64,000 nucleotides of DNA, taken from positions 42,281,559-42,345,558 of the forward strand of contig OY979718.1 in assembly GCA_963855995.1 (NCBI GenBank), written 5' to 3'. Under the pieces are notes generated by a model. That model made no database searches and was not told where the DNA came from. It saw only the letters and a program-made list of their open reading frames with translations. Positions 1 through 64,000 of this stretch are shown piece after piece. The first letter of the stretch is position 1, and every line of letters starts with the position of its first letter. Made by a program: the position numbers and the translations under genes. Origin of the DNA: Muricea muricata (Eukaryota; Cnidaria; Anthozoa; Malacalcyonacea; Plexauridae).

Positions 1-12
1 TTTCAATCAAAT

Positions 13-570
13 TTGTGCTTCAATTGTTTAAACAACCACCGTGTTTCGCAATGCAATTCGAAAAATCGCTGTCGAAAGTGTCACAAAAAACATCACACAA
101 GTCTTTGCAATGAAAAGGACAATGAACAAACAAAACGCCCCGAACAAAAAGGAAATTCAGAAAAAACCCCAGAAGAAAAACATGCGCAATTTAACATTTC
201 AAAGCAAAACCAACCGGAAGGTCAATCCAGTACTAAAATCGATCCCTCCAGCCAGACAAAGCCAGCAAATACTCTTTGTATCACTTTGTCTGATCACTAC
301 TACCCCGGAAAACAAACCATTCTAAAAACTGCTATCAACTCTTTGGAATCGCGCTCAGCATCAGCAACCGCTCACATTCTATTTGATGAAGGCGCTCAAC
401 GCTCATTTATTACTCAAGAATTAGCCAACAAGCTTGATCTCTCACCTGAACGCAGTGAAACGCTAAACCTCTCAGTCTTTGGGGGTCCACCACCACCGTC
501 AAGCAGGTTGATATTGCCACCGTATATATTCGGTCGGACAGTAACGAAAGAATACCAATTCAAGTGCTGA
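13..570 (+). pseudogene. BEL/Pao gag C-terminus and aspartic protease segment
   Basis: The segment opens with two zinc-knuckle-like Cys/His clusters (CFNCLNNHRVSQC, then CRKCHKKHHTSLC), which in BEL/Pao gag bind the RNA genome during packaging. A hydrophilic linker rich in Lys, Glu and Gln follows, then a retropepsin-like stretch with LFDEGAQRSFI near residue 125. The active-site triplet normally reads D-S/T-G; here Glu stands in the second position. The frame closes at 570 and the downstream pol frame is different, so a frameshift separates protease from the rest of pol. Confidence 0.8.
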
Positions 571-627
571 TAATCCCAACAATTACCGCACCACAAAATA
601 GTTTTCTAACTGCAGTATACGTAACCT

Positions 628-1687
628 ACCCCATCTACGTGATTTAAAGCTCGCGCATCCTGTAAGATCAGACGACCAATTTCAAATTTCTCTCCTGATC
701 AACGCAGATCATTACTGGGACATTGTACAAAACGACATAGTCGGGGGACCGGGTCCCACCGCAGCCAAATCTAAGATAGGCTATCTACTTTCTGGTCCGA
801 TTGTTACCCCGCCCTCCACCTCGTCAACCATCAACGCAAGTATCTTAAAAGTAATTGTTTCAAGTGAACCAGAGAACAAAGCACTGGAAACATTTTGGAA
901 CCTCGAGTCAATCGGCATTCTCCCGAACGAAACTGAAGCCAACAAAACTCAGACAGTCTCCGAGTATAAAAATTCCTCCATACGTCTCGAGAACGATCAA
1001 TATTGTGCCAAATTGCCATGGAAGGATAACCACCCGCCTCTTCCTACTAATCAATCAATAGCGCGAGGACGAACACGCTCCACCGTACGAAGATTATCCA
1101 AAGAACTCCCTATGTTAGCTGCCCATAACGAAATAATTCTAGAACAGTTACAACGTGGTTTCATTGAAAAGGTTGCAGACCCACAATTTACCACAGGCCG
1201 TGTTCACTCCATTCCCCACCACGCTGTGCTGAAGGATTCTTCAACAACACCACTTCGTATTGTGTACGATTGCAGCTGTAGTCCAAATGCTACCCAACCG
1301 AGCCTGAATTCCTGTCTCTCCACAGGCCCAGATATCCTAAACGATATGACCGCCATCCTCGTTCGCTTCCGCTGTTATCAGTACGGTATCACTGCAGACA
1401 TAGAGAAAGCGTTCTTAAGTATTTCTTTGGACGAGCAAGATAGAGATGCAACACGATTCTTCTGGCTCTCCGACCCAACAGACCCAGAAAGTCAGTTTGA
1501 GGTCTACCGTTTCAAATCCATCCTGTTTGGCGCGACCTGTTCTCCATTTATTCTGAACGCAACAATTCAGAAACATCTTGACCAATTCAACGACCCAGTT
1601 ACGCAGCGCATAAAGTCAGACCTTTATGTAGACAACTTGGCCTTTGGAACTGACAACGAAGATGAAGCTCTTTCTCAACCAAGCTAA
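628..1687 (+). pseudogene. BEL/Pao pol: linker and reverse transcriptase
   Basis: One open frame covers the protease-RT linker (LINADHYWDI near 700, a BEL/Pao landmark) and the RT fingers and palm: RIVYDCS, ITADIEKAFLSI with the first catalytic Asp, LFGATCSPF, and YVDNLAFG in place of the canonical YxDD. The function in an intact element is copying genomic RNA into cDNA in cytoplasmic particles. There is no credible ATG at the left edge, as expected for an internal polyprotein segment. The frame ends at 1687 and the thumb continues in another frame from about 1644. Confidence 0.82.
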
Positions 1688-2246
1688 AACCACCATGACC
1701 CCAGTCCAGTTCAATTTACGTTCATGGAACTCGAACAGTTCTAAAGTAAAAGCGGTAGCCACAGAAAGAAACATTCAAGACACAGACACGGAAACCAAGG
1801 TTCTTGGTTCACGTTGGAACGCGAAAGATGACGTGCTTAAACTGCAATCACAAGAAAAAATCAATGACAACAAAAACTTAAGCAAAACAACAAAGAGAGA
1901 CGTGTTACGAGAATCCGCTAAAGTTTACGATCCACTTGGTCTTCTTTCACCGATAACAATCCACACCAAGATCTTTATTCAGGAGCTTAGGGAACGAGGT
2001 TTCGAATGGGACGAGCCGCTTCCGGATGACATACAAAAGCAGTGGCTTGACATTTCTCAAGATCTTGTAGATTCCACACACATTCAAGTTCAACGCAGAA
2101 ACTTTCATATTCTACCTACTTGGCCATCCAACGCCGTATTACACATATTTGTTGATGCTAGCATAAAGGCGTATGGTACAGTTGTATATCTTACCTCTGG
2201 TCCTCACGCTACTATGGTCATGTCCAAATCACGTGTCGCTCCCTGA
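1644..2246 (+). pseudogene. BEL/Pao pol: RT thumb, connection and start of RNase H
   Basis: The frame continues pol after the upstream frame is lost. It contains TKVLGSRWN and the ESAKVYDPLGLLSPI motif characteristic of the BEL/Pao RT connection region, then HIFVDASIKAYGTVVYL, the start of RNase H with its first catalytic Asp. The frame is lost after about 2215 (the RNase H segment SLKKLTLPQLELMAA is read in the next frame), so the domain is split between two frames. Confidence 0.8.
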
Positions 2247-2275
2247 AAAAGTTAACCTTACCACAACTCGAACTA

Positions 2276-3298
2276 ATGGCAGCTATCGTCGGAGCAAGAC
2301 TAGCATCCTACCTACGAAACCAGCTGAAGATTGCACACACCGTTTATTGGTCGGATAGTCAGATAGTTATTCAATGGCTCTCTTCCACTAAAGATTTGAA
2401 ACAGTTCGTCAAAAATCGCGTCATTGAAATTCGTGAGTCCACCCGTAATGCTACCTGGAATTACTGCCCTAGTTCCGACAATCCAGCAGACCTTTTAACC
2501 CGCGGCGTCCGTACTGATGCACTTATCGCCTCAGAACTATGGAATAATGGTCCAACCTCGCTTACAAACCAAGATTCCTGGCCACAGTGGAATCCCAAGA
2601 CTGTTCTTTTGCAAACAGTTGTACCTGAAGACCCACCAACCGACCATGATGATTCACCACCCAATGAGACTACACAATCAACTTTGCCTTCACACATAGC
2701 AATTGGAAACGTCATCAACCTTAACAACTACAGTGACCTTAAACGAATTTTAAGGACAACTGCATGGTTGTTTCGATTTGTGAACGTTCTCAGAAAACGT
2801 CAGACAAACAAGAGTTCGACACTCAGGGCAAGCGAAGTTATACATGCCAAGAACGTTTGGATACGCGAAATCCAGAGCCAAGCTTACCTTCGCGAACTTG
2901 CAAATCTGCAGAACAAGACCGCTTCCCGATTATCCTTAGTACACCAACTTCGCCTGTTCCTTCTTGACGACAACATCATTCGCTGTGGAGGCAGAATTCA
3001 TAACGCACCTGTATCATTTTCTACCAAATTTCCCGTCCTACTCCCCCCAAACAATCATTTCACTACATTGGTGGTCAACAATGCTCACGAACGATCGCTA
3101 CACTCTGGATTAAACCACACCCTTACCCACGTTCGTCAACATTATTGGATTCCACAGGCTCATCAGTTTATCAAGAAGTTGATACGCCATTGTGTAACAT
3201 GTCGCAAAGTAAATGAAAACCCTACAAAGCACCTGATCCACCACCATTTCCAACAATCAGATTGGTCGATTCACATCCCTTTACAGTTATTGGAGTAG
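2276..3298 (+). pseudogene. BEL/Pao pol: RNase H C-terminal half and integrase zinc-binding domain
   Basis: Continues RNase H (VYWSDSQIVIQWL; NPADLLTRGV, the typical BEL/Pao RNase H end) and then the integrase N-terminal domain with an HHCC-type zinc site (HERSLHSG, HYWIPQAHQFIKKLIRHC, CVTCRK). Integrase in an intact element would insert the cDNA in the nucleus. The frame closes at 3298 while the integrase core is read from about 3262 in a different frame, so a frameshift falls between the zinc domain and the catalytic core. Confidence 0.8.
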
Positions 3299-4227
3299 AC
3301 TTTACCGGTGCACTTTACGTGAAAACATCAACAGGACAAGAGAAAGTTTACATCTGCTTATTCACTTGTGCGAATACTCGTGCTGTTCACCTCGAAGTAG
3401 TAACTGATCTTACGGTTCCAACCTTTGTCGCCGCTTTTCGACGATTCGCTAGTCGCAAATCATTACCAAAGGTTATGACCTCGGACAATGCATCGACATA
3501 CCAATCCGCTGCTGATGAGTAAACCAAACTTCTCGATTCTTCGCAGTTAATGTCTGAACTTGGTAACCGTCGCATTGAGTGGAAATTTATTCCGAAAAGA
3601 GCACCCTGGTATGGTGGATTCTGGGAAAGACTAATTAGCTTAACAAAACTTTCCCTCAAGAAAGTACTCGGTAAAAACAACATTACCCACGACGAACTGC
3701 AGACGATAACCGCTGAGATTGAAGCGGTCCTTAACGATCGGCTTTTAACCTATGTATCATCCGAAATTGATGACGCAGAACCACTTACCCCTTCCCATCT
3801 ACTTTATGGTCGACGAATCACCAATTTACCTCACCCACTACAAGAAGTTATATGCGATGACCCCATCTACAACTCTGGAACAAGTCAAATTGAAGACCAA
3901 GCAAAAAGAAGAAACAAACTCCAACAACATTTCTGGAATCGTTGGCGTCAAGAATACCTGACTTCATTACGCGAATTTCATAAGGTCTCCGGAAAGAATG
4001 AAACAGAGATAAAGGTCGGAGATGTAGTTCAAGTACACGACGACACAAAACGAGTAAATTGGAGACTTGCTATCGTAGAACTTATTATCAAGGGAAAAGA
4101 TGGTCTAGTTCGAGCAGCTGATATCAAGACAAGTACCGGCTATACAAATCGACCTATCACCAAACTGTATCCACTCGAAGTAGCCTTAACCACCCATACC
4201 ACAACCAAACCTGAATTAATGTTCTAA
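3262..4227 (+). pseudogene. BEL/Pao integrase catalytic core and C-terminal domain, one nonsense codon
   Basis: The core shows VIGVDFTG (first catalytic Asp), VHLEVVTDLT and VMTSDNASTY (second Asp). After the in-frame TAA at 3520-3522 the same frame continues with WKFIPKRAPWYGGFWERLI, the conserved stretch carrying the catalytic Glu, then LNDRLLTYV, LTPSHLLYGR and a C-terminal DNA-binding region ending at 4227. Only the nonsense codon separates the two halves, so the integrase frame is otherwise well kept. Confidence 0.82.
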
Positions 4228-4331
4228 ACCCTCTACACCCACCACGTCCACCAGACCAGTCAGAAAGACAGCTCAAGTTGCAAAAGAAAAACTAAAAAGT
4301 TGGCTTCAGAACTCTCTTGTCCTCCGGAGGA

Positions 4332-4950
4332 TGTCGAGAATTGACATTAACTTTATAATAACTTAGCAGGGTTTAGCACAGCACCATAGGAACTAAAGAT
4401 GAGTAGCACATTGCACTTGATTGGACATCATATTTACAGATCATATGACAATTGATAACTGCATGCTTTATATGTAATTTAACACTAATAATTCTCTCTC
4501 TATCTGTCTTACAAGACTATTACTCCGTCTCAGACATATTTGTTTTTATGATTATATTAATCAGAATGTTATAAACTTATGTGTTGGTGTAAATCATTCA
4601 TGGCGAACCTACGCTAAAGTTCTCCGCCATCGTCGTAGTATTCATTATTACACAACGCAATCATTCAAACGAAACCCGCAATTTTGTCAGTTAACGAGAC
4701 GATCGAGACACCAATCCACAGAACCATCATCCTGTACGCTCTCGTCAAATTTCGCCTACTGGGTTAATTCTGCTTCACTTGCAGTACCGCGTTGTTGAAA
4801 CCTAGCTCGCAGATTTTCCTCTTGTGTTTGATGCCTTCGTAAAGCGACTTGAGCTGCCATAACTCTTTGTCGTTCGGCGATTAATGTGCATTGAGCACAA
4901 GTGCAATCACGCCAACGACAATATCGTTTGTGTATTTTTAACCAGGAAAC
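4332..4950 (+). repeat. Putative 3' LTR of the BEL/Pao element
   Basis: A purine-rich tract (CTCCGGAGGA) ends at 4331 and is followed by TGTCGAGAATTGAC, which fits a polypurine tract followed by an LTR starting with TG. The sequence up to about 4950 is non-coding. The right border is uncertain (several CA candidates) and the partner LTR is outside the window. Confidence 0.45.
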
Positions 4951-5009
4951 ATTTCCACAGATATAATACTTTAACTTCTAGGTAAATATCAAAGATATAA
5001 AATATTTAA

Positions 5010-7812
5010 GGTAGTCATTCCCCTTTAAAATGTAATTTTTGAAAAAAAAATCAAATTTTTAAAATTTATATATTTAGGTACTTTAAGTATTATACTTTAA
5101 GATAACATGGCTTGTTTTGTTGAAAAAATGCATATTTGTGAGAAAATAGGTGTTTAAGAAGCCCTATTTAAAAAATTTCCCCATAGCAACGCCATAGCAA
5201 CGCGTTTTCCTTCCAAATTTGCTTGATTATTTCACTGACAAAGCGTATTTTTTTGAATTAAACTTTTGATGTATGTTATTTAAAGCTATGCCAGTAGATC
5301 TCTTTGTGATTGGTTCATTTTCGTAGGCATAGCAACGCGCTGACTTCTCAAACTCGAGGTCGATTTGTGGCGAGCTGTGTAAAAAATTGTGTCAGAAAAT
5401 TGCTGTTTTTTTCGCGTTTATAAGTTGAAATATTGTTGTTACAGTGTAGAATTACATTCCTAAGGTTGTTCTGAGTGTAATTCAGAGTGAATAGATGGGG
5501 AACTCGAAAAATAGAGCAAGAAAAAAGAAGAAGATACCACCGTCAAGGAAGAAGAATATAATCCAAGATGGCGGCCCAAGCTACAAAGATCGTGGACCTT
5601 CTGCGAAAAAAATCAGCCAGAATACAGAATTGCTTCGTGGTATGACGGAAAACATTGATAGTACTGTAAAAGAAGGAACTATTTTAATGGACTTATCCAT
5701 ACTATGCAATGTATTTGACAATGTTTTGAAGTGCCCTGATTGTGGATGTGATATAAAGTCACATGCTGACATGAAAAAGAAATGTGGATATTCCAATTAC
5801 CTCGTGTTACAATGTGAAAGTATGGAGTGTGATTGGGAGTATTCTTTTAATACTTCAAAGAAACAAGGTCATTCTTATGAAATGAATGTAAGAACAGTCT
5901 TAGCTTTCAGGGAAATTGGCAAAGGGCATAATGCCATGACTACCTTCAACAAGGTCATGAACATGCCTCCTCCACTAACCCGTCGTGTCTTCACAAAGAT
6001 CCAAAATGAAAAGGTTTTGCCTGCTGTAAAGAAGTTGGCTTCTGATAGTATGATCAACAATGCCTATCAAGTCAGAGATGAAATAGCAAATGATGATGGT
6101 GAATGTGGAGTGTCGATCGACGGTACTTGGCAGAAGCGAGGATATTCGTCCCATAATGGGATTGTTACTGTGATCTCCTTGGATACGAAGAAATGCCTGG
6201 ATGTGGAAGTGTTGTCAGACAAGTGCCAAGAATGCCAAAAGTGGGGGGAAAAGATTAATGACCCAGGCTACAATGCATGGAAAGCATCCCATGAATGCAA
6301 GATCAATCATGAAGGAAGCGCTGGCAGTATGGAGACAACTGGTGCCGTTCGGATTTTTAAAAGGTCGGTGGCTACGAGAGGGCTGAAATATATGAACATG
6401 CTTGGAGATGGGGACTCCTCAACCTATAACAGTATTGTTGAAAGCCAGCCATATGGAGAGGATTCTATTCCAAACAAATTAGAGTGTATCGGCCATGTTC
6501 AAAAAAGGGTTGGAAGTCGTCTACGCAAACTGAAGAGTTCGAACAAAGGAGTGAAATTGGCTGATGGGAAAGGTTTGGCTGGTAAAGGTAGGCTGACTGA
6601 CAGTAAAATTGATGTGTTGCAAAACTATTATGGCTTGGCAATCAGGGAAAACCTTGATGATGTTGGTAAAATGGCCAAGTCCATAGAAGCGTCTCTTTAC
6701 CATGTTGCATCAACTGCCGAGAATCCACAGCATCATCTCTGCCCAGAAGGAAAGGACAGTTGGTGTGGATATAAGAGAGACAAGGAAGAATATAAACATA
6801 AAAATGGAATACCAAGCTGTATTGTTGATATGATCAAGCCAGTATACAAAGACCTTAGCAAATCTGAACTGCTAAGTAAATGTACTCATGGCTTGACACA
6901 AAATGTTAACGAGTGTCTGAACAGGCTCATCTGGGACAGATGCCCTAAGTCTACTTATGTTGAGCAAGAAACTGTGGCTCTTGCCACCTACCTGGCTATT
7001 CTTAAGTTTAATGATGGTGACATTTCCTTCTTGAAGTTATTTCAGGACCTTGATGTAACTCCTGGTATTTTCACTGGTAAAGCCTCGGAGGAATGTGACA
7101 ACTCGAGGATAAAACTGTCGGCAAAAAAGAGCTCAGAACAAGTGAAGAAGAGAAGAAAGATACTGAGGCACCAAAGAAAACACTATATAGACACTACAGA
7201 AGACCAAGAAGGTGTTACCTATGAAGCAGGTGCTTTCTAGAGACTATATAAACCAGAACAAAACATTAAAGTACTATTTTCTCAATTTCACAGTTTTCTC
7301 ATTTCAGTTAATCTTTGTGACAGCATATCTTTCTGAATATTTAGTGTAAAAGGTTGAAACTTGGTATGTTTATGGCTTTTAACATTATCTAGTAACTGAC
7401 CATTTTTAATTTTTCATATTTTTCATTAGTAATGTATAAATGAGGTTTAATTACCTAATTAGCTGTAAAAAATCCCTGTTTTTTCCTAATGTGCAGATTT
7501 TTTACCAAATTTTTTGCAAAAATGTTTTAAAGTGAAAATAAAGATGGTCAGTTACTAGATCATGTTATAAGCTTTCAAAATATATGTCATTTATGTTCTT
7601 CTGATTAACGGTGTGTGTGGTATCATGTTTCATGCGACGCCATTTTTTGGCTAATTAGCGGGCGGCCATATTGGATAATTAGTGTAATTAATGAGTAACC
7701 TGAAAATTTTTTTTAGATTTTGATTTTTATCACTGTGCCCCTTAAAAAAATGTTTTTGCTGAGTCTGTACCTTGTAAAATAAAAAAAAATGCTTTAAAGG
7801 GGAATGACCACC
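5010..7812 (+). mobile_element. Complete Kolobok-type DNA transposon
   Basis: The 20-bp terminal inverted repeats, GGTAGTCATTCCCCTTTAAA on the left and its complement with one mismatch on the right, sit directly inside TTAA at 5006-5009 and 7813-7816. A TTAA duplication plus the encoded DDE transposase fits the Kolobok superfamily. The single gene fills the middle. About 480 bp of 5' and 570 bp of 3' non-coding DNA remain, the 3' part with AATAAA-like signals. It inserted just downstream of the BEL LTR. Everything needed for a minimal autonomous copy appears present. Confidence 0.85.
5495..7240 (+). CDS. Kolobok / Mutator-like DDE transposase, 581 aa, intact
   Basis: Full-length frame from an ATG (GTGAATAGATGGGG) to TAG with no interruption. 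The N-terminus is very basic (residues 1-45), likely nuclear and DNA-binding. A Cys cluster follows at about 80-112 (CPDCGCD, CGYSN, CESMEC), possibly a zinc finger. The RNase H-like core has SIDGTWQKRG (Asp209), NMLGDGDSSTY (Asp305/307), GHVQKR, GKGRLTD, NYYGLAIREN and NVNECLNRLIWDRCPK (Glu473), which I take as the D-D-E residues. These match the family annotated in cnidarian proteomes as 'Mutator-like transposase' (PF20700-type, from memory). The TTAA target site argues for Kolobok rather than Mutator. The tail is basic (KKRRKILRHQRK). It would excise and reinsert this element. Confidence 0.85.
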   Translation: MGNSKNRARKKKKIPPSRKKNIIQDGGPSYKDRGPSAKKISQNTELLRGMTENIDSTVKEGTILMDLSILCNVFDNVLKCPDCGCDIKSHADMKKKCGYSNYLVLQCESMECDWEYSFNTSKKQGHSYEMNVRTVLAFREIGKGHNAMTTFNKVMNMPPPLTRRVFTKIQNEKVLPAVKKLASDSMINNAYQVRDEIANDDGECGVSIDGTWQKRGYSSHNGIVTVISLDTKKCLDVEVLSDKCQECQKWGEKINDPGYNAWKASHECKINHEGSAGSMETTGAVRIFKRSVATRGLKYMNMLGDGDSSTYNSIVESQPYGEDSIPNKLECIGHVQKRVGSRLRKLKSSNKGVKLADGKGLAGKGRLTDSKIDVLQNYYGLAIRENLDDVGKMAKSIEASLYHVASTAENPQHHLCPEGKDSWCGYKRDKEEYKHKNGIPSCIVDMIKPVYKDLSKSELLSKCTHGLTQNVNECLNRLIWDRCPKSTYVEQETVALATYLAILKFNDGDISFLKLFQDLDVTPGIFTGKASEECDNSRIKLSAKKSSEQVKKRRKILRHQRKHYIDTTEDQEGVTYEAGAF

Positions 7813-7819
7813 TTAACAT

Positions 7820-8072
7820 TTATTCGCCGAAGGCGAGGTGTCCCCGATAATCACCGAGCCTGAGGCGAATAATTGTTTTAGTATTTTTACACAAGTTGTT
7901 TTAAATTTGTTTATTTATTTGTACGTAATTTGTACAAAACGGCAGCTATAGTCGCGATTTTGTAAACTTGTTTTTACTGTTATATTCACCTGTAGGTGAA
8001 TATAAAGGAATGTCACGTCATATTGGACCAATCACAACGTCGGATTTCTTATGTTCACTTGTGTAAAAATAC
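7820..8072. mobile_element. MITE with TA duplication, and an adjacent GC hairpin
   Basis: Inverted repeats GTATTTTTACACAAGT (7881-7896) and its complement (8057-8072) are flanked by TA on both sides, giving a 192-bp mariner-like MITE. Its interior has a perfect palindrome around TTCACCTGTAGGTGAA near 7985-8000. Immediately left, 7820-7873 forms another inverted repeat (TTATTCGCC / GGCGAATAA). No coding capacity. Confidence 0.65.
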
Positions 8073-8079
8073 TAATTAT

Positions 8080-9470
8080 TATTATTAAACACTCAATCTG
8101 TATTTATACTAGGACTAGATATTGAATTATTTATGCAATAATCAAGGCAATCTGTTTTAGAATTATCAAGGCCCATTTTACGACCCTCCCTTATTAAAAC
8201 TATGGCTTAAATGTTCATGACTCCCTTTCGAATGGTTCAGTTTTTAAAGACCCCCACCACCTCCCCCTTTGAAACAAACGCTGCGTGAATATAGGAGATA
8301 TGTCATCCTATATTGCATTGAGCCTTTACGGCATTTGAACTTTGACTTGTGTGCTCATCAAAATATACGGGATTAATAGCTTGTGCCATAAATATCGCGT
8401 ACATCAATGAAACGAACATGAAAAATATTACACAATAGTGTTGTCTTTGATAGCAAACGAAATATTTTCTTGCGCAAAAATTTAGGTTAGCTGCGCGTTG
8501 TAATGCTGCATACTTTACAGCAAATTAACTCTTGATTGCTGTTTAATGCATTACTTTTAAAGCTCGTGCCACGAACAACCGAATAACCTACATCAATGGA
8601 AAGAGCACTAAAAATACCGTACAGTATCGTTTTTGTACCTTGTGCATGCACTTCAAAGACTGGTTTATCTCCAAATTTGTGTATTAATCTGAGTGAAGTT
8701 GAGACATAATATGTAGTGTCTTTGCCAGGCGTTATTTCTCTCACAAACGAGCAGCCATGTTTCCTTAGTTTTCCATCAGCAGTGAATAGGTACGTTGTAT
8801 TACTGATGATAACGCTGATTTGTAACGAAAAATACCTTAAAAACAACTGGAAATAGTTTTTTCTAAAATCTACTTTTAAACGATTGAAATGAGTTGAATC
8901 CGAGAGCCAATCTGCGGCCCAATCCGAGGCCCAATCCGCGGCTACCTTCACAGTGGTTTTGTAATTTCTGACAAAATCCTTAACAATGTAAATTAATTTG
9001 CAAAATTAAATTTCTTCCAACTTTAACTGATCTAACTCAACATTTCAACTTCCGTCATGTCACTGTTTACCCCCGTGGAGCTGGTTGTCTTTTAGGAAGC
9101 TAATTTGTTTATTACTACACGTATTCGGTGTTTATTTCTTACATATTCTATTTAAAGCACATGGAAGAGAATTGTGGGCAGTGAGGCTAATTTATTTTCT
9201 CCACATAGAGGACCTGTCAGAGACATTACGGTATCTAGTTTTAAAAGCGTAAACATCATATCGATAATAAAAAATAAAGGACGTTAAACTGCACATTTTA
9301 GTGCTCAACAATATTTCCAAATGATGCATGTGCACGTCAAGAAGGTGAGGTCTGATACTTGGTTGAATTATACAAGTACTACCCTAGGTAGCCCAAAATT
9401 GTTTAGTGTTTTGATAACTTCAAACATCCATTCAGCTTTATATTGAGGTCTGTGGTGTAGCGGTAGTTGG
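8080..9470 (-). other. Unassigned stretch with one unrecognised minus-strand ORF (8487-8951)
   Basis: The only open frame of note is a 154-aa minus-strand ORF. Its middle (TYLFTADGKLRKHGCSF, then VFEVHAQGTKTILYGIF) reads like protein, but its start is a low-complexity ADWASDWAADW run produced by a short tandem repeat at about 8908-8942. I do not recognise a family and see no clear splice sites. It may be a gene-fragment exon or chance. The rest of the stretch shows nothing identifiable. Confidence 0.2.
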
Positions 9471-9478
9471 TAATTGTA

Positions 9479-9920
9479 CAGGGTGAGTAAAAAAAACTGA
9501 TGCTCTGTCAAATTCAAATTAGCTGCGAATTTCATTACGGTGTATTCCCATGGGTATACAGGGAAGAGATCGTGATTTAGTACACAGTACGTAAACCACA
9601 AAGACTTTTTGTTCCGTTGTCAATTGCACATGTTGTCGTGTTTCGGACTTTGTCTTGTTTCTGACAATTCTTGCACGGCTAAAATTATGCATTTTAACTT
9701 CCACTGGGAATTAGATTTTGTTTTAGATCAACGTCTGTCAAATTGCAAGAATGCAATGCTGCTAGTTTGAATTTCAATAGTATCAGTTTTTTACTCATCC
9801 TGTACTGTGTACTTAGTCACGATCTGTTCTCTGTATACCTATGGGAATACTTAAAGTTCCATAATGAAGTTCGCGGCTTATTTGAATTTGAAAGGGCATC
9901 AGTTTTTTTGACTCACCCTG
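9479..9920. mobile_element. mariner-like MITE 1 (TA duplication)
   Basis: TIRs CAGGGTGAGT...ACTCACCCTG are flanked by TA at 9477-9478 and 9921-9922. The inverted similarity extends well past 100 bp inward (GATCGTGA... against ...TCACGATC), so the 442-bp element can fold almost completely. Non-coding. Confidence 0.75.
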
Positions 9921-9928
9921 TATATATA

Positions 9929-10514
9929 CAGGGTGTATCAAAAAAAAGGTAAACGAGCTTTGCAGTGCTCTAGCGCGTTCATTATACAATCAACAGAAAT
10001 CATTCTTTCGCAGGCGGAAAGAGCAGGCTTTTAGCTTTCGATTGTCATCATTTTTGTGAAATTTGAAGAAAGATTGGGCAAATACGAATCAAATGAAAAT
10101 AGCCGGTCGAAATCGCATATTTCCACCTCTGAGCATTATTATGGCAGCGAATAAGAAAAGAAAATTTCATTAATCATTTATCCGTCACGAGAAACAATTA
10201 ACATCACTAATAAAATGCCAGAATTTTACTACCTAAGCTAAAATTGGTCAATTAATTTTGAAATTTAATTCCCTAATAGGATTAATTTTTAACAGATTTT
10301 CAATAAACTCCCAACGTTGAAAAAATGCGATTTCGACCTGCAATTTTTATCGCATTTGTATTTGCTTGATTTTTCTTCAAATTTTATAAAAACGATGGCA
10401 ATTAAAAGCTAAAAGCCTGGTCTTTCCAACTACGTAAGAATTATTTCAGTATGTTAAATATTGAACGCCCTAGAGAACATCAAAGTTCGATTACCTTTTT
10501 TTTGATACACCCTG
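9929..10514. mobile_element. mariner-like MITE 2 (TA duplication), adjoining MITE 1
   Basis: TIRs CAGGGTGTATCAAAAAAAAG and its complement are bordered by TA (9927-9928; 10515-10516). The arms pair for well over 100 bp; the strings CGATTTCGAC and GAAATCGCAT mark their inner parts. It starts 8 bp after MITE 1 and shares the CAGGGTG start, so the two belong to related families. 586 bp, non-coding. Confidence 0.75.
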
Positions 10515-10530
10515 TATACTAGAAATACAA

Positions 10531-11721
10531 GAGAGCTTAAAGTGCTTATGAAACGAAATTTTCTGCGACAATTTTCTTATTGCATTAGAAAGACCAGTTA
10601 AAGTCACTGTATAACTTCTTTGATAGAATTTTTGCAACTGCCTTACTTTTCGAGATATTCAATTTTATTTGATTTGAAAATTACCTAACCAGTGACGTCA
10701 TACTGCATAATGAGCGACTGTTAGATTGCTTATTTTGTAGCATGTAATAGTGGAAAATAACTAAAACTACACTTACATGTGTGTAGGCTATGTTTAACAT
10801 CCAGACCTGGGTATTTAGGTGTTATATCTTGAGTACTTTTTAAATTAATTCAGCTTTTTTGAAAAGTGATTATGCAGTATGACGTCACTGGTTAGGTAAT
10901 TTTCAAATCAAATAAAATTGAATATCTTGAAAAGTAAGGCAGTTACAAAAATTCTATCAAAGAAGTTATACAGTGATTTTAACTGATCTTTCCAAAGCAA
11001 TACGAAAATTGTTGGAGAAAATTTCGTTTCATAAGCACTTTAAGCAAGCGACGTTTTTGTCAACACGGACGGCAGCCGGAAGTAAGTTGCGTCGTTATAG
11101 ATGGCGAATGATGGCGTCAGCCAAAATCATGAACGTGAAAGTTGACTGACTCATAGAGATTAAAAATAACACTAGAGGGGACATCGAGGGTAAAATTTGG
11201 GAGCGCGGCTATTGGGGGGCAAATTCAAGTCCCGGATGTTCACTCAGTCACGATGTTCCAGGCAAAAAAGTCGTCTTAGACGAGTTTTTCTGCTTTTTGA
11301 AATGTTTTTCCTCGTAAAAATATTGAAAATATCATTTCAGATTGCCTAAAATAATAAAAACAATTGAAAAAGTACTATTTTGCCCACAAAACCGGCAAAA
11401 CGACCTCAACAACGATGAGGAAAACATTTCATACAGATTTCTGCTGTTGCTAAGGTGTTTGCTAAGGACGCATTAGCTCAGCCAGTCAGCGCCTGGCCCT
11501 GCATCCGGGACTTGAATTTGCCCCCCAAAAAACGCGTTCCCTTTTTTTTCAGTGAAAAAGATTACGATGCCTCCTCTAGTATTATTTATAATCTCTATGG
11601 ACTGACTGCCGTTGTTGATTTCAAACGAGAACGGCTGACGCCATCATTCGCCATCTATAACGACGCAACTTACTTACGGCTGCCGTCCGTGTTGACAAAA
11701 ACGTCGCTTGCTTAAGCTCTC
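10531..11721. mobile_element. Outer foldback element interrupted by a second foldback
   Basis: The ends read GAGAGCTTAA...TTAAGCTCTC. Arms of about 200 bp pair between 11044-11240 and 11503-11717 (GCAAGCGACGTTTTTGTC against its complement; GGCAAATTCAAGTCCCGG against its complement). The left arm is split at its TTAA by the inner element 10541-11039. No gene. Confidence 0.7.
10541..11039. mobile_element. Inner foldback MITE with TTAA duplication
   Basis: 499 bp. TIRs AGTGCTTATGAAACGAAATT and its complement extend to arms of about 175 bp. TTAA stands at 10537-10540 and 11040-11043. The uninterrupted partner arm of the host foldback (GCTTGCTTAAGCTCTC near 11706-11721) preserves the empty site with a single TTAA, which proves the insertion. 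Confidence 0.8.
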
Positions 11722-12459
11722 TACATGCATGCAGCAACCCCTCGCCACTAAGAGCATGCAACTAAATTTTCGGAATTACATGAAGTACTGCGATAGGTTG
11801 TTGTCATAGCAACCATAGATATGTACTAATACCAGTGAACTCAAAAAAGACTGGAACGATAACTTGGCCGCCATCTTTGAAGCCAAATTGAAGGCCGCCA
11901 TGAAGGCCAAGCCACCAAAATATGACCTATTTTCAAAAGCTCTTTTCTGCCCTTTAACTTCGTGTTTTAGAGCCAGTTAGGTGCTAAATATTTTCTAGGT
12001 AGATTGAAATTTCATGTACCTCAACTTTCTAGGACGTCGAGTAAGATTTTAACATATTTTTTGGCTGCTAAAAATGAAAAACAGTTTCGGCGAAAACTTT
12101 GTCACGAAATATCTTTTTTAAACAACTGATACCTTTCGAGTTTTAACAGTTAGATGAAAGAGGCTGCCAAGAACTATCCGTAACCGAAGTTTAAAGCTTT
12201 AAAACTAATGCTATCTGACGAAAAATATAAGTTTTATACGTATTTTTAAATCAGCCATACAAATACACCACTTTGAAAACCTCGATTTACTCACGTTTTA
12301 GAAGGGCTACAGCAAAGACTAAAAGCCCAAAATAAACAACGATACCTGGACTTTAGCACAAGATACGTTTTGGAAGTATTGAAATGTTTTAAAGCAATAT
12401 ATTCTTGAGTTGAAGAGCGTAGTTTGCTTCGTAGTTTGCTTTGTAGTTTGCTTCGGCAC

Positions 12460-14072
12460 CATAGAAATAATAGATATAGAATGCGTACTCCTATCTTTTC
12501 TCTGTGAAAAATTTGTCGCCACAAAATGGCGGATTTATAAGGGCATTTGACTAGTTCCAGACTCCTGAAAGAGAGAATTTCGCGCGGCAGTGTTGCCAGA
12601 TCGTGAACAAAGTTCACAGATTTGTGAACTTTTTACCCTCTACATGAACTTTTTTTGAACATTGAAAATTTGTGAACTTTTTGTGAACTTTTTAAAATAT
12701 CATGAACAATTCCATGAACTTTGATATTTTCATTTTTTCAAGATGAAAATGTTCAATGATTCAACTAAAAAATTCGTAATATGTTTAGAAATTTGTCTTG
12801 CAGACTTGCAATGGCTGCAAGGGACAATAGGTGCCATAATAGAAGTGCAGAACACAATTTGTATAATTTATGTTAAATTAAATTTCCCGCCTTTTTGTGC
12901 TGTTCACTGTGTTTTAAAAAATCAAAATGTCGGATTGGTCGGAAAGCAATAGTAGCAATGATAATGGATTTGCTCACATAAAAATATAGTTTAATGACAC
13001 TCTTTAGATACAATTTTAAAAAAGAATTCTTTCAGTAATTTATTTCGCATTCAAACCTAGTCTGTGGAGGATTTTTGGACGTATTGATAAGTTCCGAGCT
13101 TTTCAGACGATCTCCGACAAGTTCCGATCTTAAAATTTAGGGACATGAAGTTTTTGTGAACTTTTGGCGTAAGCATACATGAATATTTTGAGATTTCATC
13201 TGGCAACACTGTCGCGCGGTCGCAAGGAGTGCAATTTGTTTTTGTCAACCAGAGTTTACAAAAAAGACAAATTCGAGACTTTAAATGGAAAAAAGGTTTA
13301 GAAAACGTTTGAATAAAGGAAAACAGATTTTATGGGACTTTTTACGTAAAAGATGACACAAAGAAACGGGAGAGTGCGATAATGCAAATGATAAGAGCAG
13401 AAAGTACAAGAAATTGTTTGCGGAGTTTTCAAGGTTGCTGTGACAACACTAAAAAATGATAAAAATTCACAGGTATGTCTTATCGTTTGAAAATACACAT
13501 AATTATGTAATGTTCAACACTATTCTAAAAGCTCAAATGGTACCTTTGTTGTTTTAGTCGGAGTTCCTCACTGACCTTAGTTTTGAAAGGCAGTTTTTGA
13601 CAATTTTAAGCAATCGATATTTACAAACAATCACCTTGTTAGTGCACTGTAAAATATTGTAGTTTACATAACTTCTGTTATCTTAATGTCTTCTGATTTA
13701 GCTTCAAAGGTCAATGAAAAAAGCGACAATTTGGTCACTTTTTAAACGAAATGTTTAGTCATATGCATGCATGCAAAGCATTTTCAATGTAAATCATGTT
13801 TACGCAAAACTAAAACCGTCTTTGTATTATAATACACAACTATTATTTACCATCAGTGTGTCACTGTCTTTATCTCATTGTTTCAAGAGAACTGTAATTA
13901 AGCTGTAAATTTGTCAAAAGACAATTTTCTATCAGGAACTGCTTTGTTTTACAGACTCTGACGTTTAACTCCTGGTCAAATCCAATATGGCGGATTTATA
14001 AGGGCAAATTATTTTAAATTTTAGGCACAGGCTAGGTTACCAAGCACGCATTCTATATCTATTATTTCTATG
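12460..14072. mobile_element. Nested level 3 ('B'): MITE-like element, 8-bp duplication TTCGGCAC
   Basis: TIRs CATAGAAATAATAGATATAG and its complement are flanked by TTCGGCAC at 12452-12459 and 14073-14080. Subterminal sequence AAATGGCGGATTTATAAGGG occurs near both ends in inverted orientation. It is interrupted by element C. A second, partial copy lies at 24561-24757. No coding capacity. Confidence 0.85.
12588..13211. mobile_element. Nested level 4 ('C'): hAT-like MITE, 8-bp duplication TCGCGCGG
   Basis: 624 bp. TIRs CAGTGTTGCCAGAT...ATCTGGCAACACTG are flanked by TCGCGCGG at 12580-12587 and 13212-13219. The interior is rich in a repeated GTGAACTTT/CATGAACTTT word. The paralogous B fragment at 24561 has the same site unoccupied (TTTCGCGCGGTTGCGAGGAG near 24679-24698), so it is the youngest of the four layers. 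Confidence 0.87.
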
Positions 14073-14539
14073 TTCGGCACGTTGAAACTTTCGTCATTTT
14101 CCAGAGTAAAAAACTGATAGCCCTCAATTTTTGCCGTAACAAAGTGTAGAACAGTCAGGACTATCCAGAAAACCAGGATCGAATCTTTAAAATTGAAGTC
14201 TTGTGATGAAAATTCTCATTTTTCATGTATATTTTCGCTCAAAAACAAACTTTCACTCCTCGTAACTTTCCCCAGTCCTTTCAAACAAGCCATTTTCCCG
14301 CGCGGTTCCCGCCTTTTGCTTCAAATTTGGCTTCATCCGATCATAGGACGAAAACATAGGAGTTATCGTTCCAGTTGTATTAGAGTTCACTGACTAATAC
14401 TAGATAGCGCAACCATAGATATGTACTTATACTAGATAGCGCACGCTAATACAAGTCTCTAATAAAAATTGAAGCCGGAAGTAAGTCATGCTTTGCGACC
14501 GGCGGCCATGTTGAATGGCCTCACTTGAGGAGTGAAGAC

Positions 14540-16660
14540 TATAAATTACTATTAGAAAATTGACATTTTTGCGTGTTTTTGCTTTTAACTGGCGTCGTAC
14601 GAAATGAAATCAAGACAAATTTAGTTTTTCCAAAAGAAACACAGTTCAGTGAAGAATAAAGAACATTTTATTGCTGAAAGAAATTAAATCGCAGGTAAAT
14701 AATTTGATAGTTTCACGACTGATTACGATCCGCCTTGACAGTAGAATATTATCAGACCAAACGGGGCGTCAATACAACACTGTACTCGACACATTACAGA
14801 AAGTAATCCAGTTTTTAGTGCAAAATAGCAACTTGCTGCAGTTACTAGACAACCGTTTACGTTTTTTGGTCGTAAAACGGATTTAGAGGCAGCATAACTT
14901 GATAGTGTAAAGTCAAGGTGTAAAGTGTATATGAAATAATTGTAAATTTAACATTTTTATCTTTAGGCTGGAAAATTTGTTTAGATGAAGTGTTAACGAC
15001 CTTTAGAACAAAACTAAAGAGAAATTTAGCATAATGTTTGACGTCTGATGTAACCTGCATGCAGAACTCAATACTGTAGTTTATACTGTAAACATTCATG
15101 CAAGGACTGAGTTTGAGTCAGCTATGGTTGCTAAATAACAGCTAGGGCCTAAGGCTGAGGCTGTTAATGTTGTATTTACATTAATATGAGCCAGGCACTT
15201 GCTCAGCTAAAATAGTGCAATTATTTTTCTTGTGTAAATGTTTACATTTGGTAAAATTTATTCATAGAAATATTGAATTACAGTGAAAATGGGTGGAATT
15301 GTTTCACTTATTTTCCACTGTAAAGTTAACACAAGAAACATAAGTATGTGTAGTCTTATCATTGCCAGGCAGGTCAAGCTGGGCTGGTCGACTTGATGCA
15401 TATCGCTTTGTTCAGGCAAGATCATGCCAAGCCAGGCTGGACAGCTTTCCATATGAATGCATTTTAAAAATATATCAAAACTATATGAGGCAAGATCATG
15501 GCTAGCCTGGCCTTCATATTCAAATTAATTTTGGTATTTTATTTTAGTTGTACAATTTATATATTGCTAATGCGGTGAAAGCTAACTCATAGCCATGAAG
15601 TTTTAATTTTTGATGGAAAATTGTATTAGCTCAAATGTTGTGGTCATCTACTTTTACTTTGTATTTTTACCACTAAATACCTTTCCCAATTGTTCTTAAA
15701 TAAATATGTTGACTATTTTTTACCAGTAAAATGTGGGAATACCTGTTCGAATGACAATAAACTCATCATTGCAGTTACTTTGTATAGACATTTTATTGAT
15801 CAGCTTTTAGTACGGTAGTTGATTCAATGATTAGAAAATATATACAGAAAGAAATTTATTTTGCAGTTCTAATTTGACTACTAATATTTACAAGCCTTAT
15901 CCAACATTTTAAAATCTTAAAATACAAGCATTATTCTTTATTCTAGGAAACATCCAACTGTTACATTAGACCATCAACTACATAAACATCCCGAAGAAAA
16001 TCTCTTGTCTTTAATATGTACTTGATTGAACAGAATTCTATTCCCCCAGTTCCTGCAATAAAAATATTTGCAGTATCCTGTTAGGGGTACAAGAGCCCTA
16101 AAGGTTTCCAATATTTTTTTAACATTTCCTTAGCCACAGAGCAGGCACAGGACACTGCCTCGTCCATTTACAGCAACGTTTCCAGGCAATTAACATGTTA
16201 GGGAATTATGTTGAAGACAATCTTTCAGTGGCAACCTTAGATGCAGATTATCTTATGACTATGCAAGTAAACAGATACGGTAAAACTTGCTTGCCATCGG
16301 CAACATATAATTTGCCGTTGTAATCTTTTTCTTGTTTAGTTTAAATCAACCGGTATTCCTACCCAAATAGTCGTTGTTTTTGTTTCTGCTCATGGATGTC
16401 TCTGAGGTTTCATGAGGCCTTTGCGTCTTCGATTCACGCAATATCATTGACACATATTTGACACTCTGTCACACTCCTGTTGCCACGCAAAACTTCGGTT
16501 TTCCCGGCGATTCTGGTCTGAAAAGTTTGTAATTTACCTTTCAAAACATTCATGTTGTATATGCTTCTTGTAAAAAAAATTTTTTTCGGTCGAAGAGAAG
16601 AAAAAGACGTTTTAACACGGGAAATATCTTATTTTGTAGTAAAAATCTATAGTCTTCACT
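14540..16660. other. Interior of element D: no gene recognised
   Basis: About 2.1 kb of A+T-rich DNA without a coding signal. The visible structures are a short hairpin at 15277-15325 (TTACAGTGAAAAT paired with ATTTTCCACTGTAA) and repeated CAGGC/AGCCTGG-type words at 15363-15515 (AGGCAAGATCATG occurs twice). Confidence 0.4.
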
Positions 16661-16901
16661 CCTCAAGTGGGGCCATTCAACATGGCCGCCATCCGCCTAC
16701 TTCCGGCTTCAGCCCGAACGCTCGTTGCGCTATCTAGTATAAGTACACATCTATGAGTATAAGTACATATCTATGGTCTTCACTCCTCAAGTGAGGCCAT
16801 TCAACATGGCCGCCGGTCGCAAAGCATGACTTACTTCCGGCTTCAATTTTTATTAGAGACTTGTATTAGCGTGCGCTATCTAGTATAAGTACATATCTAT
16901 G
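16660..16901. repeat. Duplicated right terminus of element D
   Basis: GTCTTCACTCCTCAAGTG followed by GGCCATTCAACATGGCCGCC occurs twice (from about 16651 and from about 16778), each time followed by TACTTCCGGCTTCA and ending with GCGCTATCTAGTATAAGTAC. The right end therefore carries two diverged copies of the same terminal block, either from a nested relative or an end duplication. Confidence 0.6.
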
Positions 16902-17080
16902 ATAGCAACACGGCAATTGTTATTCTTTCTGTATATTTTTTCAAAATGACAAAATGTCAGTTTTTAATCCTTGTTTTATTGACAATTTTTTTAAAAGGCA
17001 GAACATTTGTCATCGGTATGTTATTACGCCTGATGTAAGCTTAAATTTGGTATAAAATACGACCTATTAATTACATTAAT
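16902..17080 (+). repeat. Long-range inverted repeat, left arm (partner 23832-24007)
   Basis: The arm from ATAGCAACACGGCAATTG through GACAAAATGTCAG and ATCGGTATGTTATTACGCC to AAAATACGACCTATTAA is repeated in reverse complement at 23832-24007 with modest divergence. The arms lie 6.75 kb apart. They could be terminal repeats of a large old element containing the kinase exon and several foldbacks, or two copies of a dispersed repeat. Confidence 0.7.
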
Positions 17081-18683
17081 AATAAGAAGACAGTCTTGCA
17101 TTTTACCATTTACAAAACATAAACTTACTCTGGAATTTAAACAGTGAATAGACTGGATGAGTACGGCTACGCCGGCCTTTATAAAGCATTAAAACACAAG
17201 TATAAATACGCATTATCGACAAACTTGCCTTGTGTTTCACTTTCACGCCATAGTCAATTGTTGGCGCTTCTCTGTATTTTCCCCGAATTAATCTCTTCTC
17301 GAGCGTTTGTCGTCGTCTACGCTCGTTTCGCCTTGCTAAACGAAACGTTCTGCTTCCTCGTTTTCCTTTCGCTGCTTGCTTGACTCCATATTTGTTGACC
17401 TGATAAATGCTTTTTACTTAATTTTTACAACAATAAATTGTTCCCAAAACTTTTTGCAAAAATACAAAATATTATACTGCAAAAAGCTAATTAAAGTTAA
17501 ATATTTGCTGAAGTTGAATAACTTGAATTCGTGATTAAGTTGATCAACAACAAATTTTGGGTCTGACCAATCAGTGTTAGCCTTTCATGATAGTCCGCCA
17601 TATTGCTGAGATCAGTGTGACCATGACGTCATGACCTACCAAAAAAAATCTCACCCCCATCGCCCATGAACAGCGACTTTGATGAACTTCGCTTATGCAC
17701 GATTAGTAACCCTCGCCCCGGGCTTAACCCTCGGCCCGGAACGGCGCGAAGCGCCGTTGGCTCGGGGATTAATAGGGTTGGCAACTAAATACAAATTATT
17801 ACAATTTTACGATCTATCACCTCAAGAATATCGTCAAAAAACATTGAAAGTATGCCAGATAACACAAAACAAACTACATAACTATAAAATTTGATATTTT
17901 TACTTGCTTCCTGGTAAGTTTTTTGGTTGCAAACGACTCGAAAAATAATGAAAATTTAGCAAAGTATTGCGTGTTGTTATATTTTTTGAGTTGAATTTGA
18001 ATGAATTTGAGTTTATTGGCTGCTGAAATTTCAGTAATTTGCTCTTCATTTTCTGTATGATCGACAACTGGAACACAATTCTTAGTTAAACTTCAACTTC
18101 TGCAATTTTAAAAAGTCAAATAGTTCATGCATTATTGGTTAAGTTGTTAATTATTGTTTTAAAGTACCGGAAAATATTCTGATAAACTTAACTTCCTATT
18201 TTGCCTATTGAGGATGATGGAGTGGGTTTACCACGTTTGCATTCGCTTCACTTTATAGTTCTCTTATCTCAGGTACACTTAAATAAAAAAACGGATTTCC
18301 CCACAATTGCATAATCCCAAGTAATTATTTACAAAAATTGTATTCGCAAATAAAACTAGGCCAGGAATCTACGAGAAACACATATCAGGCTTTTTGGTGG
18401 TATACTATTATCGTATGTGATGATAATCAGATACGAAATCCTATCGTCGTCGTTTGCAAACGGAATTTGTGTACGAAGGTTGACGACTTTTACATTAAAG
18501 TTGCCTATGGCAATATATAGTTACGGGAATTAGACAAATACGAACATATATGGTTAGGTTATAGTTATGTTGCGCATTGTGCGCACGCTCACTGCTTGCT
18601 ATTTGGCATGGTTTGATGTCCCACAAATATGAGACATCAAAGTTGACTATTAATAGCCGTTATTTCCATACTCTTCATCCGCA
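17081..18683. other. Stretch without recognised genes; imperfect palindrome at 17706-17778
   Basis: Only one structure stands out: an imperfect GC-rich palindrome between TAACCCTCG and the complementary GGGATTAATAGGGTT, with the stem core GGAACGGCGC/GCGCCGTT near 17735-17760. Short open frames here show no family motif. Confidence 0.35.
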
Positions 18684-19168
18684 CTACACTGTCGTTGAAT
18701 GTATAGGTATACACCTCGTGCTGGCAACTTTGTCCTTCTTGCTTTCTTCATTTACAGTTCCAGTACAATAACTTGACCCTTGACTTACACTCGGGGTTGA
18801 TTCTGCTTCTATTAAAGATTTGAACGCGTCCTTAAGCATTGACACTGACGGACGTAATGAAGGATCGAACTGAAGACATTTGGCGCTTGCCAAAGAAACT
18901 GAACTCCAAACGGTATTTTGAAGATCGTCATACTTTGTTGATGGTGTTGGCAGCTTCTTATCAGCTAAAAGCTCTTTCACTGTTATCTTCCCGGCTTTGA
19001 TATCTAACTGGAACGGGTACTTCAGGTCAGGATTGAATAAATTGAACATGACCATACCAAAAACCCATATATCTATTTTCTTGAGATCGTCAAATGTGGC
19101 TGGTTTCAGTCGTTGAGATCGAACCAGAATTTCAGGCGCCATATAAGAAGGCGGTCCCCTTGGAATAT
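18684..19168 (-). pseudogene. Orphan protein-kinase C-lobe exon
   Basis: The minus-strand exon opens right after a plausible acceptor (ATAATTTTAG at 19169-19178) and reads IPRGPPSYMAPEIL, the kinase APE motif at the end of the activation segment. DIWVFGMVMFNLFNPDLKYPF (subdomain IX) and CLQFDPSLRPSVSML (subdomain XI with the conserved Arg) follow, then a Ser-rich tail and a stop at 18684. The ATP-binding lobe, HRD and DFG motifs are absent. They would lie upstream (above 19168), where I found no matching exon. The exon itself has no stop or frameshift, so it is either the last exon of a gene with distant exons or a retained fragment. Specificity cannot be assigned; the context is transposons on both sides. 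Confidence 0.7.
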
Positions 19169-19249
19169 CTAAAATTATAGTGTTTGAATTATAATAATAT
19201 ACATGAAAAAATTTCTTCAATTTGATTGGCTGAGAGCTGTGCAATTTTT

Positions 19250-19310
19250 AGGAAATACAGTGCCAAAAAAAGAAATTCAGTGCCAAAAGAAGAAATTCAG
19301 TGCAAATTTC
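19250..19310. repeat. Short triplicated word GAAATTCAGTGCCAAAA
   Basis: Three adjacent copies of an approximately 18-bp word (CAGTGCCAAAAAAAGAAATT and variants) lie between two sequences containing TGATTGGCT (about 19219 and 19331) in inverted context. No coding role is seen. Confidence 0.5.
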
Positions 19311-19671
19311 TTTTGGTGTTTATGCTTTCTGATTGGCTAGAATTACAAAGCTAGCCAATCAAATGAAGCCGTTTCTGGCGGTAACAACAAAATATAAATT
19401 CGCTGTTGAAAATGGCTGGCGTTTTTAGCAGGTTTTTTTCTGGCAACAGGTAGCACGATAGAGAAGCTTAAAAACAGTTCAAAAAATGAAAGTACCAATA
19501 AAAGTACCGTTTTTTGGTTGAGTGTGTGTAGAAAATGGTGCGTTGAAAAGGAAATCCAGAGTGAAATACAAAATACTCTGCCGGTAGAGTTAAATATTTT
19601 GCATGCAGACGGTCGATGATGTGAGCAAATCAATTTAGAATTTACTCTAAATTTTTTCATGTATATTATTA

Positions 19672-19838
19672 ACAAGTAATAGTATGGTTTCTTGTGAAAT
19701 TTGAAAAAACATACACTTGTGAGTTTTTCAAAGACTTCAAATTGCACTCGTTCTTCGGACTGCAATTTTGAGCGTCTTTGAAAAGCTCACTCGTGCATGT
19801 TTTTTCCAAATTGCACTCGAAACCATACTATTACTTGT
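19672..19838. mobile_element. 167-bp foldback MITE
   Basis: ACAAGTAATAGTATGGTTTC at the left is the exact complement of the right end. Inner arms also pair (AAGACTTCAAATTGCACTCG and the TTTGAAAAGCTCAC block). The whole unit can form one hairpin. An open frame of 140 codons across it on the minus strand is a by-product of the repeat. Confidence 0.7.
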
Positions 19839-19988
19839 ACAAATAGCACACACATTCTGAGAGAGTTTTTTTGCGTGAACACATTGAACATGTTTTTTGG
19901 ATTCCGAAAGTAATAGACAACTCGATTAGTGGATTACGTTCACTTCATTACTAGTTGAACAGGCAAACCAATGCCGCTTTTGCATATT

Positions 19989-20100
19989 TTTTAATGTCTT
20001 CAAATTAATTGACTTACGTCGCCTTTGATTCATTATACAAGACGCAAGTCAAAATAACCCCTGGTCATTGACCCGTTTAGCTTAATTTGAAGACATTAAA
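19989..20100. mobile_element. 112-bp MITE
   Basis: TTTAATGTCTTCAAATTAA at the left and its complement at the right enclose about 70 bp, including GACTTACGTCGCC against ACGCAAGTC. No coding capacity. Confidence 0.65.
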
Positions 20101-21160
20101 AGAGAATCTTAAAGCCAGTGAAACTGTAAAGTCTGGTCGCGAAATGCTGTAAAATGCGGGAAATATAATTAACCCTTCGAAGTTTGCAAAGTTTGTATAT
20201 TTTTGACCACTTTTGAGCTAACAAGTGGATATCCACATGGACAATCCGAACAGGACAACACGGACAGGGATAAGGAGGACACGGGCAACGCACAACGCGA
20301 ACACGTAAAATAATACGGAAAAAAGCAGTCAAAGCGGAAAATTAGAACAATTCACCTATTTTTAACTACGTGAAACTATAGTTTGTGAATTCCCAATTTT
20401 GTCAAGTAATGTATGTTTAATTTCCCGATGAGTACCTATAAACATGACCAATAAATATAGCTAGGAATATCAACAAACAAATATCAACAAAATTAAGAGT
20501 TCTTCATTCGATAAACTGCGTATATAAAGCAAATATCTCGAACTCAGATTGACACAACAGTGCAATTTGCAGCGATTTTACCGTGATACCGAAGCTGATA
20601 TTGAATAGTTACTTCACGTAGTCTAGTTTTAGGTTTTTATTGTTGTTTTCGTACCTACGATTGGCAGCGTTAAGAAATTCCCGACAGTTTTCGTACCTCA
20701 CCTCATATTCAGTTTATCCCATATAAACGCAAAATGTGCCTGAAACTTTTAAATATCGAGCGCTACGATTGTCCAATTGCTGCCCTAAGACTCTAAGTTT
20801 AGTTTATAGAAACTTTATCTACTTTTATATAAAAACTGCATGCTTTTAAAACGGATAAGCAAAAAAAACTTTACTAATGATAATAAAATTTGTAATAATA
20901 ATGATATTAAACAGTGTATAGTTTATCATAAAGGATTTAGGTATTTCTGCTGCTCCGTAAAATAATGTTCCGTAAATAGTGCTCCGTACTCCGTGCTCCG
21001 TGTTTTTCTAATAGCCGTAGATAAATGCTAGTTTGATATTTTAAGTCGTATTTTAAGTGTTTTACGACTTTTAATTCACTTTAAACCGCCTGCCTGAGCT
21101 TCCTATGTTCTATACTTATGCATAGTAAAAAAAGTTTGCTTAAAAAAATGCTTAAGAAGT
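20101..21160. other. Stretch without recognised features
   Basis: About 1 kb of A+T-rich DNA. The only pattern is a cluster of the word CTCCGT/TTCCGT at 20950-21003. A minus-strand frame at 20096-20332 (Pro/Cys-rich from a short GGACA repeat) is not credible as a gene. Confidence 0.35.
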
Positions 21161-21164
21161 ATTA

Positions 21165-21403
21165 GGGGCCAGTTGTATCAAAGGCGTTTAGCTTAAACGG
21201 TGGATAAGTAAAATTTGAAAATCACTTTTGCACCTAGAACGGAACCGAAATTACGAGTTTAATAGAATAAATATTTAGTTTTATATAAAATTGTTCTTCT
21301 AAAGTCAAATTATTTTAGCTGGTTTGTTTATACAACATGCAAACTTGTTTTACATTTTTTACTTATCCACCGTTAAAGCTAAACGCCTTTGATACAACCG
21401 CCC
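21165..21403. mobile_element. 239-bp MITE with about 50-bp TIRs
   Basis: GGGGCCAGTTGTATCAAAGG...GTGGATAAGTAAA on the left pairs with TTTACTTATCCAC...CCTTTGATACAACCGCCCC on the right. Internal DNA is non-coding. The GGGGC start and the GTTGTATCAAA word resemble common cnidarian MITEs; the superfamily was not determined because no clean target duplication is visible. Confidence 0.7.
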
Positions 21404-21659
21404 CTGGTGTTTAAATTAGCTCTATATGCGGTACTAAATCCGAAAATAATGGCAATATTAGGTACAAATGACAGTTTTGACTGGCATATCGATTGTACTC
21501 GCTTATCGTTTATATGTATATTTGTCTACTCTGCCGCATACTGTTGTCGAGATTACAGCACGAATAGCGGTCGAAGTTGCCGAACAAATATCTCATCATG
21601 TTTGGACCGCTTTACAATGTGTATCAGATTGAGTGCGTCAGCTCAAAGGAGTGCTGTAG

Positions 21660-22098
21660 TAGACACTTCACCTAAACACTTTATTTATGAATCAAGAATG
21701 TTTCAGAAAACAAAGTGAATATAGCAACTTGAACAAACAGTGTCATGAAGCAAGCTAGGTACTCAAAAATACAAATACGCTCTATTTAAATGAGTATTCA
21801 CAAACTATTTCAGCAATATCTCAACAGCTAAATGCACTGTTGTTGACGTTGTGGTCAGGGTTGTTATTGATGTTGTTATTGTCATAATCATAAATCCTGA
21901 CCACAACATCAACAACAGTGCATTTAGCTATTGAGATATTGCTGAAGTAGTTTGTGAATACTCATTTAAATATTAATGTAATGCCTATTTGTATTTTTGA
22001 GTACCCTTGCTTCATGACACTGTTTGTTCAAGTTGCTATATTTACTTTGTTTTCTGCGACATTCTTGATTCATAAATAAAGTGTTTAGGTGAAGAAGA
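21660..22098. mobile_element. Large foldback, arms of about 205 bp
   Basis: The left arm runs from CACTTCACCTAAACACTTTA to AACAACAGTG... near 21865; the right arm repeats it in reverse from about 21890 to 22098 (CAACAACAGTGCATTTAGCT ... TAAAGTGTTTAGGTGAAG). The spacer is about 25 bp with GTTGTTATTGATG repeats. Small insertions and deletions distinguish the arms. Non-coding. Confidence 0.75.
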
Positions 22099-22474
22099 AC
22101 ACCAAACCCTTTCGTACAAGAATTCACTACACAAAGATATATTGCTAATTTGATAAATATGAGGTAGTTCAAAAACAACAACTCTGCACATGTAAGGTGC
22201 CAAATTCCAGCTGGAATTCAGTTCGAATCATCAGATTGCCAGAAATTCTCACTTCTGAAGTCTTTTCTCATTTTCGCCGTTAAATATGGTATTCGTTGAA
22301 TTCTTTCTTGCTAAGAAAAAGCAGCGTATCATTTATCAGTAAAATTCGTCAAGAGGATAAAGATCAATAGGTAGTTGAGCCTAAAATCGCCGTTTAACTG
22401 CCAAAATTCTGCATTTCCCTATCTTTTTTCTAATAAAATACGTGCATTACACTTGCCAGAGGTTCGAGCATGCG

Positions 22475-23130
22475 CATTAATTGTCACGCCACGCGAGAAA
22501 TTGATGCGAGCAAATCTGACGCGAGCAAATCTGACGAAGGCTGATGCAAGCTGACGCATCTTGAAAATCGCGGACATAAATTTTGGTTAGTGAGACATCT
22601 GGTAGATATCTAATTTGTGGCGTAGTCCAGGTCGCCTGACATAATTTCAAACGGTTTTCCCGTTTAACTGACGACGACAAGATGTCATTCGTATTTAAAG
22701 CTGGAAAAATTTCGAAAGCCAATGAAATCTTGTCGTCGTCAGTTAAACGGCAAACCGTTTGAAATTATGTCAGGTGACCAGGGCACAGATTACTATTGTA
22801 CCAAATGTCTATCTTCGCCAAATATCTGTTACAAGTTTTTGACATGCTTACGCGAGCTGACGAAAGATTTCCGCCATGTTCTTAGTAAGCGCAATCCACG
22901 CCATACGACGTAAGCAATAGTCTAACACTGTACGCGCTATGTATGTCTGACACAGGCCTGGCCTGGACGCGAGTCTGACGCAAGTGTCCGCCATGTTCTT
23001 AGTAAGCGCAACATACGTGATATTGCGAAAAATCACGAGTGCTATTCGTGATCAGAGTGAAAATCGCGAACACAAATTTACCTTGCGAAAACACGAAGAT
23101 AGACATCTGGTACAATAGTCTGTGACCTGG
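22475..23130. mobile_element. Complex of two overlapping foldbacks
   Basis: Arms 22594-22686 and 22727-22820 pair (CCGTTTAACTGACGACGACA with its complement). A second inverted pair joins about 22779-22812 (GATTACTATTGTACCAAATG) with 23094-23128. Direct copies of CCGCCATGTTCTTAGTAAGC occur at about 22871 and 22989. The pattern suggests one foldback inserted into a relative. Left of it, short ACGCGAGCAAATCTG words repeat in tandem. Confidence 0.6.
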
Positions 23131-23831
23131 ACCAAGCATAGTCACAGCGAAAAATTCAACAAAATGTTGAAAAACTTTGCGAATTTTACCTGATTTTCAT
23201 TGTTGTTTTCGCCCAAAAAAGTGGCTGGCAGTTTAGTAAAATTATCCGAGTCTATTTTTGAAGTGTTTATTTTTAACCATCTATTAATTATTTTAAATTA
23301 ATTCTAGCAGTATAATGTCTCACGAAATACAAAAAGAGAAAAATTGAGCGCGTAAGTTTTACCCGCCAATCGTGAGTGTGTAATTTTTACCCGACTTGAA
23401 TATATTTGAAAGTTGAAACCTTGGGGGAGGGGGCAATGGCACTTGATCCAATGGGGGATGTATACTAGCCACAATCATAACTGATTATGGCTAGTATATC
23501 CCCATTGCATCAAGTTACATTACTGCTTATAGAGGCAAACACTATTTGTTTCCCTATTCTTAGGAGTAAAATGGACTTGCACTATGTTGGCTTAGATCAC
23601 AAATTTGGAATAGACACGACACAGACCAAGGTTGGTCAAAAGATTTTTAAAAACAAAACTTTAACACAACAAGAACTACACTTGAAACACATACCCCGGC
23701 GCTTTTTACGTAAAAGAAAAATATCTGTTGATCCAGTGTTATTTTACTTATATATGCAGACACTGATGTCTTCGTACAGGTACATAATTGTTGAACGTCG
23801 AGGCAGCACTTCACTTGCGATAGTAACTCCT
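23131..23831. other. Stretch with one hairpin (23452-23501); no gene recognised
   Basis: GGGGATGTATACTAGCCA and its complement form a hairpin at 23452-23501. A 116-codon plus-strand frame starts inside that hairpin and runs to 23837 (RRFLRKRKISVDPVLFYLY). It has no family motif and no supporting context, and I leave it unassigned. Confidence 0.3.
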
Positions 23832-24007
23832 AGTTAATAGGTCGTATTTTATACCAAATTTAAGCTTACATTAGGCGTAATAACATACCGATGACAAATG
23901 TTGTGCAAAATTGACATTGTCAATAAAATAAGGATTAAAAACTCAATTTTTTGTCATTTTGAAAAAGTATACAGAAAGAATAACAATTGCCGTGTTGCTA
24001 TGACAAC
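23832..24007 (-). repeat. Long-range inverted repeat, right arm (partner 16902-17080)
   Basis: Reverse complement of the left arm, ending in CCGTGTTGCTATGACAAC. This arm runs uninterrupted through the site where element D sits in the other copy, so it preserves the D target with a single ATAGCAAC. Confidence 0.7.
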
Positions 24008-24022
24008 TATGGTGTCATATTT

Positions 24023-24320
24023 CCGCCAAAATTCAAGTTTCGTATTCACAACATTATAGTTTGTATTCGCAACATTATGGTTCGTGTTCGCAACTTTATA
24101 GTTCACATTCGCAACATTATAGCTCGTATTCGCAACATTATACTTCGTATTCGCAACATTATAGTTCACATTCGCAACATTATAGTTTGTATTCGCAGCA
24201 TCATAGTTCGTATTCGCAACATTATATTTCGTATTCGCAACATTATATTTCGTATGCGCAACATTAACATTCGTTTTCCATTTGAACATTTAAAATATTC
24301 ACGAAGATGAATTTTGGCGG
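24023..24320. mobile_element. MITE carrying a 21-bp minisatellite
   Basis: TIRs CCGCCAAAATTCA (24023-24035) and TGAATTTTGGCGG (24308-24320) enclose about eleven tandem copies of a 21-bp unit (consensus TTCGTATTCGCAACATTATAG) at 24043-24272. Because 21 is a multiple of three, long spurious frames open on both strands. A further CGCCAAAATTCAAGTTTG copy follows at about 24344. Confidence 0.75.
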
Positions 24321-24416
24321 ACATTTTACAGGCGTCACATCTTCGCCAAAATTCAAGTTTGCAAACGGAAAATTCCGATAGAAGTGGAAACACCACAACA
24401 CTAGGATGTATCCTAG

Positions 24417-24467
24417 CAGGGCGCAGTAAAACACTGCTTTTAAAAAACTGTGTTTTACTGCGCCCTG
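24417..24467. mobile_element. Very small hairpin element, 51 bp
   Basis: CAGGGCGCAGTAAAACACTG and its complement leave a loop of about ten A/T bases. Both sides carry ATCCTAG (24410-24416; 24468-24474), a likely target duplication. The CAGGG start suits hAT-like MITEs. Confidence 0.55.
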
Positions 24468-24560
24468 ATCCTAGCCAGCATGTGTGGCGTTGGGTCAGGG
24501 CTATTTAAGATCCGTTAGAGCACCTCCTTAATCAGGTGGAGTTAAGACATCAGCCATCAT

Positions 24561-24757
24561 CATAGAAATAATAGACATAGAATGCGTACTCCTATCTTTT
24601 CTCAGTAAAAATTTTGTCTCCACAAAATGGCGGATTTATAAGGGCATTTTGGATAGTCCCAGACTCTTACGCAGAGAATTTCGCGCGGTTGCGAGGAGTG
24701 CGATTGTTTTTTTTTGTCAAGCAAAGTTTACAGAAAGATAAAAATTCGTGAGTTTAC
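24561..24757 (+). mobile_element. Left-end fragment of a second copy of element B
   Basis: Starts CATAGAAATAATAGACATAG and follows element B (12460 onward) through AAATGGCGGATTTATAAGGG, the unoccupied C site, and the GTTTACA...ATGGAAAAA block. It then stops where the satellite begins at about 24760. The right end was not found. Confidence 0.75.
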
Positions 24758-27700
24758 ATGGAAAAATTAACCCAAAATCCAACCACATTAACGCTAAATC
24801 TGGCCGAATTAACCCAAAATCCGGTCCGATTAACCCCTAAATCCGCCCGGATTACCCCTAAATCCAACGGGATTAACAATAAATCCGGCCTGATTAACCC
24901 TAAATCCAACCGGATTAACGCTAAATTCGGCCGGATTAACCCTAAATCCGGCCGGATTAAGCCTTAAATCTGACAGATTAACCCTTAAATCCGGCCCGAT
25001 TAGCCCTTAATCTGGCCGGATTAGCCCTAAATCCGGCCGCATTAACCCTTAAATCCGGCCGCATTAACCCTAAATCTAGCCGGATTAACCGTTAAATCCG
25101 GCCGGATTAACACTAAATCCGGCCGGATTAACCCTTAAATCCGACCTGATTAATCCTAAATCTTGCCGGATTAGCCCTTAAATCCACCCGGATTAACCCT
25201 AAACCCAACAAGATTAACCCTAAATCCGGCAGGATTAACCCTAAATCCAACCGAATTAACGCTATATCCGGCCGGACTAACCCTAAATCCAGCCGGATTA
25301 ACCCTAAATCCGGCCAGATTAACCCTTAAATCCGGCCGGATTAGCCCTAATTCCGGCCGAATTAGCCATAAATCCGGCCGGATTAACCCTTAAATCTAAC
25401 CGGATTAATCCTAAATCCAACAGGGTTAACGCTATATCCGGCCAGATTAGTAATAAATCCGGCCTGATTAGCCCTAAATCCAGCCGAATTAACCGTTAAA
25501 TCCGGCCGAATTAACACTAAATCCGGCCGGATTAACCCTTAAATCCGACCTGATTAACCCTAAATCTTGCCGGATTAGCCCTTAAATCCACCCGGATTAA
25601 CTCTAAACCCAACAAGATTAATGCTAAATCCGGCAAGATTAACCCTTAAATCTGGCCGGATTAACCCTTAAATCTGGCCGGATTAACCCTTAAATCTGGC
25701 CCGATTAGCTTTTAATCCGGCCGGAATAACCCTTAAATCCGGCCGGATTAACCCTAAATCTAGCCGGATTAACCCTAAATCCGGCCGGATTAACCCTAAA
25801 TCCGGCCAGATTAACCCTTAAATCCAGCCGGATTAGCCCTAATTTCGGCCGGATTAGCCATAAATCCGGCCGGATTAACCCTTAAATCTAACCGGATTAA
25901 CCCTAAATCCAACAGGGTTAACGCTATATCCGGCCGGATTAGTAATAAATCCGGCCTGATTAGCCCTAAATCCTGCCGAATTAACCGTTAAATCCGGCCG
26001 GATTAACCCTTAAATCCGACCTGATTAACCCTAAATCTTGCCGGATTAGCCCTTAAATCCACCCGGATTAAACCTAAATCCAACAAGTATAATGCTAAAT
26101 CCGGCAAGATTAACCCTTAAATCTGGCCGGATTAACCCTTAAATCTGGCCCGATTAGCCCTTAATCCGGCCGGAATAACCCTTAAATCCGGCCCGATTAG
26201 CCCTTAATCCGGCAGGATTAACCCTAACTCCGGCCGGATTAACCCTTAAGTCCCGCCAGATTAGCCCTAAACCAGGCCGGATTAACCCTTAAATCCGGCC
26301 AGATTAATCCTTAAATCGTGCCGGATTAGCCCTAATTCCGGCCGGATTAGCCATAAATCCGGCCGAATTAACCCTTAAATCTGGCCGGATTAACGCTAAA
26401 TCCAACAGGGTTAACGCTATATCCGGCCGGATTAGTAATAAATCTGGCCTGATTAGCCCTAAATCCAGCCGAATTAACCGTTAAATCAGGCCGGATTAAC
26501 ACTAAATCCGGCCGGATTAACCCTTAAATCCGGCTGGATTAGCCCTAAATCCGGCCGAATTAGCCCTAAATCTTGCCTGATTAGCCCTAAATCCAGCCGA
26601 ATTAAACGTTAAATCCGGCCGGATTAACCCTAAATCTGGCCTGATTAACCTTTAAATCCGGCCGTATTAACCCTAAATCTTGCCGGATTAGCTCTTAAAT
26701 CCAGCCAGATTAGCCTTAAATCCGGCCGGATTAACCCTAAATCCGGCCGGATTAACCGTATATCCGGCATAATTAATCCTTAAATCGGGCCGGATTAGCC
26801 CTAATTGCGGCCGAATTAGCCATAAATCCGGCCGGATTAACCCTTAAATCTAACCGGATTAACCCTAAATCCAACAGGGTTAACGCTATATCCGGCCGGA
26901 TTAGTAATAAACCCGGCCTGATTAGCCATAAATCCAGCCGAATTAACCGTTAAATCCGGCCGGATTAACACTAAATCCGGCCGGAATAACCCCTAAATCC
27001 GGCCCGATTAGCCCTTAATCTGGCCGGATTAGCTCTAAATCCGGCCGCATTAACCCTTAAATCCGGCCAGATTAACCCTAAATCTTGCCGGATTAGCCCT
27101 TAAATCCACCCGGATTAACCCTAAACCCAACAAGATTAATGCTAAATCCGGCAAGATTAACCCTTAAATCTGCCCGGATTAACCCTTAAATCTGGCCCGA
27201 TTAGCCTTTAATCCAACCGGAATAACTCTTAAATCCGGCCGGATTAACCCTTAAATCCGGCCAGATTAATCCTTAAATCCGGCCGAATTAGCCCTAATTC
27301 CTGCCAGATTAGCCATAAAGCCGGCCGGATTAACCCTTAAATCTGGCCGGATTAACCCTAAATCCAACGGGGTTAACGCTATATCCGGCCGGATTAGTAA
27401 TAAACCCGGCCTGATTAGCCATAAATCCAGCCGAATTAACCGTTAAATCCGGCCGGATTAACACTAAATCCGGCCGGAATAACCCCTAAATCCGGCCCGA
27501 TTAGCCCTTAATCTGGCCGGATTAGCTCTAAATCCGGCCGCATTAACCCTTCAATCCGGCCAGATTAACCCTAACTCTTGCCGGATTAGCCCTTAAATCC
27601 ACCCGGATTAACCCTAAACCCAACAAGATTAATGCTAAATCCGGCAAGATTAACCCTTAAATCTGCCCGGATTAACCCTTAAATCTGGCCCGATTAGCCT

Positions 27701-28648
27701 TTAATCCAACCGGAATAACTCTTAAATCCGGCCGGATTAACCCTTAAATCCGGCCAGATTAATCCTTAAATCCGGCCGAATTAGCCCTAATTCCTGCCAG
27801 ATTAGCCATAAAGCCGGCCGGATTAACCCTTAAATCTGGCCGGATTAACCCTAAATCCAACGGGGTTAACGCTATATCCGGTTGGATTAACCCAAAATCC
27901 GGCCGGATTAACCCTAAATCCGGCAGGATTTACTTTAAATCCGGCCGGATTATCCCTAAATCCGGCCGGATTAACACTAAATCCGGCTGGATTAACCCTA
28001 AGTCCGGCAGGATTAACCCTTAAACCCGGCCGGATTAGCCCTAAATCCAACCGGATTAACGCTATATCCGGCCGGATTAACCCTAAATCCGGCCGGATTA
28101 ACCCTAAATCCCGCCGGATTAACATTAAATCCGGCCAGATTAACTTTAAATCCGGCTGGATTATCCCTAAATCCGGCCGGATTACCCCTAAATCCAACGG
28201 GGTTAACGCTATATCAGGCCGGATTAACCCTAAATCCGGCCGGATTACCCTAAATCCGGCAGGATTAACTTTAAATCCGGCCGGATTATCCCTAAATCTG
28301 GCCGGATTAACACTAAATCCGGCAGGATTAACCCTAAGTCCGGCCGGCTTAACCCTTAAATCCGGCCGGATTAGCCCTAAATCCAACCAGATTAACGCTA
28401 TATCCAGCCGGACTAACCCTAAATCCGGCCGGATTAACCCTAAATCCGGCCAGATTAACCCTTAAGTCCGGCCGGATTAGCCCTAAATCGGGCCGGATAA
28501 CCCTAAATCCAGCCGGATTAACCCTTAAATCCGGCCAGATTAACCCTAAATCCGGCCGAATTAACCCTAAATCCAACAAGATTAACGCTAAATCCGGCAC
28601 GATTAACCCTTTAATCTGGCCGGATTAACCCTTAAATCTGGCCGGATT

Positions 28649-28880
28649 AAATCTATACTGATATGGGTGTTTCAAGACAGTATAAGACAGTATACAACAC
28701 TCGTCGCTCGATACAACACTCAAGTCATTTTGTATTAGTAAAGTATCCTAGGGAAAAACTCAGACTGGGGGGAACATTCAGTCCGCCAAGCCACGTGCTC
28801 ACCGTTCCGTTATTTACGCGCATGCGCAGTTGATTCAGGGGGAATTCTCAGACTGGGGGAACGTTGAGATCGTGACACCG
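28649..28880. repeat. Non-satellite island 1 inside the array
   Basis: About 230 bp from AAATCTATACTGATATGGGT to GATCGTGACACCGG, with the internal word CTCAGACTGGGGG occurring twice. It is repeated at 29590-29823 with few differences, so it was amplified together with neighbouring satellite. Confidence 0.8.
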
Positions 28881-29589
28881 GCCGGATTAACCCTAAATCC
28901 GGCAGGATTAACTTTAAATCCGGCTGGATTATCCCTAAATCCGGCCGGATTAACACTAAATCCGGCTGGATTAACCCTAAGTCCGGCCGGATTAACCCTA
29001 AATCCGGCCAGATTAACCCTTAAATCCGGCCGGATTAGCCCTAATTCCGGTCGGATTAGCCATAAATCCGGGCGCATTAACCCTTAAATCTAACCGGATT
29101 AACTCTAAATCCAACAGGGTTAACGCTATATCCGGCCGGATTAGTAATAAATCCGGCCTGATTAGCCCTAAATCCAGCCGAATTAACCGTTAAGTCCGGC
29201 CGGATTAACACTAAATCCGGCCGGATTAACCCTTAAATCCGGCCGGATTAACCCTAAATCTTGCCAGATTAGCCCTTAAATCCAGCCAGATTAGCCTTAA
29301 ATCTGGCCGGATTAACCCTTAAATCCGGCCCGATTAGTCCTTAATCCGGCAGGATTAACCCTAAATCTGGCCTGATTAACCCTAAATCCGGCCAGATTAA
29401 CCCTTAAATCCGGCCGGATTACCTCTAAATCCGGCTGGATAACCCTAAATCCAGCCGGATTAACCCTTAAATCCGGCCAGATTAACCCTAAATCCGGCCG
29501 AATTAACCCTAAATCCAACAAGATTAACGCTAAATCCGGCACGATTAACCCTTTAATCTGGCCGGATTAACCCTTAAATCTTGCCGGAT

Positions 29590-29823
29590 TAAATCTATAC
29601 TGATATGGGTGTTTCAAGACAGTATAAGAGAGTATAGAACACTCGTCACTCGATACAACACTCAAGTCATTTTGTATTAGTAAAGTAATCCTAGGGGAAA
29701 ACTCAGACTGGGGGGAACATTCAGTCCGCCAAGCCACGTGCTCAGCGTTCCGCTATTTACGCGCATGCGCAGTTGATTCAGAGGGAATTCTCAGACTGGG
29801 GGAACGTTGAGACCGTGACACCG
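29590..29823. repeat. Non-satellite island 2, duplicate of island 1
   Basis: Near-identical to 28649-28880 (changes such as AAGAC to AAGAG and CGTCG to CGTCA). The copies are offset by 941 bp, and the satellite after each begins with the same CCGGCCGGATTAACC block, indicating a duplicated composite unit of about 0.94 kb. Confidence 0.8.
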
Positions 29824-30206
29824 GCCGGATTAACCATAAATCCGGCAGGATTAACTTTAAATCCGGCAGGATTATCCCTAAATCCGGCCGAATTAACACT
29901 AAATCCGGCTGGATTAACCCTAAGTCCGGCCGGATTAACCCTTAAATCCGGCTGGATTAGCCCTAAATCCAACCGGACTAACGCTATATCCGGCCGGATT
30001 AACCCTAAATCCGGCCAGATTAACCCTTAAATCCGGCCGGATTAGCCTTAAAACCGGCCGGATTAGCCCTAAATCCAGCCGGATTAACCCTTAAATCTGG
30101 CCAGATTAACCCTAAATCCGGCCGGATTAACCCTTAAATTCGGCCGGATTAGCCTTAAATCTGGCCGGATTAACCCTTAAATCCGCCGGATTAACCCTAA
30201 ATCCTA

Positions 30207-30835
30207 ATAGTTCAGTTCCGTAGCGTTGCTTAATGAGTGCTGGTAAGTCGGGGTGAACTAGACGTAACCATGTAATAACGATAACATTTTCAAGGGTGGG
30301 AGTAAGCTCTTCATCATTAGTCACATTTTCCCCGTGATGGCGGATACTGCCATTCGCCTTTAGCAAATTATCGTCCATAAAGCCCAATAGACGTTGATAG
30401 AGGTCCTCGGGTCGTTCCCCAGGTTCTAAGTGTAGGTTATTAAAATCTAAGAACCGGGCACCTGTAGCCTGGAACCTAAAGTGAGCTCGAATAGCCTGCC
30501 AAATTGATTGCATGGAAGTGGAATTTTTAACAATAGTGTTGCGAGCAACTACCGGACAAAAGTTAGCAATCTGACCCAACGTTAATTCTAGGTGAGTTAC
30601 CTTTCGAGCGGCGGTCCGTCGGTTTGCTTGTGGTACGTCCTCACCATCATCAGCGAAGCTTCGAGTTGGCTGATTGCTAGTCTTGCGTTGCCATGTTGTT
30701 TCTTCGAGCAAAAAGTGAGCAAAATTCGGATCCAAGGACAAGATATATGGAAGGTTCTGTCACCACGCTTCGAATGAAGTGATTGTTTCATCTTTGGATA
30801 AACTCCACTGTTTAGGAGCACGATTACTGGCCATT
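30207..30835 (-). pseudogene. gag fragment of an LTR retrotransposon, one nonsense codon, cut by the satellite
   Basis: The minus-strand frame starts at an ATG at 30833-30835 (MASNRAPKQW). After SFEAW it meets TGA at about 30759-30761, probably a former Trp codon. The same frame continues through the helical gag core ([51 protein letters not shown]) and then changes abruptly into satellite codons at about 30206. This resembles cnidarian Gypsy-type gag from memory. Capsid C-terminus, zinc knuckle and pol are missing. The satellite therefore inserted into, or recombined with, this element. Confidence 0.65.
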
Positions 30836-31145
30836 CTGATGACTTGGCGACTGACTTTTTACAGCTGATACAAGCTGTCGTGTTTTGACACCTTTACTCC
30901 GAGCGAATTGTTGTCGATCTGAATGTGTAGCAAATTACACCTTGTCGTAACTGTTTATTAAATCAGAGTTGAATTAATGACGCTGCCACCACGCCAGTTA
31001 ACAAGCAAACTCTCTCGATAAACACAAGTACAGTCAATAATCTAAAATATTGTAATCCCTGAACAATAACAATGCACAATATTATACGCGCGAAAATAAG
31101 CGGAAGTAATCTGTGCGGAAGTCGCGATTGCGGAAGTCACGCGTC
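30836..31145 (-). repeat. Putative 5' LTR and leader of the same retroelement
   Basis: On the minus strand the region upstream of gag contains TGGCGTGGTGGCAGC (about 30983-30997), a plausible primer-binding site, preceded by non-coding A+T-rich DNA with a repeated ACTTCCGCA word. LTR ends could not be fixed and no second LTR is in the window. Confidence 0.35.
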
Positions 31146-31486
31146 CTACTAATATAAATAAAACGACACCATGTGGCTATTAGTAAAACCAGGAGCACCG
31201 CGGGAACACCGGAACAGCATCAATCCGGAACACGGAACACCGGAACACCTGAGATTAATTTTTGTTTGCATTTCACTATTCATTAACATTACAGCTATTG
31301 AAGCCGGTTTGCTGTCTTTTGTTTTGTCTTTTCGAGCTGTACAATGTTTGAAACTATCGAAACTTCGAAATGATCGAAACCAGTTCATCCCGCAAGCGGG
31401 TTAGGAATATTTTCATCCCGCTTAACGAGATATCTTGCCTCTTTCAAGCGACATCTCGCCCTTCCATATAAATAGCTCTTTAGTCT

Positions 31487-32910
31487 TTAAACTGTAATGC
31501 CAAACCTAGTTTGCAACACTCTTCGTAAATCCTCTGTTATTTGCGTGTTGCAGACAAGCGGAAGCAAATAGCCTGGTTGAAAAGTAGGATTGCGTCGAAG
31601 AATGCAATCGCTACTGAGGTGGTAGTGTTTGTTTTGCAACCTGCCAAGATGCCATGACTTTGATCCGTCATCGTTCACGTGAGGATAGTAATCACGTTCC
31701 TTCCTGCAGATGACGATTGTGTTGTCTGGAGGGTGGACACCTGGGGTTTTGAAAGCATTACCACATCCACTGCACTTAGATATGTTCCTAACTATCTTTT
31801 TCAGCTCATAGAGGGAATTTGTTGGGGGTATAGGTGGCTTTGGTGGTAACGGAACTCCTCGAGGAACTGGCCCAACTTGAGGGCAAATCGCTTGTTGTTG
31901 CTGCTGCTGCAAAGGTCGTAACTGTTGTTGTTTTAAAGGTTGTTGTCGTTGATGTAAGAGTTGTTGTAAAAGCTGGTGCTGCTGCTGCAAATACTGTTGT
32001 TGTAAAGGTTGCTGTTGTAAAGGTTGCTGTTGCAATGGTTGTTGTTGCAAAGGTTCTTATTGCAAGGGTTGTTGTTGCAAAGGTTGTTGTTGCAAAGGTT
32101 GTTGTTGCAAAGGTTGTTGTTGCAAGGGTTGTTGTTGCAAAGGTTGTTCTTGCAAGGGTTGTTTTTGCAAAGGTTGTTGTTGCAAAGGTTGTTGTTGCAA
32201 GGGTTGTTGTTGCAAGAGTTGTTGTTGCAAAGGTTGTTGTTGCAAAGGTTGTTGTTGCAAGGGTTGATTAAGTAGTATTCTCGTCTCACGTACAAGCACT
32301 GGCTGACTTGCCTTTCTTCCCTTTCGGCGAACCGCACACGGCTTTTTTCCTGGATTTTCAGGCATGTTAGCGGTTACTGCTTCGGTAAATCTTGCTGTGC
32401 TTTTCGCTTTGCGCATGCAGTGCCAGTCAATAAATTGTTTGGTTTCTTTATTGTGTGCTGCAGCTGCTAGAGTGTGCGAACAAATACTGATACCACAACA
32501 ATTTGGACAAGATTTTTCACACCGAAATTCCCCTTCGTATTTTCCTCTAGTAACCAAGTACAGTGCGGCCTTCTAGCGTTGCTGGAACTAGCAACCATTC
32601 TTGATCCCTTTGGACATCCAGCGGAAATGTTATCTGGTTCGCCAAGCAAGCGGGATGCCTTTTTCCAAATTCCAACAGCCGTCTCTTTGTGAATGTAACG
32701 TTCTAATCTGCAAGCAAACTCATTCGAATTAAGACCAAGGATACCGGTTTGCGATTCTATCTGGATCTGGCTATTATTACTCGTTGTAGTGTGAACTGGA
32801 GGTGTCGGTAAGGTACTGATGCATTGGTTATGTTGAACTTCACAGTTGGAAATATCAGTATCAAAAACTCTTTGAATATATATGTTTCGTGAGAGACTCA
32901 AGTAACAGTT
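31487..32910 (-). pseudogene. SWIM zinc-finger and C-terminal part of the MULE protein
   Basis: Upstream codons (LSLSRNIYIQRVFDTDI, ERYIHKETAVGIWKKASRLL) lead to a SWIM-type zinc finger, YEGEFRCEKSCPNCCGISICSHTLAAA (Cys, Cys, then C-x-H), read after a frameshift near 32520-32557. SWIM domains bind DNA or protein in MULE transposases. A Pro-Leu-Gln repeat follows (encoded by 32010-32265, frame shifted again within it). A second Cys/His region closes the protein at 31487: CSGCGNAFKTPG, then ICRKERDYYP, then HYHLSSDCILRRNP. The order transposase-SWIM-CxxC region fits the family; at least two frameshifts make this copy non-functional. Confidence 0.72.
32010..32265 (-). repeat. 15-bp minisatellite encoding LQQQP repeats
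   Basis: About 17 copies of TTGCAAAGGTTGTTG on the plus strand encode PLQQQ on the minus strand inside the MULE gene. The unit is a multiple of three, so frames stay open in every register. A few copies deviate (TTCTTATTGC, GTTCTTGC). Confidence 0.85.
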
Positions 32911-33273
32911 ACGAACCCCTGTTAATGTTTAATTAGATAAGACGTCTGTATCAATTTACAAGTTGACATATATATATTGCATGCATGTTCTGATTATTAG
33001 TTATAAGATTAGAGTTTCGGTCGAAAGGACCTACTGGAAAAGCTAACCTAGTAAAGTTAAATTGTTATTCTGCTAACCTGTACCTGTTATTAATGTAGTC
33101 TGTCCAGTAACCCGTCAAAGAAGTAAGTATATATAGAACTTTGAAGATTCTCACGAACATTTGGTATGTACATTTATAATATTGTTACTTTATACTTTAT
33201 ACTCATAAACCCTTTTTGTACTTAATCTTAGATCGAATAGTCATTTAGTAAGAAATAAATAAGTGCATCAAAA
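32911..33273. other. Non-coding insert separating the two halves of the MULE gene
   Basis: About 360 bp of A+T-rich DNA that begins TGTTAATGTTTAATTAG and has no coding similarity, between the catalytic part and the SWIM part. It may be an intron or an inserted solo LTR or MITE. No unequivocal duplication or splice pair was seen. Confidence 0.4.
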
Positions 33274-34607
33274 CTATACGATCCCGGGTTTGACTACATT
33301 GCGAAAGAGTCGTAAAACTCCGACGGAACAATATAGCTGTCTTTCGTCAGTCATGGTCATGGAACACCACGTCTTCTCCGACACTTGATGCTCTTGTAAT
33401 GTGTGGTGAAGACGGTATGGACCTTTGCCAGTTATTGCCCATTCCACGTTTTTCCTTTGGCGTTCGACAAGAGTGCGTACGATCTTCGTAAATTGGGGTA
33501 AATTCTGAGGTTGACCACCAGCTTCGTCACTCAATAGATGATTAATGCATTCGTAAATTGTACTGTAGGATCGCCTAGCCCAGCACGAATCCTAACTGGT
33601 CGTATCATTGAATTAACCATTTCGTCGGCCTTATACTTAATCACCCACGAATGCACCTCCTTCCCTTTACTGGCCATTCGTTCTTTCCAGATGTGTTTAA
33701 TTTGAGCCATCCGTAACCAAAATTCCTCGGCAGTTTCACTATCGACAACACCTTCTTCGAACTTGCACCCAACCTGACGTCCAAACAGGTCTGCCATGAT
33801 ATCTTTCCTGTTACATTCGGATACACCGATCGGTTTGAGATGTCGGTCTATGTTCTGTCTCTCATGGAGAAAACAGCGAAGATGGATAATATTTTCGGTT
33901 TTTTTACAAATGCATTAAAAGTAATGCTTCCTCGCCGTCCGTTCCGATGGCCTTGATTGATCTTAACTCTGGTTTAAGTTCAAGCAGTTGATTGACAAAC
34001 CCTTCGTACGTCATTCTTTTCTTCTGGCGGTGAATATATAACGGCTCGACCATTGCAGGAGGTTTACCGCTTCTTCGATCGACAAGATGAATATTTTCGA
34101 ACTGAGTAGCAGTTACATGAAACGGGCCAAGGTCAAATGTTGGGTCGAGTTGCAATATACTAAATTTGGAAGGGTTTGTACAGAATTTTTTTATATCCGA
34201 CAACTGTGAATCTAAGACAAGTAAAGCTGTTGGTTCGGGAGCGGCTGTTACACGTCTTACAAAAGACGTTTCTGGGTTAGCTTCGTCCTCTTTGCATTGT
34301 AGGATTAGTATGTAGATATTGTATGTAGATATGTAGATATTGTATATTTCAGTCATATCCCTTGGCCAAGAAGACGGTTGCGTCCCTTTAAACAGGCCAT
34401 CGCCGGAACTTTCTGCGACGCTTTGAAATACTTGACGCGGTTTTTTCACCACCACTTTCGTTTCAATTGCTTTAAAAGTACTGTCTTGCATTCTTCTATA
34501 TGGTGCCTTCTCTTGGCTGTTTGCGTGCGACTTGATGACAAATGCGTGTTCCTCCTCGTCGAATTGGTATGTGATCATCGCTAGTTTCATTTCAGCTCCA
34601 TGTTCGT
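33274..34607 (-). pseudogene. MULE-type transposase catalytic region, two frameshifts
   Basis: The exon begins after an acceptor (TTATTATTAG, about 34608-34617) and reads DEHGAEMKLAMITYQF. It continues through QLSDIKKFCTNPSKFSILQLDPTFDLGPFHVT (first Asp) and IKAIGTDGEEAL (second Asp). A frameshift at the A-run near 33905 and another near 33537 (TTTACGAATGC) break an otherwise continuous reading that includes ENIIHLRCFLHERQNIDRHL, DLFGRQVGCKFEEGVVDS and CINHLLSDEAGGQ. The pattern matches Mutator-like (MULE) proteins multiplied in cnidarian genomes. I infer a DDE transposase; the third acidic residue is uncertain. A TATGTAGATATTG microsatellite has expanded inside the frame at about 34306-34350. 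Confidence 0.75.
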
Positions 34608-34754
34608 CTAATAATAATAAAAAAACGTCATATATATTCAGCTTTCCACCGAAGAGGTTTTCGTGTATTTTGTCTTGTTTTATTTCAAATTTTTATTCGG
34701 AAAAACTTCAGAGAAGGAAGTTAAATAAAGTTGCAAATATTATTACATTTTTTA

Positions 34755-35735
34755 TTGAATTATGGGAACAGCAGCACAAAGTAACTTTAGCAAATAAGGT
34801 TCATCGTAGATCATCATATGGAACAGCAGCAGAAAGAAACTATAGTAAATAATTTTCCTTTGTAGATCATCATACAGAACAGCAGCACAAAGTAACTTTA
34901 TCAAACAATGTTCATCGTAGATCATCATATGGAACAGCAGCACAAAGTAACTTTAGTAAATAATGTTCATCGTAGATCATCATATGGAACAGCAGCACAA
35001 AGTAACTTTACTACAGTTACTTTGTGCTGCTGTTCCATATAATTATTTACGATGAACCTTATTTACTAAAATTACTTTGTGCTGCTGTTCCATATGATGA
35101 TCTGCGATGAACATTATTTAATAAAGTTGCTTTGTGCTGCTGTTCTGTATGATGATCTACGATGAACATTATTTACTAAAGTTACTTTTGTGCTGTTGTT
35201 CCATATGATGATCTACGATGAATATTATTTACTAAAGTTTCTTTTTGCCGCTGTTCCATATGATGATCTACGATGAACATTATTTACTAAAGTTACGTTG
35301 TGCTGCTGTTCCATATGAAGATCAACGATGAACATTATTTACTAAAGTTACTTTGTGCTGTTGTTCCATATGGTGATCTACGATGAACATTATTTAGTAA
35401 AGTTTCTTTGTGCTGCTGTTCCATATGATCTACGATGAACATTATTTACTAAAGTTTCTTCGTGCTGCTGTTCCATATGATCTACGATGAACATCATTTA
35501 CTAAAGTTTCTTCGTGCTGCTGTTCCATATGATCTACGATGAACATTGTTTACTAAAGTTTCTTTGTGCTGCTGTTCCATATGATCTACGATGAACATTA
35601 TTTAACTAAAGTTACTTTGTGCTGCTGTTCCATATGATGATCTACGATGAACATTATTTACTAAAGTTTCTTTGTGCTGCTGTTCCATATGATGATCTAC
35701 GATAACACTTTACTAAGTAATGTTACTTTGGGCTA
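34755..35735. repeat. 55-bp satellite with an orientation switch
   Basis: Units contain GGAACAGCAGCACAAAGTAA, then TTCATCGTAGATCATCATAT. About four and a half lie in one orientation (34765-35010), and about thirteen in the reverse orientation (35015-35735, some 52 bp because one GAT is missing). The switch is a near-perfect palindrome around TTTACTACAGTTACTTTG at 35005-35025. It adjoins the 5' end of the MULE gene, so it may be, or derive from, that element's terminal region. Confidence 0.85.
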
Positions 35736-36441
35736 CGCACCTGCTCCTAAGTATGATATACAACTATGGTTAACTCGGTAGCAATTCTGGTAACTGTTTG
35801 GCTTATCTACCTGAAACAATTCCTTTGGCTCGGAGCCTTTGATCAATGTTTTTGACAACATTTTTAAATCCGCCGTTGCCGGTTCCAAGCCCGGATGAGA
35901 CTAAGGAGGAGGGTTAGACTCTTGCCAGTTTTGGTCAGCAGCCAGTTTTGGTACTGCTGTAATCACATGGTTACGGACTTCCGAACTTGGATGCGTTTAG
36001 TCGTGAGATGGGTGATTTGAATGTTAAAGCGTTATCGGCATCTCCAAGAATGTATAGCTGGTGAAATAGTCTGCCTGGGCGATTTGATATTGTTCGAAGT
36101 GCACAGATATAGTGGTAAGTGAAAAAATATTTGTACTATTTTATTACAAATCACGAAACTGAGGTCTGAAACCCCGGTTCACATTCATTTGTTGGCGTAA
36201 CAAACCCGAACGGCGTTAGATTACGGACCGTATACCCTTCAAAAAGGAATATGCAGAAATTACGGCAAAAATACGCGAATAGTTGTTGTATAAATGTATT
36301 ATATTTACTTGGGTTGCTGTGGTGGCGAACAAACACTAATGATTTTGATGCTAAATGTGTTATATGAGGGTTTTCTCTCTCTAGTGCAACTAATGTTATC
36401 AATTTTTCGATTGGGCCTATTCTAAAATGAAGTATGTTAAA
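35736..36441 (+). other. Unassigned stretch; possible SINE remnant near 35870
   Basis: GCCGGTTCCAAGCCCGGATG at 35877-35896 resembles a pol III B box (GGTTCRANNCC), and CGTTGCCGGTTCCAAGCC recurs in cnidarian short repeats in my recollection. No A box, poly-A tail or duplication was established. The remainder to 36441 shows nothing identifiable. Confidence 0.25.
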
Positions 36442-36545
36442 GTTAAATACCGAGAAGGAGGGATTTATGGCGTATACAGCACGCGAGGACGCGCAGCGTC
36501 CGAGGGCTGTATACGCCATAAATCCCGACTTTCGAGGTATTTAAC
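36442..36545. mobile_element. 104-bp palindromic MITE
   Basis: GTTAAATACCGAGAAGGAGG...GGCGTATACAGC pairs with GCTGTATACGCC...GGTATTTAAC, leaving a small GC-rich centre (GACGCGCAGCGTC). No gene. Confidence 0.7.
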
Positions 36546-38455
36546 TAACTTATTTTATTTTTGAGGAGGTTTTCTAGTAGAATCTTTCGACTTTAAACAA
36601 TTTAAGTCGAAATTCGTCGAGATTTTTCCACAAGTTTGATCTAATTATTTATTCAAGAACTGTATCTGAGATACAGCCCGCGGTACATCAAAGAAAACCG
36701 AGACAAAAATAAAATAATCTTGGATAATGTAATCTAAATACATAAGAAGACGAAAAAGTGGCATTTATCGAGCAGAGAAGCGGCCAGACATCGCCATGTT
36801 CGCATGTTTGACGTGATATCGAAGGACACAATATCGAGAATAAAATGTACTGCACTGCTTCAAAACTTGACAAGACTCGGGTGAAATCTGATCTTTAGCC
36901 ATCTATTATTATGTAAATGCACAGGAATTGGATGATACTTACGAGACTCGGTGATAAAAGCGAACAAGACGACAAAATATGGCTGAAATCGTGTTATGGC
37001 GACCAGTAGGTGAAATAAAATGTATCATATTTAAACAAAACAATGCCAATCCTTATGAAATGTACAATAATTATATTAAATTAAGCATAGTTTTTCATCC
37101 CATGATAAAAATTTTTTTTTACAAAATAAGAAAATTTAATCTCTGCCAGGCATATTAGCGATTTCATGCGTAATTAGCAGTTCAGCTTGAGTGGTCCATG
37201 GTCATTTTCTTGTAAAATATTATACTTAGACAAATTTTTCTACCCAATAACCACCCCTAAAAGCAACCCTTCTAAACACCATAAGCACTCCAGAAAAGCT
37301 GTTGCTTGTGCTTTTCAGAAGTTAAAGCTATGTCGGCACTGCCGTTTCGGGGCGGGGTCATTTTCAGAACTTTCGTCAGGATTCGGATTTTGGGACATAT
37401 GCCATGTTGACCGGCATGGTCATGTTACCCTAAAACAGTTGAGATTACCTGTGGCAAGTGAAATGTGCATAAACTCCTATTCAGGAGCATTCCAATTATT
37501 TCTAGTTCACTGGGCCTTTCGTCACTTACCTGATTCTCAAATTTGACACCTGCAAATTACTCCCGCCCGTACTGAGCTGCCCACATGGAAAGGCCTGCGG
37601 AGGAGGCAGATGACTGTGTGACATGAAATTATAACCCCATGGCCTATTTAATGCAGCAGTCAAAATAAATCCCTGCGCCCCCAGGGCTGGGGATTTATGC
37701 TAATGACTTAGTTTAGAAATAAGGGGACAAAAATCTGCTGATCCCATGCTAACATGCTGCTAGCCCCAGCCTTGGGGTGTGGGTTTGCTTTGACCGCTGC
37801 ATGAAACCCATTGCTTAAACCAGTTGCTTCTAGGTTGCTGGGGTGAGGTTTCCCCCTCCCACTGTTTTGTTTAGAAATTGCGCCAAAAATTTCAAATCCT
37901 TTGTTTTGGTCTGATGCCCATCCCTGGATCAAACCATTGACTGGTGCATTGAAACAAAATTTGCAAAAAAGGTACCAAATATCTACAAATCATCTTCGAA
38001 ATTGTATGGTTAGCATATGACTAATTGATAAAGAACAGTTTTACAAATTACCCTAGCTAAGTCTACCTGTAGGGTTATAACAACATTAGTGTGACATAGA
38101 TAGGAAAAGATTAGAAGTATTTGTCTTTACTAACACTAAAATTATAGATCAGCTAGTCTAGCGAGATAGACATCGCTAATTGTTACTATATCAAGAATCA
38201 ATACCTATTACATTTGATTTCACAAAAAGGTTAGGATATTTTGGCAAACGTTTTTTTGAAATCAAGTGTATTCGACACAAGCATATTTTAAATCATGAGA
38301 TATATATTCTAAAGTATGTGATAGGTCATGACTAAAGAATAGTGATTAGTGAGTAGAAATTACAAAGTTGAGCATGTTGTAGACTTGTAGTGTATTATAT
38401 GCAGTTTTCATGGCATGATCTATTCAAATGTGTTTCTAAAGTAAGACAAAGTTGC
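36546..38455. other. Stretch without genes; one MITE at about 37650-37806
   Basis: TGCAGCAGTCAAAATAAATC...CAGGGCTGGGG and CCCCAGCCTTGGGG...TTTGACCGCTGCATG are imperfect inverted repeats bounding about 157 bp. DNA at about 38090-38200 (TCAGCTAGTCTAGCGAG..., ACTATATCAAGAATCAATA) resembles 47900-48010, part of the receptor-cluster duplication. Open frames at 37187-37546 and 37708-37932 show no family motif. Confidence 0.45.
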
Positions 38456-38628
38456 TTAAATTCCAGTTTCTTTCTGGTTCACGTAGTCATTGTCTACTTC
38501 ATTTAAGTGGCTATATACATGATCATCATCATCATCCCTCTCACCAGGGTTTTTCAGAGCTGTATATGTTGACTGTTCATTTTCCACTTGTTCATAATTC
38601 TTTTCATTTGTTCCAACTTCAGGTTTTT
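38456..38628 (-). pseudogene. Receptor copy 1: cytoplasmic tail exon with tyrosine motifs
   Basis: The last exon follows an acceptor (CGTATTTAG) and reads EKPEVGTNEKNYEQVENEQ, then TYTALKNPGERDDDDDHVYS, then HLNEVDNDYVNQKETGI and a stop. It holds five Tyr, two in YxxL form (YTAL, YSHL, 13 residues apart) and one YVNQ, a YxN-type SH2-adaptor motif. This suggests phosphotyrosine signalling in the cytoplasm (inference). The tail of copy 2 (42430) is clearly paralogous. No membrane exon was found between this exon and the FNIII exon, so copy 1 appears to have lost it. Confidence 0.65.
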
Positions 38629-38757
38629 CTAAATACGAAACGATTGAAATATTAAGTGTGTGAAACCAAAAATAGTAAAGTACGTATGTCATTACATTTA
38701 CCATACGAGTTAAAACAAACCTTTTGGGTTTTTTCCATATAAAGCAGGAGAACTTAC

Positions 38758-38861
38758 CTTCATTGTAAGACCTCCTTCTCTTGTGTTCACAGGATCTATC
38801 CAAGATATTTCGTCACTTCTTGACTCTATGTTAGTGACATTGAGGTTTGCAGGTTGGTCTG
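38758..38861 (-). pseudogene. Receptor copy 1: partial fibronectin type III exon
   Basis: Bounded by an acceptor (TTTACTAG) and a donor (AAG|GTAAG), the exon encodes DQPANLNVTNIESRSDEISW then IDPVNTREGGLT, the first strands of an FNIII domain with the conserved Pro and Trp. The second half of the domain is not found downstream, consistent with a truncated gene. Confidence 0.55.
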
Positions 38862-39145
38862 CTAGTAAAGCTGGGGGAAAAGAAAGATATGTTTATATGA
38901 GCGTATAGTTTATGTCAATGTTAAGAACAAACTGAGACAGTGAGTTTTTTTAGATAAAACTTAGATAGAGAAAAGTCCATATTGAGAATCTGTACAAGTA
39001 AAACATACATACTTAAATAAGTTAAATACGCGTGTGCAACTTACTACCACCACAGATTTCGATTCTCATACACGGTTCTCCCACATGATCTAATGCAATA
39101 AATCGTAGCGCTATTGTTGTTATGCCAACCTTCAGAGAGACTTAC

Positions 39146-39601
39146 CAAAATTAAAACGTTTATTCACAGCATCATCGCAACTTCTCGTCTATCCAATGTT
39201 TGTATCTATTTGAAGTCGTGAATCTGTATAAGGGACTGCACAGTGCGTTTTGCTTTAGTATTTTACTGATAAACCTCCTCAAGAGGTCTGGGTTATAGCA
39301 GGATCTGTATTTCTGTCAACACGCTGAGCACAAGCTTCAGTGTCTAAACCTCCGGAGCTAACATAAAGATAAAACATATCAAGAAAATACTCAGATCCAG
39401 CTGTATTTATAGGAAAGAGACATCCAGGTCTTATCAAACTTAACATAGCACCATTATCACGAAACCGAAACTGAGCAGCTGGATCTAGACAGTAAAGTTC
39501 AACAGAAGCCAAGCTTCCCCATCTTCCGTTTGACTGTATTATTCTTGTGTCAATGATACACATTCCTGTCTGTACATGTTTCACAAAGAAACCAACAGTT
39601 C
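39146..39601 (-). pseudogene. Receptor copy 1: ectodomain exon with three in-frame stops
   Basis: The exon has good borders (TTTTTTCAG|G and TTTTG|GTAAGT) and 456 nt. It reads TVGFFVKHVQTGMCIIDTRI, CLDPAAQFRFRDNGAMLSLI, then RPGCLFPINTAGSEYFLDMF, then ACAQRVDRNTDPAITQTS. A TGA follows, then GGLSVKY, TAA, and a third stop (TAG) before the last block, which ends NKRFNFG. The same module occurs at 47062-47290 with its second half open there, which shows that the stops here are mutations. I recognise it as an anthozoan-type Cys-containing extracellular module but cannot name a characterised family. Confidence 0.6.
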
Positions 39602-39679
39602 CTGAAAAAATGAAAAACGATAATATTAGGGAAATAACTTATATGTCGACTTTACTCTAATTTGAACCTTGTTTAGTCT

Positions 39680-41025
39680 AATTAGCCTTTCTCACGACCT
39701 GCGAACAGGTGCATGTCCGCCATGTTTGGGGTACCGAGTAGCGCGAAGAGCGAGATGGAAAACACGACAAAAGTTGTTTTTTAAAAGCAAACTACAATGT
39801 TGGAGTTGAAGTTTTAAATGGTTATAAATAAGCAGGCAGTTTGATCATTCGTTGGTAAGTAAAAAGTATAGCTACTTTCATCCTGGAGAAATTCTGGTGT
39901 CAAACTTGCAAAATATAAAGAGAAAAATGATTTTGAACGAGCGAGGAGCCAACTCAAGGTGAGAACATTTTTGTACTCAATTGCTGGGTTTTCAAATCCG
40001 AGCTATGTCAATTCTACTACACCTAAGGTCATATAATTTGGTACATGTTATCATGGACCGTTTCTGCATCTGGATTCGGTAAAAACAAGACACTAGTACA
40101 AAAATTTAAAGGTTTTTTTTGTTGTTTTTAAAACATGATCGAGACACGGCTGTATTGACTCAACAAGTTTCATGATGATTTGACTCTGGCTACAGTAAAT
40201 ATTAGCTAAAACTTGACAAAAACAAAACTAAAATAGAAATAAACAAGGCTGCTGACTTTCCTTTGTTAAAATACTATGAATTACCTGCTTACTTAGTCAT
40301 AAATCTGCATTTTTAGGAGTGAGTGTACGAAATTTTAGACGTTCGAAAACGGGCTTTTAACGCCAGCAATTATAATCTTTGCAGTAGGCGGTGCATGTAC
40401 TGCTTTTGAAAGTGCTCAAATTTGATGTACGTGCAGTAGCTCACATTTAAGAATTTATAGAAATTTTACATAACCCCTTACAATCTTTTTTGGTGTTTAT
40501 TTTGCTTGGGTTCAGGAAATATTACTATACGAGGAACAAAACGTTAAATCGTCGAGTCAATATAGCGATCATGTTTTAAAAACAACAAAAAAACCTTTAA
40601 ATTTTTGTACTAGTGTCTTGTTTTTACCGAATCCAGATGCAGAAACGGTCCATGATAACATGTACCAAATTATATGACCTTAGGTGTAGTAGAATTGACA
40701 TAGCTCGGATTTGAAAACCCAGCAATTGAGTACAAAAATGTTCTCACCTTGAGTTGGCTCCTCGCTCGTTCAAAATCATTTTTCTCTTTATATTTTGCAA
40801 GTTTGACACCAGAATTTCTCCAGGATGAAAGTAGCTATACTTTTTACTTACCAACGAATGATCAAACTGCCTGCTTATTTATAACCATTTAAAACTTCAA
40901 CTCCAACATTGTAGTTTGCTTTTAAAAAACAACTTTCGTCGTGTTTTCCATCTCGCTCTTCGCGCTACTCGGTACCCAAACACGGCGGACATGCACCTGT
41001 TCGCAGGTCGTGAGGAAGGCTAATT
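39680..41025. mobile_element. 1.35-kb foldback with highly similar 475-bp arms
   Basis: Left arm 39680-40161 and right arm 40554-41025 are reverse complements with only scattered differences (for example AAAAGTTG against CAACTTTCG; the CATGTTTGGGGTACC block against GGTACCCAAACACGG). The loop is about 390 bp. Ends read AATTAGCCTTTCTCACGACC and complement. No target duplication or gene is visible. Near-identical arms imply a recent origin or sequence homogenisation. Confidence 0.8.
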
Positions 41026-41589
41026 CCGGTTAATTATTAACTGTTCAGTCGCCACATTATTGCCCATCTCACCCACTCCTAAAAATTCGGTTTTGTCCTC
41101 ACGTTGCATTCGTACTTGGCCCAAACATTGTGACTGAAATTGAAAATTGCTCTCTCGCATCATGACTGTATACGTAGTTTTCAAATATTATTGGTCCTGG
41201 GCGACATTACTGCGCATGTGAAAACACGTTATCACTATCAATATATCACTATCGATATTGCAAAACTAGCAAACATCTTTTCTGATTAACAGAATGAACT
41301 TTAATTCAATTGCCTATTACAAACACGGAAGACGAAATGAATCAATGTAGCGAAACAAAATAAATAAAAGATATTCATTGAACTAGACATGAAGTCTATG
41401 GTTCTTTTGAAATTGTATGAATAACAGTCATAGAACATACTAACATGACCTAAATCACGAAACAAAATTGATTTCAGGCCTGTTATGCAAAACGAAATAC
41501 TGTGAAACACCTGAGACGGCGAGAAATGTGTTCATTATATCCACATTCACAGTATTTTAGAACAAGAACCAAAGCAAAGGATTGTTATT

Positions 41590-42103
41590 CTTTTCATGCA
41601 TACATAAACAGGTTGTTCCCTTGCTGGGATGTTATGCTGAAGGAATTGTGACGCTTGTAAAAAAAAAAATTGGCAAACTAACTCTTCCTGACGATCTGAA
41701 CGTCTATAGTGTTCTGTTTAGAGCAGAAGTAAACGACAGTTTCTTTGTTAGCTCGTGTATTTCAGTCAAGTCTGTGGTTCTCGCGTGACGTCTGCGTTCT
41801 TATTCGTGTTAGTAGAATCGTACTAGTGTCAGTGAAACCCACTGTGCATGGCGCAACCTTCTACCTGTGTGCCTGGTACGAGGTTGGCGCGCTGGCTAGA
41901 CTTTGGTGTGATTAACTTCTCCTGTGACATAAACCAACATGGCCGCTTACTGAGAGCAGCTTTGTTAAAACAATTTTAAAATGTGCAATCATTACCTTAT
42001 CACATTCTTCCGTGTTCCTTTTGATAAAAATTTGACAGGTGGGAGTTTTAAAAATGGAAAGCAGCCAAACAATTTTGGCGACAGCGACAGTCTTGTAGGG
42101 GTG
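41590..42103. repeat. Upstream flank of receptor copy 1, duplicated at 47300-47850
   Basis: Blocks such as GGATGTTATGCTGAAGGAAT, CTGACGATCTGAACGT, CAACCTTCTACCTGTGTGCC and AAAATGGAAAGCAGCCAAAC occur in the same order and orientation in both regions, interrupted by small insertions or deletions. This marks the duplication unit of the receptor cluster; the region may include a former promoter or first exon, which I could not identify. Confidence 0.75.
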
Positions 42104-42114
42104 GTGTCTCGCCC

Positions 42115-42262
42115 AGCCTCGTACCCTGGCGCTTTATGTGCTTATAATACAGTTATAATACAGTTATAGATATCGAGGTCAGTTACTAAAGTAGCGAGCG
42201 CGTAGAGGTGATCTCTCTATATAACTGTACTATAAGCACATAAAGCGCCTGGGTACGAGGCT
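42115..42262. mobile_element. 148-bp MITE with 11-bp duplication
   Basis: TIRs AGCCTCGTACCCTGGCGCTT / complement (one mismatch), with GTGTCTCGCCC at 42104-42114 and GTGTCTCACCC at 42263-42273. The paralogous flank near 47838 (GGTGTCTCATTCC) lacks it, so an empty site is present in the window. The CCTCGTACCC core is shared with the TIRs of the 9-kb element at 50391-59392. Confidence 0.75.
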
Positions 42263-42429
42263 GTGTCTCACCCGTACTCCTTGCGTTTTCCGTTTGAAAA
42301 AAAGGTGAGAACTAAACTACCTATTTACTGATTTAGACATAAATTACATAACATGTAAGGTAGCAGTGAATATATATAGTATCAAGTTATGTTTTAATTA
42401 ATGTGCTTCATATATGACAAGGAGCCTTG

Positions 42430-42814
42430 TCAAATTTTAGTTTCTTTTTGGTTTACGTAGTCATGTTGTACTTCATTTAAGTCACAATATGCATGATCAC
42501 TCTTATCTTCCTTCCCAGTCCTATTCAGGACCGTCGGCAGTTCATCTTCTACTTTTTCATAATTCTCTTCATCTTTGACAGGATTTTCATAAATATGTTT
42601 TGAATCATTTCTCTCCCTGCTCTTGTTCTCCGAGGTTGCCTTCAGTGATTTGAGTCAACGATTTTGATAGATGAAATAAGCAATAATGACCAATGCGATG
42701 GCGAGCAGAATTACTAATGATAGATGAAATAAGCAATAATGACCAATGCGATGGCGAGCAGAATTACTAATACTATAATTCCAACGAGCTGTTTATTTTC
42801 ACAATCTTCTGTGC
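42430..42814 (-). pseudogene. Receptor copy 2: membrane-spanning and tyrosine-tail exon, broken
   Basis: After an acceptor (TTTTATTTAG) the exon reads TEDCENKQL, then the transmembrane helix VGIIVLVILLAIALVIIAYF. The frame is broken by an exact 53-bp tandem duplication (42666-42718 and 42719-42771) and then by a TGA near 42655. The tail continues in frame with LKSLKATSENKSRER, KHIYENPVKDEENYEKVEDE, DHAYCDLNEVQHDYVNQKET and a stop at 42430-42432. YENP and YVNQ are YxN-type motifs; HAYCDLNEV and DYVNQKET match copy 1. No ectodomain exons lie directly upstream before copy 3, so this is a remnant. Confidence 0.65.
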
Positions 42815-43227
42815 CTAAATAAAAAGTCAAACATAGAATGATGCAAGTCATTATTCGATATAAACGTAGTACAGCATACATTTCATTTGTATTCGTCACG
42901 AACTTTATCCATTTTTGGCAAATTTAGGGCAAAGTTAAATATTTTCTCAAGGAAATATCCTTTGCAGTCGCTATGAATTTGTAGTAAGCTAGACAGGTAA
43001 GTTTCTTGTTGAGGAGTAAGTCATCTTTTGTGCGTATGTTGCTTCTGTTTTCGTGAGTTTTTTTCATTTATTAAATTTATTTAGCTTTAATAAACAAAAT
43101 CGTATAATATATTTGCAGATTTCTGTTTCAAAAATCAAAATCACCTTTTTTGCTGAGTTATTACCCGTGTCTTCTTGAACCAAACTTGTGTGAGTAATGC
43201 TTTGAAATCGATCTTGGATATATAGAG

Positions 43228-43375
43228 ATTACTGCATGGTTGGCGAGTGCGTACGATTTTTATGCACGAGTTGTGAAAGATTCGAATGAGTGAGCGCAGC
43301 GAACGAGTGAGCCTAGCAATCTTTAACAACAAGTGCATAATAAAAATCGCACAAACAAGCCAACCATGCAGTAAT
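43228..43375. mobile_element. 148-bp MITE
   Basis: ATTACTGCATGGTTGGC and its complement bound an inverted repeat that also pairs GCGTACGATTTTTATGCA with TGCATAATAAAAATCGC. The centre holds GAGCGCAGCGAACGAGTGAG. Confidence 0.7.
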
Positions 43376-44511
<1,136 letters not shown>

Positions 44512-44739
44512 GCTTTCAAACCAAATTCGAAAAAGAAACTCATCGGGCAAAACATGAATGTATCGGCGGAACATGGATAATTAACAACCTAGCTACGTCC
44601 CTCGCAAATACCATGGTGATGACAAGCAAATACAATACCGTCGAATTGAGAATAATCCTTTGAAAAATACTGTAACTAGTACCAGGCTCCAAAGGACCAT
44701 TATAATAATCACCAACACTAGACCTCCGTCTTCGTGTAG

Positions 44740-44925
44740 TTAGATCACTTGTGTTTCACCAAGTATAAATGTGACTTCATCGAGACTGCTGGACGTAGCC
44801 ACTGCAGGGATATAAAGTTGTGGGCCTGATGATTTTCTTGCCTCATCATACGTCACCTGTTCATTGTTTTCGTAACTGCCAGAAGATGAAGGTTCTTTTC
44901 CGTCTTTTAATTTTAAGGCCGCGAC
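44740..44925 (-). pseudogene. Receptor copy 3: cytoplasmic tail exon, a second tail type
   Basis: The minus-strand frame LKLKDGKEPSSSGSYENNEQ, VTYDEARKSSGPQLYIPAV, SSLDEVTFILGETQVI ends in TAA at 44740-44742. It has no ATG because it is an internal or last exon. SYENNEQVTYDEA carries two tyrosines 8 residues apart, one as YENN (YxN). It is not alignable with the copy 1 and 2 tails, so the cluster contained at least two tail types. The 5' border is approximate; CTGTAG near 44938 is a possible acceptor. Confidence 0.5.
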
Positions 44926-45301
44926 GGAAAAATAACTACAGTTAGGGAGATAATCCTCACATTATGTTTTAAAACCTTTACATGCTGTCAGTTCACTCAG
45001 TTGCCGTGGATAAGTGCATCTTGGCAATTGGTTTAGTTATTTATGGGCCAATTTCAAACTTACACAATCTGTTTTGATGGAATTTCCAAAGAAAATGTCT
45101 GTAAGCTTTCTTCGCACCTCCTGGAGAAGAATATTGATATTTAAAGAACAAAATAGTATTTGTAGAACTCTGTGACGATTGTTTTCAGATTATTCTAAAA
45201 TGTTGTCTTGATCAAAGAATGTCACTTTCAAACTCGTACATGATCCACGACTAAAGGCAACCACAGACCAAATCTAAACTTGTATATATTGTTTTACTTA
45301 C

Positions 45302-45587
45302 TTGCATCCGTAAGAACTCCTTTGCTTTCACTGTAAGTGCCATCTCCAGCTTCATTACTGACTAGAACACGAAAATAATATTTTGTTGAGGGATTTAAAT
45401 TTCTGACGATCCACTCTCTTTTACTGGTGTTAAACCTCAAAGCAAGAACCGTTTTGAGAATGTGAAACACACGCAGTGTATAACTGATATAATTACGCCA
45501 TATTGTTTATGTTTATTAGGAGGATCCCATGTCAAAGACAAAGATGATGTAGTTCGTGATGTGGTTTTGATGTTTAATGGAGGACCG
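45302..45587 (-). pseudogene. Receptor copy 3: fibronectin type III exon with a frameshift
   Basis: Bounded by an acceptor (CTCGCTTCAAG) and donor (GCAA|GTAAGT). The exon encodes GPPLNIKTTSRTTSSLSLTW DPP, then after a one-base frame loss near 45480 the second half REWIVRNLNPSTKYYFRVLV SNEAGDGTYSE. The core Trp, the L-x-P-x-x-x-Y-x-F-R-V motif and the N-E-A-G turn are textbook FNIII. Extracellular, probably membrane-proximal. The frame break makes it a pseudogene unless it is a sequencing error. Confidence 0.72.
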
Positions 45588-45790
45588 CTTGAAGCGAGAG
45601 AATAAAATACAAGGCTGTCTTTAAATTTGCTGCCGATACAAGTTGATCACGCGGTGGAGAATGCTATGAACACAAACGCAGCTAAATATGTTTTTAAAGA
45701 GAACATTTGATGAGGAATAATCAATATACAAATGAATATCTTAATCGTAGATTGCTACTGCATGCCTGATCTATAGAAAAGCAAACTCTA

Positions 45791-46246
45791 AGACCCCGTT
45801 TACACTAGGGAAAATGATTCCGGATTCGTCGCTAATCCGAGATGTTTTGACATTGGATTCGTTTTACCGTTTACACTAAGGAACATGAATCCGATACAAA
45901 ATTATCACAGATAGATTATGAATCCGGAACTTTCGAATTCGGAAATGTTTGTAGGATCTTTGTATCCGAGAAAGTTTGAATCCGACAAAACTTCTCTTGC
46001 GAACTCTTTTCGTAAAAGAATTTGAGTGAACTTGCTCCCTCGTATGGTTTTCAAATGTATTGCCATTAATTTCAACTGTCAAAATCGTTCAAAATCGTTC
46101 ATAAGATTTGTGGAACCACGGTTGTGCTTCATGTATTGACAATCATTGTGTGAGACTGTGCAGTGTAAACGCCGTAGACCTGAAAGACAAGGAATCCGGA
46201 TATTTTTACGAATCCGGAAACGTTTGCTCTAGTGTAAACAGGGTCT
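45791..46246. mobile_element. 456-bp MITE
   Basis: AGACCCCGTTTACACTAG and CTAGTGTAAACAGGGTCT form the ends. The inner part repeats ATTCCGGATTCGT-type words in inverted orientation (AATCCGGA several times). A short minus-strand frame inside has no motif. It lies in the intron between the FNIII and lectin exons. Confidence 0.7.
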
Positions 46247-46316
46247 AAAAAGGCCATTACCAGTTCAGCGAATATATTTTGAGCCTGCCTTATTTTCTGC
46301 ATTTCTATATTTTTTT

Positions 46317-46487
46317 GGTAATAATTCCGTGTTCTCAGTACGCGAAATTAAATTTTAATCCAAGCCCTAAATTTAATCAAATCTTCAATCCATCAAAGTT
46401 AAAACATGACAAATGAAACGCTGGTTAGGATTAGGGTTTGGGTTAGGGCTTGGATTAAGATTTATATGAGAACACGGAATTATTACC
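46317..46487. mobile_element. 171-bp MITE with telomere-like words
   Basis: GGTAATAATTCCGTGTTCTC and complement bound an element whose right half contains GGTTAGGATTAGGGTTTGGG and GGGTTAGGGCTTGG, and whose left half contains CCAAGCCCTAAATTTAATC. Ends pair well, interior only partly. Confidence 0.7.
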
Positions 46488-46639
46488 ATTTTTTTTTCAA
46501 GTTGGTCCGGAAATGGATCAAGATGTATACCTTATGATGATTTACTGTTGTGAAATTTAAATTATTTTGTACTTTACAAGATAATATATCTACTTTAGAA
46601 GATAAAGGAAAGATAAGAAAAGCATGTACCACACCGTGA

Positions 46640-46921
46640 ACTGTCTTTGTAGCGCCACATTGATATTCAAAGTAAAGATATTTTGTCATCAGGACACATA
46701 TTCCTAGACAACAAGTCGTTATCCACAGTTATATTACTCATGTTGACTATCACATTGTTTCTGAACGGGGCATGTTACTATAACTTCACAACTATAATCA
46801 CCACTCAAACCACATGTCTTTGTGTGAGACAACCCACGGTAAGATGCAGTCTTGACCACCATGTACTGATCTTTAGGACAGTTAGCATTCTTTACCATAT
46901 TTCCATGACATGTCACTGAAC
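46640..46921 (-). pseudogene. Receptor copy 3: rhamnose-binding (SUEL-type) lectin exon, two frameshifts
   Basis: The exon starts after AATTAAAG|G and reads GSVTCHGNMVKNANCPKDQY, VVKTASYRG, CGLSGDYSCEVIVTC, QKQCDSQHE. The frame shifts to ITVDNDLLSRNMCPD and shifts again to TKYLYFEYQCG. The cysteine spacing and the closing KYLxxxYxC pattern are those of SUEL/D-galactoside- or rhamnose-binding lectin domains, which bind sugars extracellularly. Two frameshifts near 46690 and 46725 inactivate it. The identification is from pattern only; the usual ANYGR motif reads ASYRG here. Confidence 0.6.
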
Positions 46922-47061
46922 CTTTAATTATGGAAAAGTACTTCCTGAGGTAAAAGGAATGTATATGATGCACGTGATGATCACGCGAACATATGATGAC
47001 TTAAATACGGCGCATGTACCCAATATACCAATTGGTACAAAACGATTTGAAAGAAACATAC

Positions 47062-47290
47062 CAAAATTAAACGTTTATTCTTAGTGTCAGCACATTCTGT
47101 CGTCAATCCAATGTAGGGATCTATTCCTTCTTTATCAGCAAGTTGTTGATATGTTTTATTTAGGTCTAGACATATATTCTGAGGTGTTCCTGTCCTTGAT
47201 CTTGTGTATTTTACTGATAAACCTCCGAAAGAGGTTTGGGTTATAGCAGGATCTGTATTCCTGTCAACACGCTCACGACAAGCTTCAGAT
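47062..47290 (-). pseudogene. Receptor copy 3: ectodomain module, 3' half
   Basis: Reads ACRERVDRNTDPAITQTSFG, GLSVKYTRSRTGTPQNICLD, YIGLTTECADTKNKRL and ends at a donor (TTTTG|GTATGT). It is paralogous to the exon at 39146-39601, but this half has no stop. The 5' half of the module is missing: at about 47290 the similarity switches directly to the duplicated upstream flank, so a deletion joined them. Confidence 0.6.
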
Positions 47291-47299
47291 TTTATTATT

Positions 47300-47850
47300 T
47301 TTAGACATACATAAACATATTGCCCCCTTGCTGTGATGTTATGCTGAAGGAATTGTGACGCTTTTAAAACAAAGAATTTGCAAACTAACTCTCTCTGACG
47401 ATCTGAACGTGTATATTATTTTGTTTAGAGCAAACAAATTAAACGACAGACATGTCTGTCAAGTCTGTGGTTTTCGCGTTACGTCTGCGTTCTTATTCGT
47501 GTTAGTAGAATCATACTAATGTCAGTCAGTGTAAACCCCACTGTGCATGGGGCAACCTTCTACCTGTGTGCCTACGTACGAGGTTGGTGCACTGGCTTGA
47601 CTTTGATGCTATCGAAGATGGTCGCTTGCTAAAGCCTGTTTTCCACTAATGGCGCGAATGAAGTCACCAAATGGAAAAAAAGGCTTAAGAGTGGCTTTGT
47701 TAAAACAATATTGAAAGTTACAATCAATACCATATCACATTCTTCTGTTTGATAAAAAAACTTGACAAGTGGGAGTTCTTGAAATGGAAAGCAGCCAAAC
47801 AGTTTTGCTGACAGCGACAGTTTTGCAGGGAGGGGTGTCTCATTCCTACG
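47300..47850. repeat. Upstream flank of receptor copy 3, duplicate of 41590-42103
   Basis: Same ordered blocks as 41590-42103 with moderate divergence, including CCACTGTGCATGG and GGAAAGCAGCCAAAC. It lacks the 148-bp MITE present in the other copy. Confidence 0.75.
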
Positions 47851-48070
47851 CCTTAATTACCTTGGCTCGGATCGTGTATCCATTTGTACCTTATAACAAT
47901 ACTAGTCTAGCCTAGACTGCCTGCCTATCTATGTTTGTACTAACACTAAGACTATAGATAAGTCTAGACATACAGGCCATTGCTACTATAGCAAGAATCA
48001 ATAATAGATATTGAAAGACGCAACTGCATTTTCAATCATAAGACAAAAACCTCGGAGAACTTTCAATATT

Positions 48071-48073
48071 TTC

Positions 48074-48104
<31 letters not shown>

Positions 48105-48112
48105 AATAATAA
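48071..48112. repeat. (ATT)n/(AAT)n microsatellite with central palindrome
   Basis: Ten or so ATT triplets run into AATAATAAT, so the tract is self-complementary around its centre. Confidence 0.85.
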
Positions 48113-48389
48113 GTTTCAAAGCCACGACCTAGAAATAACTAAAGTGTCGGAAAGATAATCCTTAAATTACAATTCGTACATGACAATATCTAGAACTTAG
48201 ATGTTCCACCATTATATAGGTTTTCGGTCATGATATCTCATAAGAATTGATCTAGTTATTTATGCCGGCAAAATGGTTTAATTTCCAACTTACACAAACG
48301 ATTTTGATGGAATTTCCACTGAAAATGTCTGTGTATTTGATGTTCTAGCTGTGTTTCTTAACACCTCCTGGAGATATCCCTTATGAAAA

Positions 48390-48760
48390 AAACACATAGA
48401 AATCACATGTGATTCACATGTGTTTCACATGTGGTCACATGTGTTTCACAAGTGGTCACATGGGATCCACATGCAAGTCACATGTGATACACATGTAGAT
48501 TTATTATTTTTATTTTAAACCACACCTGTTTCACATGAGGTTCGCATGTGACGACATGTAATTAACATGTGGCCACATGTGATTCACATGTAGATTTCTG
48601 TTGTTAATTTCAAACCACATGTATTTCACATGTGGATTTATGTTGTTTATTCCAAGCCACATCTGTTTCTCATGTGGTTGACATGTCTCCAGATGTTACT
48701 CATATTTGACCACATGTGATTAACATGTTGTTCAAATGTGATAAACACGTAAGGATATGA
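48390..48760. repeat. Degenerate array of CACATGTG palindromes
   Basis: More than fifteen copies or near-copies of CACATGTG, typically as CACATGTGNTTCACATGTGG at 10-14 bp spacing, decay toward the right (CATGTCTCCAGATG, CACACGT). Blocks with TTTATTGTTAATT-like spacers repeat at about 48500, 48595 and 48640. Each CACATG(TG) is an E-box-type site, but tandem expansion is the simpler explanation. Confidence 0.8.
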
Positions 48761-50381
48761 TTATATCCATAGTTATATAAGTCATATATGATGCACATAC
48801 ATAGACGTACATTGAATGATTGGGTCTGTAGTCAGCGGACCATAATATTCATTTGTCTTTTATAATGTCTACGATTCGCTTTTTAGTAGAATCATTCTAG
48901 CATACTAATGCAAATATTGTAATTTAATTGGCTACTCTACTAGTCGCTATTTATTACTCGATAGATAGCGAGTAGCAAAACAATAATTTTTTGCTGATAT
49001 ATTTTTTTCCATTTAAAGAAAACTTGTAATAGCTTTTTTAGAAAAATGTTCAAAAATTAATTATTTATCTCAGATTCTACTAAAATAATTAGATTACTCG
49101 CTCTCAGTTTTTATGCGTTGGTAGTTGTCCAGGCTTTGCCCTCATCAACTATTATTACTGCATATAAATCTCAAGCTCTAATTCTAATTGTTAAATATTA
49201 ATATTGTTTGGATAAGAATTTGTATTAATTCTTAGAATAAGTACACATAAATTACTGATTTATACCAGATGTAATTTTATTTATTCTACTGTAGAATTTT
49301 TACACTATTTTTTCAATATTTGTACAGTCACTTATAAAGATCAGTGGGAATACTCCGCGCGCAAGGCTTACCGGGAAGCGTCATCGCATGTGGAAGCCAT
49401 ATTTGATATTTTCTCATTCCTTCAAACATGATGTCTAGTTATGATTTTAAGTTTTTAACCATGTGATTTCAACCTGGAAGACAAATGGAATGACGCGTTT
49501 TACACCAGGAAAGACAGCGTAATACTCAGGTGAGCATGTTGTTATACTTTTTAAATGGATAAAGCTATTTTGAATGGGTAATACTTTATGCTCTGTGTTT
49601 CATCCTCATTCCTTACAAATGCAAAATAGCAGTGAGCACGTCACTGCACGTGTAACGTGTTTAACTTTGTAACAAATAAAACGTTGATATTCATACATTT
49701 CCTTCGTACAAATGCTTATTTTGAATTATTACGGACGGTACTTAAAAAACTGTATTCCGTGAATAGCCAAATCAGGCAAATGAAATTTGAATTTCGCGCT
49801 ACGATACCGCAATTAAAACGGTAATATTCACACATTACCTTCACACAAAGGCTTACTTTGAAACATTCTGTAGATAGTCAGATGTGACAAATTATATGCA
49901 GTAAGATGCTGAGTGACAATCAGACATTCTATATCAGTTCTGTTTTAAAATCAAGCTTGCTTCTTGACTTACTTGTCAGAGTTAAATTGTGGACTCAAAA
50001 TACTAAATTGCCAGAGTTAAATTGTGGACTCAAAGCTAGCAAACAATTATCTTTATTTTTGTAACGCTACACCTACCCACGCATTCCTAGCTTCAATGTT
50101 CTTCACCTAATTGGCTAACTACAGCTTGTCAACTTTGTAGATATATAGCACAGCCTGTTTGTAATCTAATCTATTGGTTTGACAATGTCTTTGGAATAAA
50201 GACGAAATATCACCGACTCCGTCGTTTTCTTGTTCTTTCTTGAATATCAGGAATACAAGATGTCTATTTTCGGAATTTGTTTTATTTTGTATTACTGATC
50301 GATATTTATTTAGATACATAAATGGTAGTTTTTATTTTAACACGAGTAACACTGTACCTTGATAAAACATTTTGTTAGCTA
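48761..50381. other. Stretch without recognised genes; one direct repeat at about 49977-50038
   Basis: CAGAGTTAAATTGTGGACTC occurs twice, 37 bp apart. Otherwise A+T-rich DNA without a convincing frame or TIR pair. A minus-strand frame at 50119-50319 has no motif. Confidence 0.35.
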
Positions 50382-50390
50382 TTGGACTTT

Positions 50391-50467
50391 CAACCTCGTA
50401 CCCGGGGTCTTACCTACGCCCGGCGCTGCGGAGAGACCCTGGCGCCCGCTGGTCGCGTGGCTCCCAG
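50391..50467 (+). repeat. Left 77-bp TIR of the 9-kb element
   Basis: Begins CAACCTCGTACCCGGGGTCT, GC-rich (CGGCGCTGCGGAGAGACCC), ends CTCCCAG. It is unusually GC-rich for this window. The right TIR is its complement with three mismatches. Confidence 0.9.
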
Positions 50468-50726
50468 ATTCTGGGTGCTAATACAAATTGTAACTTAGTG
50501 TGGGGTGGGTAGCTATGTATTGTCATAAATTGAAATTTTTCTTTTGATTCAATTTTCCTTAATTCGTCCTTTACAAGACAATAATAAAATTGTGCTTGAA
50601 GAAATGCTGCAAAACAATAAATTACAGAGTGGCAGCAGAAAGAATATCGAATTACTCGTAAAGCCAACATGTGTCGCGTCTCATATTTCACGGTATCGTC
50701 ATTTGGCTGGTAAGCTGGTTCGCCTG

Positions 50727-51176
50727 ATGGCGAGCAAAAGCACGCCAAAGAAACTATACAAAAAATCTTCGGCATCAAATGAAAATAGTGCTCGTTGTCG
50801 ACTATGTAATGGTGTACAAGATCCGAGACATTGTAAGAATCTTTTCAACAAGACAAATCAAAAAATTTTGAATAACGTGGAGTCGATTCATGGCGAGAAA
50901 CTGCCGCATGTTGAAGGCTTTCCTAATTTATTGTGTCGTCCTTGCGAACGAAGAGCAAGTAATACCATTACATTCAAGAATGTAATTTCCGAGACACAGA
51001 AATCACTGCTTAAAGATTCCAGAACCAAGCGATGTCTAGATATATCTCCATCCGTTGTCAGACCTGCTGCCAAAGTTGCTGTTGTTGACAGTCGAAGGCG
51101 CAGCTTATTCAATGTGTCTTCGTCGAGTGATGAACCCACAGCAATGGCACAGATGCCATTGGCTATGCCAATGGAA
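50727..51176 (+). CDS. Exon 1: Cys-rich N-terminal module of the DUF6589-like protein
   Basis: After a basic start (MASKSTPKKLYKKSS) it reads CRLCNGVQDPRHCKNLF and, about 35 residues on, LLCRPCERR, giving a CxxC...CxxC arrangement like the ZAD or other four-Cys zinc modules that recruit DNA or mediate dimerisation. RTKRCLDISPSV and a Ser-rich stretch (SSSSDEP) follow. Exon 1 is undamaged. It would supply TIR recognition if the element were active (inference). Confidence 0.65.
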
Positions 51177-51351
51177 GTAAGTTAAATTATTTATACATTC
51201 ATAATTCAATACTCATTAATAATTCATATTCAAAGACAAAGTCGAGAAAATCACCGCCATATCTTTGTCTTCAATTGATACCACGGTAATATACTAAATT
51301 CAGGTTGGTATGATAAGCGCTCAGTCACTGCTCATTAAATTAAGCTCGAAA

Positions 51352-51454
51352 TTGTTTATCACCAGCATATAAAACAATTCAAAATGTGTATAAAAATTCG
51401 TCTAGCGCCTCGTTTTTCAACACACATTTCGGTGTTTTATATGCTGGTAATAAA
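51352..51454. mobile_element. Intronic 103-bp hairpin MITE
   Basis: TTTATCACCAGCATATAAAA pairs with TTTTATATGCTGGTAATAAA inside intron 1 of the DUF6589-like gene; inner arms ACACATTT and AAATGTGT also pair. Confidence 0.6.
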
Positions 51455-52000
51455 TGCTTTTTGTCTCAGTGTCTGGCTTATTATGTATTGATATGTCTAC
51501 TGTGTAATATGCTCACATTCAATTTTTGATTTAATATGATTTATGAAAAAGACCCTACATTCAAATAGCACCATTCATTTTGGAGAATATAAAATACTGT
51601 ATTAATCATATTTTAAAATTAATTTATATAAAAACAATCAACAACTCAACTTGGGTTGTGGACAACTCAATAAGTCATTCCATATGAATATACATGCCAC
51701 CTTTATAAACATATTTTTCTTATGGATATGTTATGAAATATATAAGGAATGGGTTATCATTGAATTGGATTTTGATATTTTAATTAAATCTTATTGAATG
51801 TTTATATGAAGGCTGTGCTATAATTGCCCCTGAGGGACCCAAACACAGCCCTCTGTTATGCCCAGTATGTATATTAGTGACCTAGACCTCACTAGTAAAA
51901 TAAAAAAATAGGTTCCTGTATTCAGTACTCATGAGCTTTTGGTCCAGAGAAGCAGCTACTGTACTCTGTCTGATTATTGTTTTATTTATTTATTTTACAG

Positions 52001-52339
52001 GTTGATCCAGACTTGGGGTCAGTTCCCATGATTGATAAAGCTAACAAAGAGCTTGTTGAAGTTGCCCCAAGGAGTGAACCTTTCGTTTTGCGTGAAAGAT
52101 TGTTTGAAGGACTGGTTGCCACGGACTGGATGTCTGAAGTGAGGAAAGAACTGGCAGTTAGATGTCCTGTTGTGAACAATATCCTGTCTGTTTTTCTGTA
52201 TATGAGTCATCATCATGACAAAAAGGAACCTGTATTGTGTTTGATTTATAGCATTATTATGCATTTGAGATGTCATGAATTAAGTAGAGTACAGTGGATC
52301 AATTCCATCCTTCTCGCTCATTGTCAAGCTTCTGTAAAT
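52001..52339 (+). CDS. Exon 2 of the DUF6589-like gene
   Basis: 113 codons, open, phase 0 at both ends. Contains EVRKELAVRCPVVNNILSVF and CLIYSIIMHLRCHELSRVQW INSILL, an all-helical segment conserved in the family, ending ASVN at the donor. No damage. Confidence 0.65.
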
Positions 52340-52955
52340 GTGAGTTTGAAAAACATAATTAACAATGATGAGAATATATATATAAGCATAACTGAATTTA
52401 TTTTTATTTGTGCACAAGTGGAGTTATTTTATGATTTCCTGCAATCTGATAATTGGCTGCACAAGCAGGCTCTTTTATCAATTATATTATATATCTACAA
52501 TGAGGGCAAAAAAATTACCCTACAACAGGCAAAATAACATGTGCTAAATTAAAGCACTTTTTCACACAAAAACAATAGCAATTTGGCAGCCATGATTGCA
52601 AAAAAGTAATGAAACAAACACAACTGATCTCAAATTTATGTTTCAACACTTGAATTTCTTATGAATTTGATTGTTGGTCCATGCTGGAATAACATTTTGT
52701 CTATGCGCAGCCTCAAAAATATCTGGGCCTCAAGCTGTCCTTTAGACCATCAGAGATAACACGTTTTAGCATTGACCTCCAAACTGGTAAATAACATACA
52801 TATTACAAAACTCATACATGTACTTATCTAATTATGTGTGAGTTAAATAGAATTTGCTTCTCCACTTTAATTTGATATCACTCTACACCTAATAGTTTGT
52901 ATAGCATATCTTTCTTATTATAACACTAAAAATAATGTTCTTATTCCTCATTTAG

Positions 52956-53861
52956 TTGATTGACCGCCTAAACAAATATGGGATATGCCTTCATTCAAGA
53001 AAAAAGTACATGTTGTTTGACAATATTGGCCAGAGTTTCCTAGATCGTGCTGTGGAATTAGTGAAGTCTGGATACCAATTTGTATTTGTACTAGACAATA
53101 TAGATTGGGAAGAGAAGGCTCATGACATGCGGAAAGACAACCAAAACACTAGTGTCCATGCAGTAGCAACTAGCATTGTCTTTAATCGAATCCCAAGTGA
53201 AGAGTTACCTGATTCTGAACGACAACAAGATTTACGGAAGTGCAATGTCAATCAGCTGGTCAAGGTTACTGCCTCAGAGATGGACTGCATAAGAAAGCGG
53301 TATCGCACGTTTGTTTAAGATATTCTGTTTGAACATTTTCCTTTCTTCAGCACTTTCAAACTGAGCTTGTTTGATGAAGGCACATACTGTCGTTATTCTG
53401 ATGAAATAGCAAAGAAATCAGAAACCATCACTATGCCAATTCTGATGAAAGATGAAAAAAAGTATGCAGAATGTGTCGATGTGATGGATACTTTAGAAGA
53501 GTGGACACACCAAATATATTCTGCTGCTGGATTGTGCCAATCAAGCAGATCAACCCCTCCCTCAGATGCAAATCCTGACCCCTCTCAACCTACCTCTTTG
53601 TCTTCAATTGTTGCTCCCTCTCAACCAGCACTGCAGCAACATTCTAGACCTGACCAACCTGCCTCACATATTCCACCTTCTTCATCTGATGAAGACCCAT
53701 TGCGAGGGGTTAGAGTTCCTTGTTTTGCTGACCAGCTTACAAGGGTCCGTATGGCTGGTGCAAAAGATCTTCGTGCTGGTACACATACTGCTAGACAACG
53801 TTTGGATCATTTGTATCCATTTTGCATAGTCGATTGGAACACAAAGAGGAGCTACTTCAAG
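52956..53861 (+). pseudogene. Exon 3 of the DUF6589-like gene, in-frame TAA
   Basis: 302 codons. The first part LIDRLNKYGICLHSRKKYML, FVFVLDNIDW, DNQNTSVHAVATSIVFNR carries the first candidate acidic motif (LDNID). After TAA at 53316-53318 the same frame resumes with EHFPFFSTFKLSLFDEG, a Pro/Ser/Gln-rich disordered linker (about 53540-53700), then FADQLTRVRMAGAKDL, the second candidate motif, and ends at AAG|GTATTG. One nonsense codon is the only damage. Confidence 0.65.
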
Positions 53862-54512
53862 GTATTGTACTGTTAAATTGATTAACACCGAACTGAGTGG
53901 AAAATGTGTGTAATACACTATCGGAATAGTGTCGGAAGGATTGTTATAAACATATCAAAATTCAAGTCAAGATGCAAATAGTTGAGAAAAATTTATCATT
54001 AACCATAGGTCCGCTTTCACAATCAAACCTAGGCCTATGCGGGCTTATGTAAGACTCTGGGTACAAGGTTGGGCCTATGGCCTACCCTATAGAATCACCC
54101 ATTCAATTTAGCAACTTCTATGTAATTATCACTGAAAAGTTGAAAATTGTCATGTACTGTTTCCAGATTTGACATGTTTATAAGATCCTTGTGAAATGCA
54201 AGGGCAATATAGAAGGGAATTTCTGTGTCTGAATAATATTACAGCCAAATCTTTCCACCCTGATCATTCACAGTACTAAAATTCTATTACAGGTACTGCA
54301 TGAATTTAAATATAAGTAACTGGTAAACAGAAAATAAATAAGCACTCCCCCCTTTGCTGCCTTTCAGCCCTTCCCCTCCCCACGGTCTCACCTTCAATAA
54401 ACACCCTCCAGAATGGTTGCAAATGATCCAAGAAATGAACACTTATAACCATTTACATGCAAATATGCTTAAATAAACAAATATAGAGGAAATACGATTT
54501 TATTGTTTATAG

Positions 54513-55538
54513 AGTGTGTTTGAACACAGGTTGTATAGAAACTCTGCAAGAGAAAAAGGTACCATTCAGGTATTTCCGTGAAAAGCTAAACCGGCGCAAC
54601 GTAACGTGAAGCATTTTGAAGACTGTGAACAGTTGTTCATCAGCATAGGTAGATGTTTTGTTGTCGAAGCTCTTTTGGAGTTTTTTCAAATGGCTGACAC
54701 GAAACAAAAACCATCTAAAAATGCTCCTAATTCCCTTGATGAAGAACAAAAGGATGTCTGCATCATCACGACAGTAGAAAAGTTCTTGGATGAGTACGTG
54801 TTTTTTGCAACAGATGATGATACAACTGGTAATGAGGCTGCCGATGATAAGGATGGTGTCTTTGCATATTCCGTTAACCTAATGGTGTCATTCCTGCTGC
54901 TGGCTGATGTAAAGGATGCTGTTAAATCTGGCAACGGTGAATACTTGGCAGTATTACGAAAACAGTTGCTGGTACACTCCTCAAGTACTCCTGGCTACAA
55001 TGAATTTGCTATCGAAATGCTAATAAACATCCTGCAGTGCCAAGTCTTGCTGACTGAGGCGGAAGCACATCAATGTAAGAGGGCAGCAACTGTAAATTGG
55101 AATGGTGGTTCTGGTAAGAACATTGAAATTGATCTGTTCCAAGAAAACCAGAACAGTGAAATGAAGAAAATGGTTAAATCTATGGGAGCCAACAAATCCG
55201 AACAGGCTATTGCCCGAGCCAGTAAAGCCTGAAGTGGTGTGAAGAAGATTGTTGAATCTTATGAAGATCAGGTTAACATCCACCGAAAGTCCTCTGCCCA
55301 TTCCCATAGGTCGGCCCTCAAGGATGAGAAGATTATTCTTGAAGACTTGAGAGAATTGAGACCTTTCAAGGAAGTTGCTGGTAGGCATTTCGAATCCTTT
55401 CAGGTTATTTCTGCTAATCCAACAAAGAAGTTTGATAGAGTTAAATTTCAAACTTGGCTTGACAGACATACAAAAAACATATTGCTTCATTATCCTGTTT
55501 TCGACAAGGAAGATGTGTTTGATGATGCATTTTTATGA
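54513..55538 (+). pseudogene. Exon 4 of the DUF6589-like gene, two frameshifts and a TGA
   Basis: Starts SVFEHRLYRNSAREKGT, shifts frame to FREKLNRRNVT near 54573 and again to KHFEDCEQLFISIGRCFVVE near 54603. It then runs open through CIITTVEKFLDEYVFFATD and STPGYNEFAIEMLINILQCQ to SEQAIARASKA, TGA at 55230, and on to WLDRHTKNILLHYPVF and the end. The C-terminal helices with NKSEQAI and the acidic ENQNSEM are where a third catalytic acid would be expected. Confidence 0.62.
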
Positions 55539-56409
55539 TAAGTATGAATAATTACATTTGCAAGTATTTTATTCCGGTGCACAATGTAGTGTAATTGTAA
55601 TACTAAAATCTACCTTTCAATGTTAAGACCAACCTTGTTAGTTGATTAACATGATTTGAATAGGTAAGTTTAAGTACATTTGAAAATGCACAGTTCCGAA
55701 GGAGTGAAAAAAATTTTCCTTGTCCTTTCAAATCACATTACAACTTTCCTTATCTGTCTTAGCATTGACAGGGGCACACAGTAGATGTGAATATACAGTA
55801 AATTAATCTAGTGTAATATGCAGGGTTTCACTAAGCAGAATTAAGAACTTTTCACAGACTGAAATATTGCACAAAATATCTACAATAACTAATCAATTTT
55901 AATGCAATGGTACTGGCTGAGGTGATTTTTGAAACCCCCCAACTAAAACCATAAAAAAGAAGCAATAAAACCTGTTTTTTGTTAACATTATTAACTTATC
56001 TGTGCCATACAACAGTTGCAGCAGCAACACTCAATATATACAATTTAAAACAATGTTTTCTATGATAGTTTTATGAAAGCACGGCATGAATTTTCTGCCA
56101 AGAAAACAAGCATATCTAATAATCCAATAACACAACAGAAGTTTTTGGGCACCTGTAAAAATTGTCGTGAAATTTGTGCGGTTTTTCCAGGTTTTTTGCT
56201 GGGGTTTTTAACAAAAAACCTTTAAAAAACAAATATTTACCAATAAACCACCTCAGCCTAAATTTAAGCACCTTTAAGGGTTTCAAGCACCTGCACGAAT
56301 AGTGAATTAGTAAATAAATATTGCTACAGAAAGTGATAATTGTTTGAATAAAGTTTGTGGTAAAAAATATCGCTACACTATAAAAAGCTATGCTTGGTTC
56401 AATCAAGTT

Positions 56410-58122
56410 TTAGATCTCCTGAAAGTCATTGATTAGTTGTTCTAAGCATGTTGAACACTCACAGGCCTTCTCACACACACTGCAACAAAGGTGTAGTGGA
56501 TTTTTTCCTTGTTGTATGTATAATCTAGTGACTTCAGGAGTTCTTTTCTCAGGCACTTCTTATCTTGATGGCAAAACTCCCTCATATCATTTTGCATGTC
56601 AACTTTATTTCTGGCAATATCCCTGTTATTGTAGTATAGGATGGCATCAGCTTGTTTATTATCCCGACCTGCTCTTCCCGTCTCCTGAAAATACTGCTTT
56701 ACAGAGTAAGGAGGGCTTATATGGATGATCCGACGGATGTTTGGTATATCTACACCCATCCCAATGGCAACTGTCGCAAATATTACACGGACAATGCTAG
56801 TTGGTGAGCACAACTGTCGTAATATTTCCACTTTCATTTGTTCAGTTTGAGGTGCATGGAACTGTGCAAACATGCGATTCTCAGGTACTGCAAGTCCTCC
56901 TTCTGGATAATATTGCTAGTGGGATAGAATTGACTCAAACAATCTATATGCAAAGCCACACCATCTGAGGGGTAGATAGACAATGGTCAAAGGTAAGTCC
57001 AGTTTTGATGTCAACAACTCTTTGGCAATTGGCCTTAAAATAGATTCAATTGCATCAATGTCTCTTCCTGAACAAAAAATCTTTTTATAAAAAATATTGG
57101 TTCTGTCTGGGTTGCCAATCACTTGTTTACATTTTTTCAAGCCAAAAGATTCTTGAATCTTGACTGCATCAGATAAGCTGGCAGTTGCTGTCATTGCAAC
57201 AACTGGGATGTCAGGAAAGGTTACACAAAGAACACCCAATTTTCCGTAATCCTTCCTAAATTCAGTACCCCTGAAAAATTAAAAAATCATCCATTGAGCA
57301 TCGACCCTTCTACTGGTAGTGAATACTGAATAGCAAAATCATATGGGTCATTTACTTGTAAATAACTTAATTGATCTTGCTGACAAAATACTGACAGTTG
57401 TATACTAGAAAGTCAATGTGATGTATATTCATAGAGGTGTTTGGGTTTCTGCATAATAAAAAAGTAAGCAGACCAGTATATATAAATAAAAAGAAGAACA
57501 ACAAATGGTATATACAAAAGTTTTAACCGAACTGTATGACTTACCAATCCAATATGCAGTGAGCCTCGTCAATGACAATTGAAACAACACGTTCTTTGTA
57601 CGTTTCACTCAAAATCATATCACGCCCAAATTTGGTTGATATGATCGACTCTGGGTGAGCAAACACGATGTGATATTGTCCTTTAAGAAGACGATCTTTT
57701 TCACACAGTCTAAAGTCACAAGTGTATAAAGGTGTACTCCCCAGGTTTACATCGTCGTCGGTGATTTCTTCTAATTCCCGAATGATTATTGAAATGGCAG
57801 ACGCGCGGATGCCACAGGATTTCAGTCGAGATATTTGATCTTGTATCAGTGAATTTAATGGAGAAACAACAATAACAATCGTCAAGACGTCTTCAGTACA
57901 TGATTTCCATGAGGAAGGAGAGTCCGTTCGTTTAATATAGTCCTTCGCAAACATCAACATTGGAGTAAGATGAAAGATCAGAGACTTTCCATAACCCGTT
58001 GGCAGAATACAAATAACATCTTCCAAACATATTTCTTGCTTCGGCTTCAGTATGTTATTATGATACGCACTATTCAGAACAGCGAATTCCAAACAGGCAA
58101 GAAATGCAATCAACTCAAGCAT
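56410..58122 (-). pseudogene. RecQ-like superfamily 2 DNA helicase, two exons, nonsense and frameshift
   Basis: Exon 1 (58122-57545) has an ATG, KPKQ (motif 0-like), ILPTGYGKSLIF (Walker A), VVSPLNSLIQDQ (Ia), and IVIDEAHCILDW (DEAH Walker B) split by the intron (GATTG|GTAAGT). Exon 2 (57270-56410, acceptor TTTTTCAG) has GTEFRKDY, VVAMTATAS (III), IVYLPLRWCG (IV), IFATVAIGMGVDIPNIRRII (V) and QETGRAGRD (VI). Together these are the complete RecQ motor. TAG at 56916-56918 and a one-base loss near 56497 interrupt it; after the shift a Cys cluster (CCSVCEKACECSTC) ends the protein. RecQ enzymes unwind DNA 3'-5' with ATP. Convergent with the DUF6589-like gene, 0.87 kb apart, inside the same TIRs. 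Confidence 0.85.
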
Positions 58123-58302
58123 ATTTGTGCGTTCAAATTCGTTTTACTTTTAATACTCCTTTATTCCAATTTGTATCCGCAGGGCGCTCTAAAACACGTG
58201 TACTAGGGCTCCTGGTATCAGATTGACAAAGAATAGTTTGAGATTATGCAAGGCTGGTACAGCTGCAGTATAATATTAATTATATGAAAGATACGAGACG
58301 AG

Positions 58303-59177
58303 ATTTAACAATGCATTGTCTTTATTTCATTCACTCCAATCAAATAATTACAGTGATTTCAAAGTTTTAAACAATAACAACAACAAAACAAAGTATTTCA
58401 TCATCACCACGACCTCCCAAACCACGGGCTCGAGGGTAGTATCTTACTAAGGACCTACGTTCAAACTTATTCATCCGTTTATTAGTAGTACCTAAAAAGG
58501 TACTCAGTTCATCGCTGGCTTCCCAACGAGAGTTAGGGGAAGCAAATTCCTCGTCAAAAGCAGTCGAATCGACCTCGTTTTCCTGCGCGGATGATTCCAA
58601 TGTCAATGGACCACGCGGTTTTTTAGCATGTAAATGTTTTTCAGAGTCTGCGGGTTCCTTGGCAGCCCTTTTTCGACTTTCAGCACCCGTTTGATCGTCT
58701 GATACTCCGGGATTTACCTGATTAGTTTCCATACCCGTTTGATCGTCCGATACTCCGGGATTTACAGGTTGATTCTGGCTTGAAAAAGCCGAATCAGAAC
58801 TCTCACTGTACGTATTTTTTAAAATCGGGTCAATATTGGACAATATAGCTGATATTAAGGCGGTAATAAGACCTCGATCGGCCACAATAGCCTGAACGAG
58901 ATCATTGTTATTCGTCTGCCTACCTCCAAGTTCGCCTTCACGGTCGGATGCTTCGCGATGCGAAGGATTGTCTTCTGATTCACAGACCACAACAATTTCT
59001 TCGTCCGCCATCTTCGAGGAGTGAACAAAAAAGACGTCAAGTAATCCTGAGCCCGTGGTTTGGGAGGTCGTGGTGATGATGAAATACTTTGTTTTGTTGT
59101 TGTTATTGTTTAAAACTTTGAAATCACTGTAATTATTTGATTGGAGTGAATGAAATAAAGACAATGCATTGTTAAAT
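58303..59177 (-). mobile_element. 875-bp element with perfect 129-bp inverted repeats (DIRS-like derivative?)
   Basis: 58303-58431 and 59049-59177 are exact reverse complements over 129 bp (outer ends ATTTAACAATGCATTG; inner ends CCCAAACCACGGGCTC). No target duplication flanks it. The minus strand carries a gag-like ORF running into the left repeat. Inverted terminal repeats without a duplication and a gag-type ORF are features of DIRS-order elements; here RT and recombinase are deleted. It inserted between the RecQ gene and the right TIR of the 9-kb element. Confidence 0.65.
58367..59011 (-). CDS. gag-like ORF of the 875-bp element
   Basis: ATG at 59009-59011 gives MADEEIVVVCESEDNPSHRE. A polar, acidic protein follows with a duplicated VNPGVSDDQTG unit, a basic patch (KHLHAKKPRGP) and RWEASDELSTFLGTTNKRMN KFERR. 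The last residues (GGRGDDEILCFVVVIV) are encoded by the inverted repeat itself. It resembles the first ORF of cnidarian DIRS-like elements in my recollection; no structural motif proves it. Intact frame of 214 codons. Confidence 0.45.
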   Translation of the reverse strand: MADEEIVVVCESEDNPSHREASDREGELGGRQTNNNDLVQAIVADRGLITALISAILSNIDPILKNTYSESSDSAFSSQNQPVNPGVSDDQTGMETNQVNPGVSDDQTGAESRKRAAKEPADSEKHLHAKKPRGPLTLESSAQENEVDSTAFDEEFASPNSRWEASDELSTFLGTTNKRMNKFERRSLVRYYPRARGLGGRGDDEILCFVVVIV

Positions 59178-59315
59178 GGAGGCGAGTATCTTGAAATATA
59201 ATTCAAATTACACGTTCTATAATTTTGTCCGCTCCTTGCAAATGAATATTATTATTGGAAAGTGGAAGCACTGTAAATTCAGATTTGTCCATCCCTCCCT
59301 TAGTAATTTGATATC

Positions 59316-59392
59316 CTGGGAGCCACGTGACGAGCGGGCGCCAGGGTCTCTCCGCAGCGCCGGGCGTAGGTAAGACCCTGGGTACGAGGTTG
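59316..59392 (-). repeat. Right 77-bp TIR of the 9-kb element
   Basis: Complement of 50391-50467. The three differences are at TIR positions 14, 61 and 65. The 9-bp duplication TTGGACTTT follows immediately. Confidence 0.9.
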
Positions 59393-59401
59393 TTGGACTT
59401 T

Positions 59402-60724
59402 AGGAACTAGTTAAGTGCCAGTAAACTTTGCCAGACGACCTAAGCATTTAATATCCTAGTTCCTCCTGTGGATCAGCTTTTAAATCACCCTTCAGAAGAG
59501 AAGACCACAGTGCCGAAACAAAATACCCCAGAGGTTTATTCATCTTACCTCTCAGACAGGATCAAATGAAACTGACAATCATAACCCCCTAGAAAATGCT
59601 TCTGAGCAACTACTGAGAATATTTTCTCTTCATTATACCTTGATTATATCATGTTAGCAGATTATTCATAGTTAAGTCATTTAAGCACTAGGCTGTCCTT
59701 GTGATGAGCACAATTGCCAGAGATAATTAAGACACATTAAAGTCTTCAGAAACCAGAGTAAAGAAAATCACTGTTAACCAGATAAGATTCAAATTTACAT
59801 ACTGTTAGTATAGTTTAATCAATTACTGTTTTAATGACCACTGACCACATTTTGTACCAGTGACCAGCCTACTTAAATTTGGTTCGCATGGCCAGGAAAG
59901 ATATGAAGGAGTCTATGAAGCAGCTTGCTTGAAAATAAATTGTCAAAGTTCCATTGCACTTTTGGTGCAAATTATTATTATTATTCCCATGAATCTTGGA
60001 ATGACCCATTGCCAAGAGCTGTTTTGAGTTTCGATTCAGATAAAATATTTTAGATTGATGTCTGAGACACAACTAAAAGCAATATGGAGTTAAAGAATTG
60101 ATTTAAATTTAACAGCAACCTTATTGCTTTATATTCTGAAAATCAAAGAGATGCCAGATTATATATTATGCAAAAACCACTATTGTAGACATGCCTACAA
60201 AACTATTCAATTTTAGTTTTGCCTAAAATATAAGTAAATTTATTGAAATAAAGGTATATATAAGTAAAATATCTAGCATAGAAAATTACATTAATGAAAT
60301 ATACTCTATACGCTTGAGATATTTTTTTCTGACAATTGTAAATTTATTATATATTGGCATAAATTAACAATGATGTCTTGTCATTCTAGATTTTGCTGCT
60401 GAAAGACTTGCAGATATTGATAGAAGGTAGCTGAAAGAGTCATGCCAAGAGGGAATTGAGAACAGTAGTTTAAAAAGCAAGACCTTCTGTTGATTTTTAT
60501 AAAGTTTTTATTTCCTTAAGTGCATAATTTGCATACAAGTGCGTCTCTCTTTAACTTCGCGAATCGTCGTGAATTTTATGTCAGAACATTTTATAACAGG
60601 CGTATTGTATTATAAACAATTGATTCTGCCACGTCATCACTCACACTGCGAAGTCACGTGAGATAGCACAGCTGTCTGCCCGAGCAATCAGTGCGCGCCT
60701 GTCCTTGCTCGAGTACGGATGTCA
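59402..60724. other. Stretch without recognised features
   Basis: A+T-rich DNA between the 9-kb transposon and the DIRS-order element. It contains a short ATTATTATTATT tract at 59970-59984 and may include the 5' non-coding end of the downstream retroelement from about 60520 (ACAAGTGCGTCTCTC). No frame with a motif. Confidence 0.35.
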
Positions 60725-60750
60725 GTTTTGTCAGTTAATACTGACAAAAC
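60725..60750 (+). promoter_or_regulatory. Perfect 11-bp hairpin directly before the gag ATG
   Basis: GTTTTGTCAGT, loop TAAT, then ACTGACAAAAC, followed at once by ATGG. In RNA this stem would sit just 5' of the start codon. It could modulate initiation or be part of a terminal repeat; function unknown. Confidence 0.5.
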
Positions 60751-61056
60751 ATGGAAGAGACGCAAGCAAATCAACCTGAGCAATCGCATGATAATGCTAT
60801 TGTTTCGGCCATTGCTTCCATGAGTGAGGTTTTGGCTACTTCACTGTCCTCACTGAAGACAACGATGACAAAAACAAGTTACAGACCCGACTACAACCGT
60901 CAGAGAAATTACAAACTGGGGCACAAGAGAGCATACCCTTTTGCTAATCGAAATGCACCTCAACGATCATTTCCTGTCAACAAACATTTAAACTGGAAAC
61001 GGCCCAGCCTCCAGAACTCAAGAGAAAGAGTCGAGGGGAGGAGGCAGACCAAGTAG
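60751..61056 (+). CDS. gag-like ORF1 of the DIRS-order element, 101 aa
   Basis: A small polar protein: an N-terminal QANQPEQSHDNAIVSAIASM amphipathic stretch, then a basic half (RPDYNRQRNYKLGHKRAYPF, RVEGRRQTK) suited to nucleic-acid binding. No zinc knuckle. Expected to coat element RNA by analogy with DIRS ORF1. The pol frame stays open upstream of its own ATG, back under the end of this ORF (ELKRKSRGEEADQVGPS), so a frameshift fusion is possible as well as separate initiation. Confidence 0.6.
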   Translation: MEETQANQPEQSHDNAIVSAIASMSEVLATSLSSLKTTMTKTSYRPDYNRQRNYKLGHKRAYPFANRNAPQRSFPVNKHLNWKRPSLQNSRERVEGRRQTK

Positions 61057-61085
61057 GGCCAAGTATACCCTCTAGTGAGGTTAGT

Positions 61086-63125
61086 ATGAATACTTCTCAA
61101 TTTCAAGCCGGTAATTTAAAAAATTATATAGATGTGTGGCAGACAGCAACCGATGATCTAGATGTTTTAGACTGGGTTGCGCATTGTCATATAAAGTTCA
61201 TTAATAATGAACTGCCAATTCAGACTGAGATGCAGCGTGCTATAAAATTTAATGAAAAAGAGTCCATTATTATTGATAAGGAAATTGCAAAGCTCCTTGC
61301 AAAAGGTGTTCTTGTTCATTCCCAGCATGAACCAGGGGAGTTCATATCTCCTATCTTTTTACGGCTTAAGAAAAATGCGATTGATTATAGAATGATTCTC
61401 AACTTAAAAGAGCTTAATAGCTTTGTTGAGTATGAACACTTTAAAATGGAATCACTTCGTTCTGTAACAGACATGATGACTCCCAATTGTTATATGGCAT
61501 CAATCGATATAAAGGATGCCTATTATACTGTGCCAATAGCATTAGAGCACCAGAAATATTTAAAATTTGCATGGCGGGATACGTTGTATCAGTATACTTG
61601 TTTACCAAATGGCTTATCATCAGCACCCCGAATTTTTACTAAGATTATGAAACCTGTGTTCCAAACGTTGAGGAAACAAGGGCATATGTCATCCTCATAT
61701 ATAGATGATTGTTACCTTCAAGGAGAAACCTATAATGAATGTGCTGACAATGTAGACGTTTCTACATCTCGTCTTAAACAATTAGGGTTTTTCCCCCATG
61801 AAGAAAAATCACAAATGGTTCCAACACAGCAGATTACTTACTTGGGGCTCGAACTTAACTCGATTACAATGACTGTTACGCTGACAAAAGAAAGGGCCAC
61901 AAATATTAAACAAAAGTGTGCGACTATTCTTGCTGCAAAACAGGTTACCATTCTTAAATTAGCGCACGTAATCGGCCACTTAGTCTCTAGCTTCCCAGGG
62001 GTCGAGCACGGCCCCCTTTACTACAGGAGTTTAGAGCACGAAAAAACAACCTCTTTAGCAAACCATCATGGGCACTATGATGCCCAAATAACCCTTTCCG
62101 CTGACTCTGTTTCAGATTTACATTGGTGGGTTAATAATGTTGAAACGGCTACAAAACAAATCTCTCACGGTGAACCGCGTGTTTTTATACAAACTGACGC
62201 ATCCACCCATGGATGGGGCGGCGTTCGCGACGGTAATAGGACTGGGGGGAGATGGAAGCCAGAAGAAATTAACTCACATATAAACTACTTGGAATTATTA
62301 GCCATTTTGCTTACTTTGAAAGCGTTATGTCATGATTGTAAAAATAAACACATACGAGTACAGTGTGATAACACTACAGCAGTTTGTTATATAAACAATA
62401 TGGGCGGGTCAAAATCCCACAATTGTAACGCCATTACTAAGCACATATGGGAATTTTGCATTCACCAACAAATATGGTTGAGTGCCGCTCACTTACCAGG
62501 CTGCAAAAATACAGATGCCGATCTTGCATCACGGCATTTTAACGACCGGACTGAATGGATGCTTGATCGCCGCATATTTGAACAGGTCGCTACTAAGTTT
62601 GGGTATCCCACAATTGACCTATTTGCCTCGCGTTTAAACAACCAGTGTCCAAACTATGCCTCATGGAGACCAGACCCAGGTGCCCAACATGTAAATGCAT
62701 TTTCTGTTAATTGGCATAATTTTTTCTTTTATGCTTTCCCGCCATTTAGTGTAATAGGACGCTGTTTAGAGAAAATACAACACAATCAAGCCGAAGGGAT
62801 CCTGATTGTACCATTATGGCCAAGTCAAAGTTGGTATCCCAAGCTACTCAGACTTTTGGTAAGCCTTCCAGCTGTGATTCCAGCGAAGGACAACTTACTC
62901 AAAATGCCAGCCACTCAGAAGTTACACCCGTTACGAAAGAAACTGACGTTGTTAGCATGTCATTTATGCGGCGACTCTACCAAAACAAAGGCTTTTCTCA
63001 ACAAGCTACAAATATCATCCTCAACTCTTGGCGAGAATCCTCGCATCAACAGTACGGAACATATATTAGTAAGTGGCTATTATTCTGTTCTAAAAGAGAG
63101 ATTAATCCCGTTCGTCCATCTGTAA
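61086..63125 (+). CDS. Reverse transcriptase-RNase H polyprotein of the DIRS-order element, 679 aa
   Basis: Open throughout. RT: ISPIFLRLKK and DYRMILNLKELN (fingers), SIDIKDAYYTVP (Asp141), PNGLSSAPRIFTKIM, SSYIDDCYLQG (YIDD 205-208), TYLGLEL. RNase H: FIQTDASTHGWGG (Asp371), NYLELLAILL (Glu403), VQCDNTTAVCYIN (Asp428), CKNTDADLASR (Asp477/479). The C-terminal region TIDLFASRLNNQCPNYASWR, HVNAFSVNW, FYAFPPF and VPLWPSQSWYP is typical of DIRS-type pol and aligns with the segment sometimes called methyltransferase-like. It converts element RNA to DNA. Every catalytic residue I looked for is present. It overlaps the recombinase ORF by 310 nt. Confidence 0.88.
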   Translation: MNTSQFQAGNLKNYIDVWQTATDDLDVLDWVAHCHIKFINNELPIQTEMQRAIKFNEKESIIIDKEIAKLLAKGVLVHSQHEPGEFISPIFLRLKKNAIDYRMILNLKELNSFVEYEHFKMESLRSVTDMMTPNCYMASIDIKDAYYTVPIALEHQKYLKFAWRDTLYQYTCLPNGLSSAPRIFTKIMKPVFQTLRKQGHMSSSYIDDCYLQGETYNECADNVDVSTSRLKQLGFFPHEEKSQMVPTQQITYLGLELNSITMTVTLTKERATNIKQKCATILAAKQVTILKLAHVIGHLVSSFPGVEHGPLYYRSLEHEKTTSLANHHGHYDAQITLSADSVSDLHWWVNNVETATKQISHGEPRVFIQTDASTHGWGGVRDGNRTGGRWKPEEINSHINYLELLAILLTLKALCHDCKNKHIRVQCDNTTAVCYINNMGGSKSHNCNAITKHIWEFCIHQQIWLSAAHLPGCKNTDADLASRHFNDRTEWMLDRRIFEQVATKFGYPTIDLFASRLNNQCPNYASWRPDPGAQHVNAFSVNWHNFFFYAFPPFSVIGRCLEKIQHNQAEGILIVPLWPSQSWYPKLLRLLVSLPAVIPAKDNLLKMPATQKLHPLRKKLTLLACHLCGDSTKTKAFLNKLQISSSTLGENPRINSTEHILVSGYYSVLKERLIPFVHL

Positions 63126-63937
63126 CTATGGCGGTAGAATTTTTGACAGAACTTTATGACCTCGGACTTGGTTATAGCAGTATTAATACAGCCAGGTGTG
63201 CTCTTTCAGCGATTTTGGAATGTCCAAGTTCTAGTAACAGCACGTTTGGGCAGTCTGTTGACGTAAAACGGTTTATGAAGGGCATTTTTCAAAGCAGACC
63301 TGCCCTTCCAAGATATAACAAAACTTGGGATGTTCAAACATTGCTTCAGTATCTATTATCCATGAAGGACACAAAAGATCTTACTCTAAAGGAGCTTACT
63401 CTGAAACTTGTAATTTTAGTTGCCTTAACTACAGTTCAACGCGGACAATCATTGCATTTAATGGATACCGCCAACATGGTACACGAGCACAATTCGCTCG
63501 TTTTTCTGTTAAGCAGTGCCATCAAACAGACAAAACCAGGGAGATCTTCATCTGAACTGACAATAAAATTGACAGCTTACTCTCCTGATGAGAAACTTTG
63601 TGTTGTTCGCACTTGCTTAATCTATTTAGAAAAAACTAAGCCCTTACGTGGTGTTGAAACTCAGCTTTTTATTACCCATCAAAAACCTCATAAGAAAGCT
63701 AGTCGGGACACTATTAGACCCTGGATTAAACAGATTATGGCAACTGCCGGAATAGATGTAACAGTTTTCAAACCACATAGTGTGCGAGCCGCTGCAACGT
63801 CCAAGGCAAAGTTAAACAATGCATCTACTTCAGATATCATGAAAGCAGCTGGGTGGACATCCGCTGCGACATTTGCAAAGTATTATGATAAACCTATAGA
63901 CCTTGCAGAACCTTTATCGGTTAGTGTGTTAAAGTAG
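62816..63937 (+). CDS. Tyrosine recombinase of the DIRS-order element, 373 aa
   Basis: The N-terminal SAM-like, core-binding part (SWRESSHQQYGTYISKWLLF CSKR, YSSINTARCALSAIL) precedes the catalytic domain. TTVQRGQSLHL supplies Arg209, KPHSVRAAATSKA gives His321 and Arg324, AAGWTSAATFAKYYDKP the conserved Trp and nucleophile Tyr356/357. These are the R-H-R-Y residues of tyrosine recombinases. It cuts and joins circular element DNA to the target in the nucleus. The ATG at 62816 lies within the pol ORF in another frame; the first about 50 codons may be read only as overlap, as the domain starts near residue 50. Intact. Confidence 0.87.
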   Translation: MAKSKLVSQATQTFGKPSSCDSSEGQLTQNASHSEVTPVTKETDVVSMSFMRRLYQNKGFSQQATNIILNSWRESSHQQYGTYISKWLLFCSKREINPVRPSVTMAVEFLTELYDLGLGYSSINTARCALSAILECPSSSNSTFGQSVDVKRFMKGIFQSRPALPRYNKTWDVQTLLQYLLSMKDTKDLTLKELTLKLVILVALTTVQRGQSLHLMDTANMVHEHNSLVFLLSSAIKQTKPGRSSSELTIKLTAYSPDEKLCVVRTCLIYLEKTKPLRGVETQLFITHQKPHKKASRDTIRPWIKQIMATAGIDVTVFKPHSVRAAATSKAKLNNASTSDIMKAAGWTSAATFAKYYDKPIDLAEPLSVSVLK

Positions 63938-64000
63938 CAAAGATACGATATGATCTATTATGACTGTTATTAAATATTGCTAGAATAATCCTTCGTGTGC

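Follow-up and report, generated by a model that had tools for sequence, protein, structure and literature searches.

At one locus of the anthozoan Muricea muricata, a gene for a DUF6589-like protein and a gene for a RecQ-type helicase lie between inverted repeats, which raises the question of whether they form a mobile element and, if so, whether it belongs to a known kind of DNA transposon or, as a first-pass annotation had proposed, to a candidate new class. We analyzed a window of 64,000 nucleotides around this locus (assembly GCA_963855995.1, contig OY979718.1, positions 42,281,559 to 42,345,558 of the forward strand), within which the element spans 9,002 bp (50391-59392).

Termini and insertion site of the element

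Terminal inverted-repeat comparison placed a left repeat (TIR) of 77 bp, beginning CAACCTCGTACCC, at 50391-50467 on the forward strand and a right TIR of 77 bp at 59316-59392 on the reverse strand, with three mismatches between them. The element is bordered by identical 9-bp target site duplications (TSDs), TTGGACTTT, at 50382-50390 and 59393-59401, and this 9-mer has just two occurrences on the forward strand of the whole window, both of them the TSD. Sequence comparison thus confirmed both the TIRs and the exact 9-bp duplication of the first-pass annotation.

The host site of the element is itself another repeat, and uninterrupted copies of that repeat carry the target once. When the flanks of the element were joined, a single alignment spanned the junction at all 40 places scored, out of 612 candidates in the same genome. 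In the six uninterrupted sites read among these 40, the flanks were continuous and the target was single-copy without exception, being exact in one site and differing by one or two mismatches in five. These empty sites are paralogous sites of the same genome rather than orthologous loci of other species.

Two convergent genes in a decayed copy

The gene on the forward strand starts with exon T1 (50727-51185, with a putative start codon and exon end), which encodes a zf-AD (ZAD) domain (PF07776, E 5.1e-07) and is collinear with the homologue P0039; its similarity to other copies begins at or near the putative initiator Met. The conserved part of exon T2 (52001-52348), found by tblastn to other copies, is likewise collinear with P0039. 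Exon T3 (52956-53315) carries the putative first catalytic Asp in a DNIDW motif, aligned to D362 of P0039, and exon T4 (53319-53873; partial PF20231, E 0.0013) the putative second one in a DQLT motif, aligned to D550. Exon T5 (54582-55229) encodes the core of DUF6589 (PF20231, E 6.6e-16) with the putative catalytic Glu in a DLFQEN motif, aligned to E807, and the C-terminal part, T6 (55233-55535), was delimited by similarity to other copies and by collinearity with P0039. In-frame stops directly follow T3 (53316-53318) and T5 (55230-55232). The zf-AD and DUF6589 domains are united in a single protein in the homologues P0039, P0049 and P0075. A homologue search with P0108 returned 23 proteins, every one of which bears an Em or EMCRGX name and, where an organism is named, belongs to Ephydatia.

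In an alignment of 53 of the 108 homologues found (A2), the residues of the proposed triad were invariant (D362 in 43/43, D550 in 52/52 and E807 in 44/44 homologues), and all three are present in the window; other acidic residues, D538 (47/47) and D732 (50/50), were equally invariant. A structure model was built from P0039, P0049 having been dropped as the stretch around its first Asp is missing from the annotation. The predicted fold aligned best with the P-element transposase, Hermes and RAG1 (VIA-align on the Foldseek top 1000, of which 995 were aligned), and the model displays a DDE RNase H fold with an insertion domain, as in P, hAT and RAG-Transib, with the caution that mostly helical models may reach such VIA-align Z scores without kinship. 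Foldseek itself gave no match at E ≤ 0.001, its best being Hermes at E 0.016, and a PDB sequence search with a 653-aa homologue gave no match at E ≤ 1. In a Pfam scan of the same homologue, DUF6589 alone exceeded the cut-off, and DUF6589 was not found by name in the literature searched. The conserved D/D/E residues and the predicted fold make it very probable that DUF6589 functions as a DDE transposase, so that the assignment made in the first-pass annotation is supported, as a prediction, by both lines of evidence.

The exons of the helicase gene lie on the reverse strand, in the convergent arrangement previously claimed. Exon H2 (57541-58143) encodes a DEAD domain with a DEAH box (PF00270, E 2e-13); exon H3 (56919-57278) was recognized by similarity to other copies; and exon H4 (56442-56915) encodes the Helicase_C domain (PF00271, E 1.3e-11), with at least 150 matches in the genome. 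An in-frame stop separates H3 from H4 (56916-56918). The gene probably starts near 58122, and its RecQ identity is given by the RecQ profile and by matches to RECQ1, BLM and WRN.

The copy in the window is decayed, with three in-frame stops and a nested insertion of about 966 bp (58237-59202), neither of which the first-pass annotation mentioned. The insertion sits upstream of the helicase exons, has 144-bp inverted arms (58288-58431 and 59049-59192) and is absent from two other copies, C48 and C1s, indicating that it is not part of the element proper. An ORF at 58367-59248 was considered as the N-terminus of the helicase and was rejected, since it lies mostly within the nested insertion that C48 and C1s lack.

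Related elements elsewhere in the genome

The TIR had at least 41 matches in the genome, both ends of the element in the window included, and 18 TIR pairs were considered. The TSDs were read for 16 of them, C2:25329777-25331764 and C3:46198026-46198113 being left out: 13 had an exact 9-bp duplication, two had one mismatch and one had none. The TSD sequences varied among pairs, whereas both ends began with 5′-CAACC in 16/16. At least 15 of the 18 TIR pairs enclosed a RecQ match among the matches listed. Other TIR pairs with 9-bp TSDs do enclose the DUF6589/RecQ combination. There were at least 104 DUF6589 matches in this one genome, at about 102 places after rows no more than 5 kb apart were merged. 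In at least 58 of the 104 DUF6589 matches listed, a RecQ match on the opposite strand lay 0.8-8.3 kb downstream, against a mean of 2.4/104 in a shifted control that took the highest listed coordinate as the contig end. Among the matches listed, 44/104 were free of RecQ within 10 kb, and in 2/104 RecQ lay upstream instead; the helicase may be absent from part of the family, or may have been missed among the matches listed. Both genes look constrained between divergent copies, and two close copy pairs gave weaker constraint, with dN/dS of about 0.4-1 (rounded values from few changes). RecQ recurs as a conserved partner within TIR pairs that have 9-bp TSDs and would play the accessory role that had been proposed, and the claim of a cut-and-paste-type element is supported.

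Since RecQ belongs to the ordinary gene families of hosts, two host genes might happen to lie between chance inverted repeats. However, the uninterrupted sites of the same genome with their single-copy target, the repeated finding of both genes inside TIR pairs, and the at least 104 DUF6589 matches at about 102 places in one genome rule out this coincidence, to which we assign practically no chance. The uninterrupted sites also argue against the refuting outcome named in the first-pass annotation, in which the two genes would be syntenic host genes of related genomes.

The length of the TSDs and of the TIRs would also be compatible with a Mutator-like element (MULE), whose TSDs are given as 8-11 bp in PMC6446971. 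Yet Pfam searches of the transposase exons and of the 653-aa homologue returned DUF6589, zf-AD and weak unrelated families only, and no MULE family at E ≤ 1; a profile absence of this kind weighs less than a direct comparison, and we consider a MULE highly unlikely. An element of the Kolobok lineage of the KolobokH type would, as here, combine a DDD/E transposase with RecQ. By contrast, according to PMC9587614, Kolobok has 4-bp TTAA TSDs and 5′-RR termini, against the varied 9-bp TSDs and 5′-CAACC ends found here, and KolobokH is reported from fungi only. Kolobok is therefore ruled out by TSD and termini, and we regard this reading as exceedingly improbable.

Placement among helicase-carrying transposons

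The element is likely to be an AcademH-type TIR DNA transposon with two genes, for a DDE transposase and an accessory RecQ-type helicase, present here as a decayed copy. Its membership in AcademH is probable and is set by description (helicase and TSD length) rather than by comparison with a reference Academ protein. PMC10045372 describes AcademH as helicase-encoding with 9- or 10-bp TSDs, mentions a nuclease in AcademX, and cites Kojima 2020 (Mob DNA 11:15), the title of which places AcademH in animals and fungi; RecQ helicase was placed in Academ already in 2013, in a passage of PMC3627910 citing Kapitonov et al. Of these traits, the helicase corresponds to the RecQ matches in at least 15/18 TIR pairs and the TSD length to the exact 9 bp of 13/16, and a DDD/E transposase is predicted from the conserved D/D/E residues, present in the window, and from the fold. 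Because a helicase with 9-10-bp TSDs in AcademH and RecQ in Academ were already described in these texts, the proposal of a new class is not supported. The first-pass annotation therefore stands for a cut-and-paste element with a DUF6589 transposase and a RecQ partner, but not for a candidate new class.

We also weighed a separate superfamily for the DUF6589/RecQ elements, kin to P, hAT and Transib/RAG, with a merely convergent likeness to AcademH in helicase and TSD length. The nearest structural neighbours, the P element and Hermes, favour this, as does the absence of DUF6589 by name from the literature searched. The nuclease of AcademX is XPG, and pairing with XPG is our own expectation for sister Academ lineages if DUF6589 is the Academ transposase; none of 26 XPG_I matches in the same genome lay within 10 kb of a DUF6589 match (the nearest was at 13.0 kb), which would also fit a separate superfamily, and no transposase-like ORF was recognized at the two XPG loci read of these 26. 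RecQ is moreover found in Kolobok, including KolobokH (PMC9587614). However, no Academ or KDZ/Zisupton proteins were among the structural-neighbour rows shown, so that, with no Academ structure there, the neighbours do not discriminate, and a helicase with 9-10-bp TSDs is a stated AcademH trait and RecQ an Academ one (PMC10045372, PMC3627910). A separate superfamily is, on balance, unlikely. Its more specific form, a DUF6589 superfamily between P, hAT and RAG-like elements and outside Academ, in which RecQ was long kept because it steers donor-site repair towards a self-replacing excision, appears improbable.

Under the preferred AcademH reading, the zf-AD and DUF6589 protein would bind the TIRs, and, as a DDE (RNase H-fold) transposase, would excise the element and insert it into target DNA cut with a stagger of 9 bp, which would leave the 9-bp TSD. 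The RecQ-type SF2 helicase encoded by the convergent gene would act as an accessory factor. In our preferred view it would open the ends or the intermediates of repair and so allow the gap at the donor site to be refilled by copying from the sister chromatid, a role like that proposed for host BLM after P-element excision.

The analysis adds no new transposon class; it assigns to Pfam DUF6589 the concrete and testable function of a putative DDE transposase, for which a triad is proposed. A single genome that holds dozens of divergent elements carrying a helicase, along with uninterrupted targets, is in addition a good system for studying what an element-encoded RecQ does in transposition. Among known systems, the P element, Hermes (hAT) and RAG1/Transib resemble the DUF6589 protein in predicted fold and were not among PDB sequence matches to the 653-aa homologue at E ≤ 1. 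P and hAT transposases bear THAP or BED domains, whereas the DUF6589 protein carries zf-AD. Kolobok-1_CCri (PMC9587614) has its helicase on the complementary strand and combines RecQ with a DDD/E transposase, as here. Academ is alike in carrying RecQ on a DNA transposon, as stated in PMC3627910, and AcademH, compared by its description in PMC10045372, is alike in being a helicase-encoding DNA transposon with 9- or 10-bp TSDs.

Ends and target site of the element

The element is 9,002 bp long (window positions 50391–59392) and is bounded at both ends by inverted repeats of 77 bp with 3 mismatches. An exact 9-bp duplication, TTGGACTTT, lies on either side, confirming the ends and target-site duplication (TSD) reported in the first-pass annotation. 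A second repeat family houses the element. For an empty-site search, both flanks were fused without the element and the genome was queried. In all 40 places listed (40 scored of 612 candidates), the fused flanks gave a single alignment spanning the junction. In all six uninterrupted places inspected among these 40, the target was single-copy and the flanks were continuous, the target matching TTGGACTTT exactly at one site and with 1–2 mismatches at five. Such paralogous sites, with a single-copy target in continuous flanks, show directly that the element was inserted and that 9 bp of target were duplicated.

Window positions 60948–63122 hold a 725-aa ORF with a reverse transcriptase match, a weak RNase H-like match and a sub-threshold Dam methylase match, a domain set that we take to suggest a DIRS-like retroelement.

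Recurrence of the TIRs and of the gene pair

Two TIR searches of the 453-Mb, 74-contig genome (G000), of which the window is part, returned at least 41 and at least 40 matches, and a plus-strand match was paired with a minus-strand match no more than 20 kb away. Among the matches listed, there were 18 TIR pairs: 15 enclosed a RecQ match, nine enclosed both a DUF6589 and a RecQ match, and three (1,959, 1,988 and 88 bp) enclosed neither. In three further pairs (the window copy and copies C4 and C1a), tblastn found DUF6589-like exons absent from the listed matches; the remaining three pairs with only RecQ listed were scored from the listed matches. Both genes were in convergent order in all six pairs inspected in full. 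At the 16 of 18 pairs whose ends were inspected, the 9-bp TSD was exact in 13, had one mismatch in two and was absent from one (C2:46880215–46887423). The check proposed in the first-pass annotation, that other TIR pairs enclose DUF6589 and RecQ genes with 9-bp duplications, was borne out in this genome.

Two pairs of about 2 kb with no listed DUF6589 or RecQ match, G000:C1:25744185–25746143, which has an exact 9-bp TSD, and G000:C2:25329777–25331764, are likely non-autonomous derivatives. At G000:C3:46198026–46198113, two TIR ends, matched over 46 and 40 bp, face each other and form an 88-bp near-palindrome.

The DUF6589 profile (PF20231) gave at least 104 matches at about 102 places, all exceeding the curated cut-off, and none in 14 control genomes, of which the four named are archaea, so that the controls probably include no eukaryote. 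The RecQ-type helicase exon H4, with a Helicase_C domain, gave at least 150 matches. At least 58 of the 104 DUF6589 matches had an opposite-strand RecQ match 758–8,323 bp downstream; among the matches listed, two had one upstream instead, and 44 (for example loci L021, L036 and L043) had none within 10 kb. When RecQ matches were randomly shifted in 500 trials, scoring any RecQ match within 10 kb, RecQ lay near 2.35 of the 104 on average and near no more than 7 in any one trial. Loci without a listed RecQ match may have a different accessory gene or lack one altogether; helicase exon matches at two of them, L025 and L037, indicate that the listed RecQ matches miss some loci. None of 26 XPG_I (XPG nuclease) matches lay within 10 kb of a listed DUF6589 match.

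A second, divergent DUF6589 lineage is found at loci L018 and L019, where the transposase core occupies a single open frame (640 and 653 aa) convergent with RecQ; the protein-database homologue P0001 and the L019 frame share 99% identity.

Selection and decay

Codons were compared among six inspected copies, forming 13 divergent and two close pairs. In the divergent pairs, synonymous differences were near saturation (pS 0.74–0.86) and nonsynonymous differences were 0.21–0.33 for the transposase and 0.21–0.28 for the helicase. Saturated synonymous with low nonsynonymous differences argue that both proteins have been preserved by selection over long times. The close pairs (window/C48 and C15/C4) showed few changes and weaker constraint, as expected for decaying copies. 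The identities of the two proteins covaried over the 15 pairs (r = 0.98), which are non-independent and dominated by the two close pairs.

The window copy carries in-frame stops at 53316–53318, 55230–55232 and 56916–56918; copy C48, 95.7% identical to it, has sense codons at all three positions. Upstream of the helicase exons lies a nested insertion of ~966 bp (about 58237–59202) with 144-bp inverted arms, 96% complementary, that is missing in copies C48 and C1s. Inspection revealed no clear TSD for it, and its long ORF gave only an insignificant best Pfam match (GEMIN8, E 0.24).

Proposed mechanism and relation to known elements

In the most likely mechanism, the TIRs are bound by the zf-AD/DUF6589 protein, which cuts by means of its DDE site and inserts the element at target cuts staggered by 9 bp. 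The RecQ helicase probably aids end opening or the processing of donor-site repair intermediates. The helicase may promote gap repair from the sister copy, much as host BLM would do once a P element has been excised. What is new here is the function assigned to DUF6589, a name absent from the literature searched.

The first-pass annotation had also proposed a candidate new class of element; this is not supported, since helicase-carrying AcademH/Academ elements are already described in the available text of PMC10045372 and PMC3627910. 'RecQ Helicase in Academ' appeared among transposon-encoded accessory proteins in 2013 (PMC3627910), and KolobokH, of the Kolobok elements with a TTAA TSD, carries RecQ (PMC9587614, available text), so that the pairing of helicase and transposon is not new. 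The element is real and well supported, and probably belongs to a known transposon kind. TSDs are 9 or 10 bp in AcademH and 3 or 4 bp in AcademX, lengths tied to their encoded helicase and nuclease in the available text of PMC10045372. Compared by description, the anatomy of our element agrees with that published for AcademH, namely a helicase and a 9–10-bp TSD.
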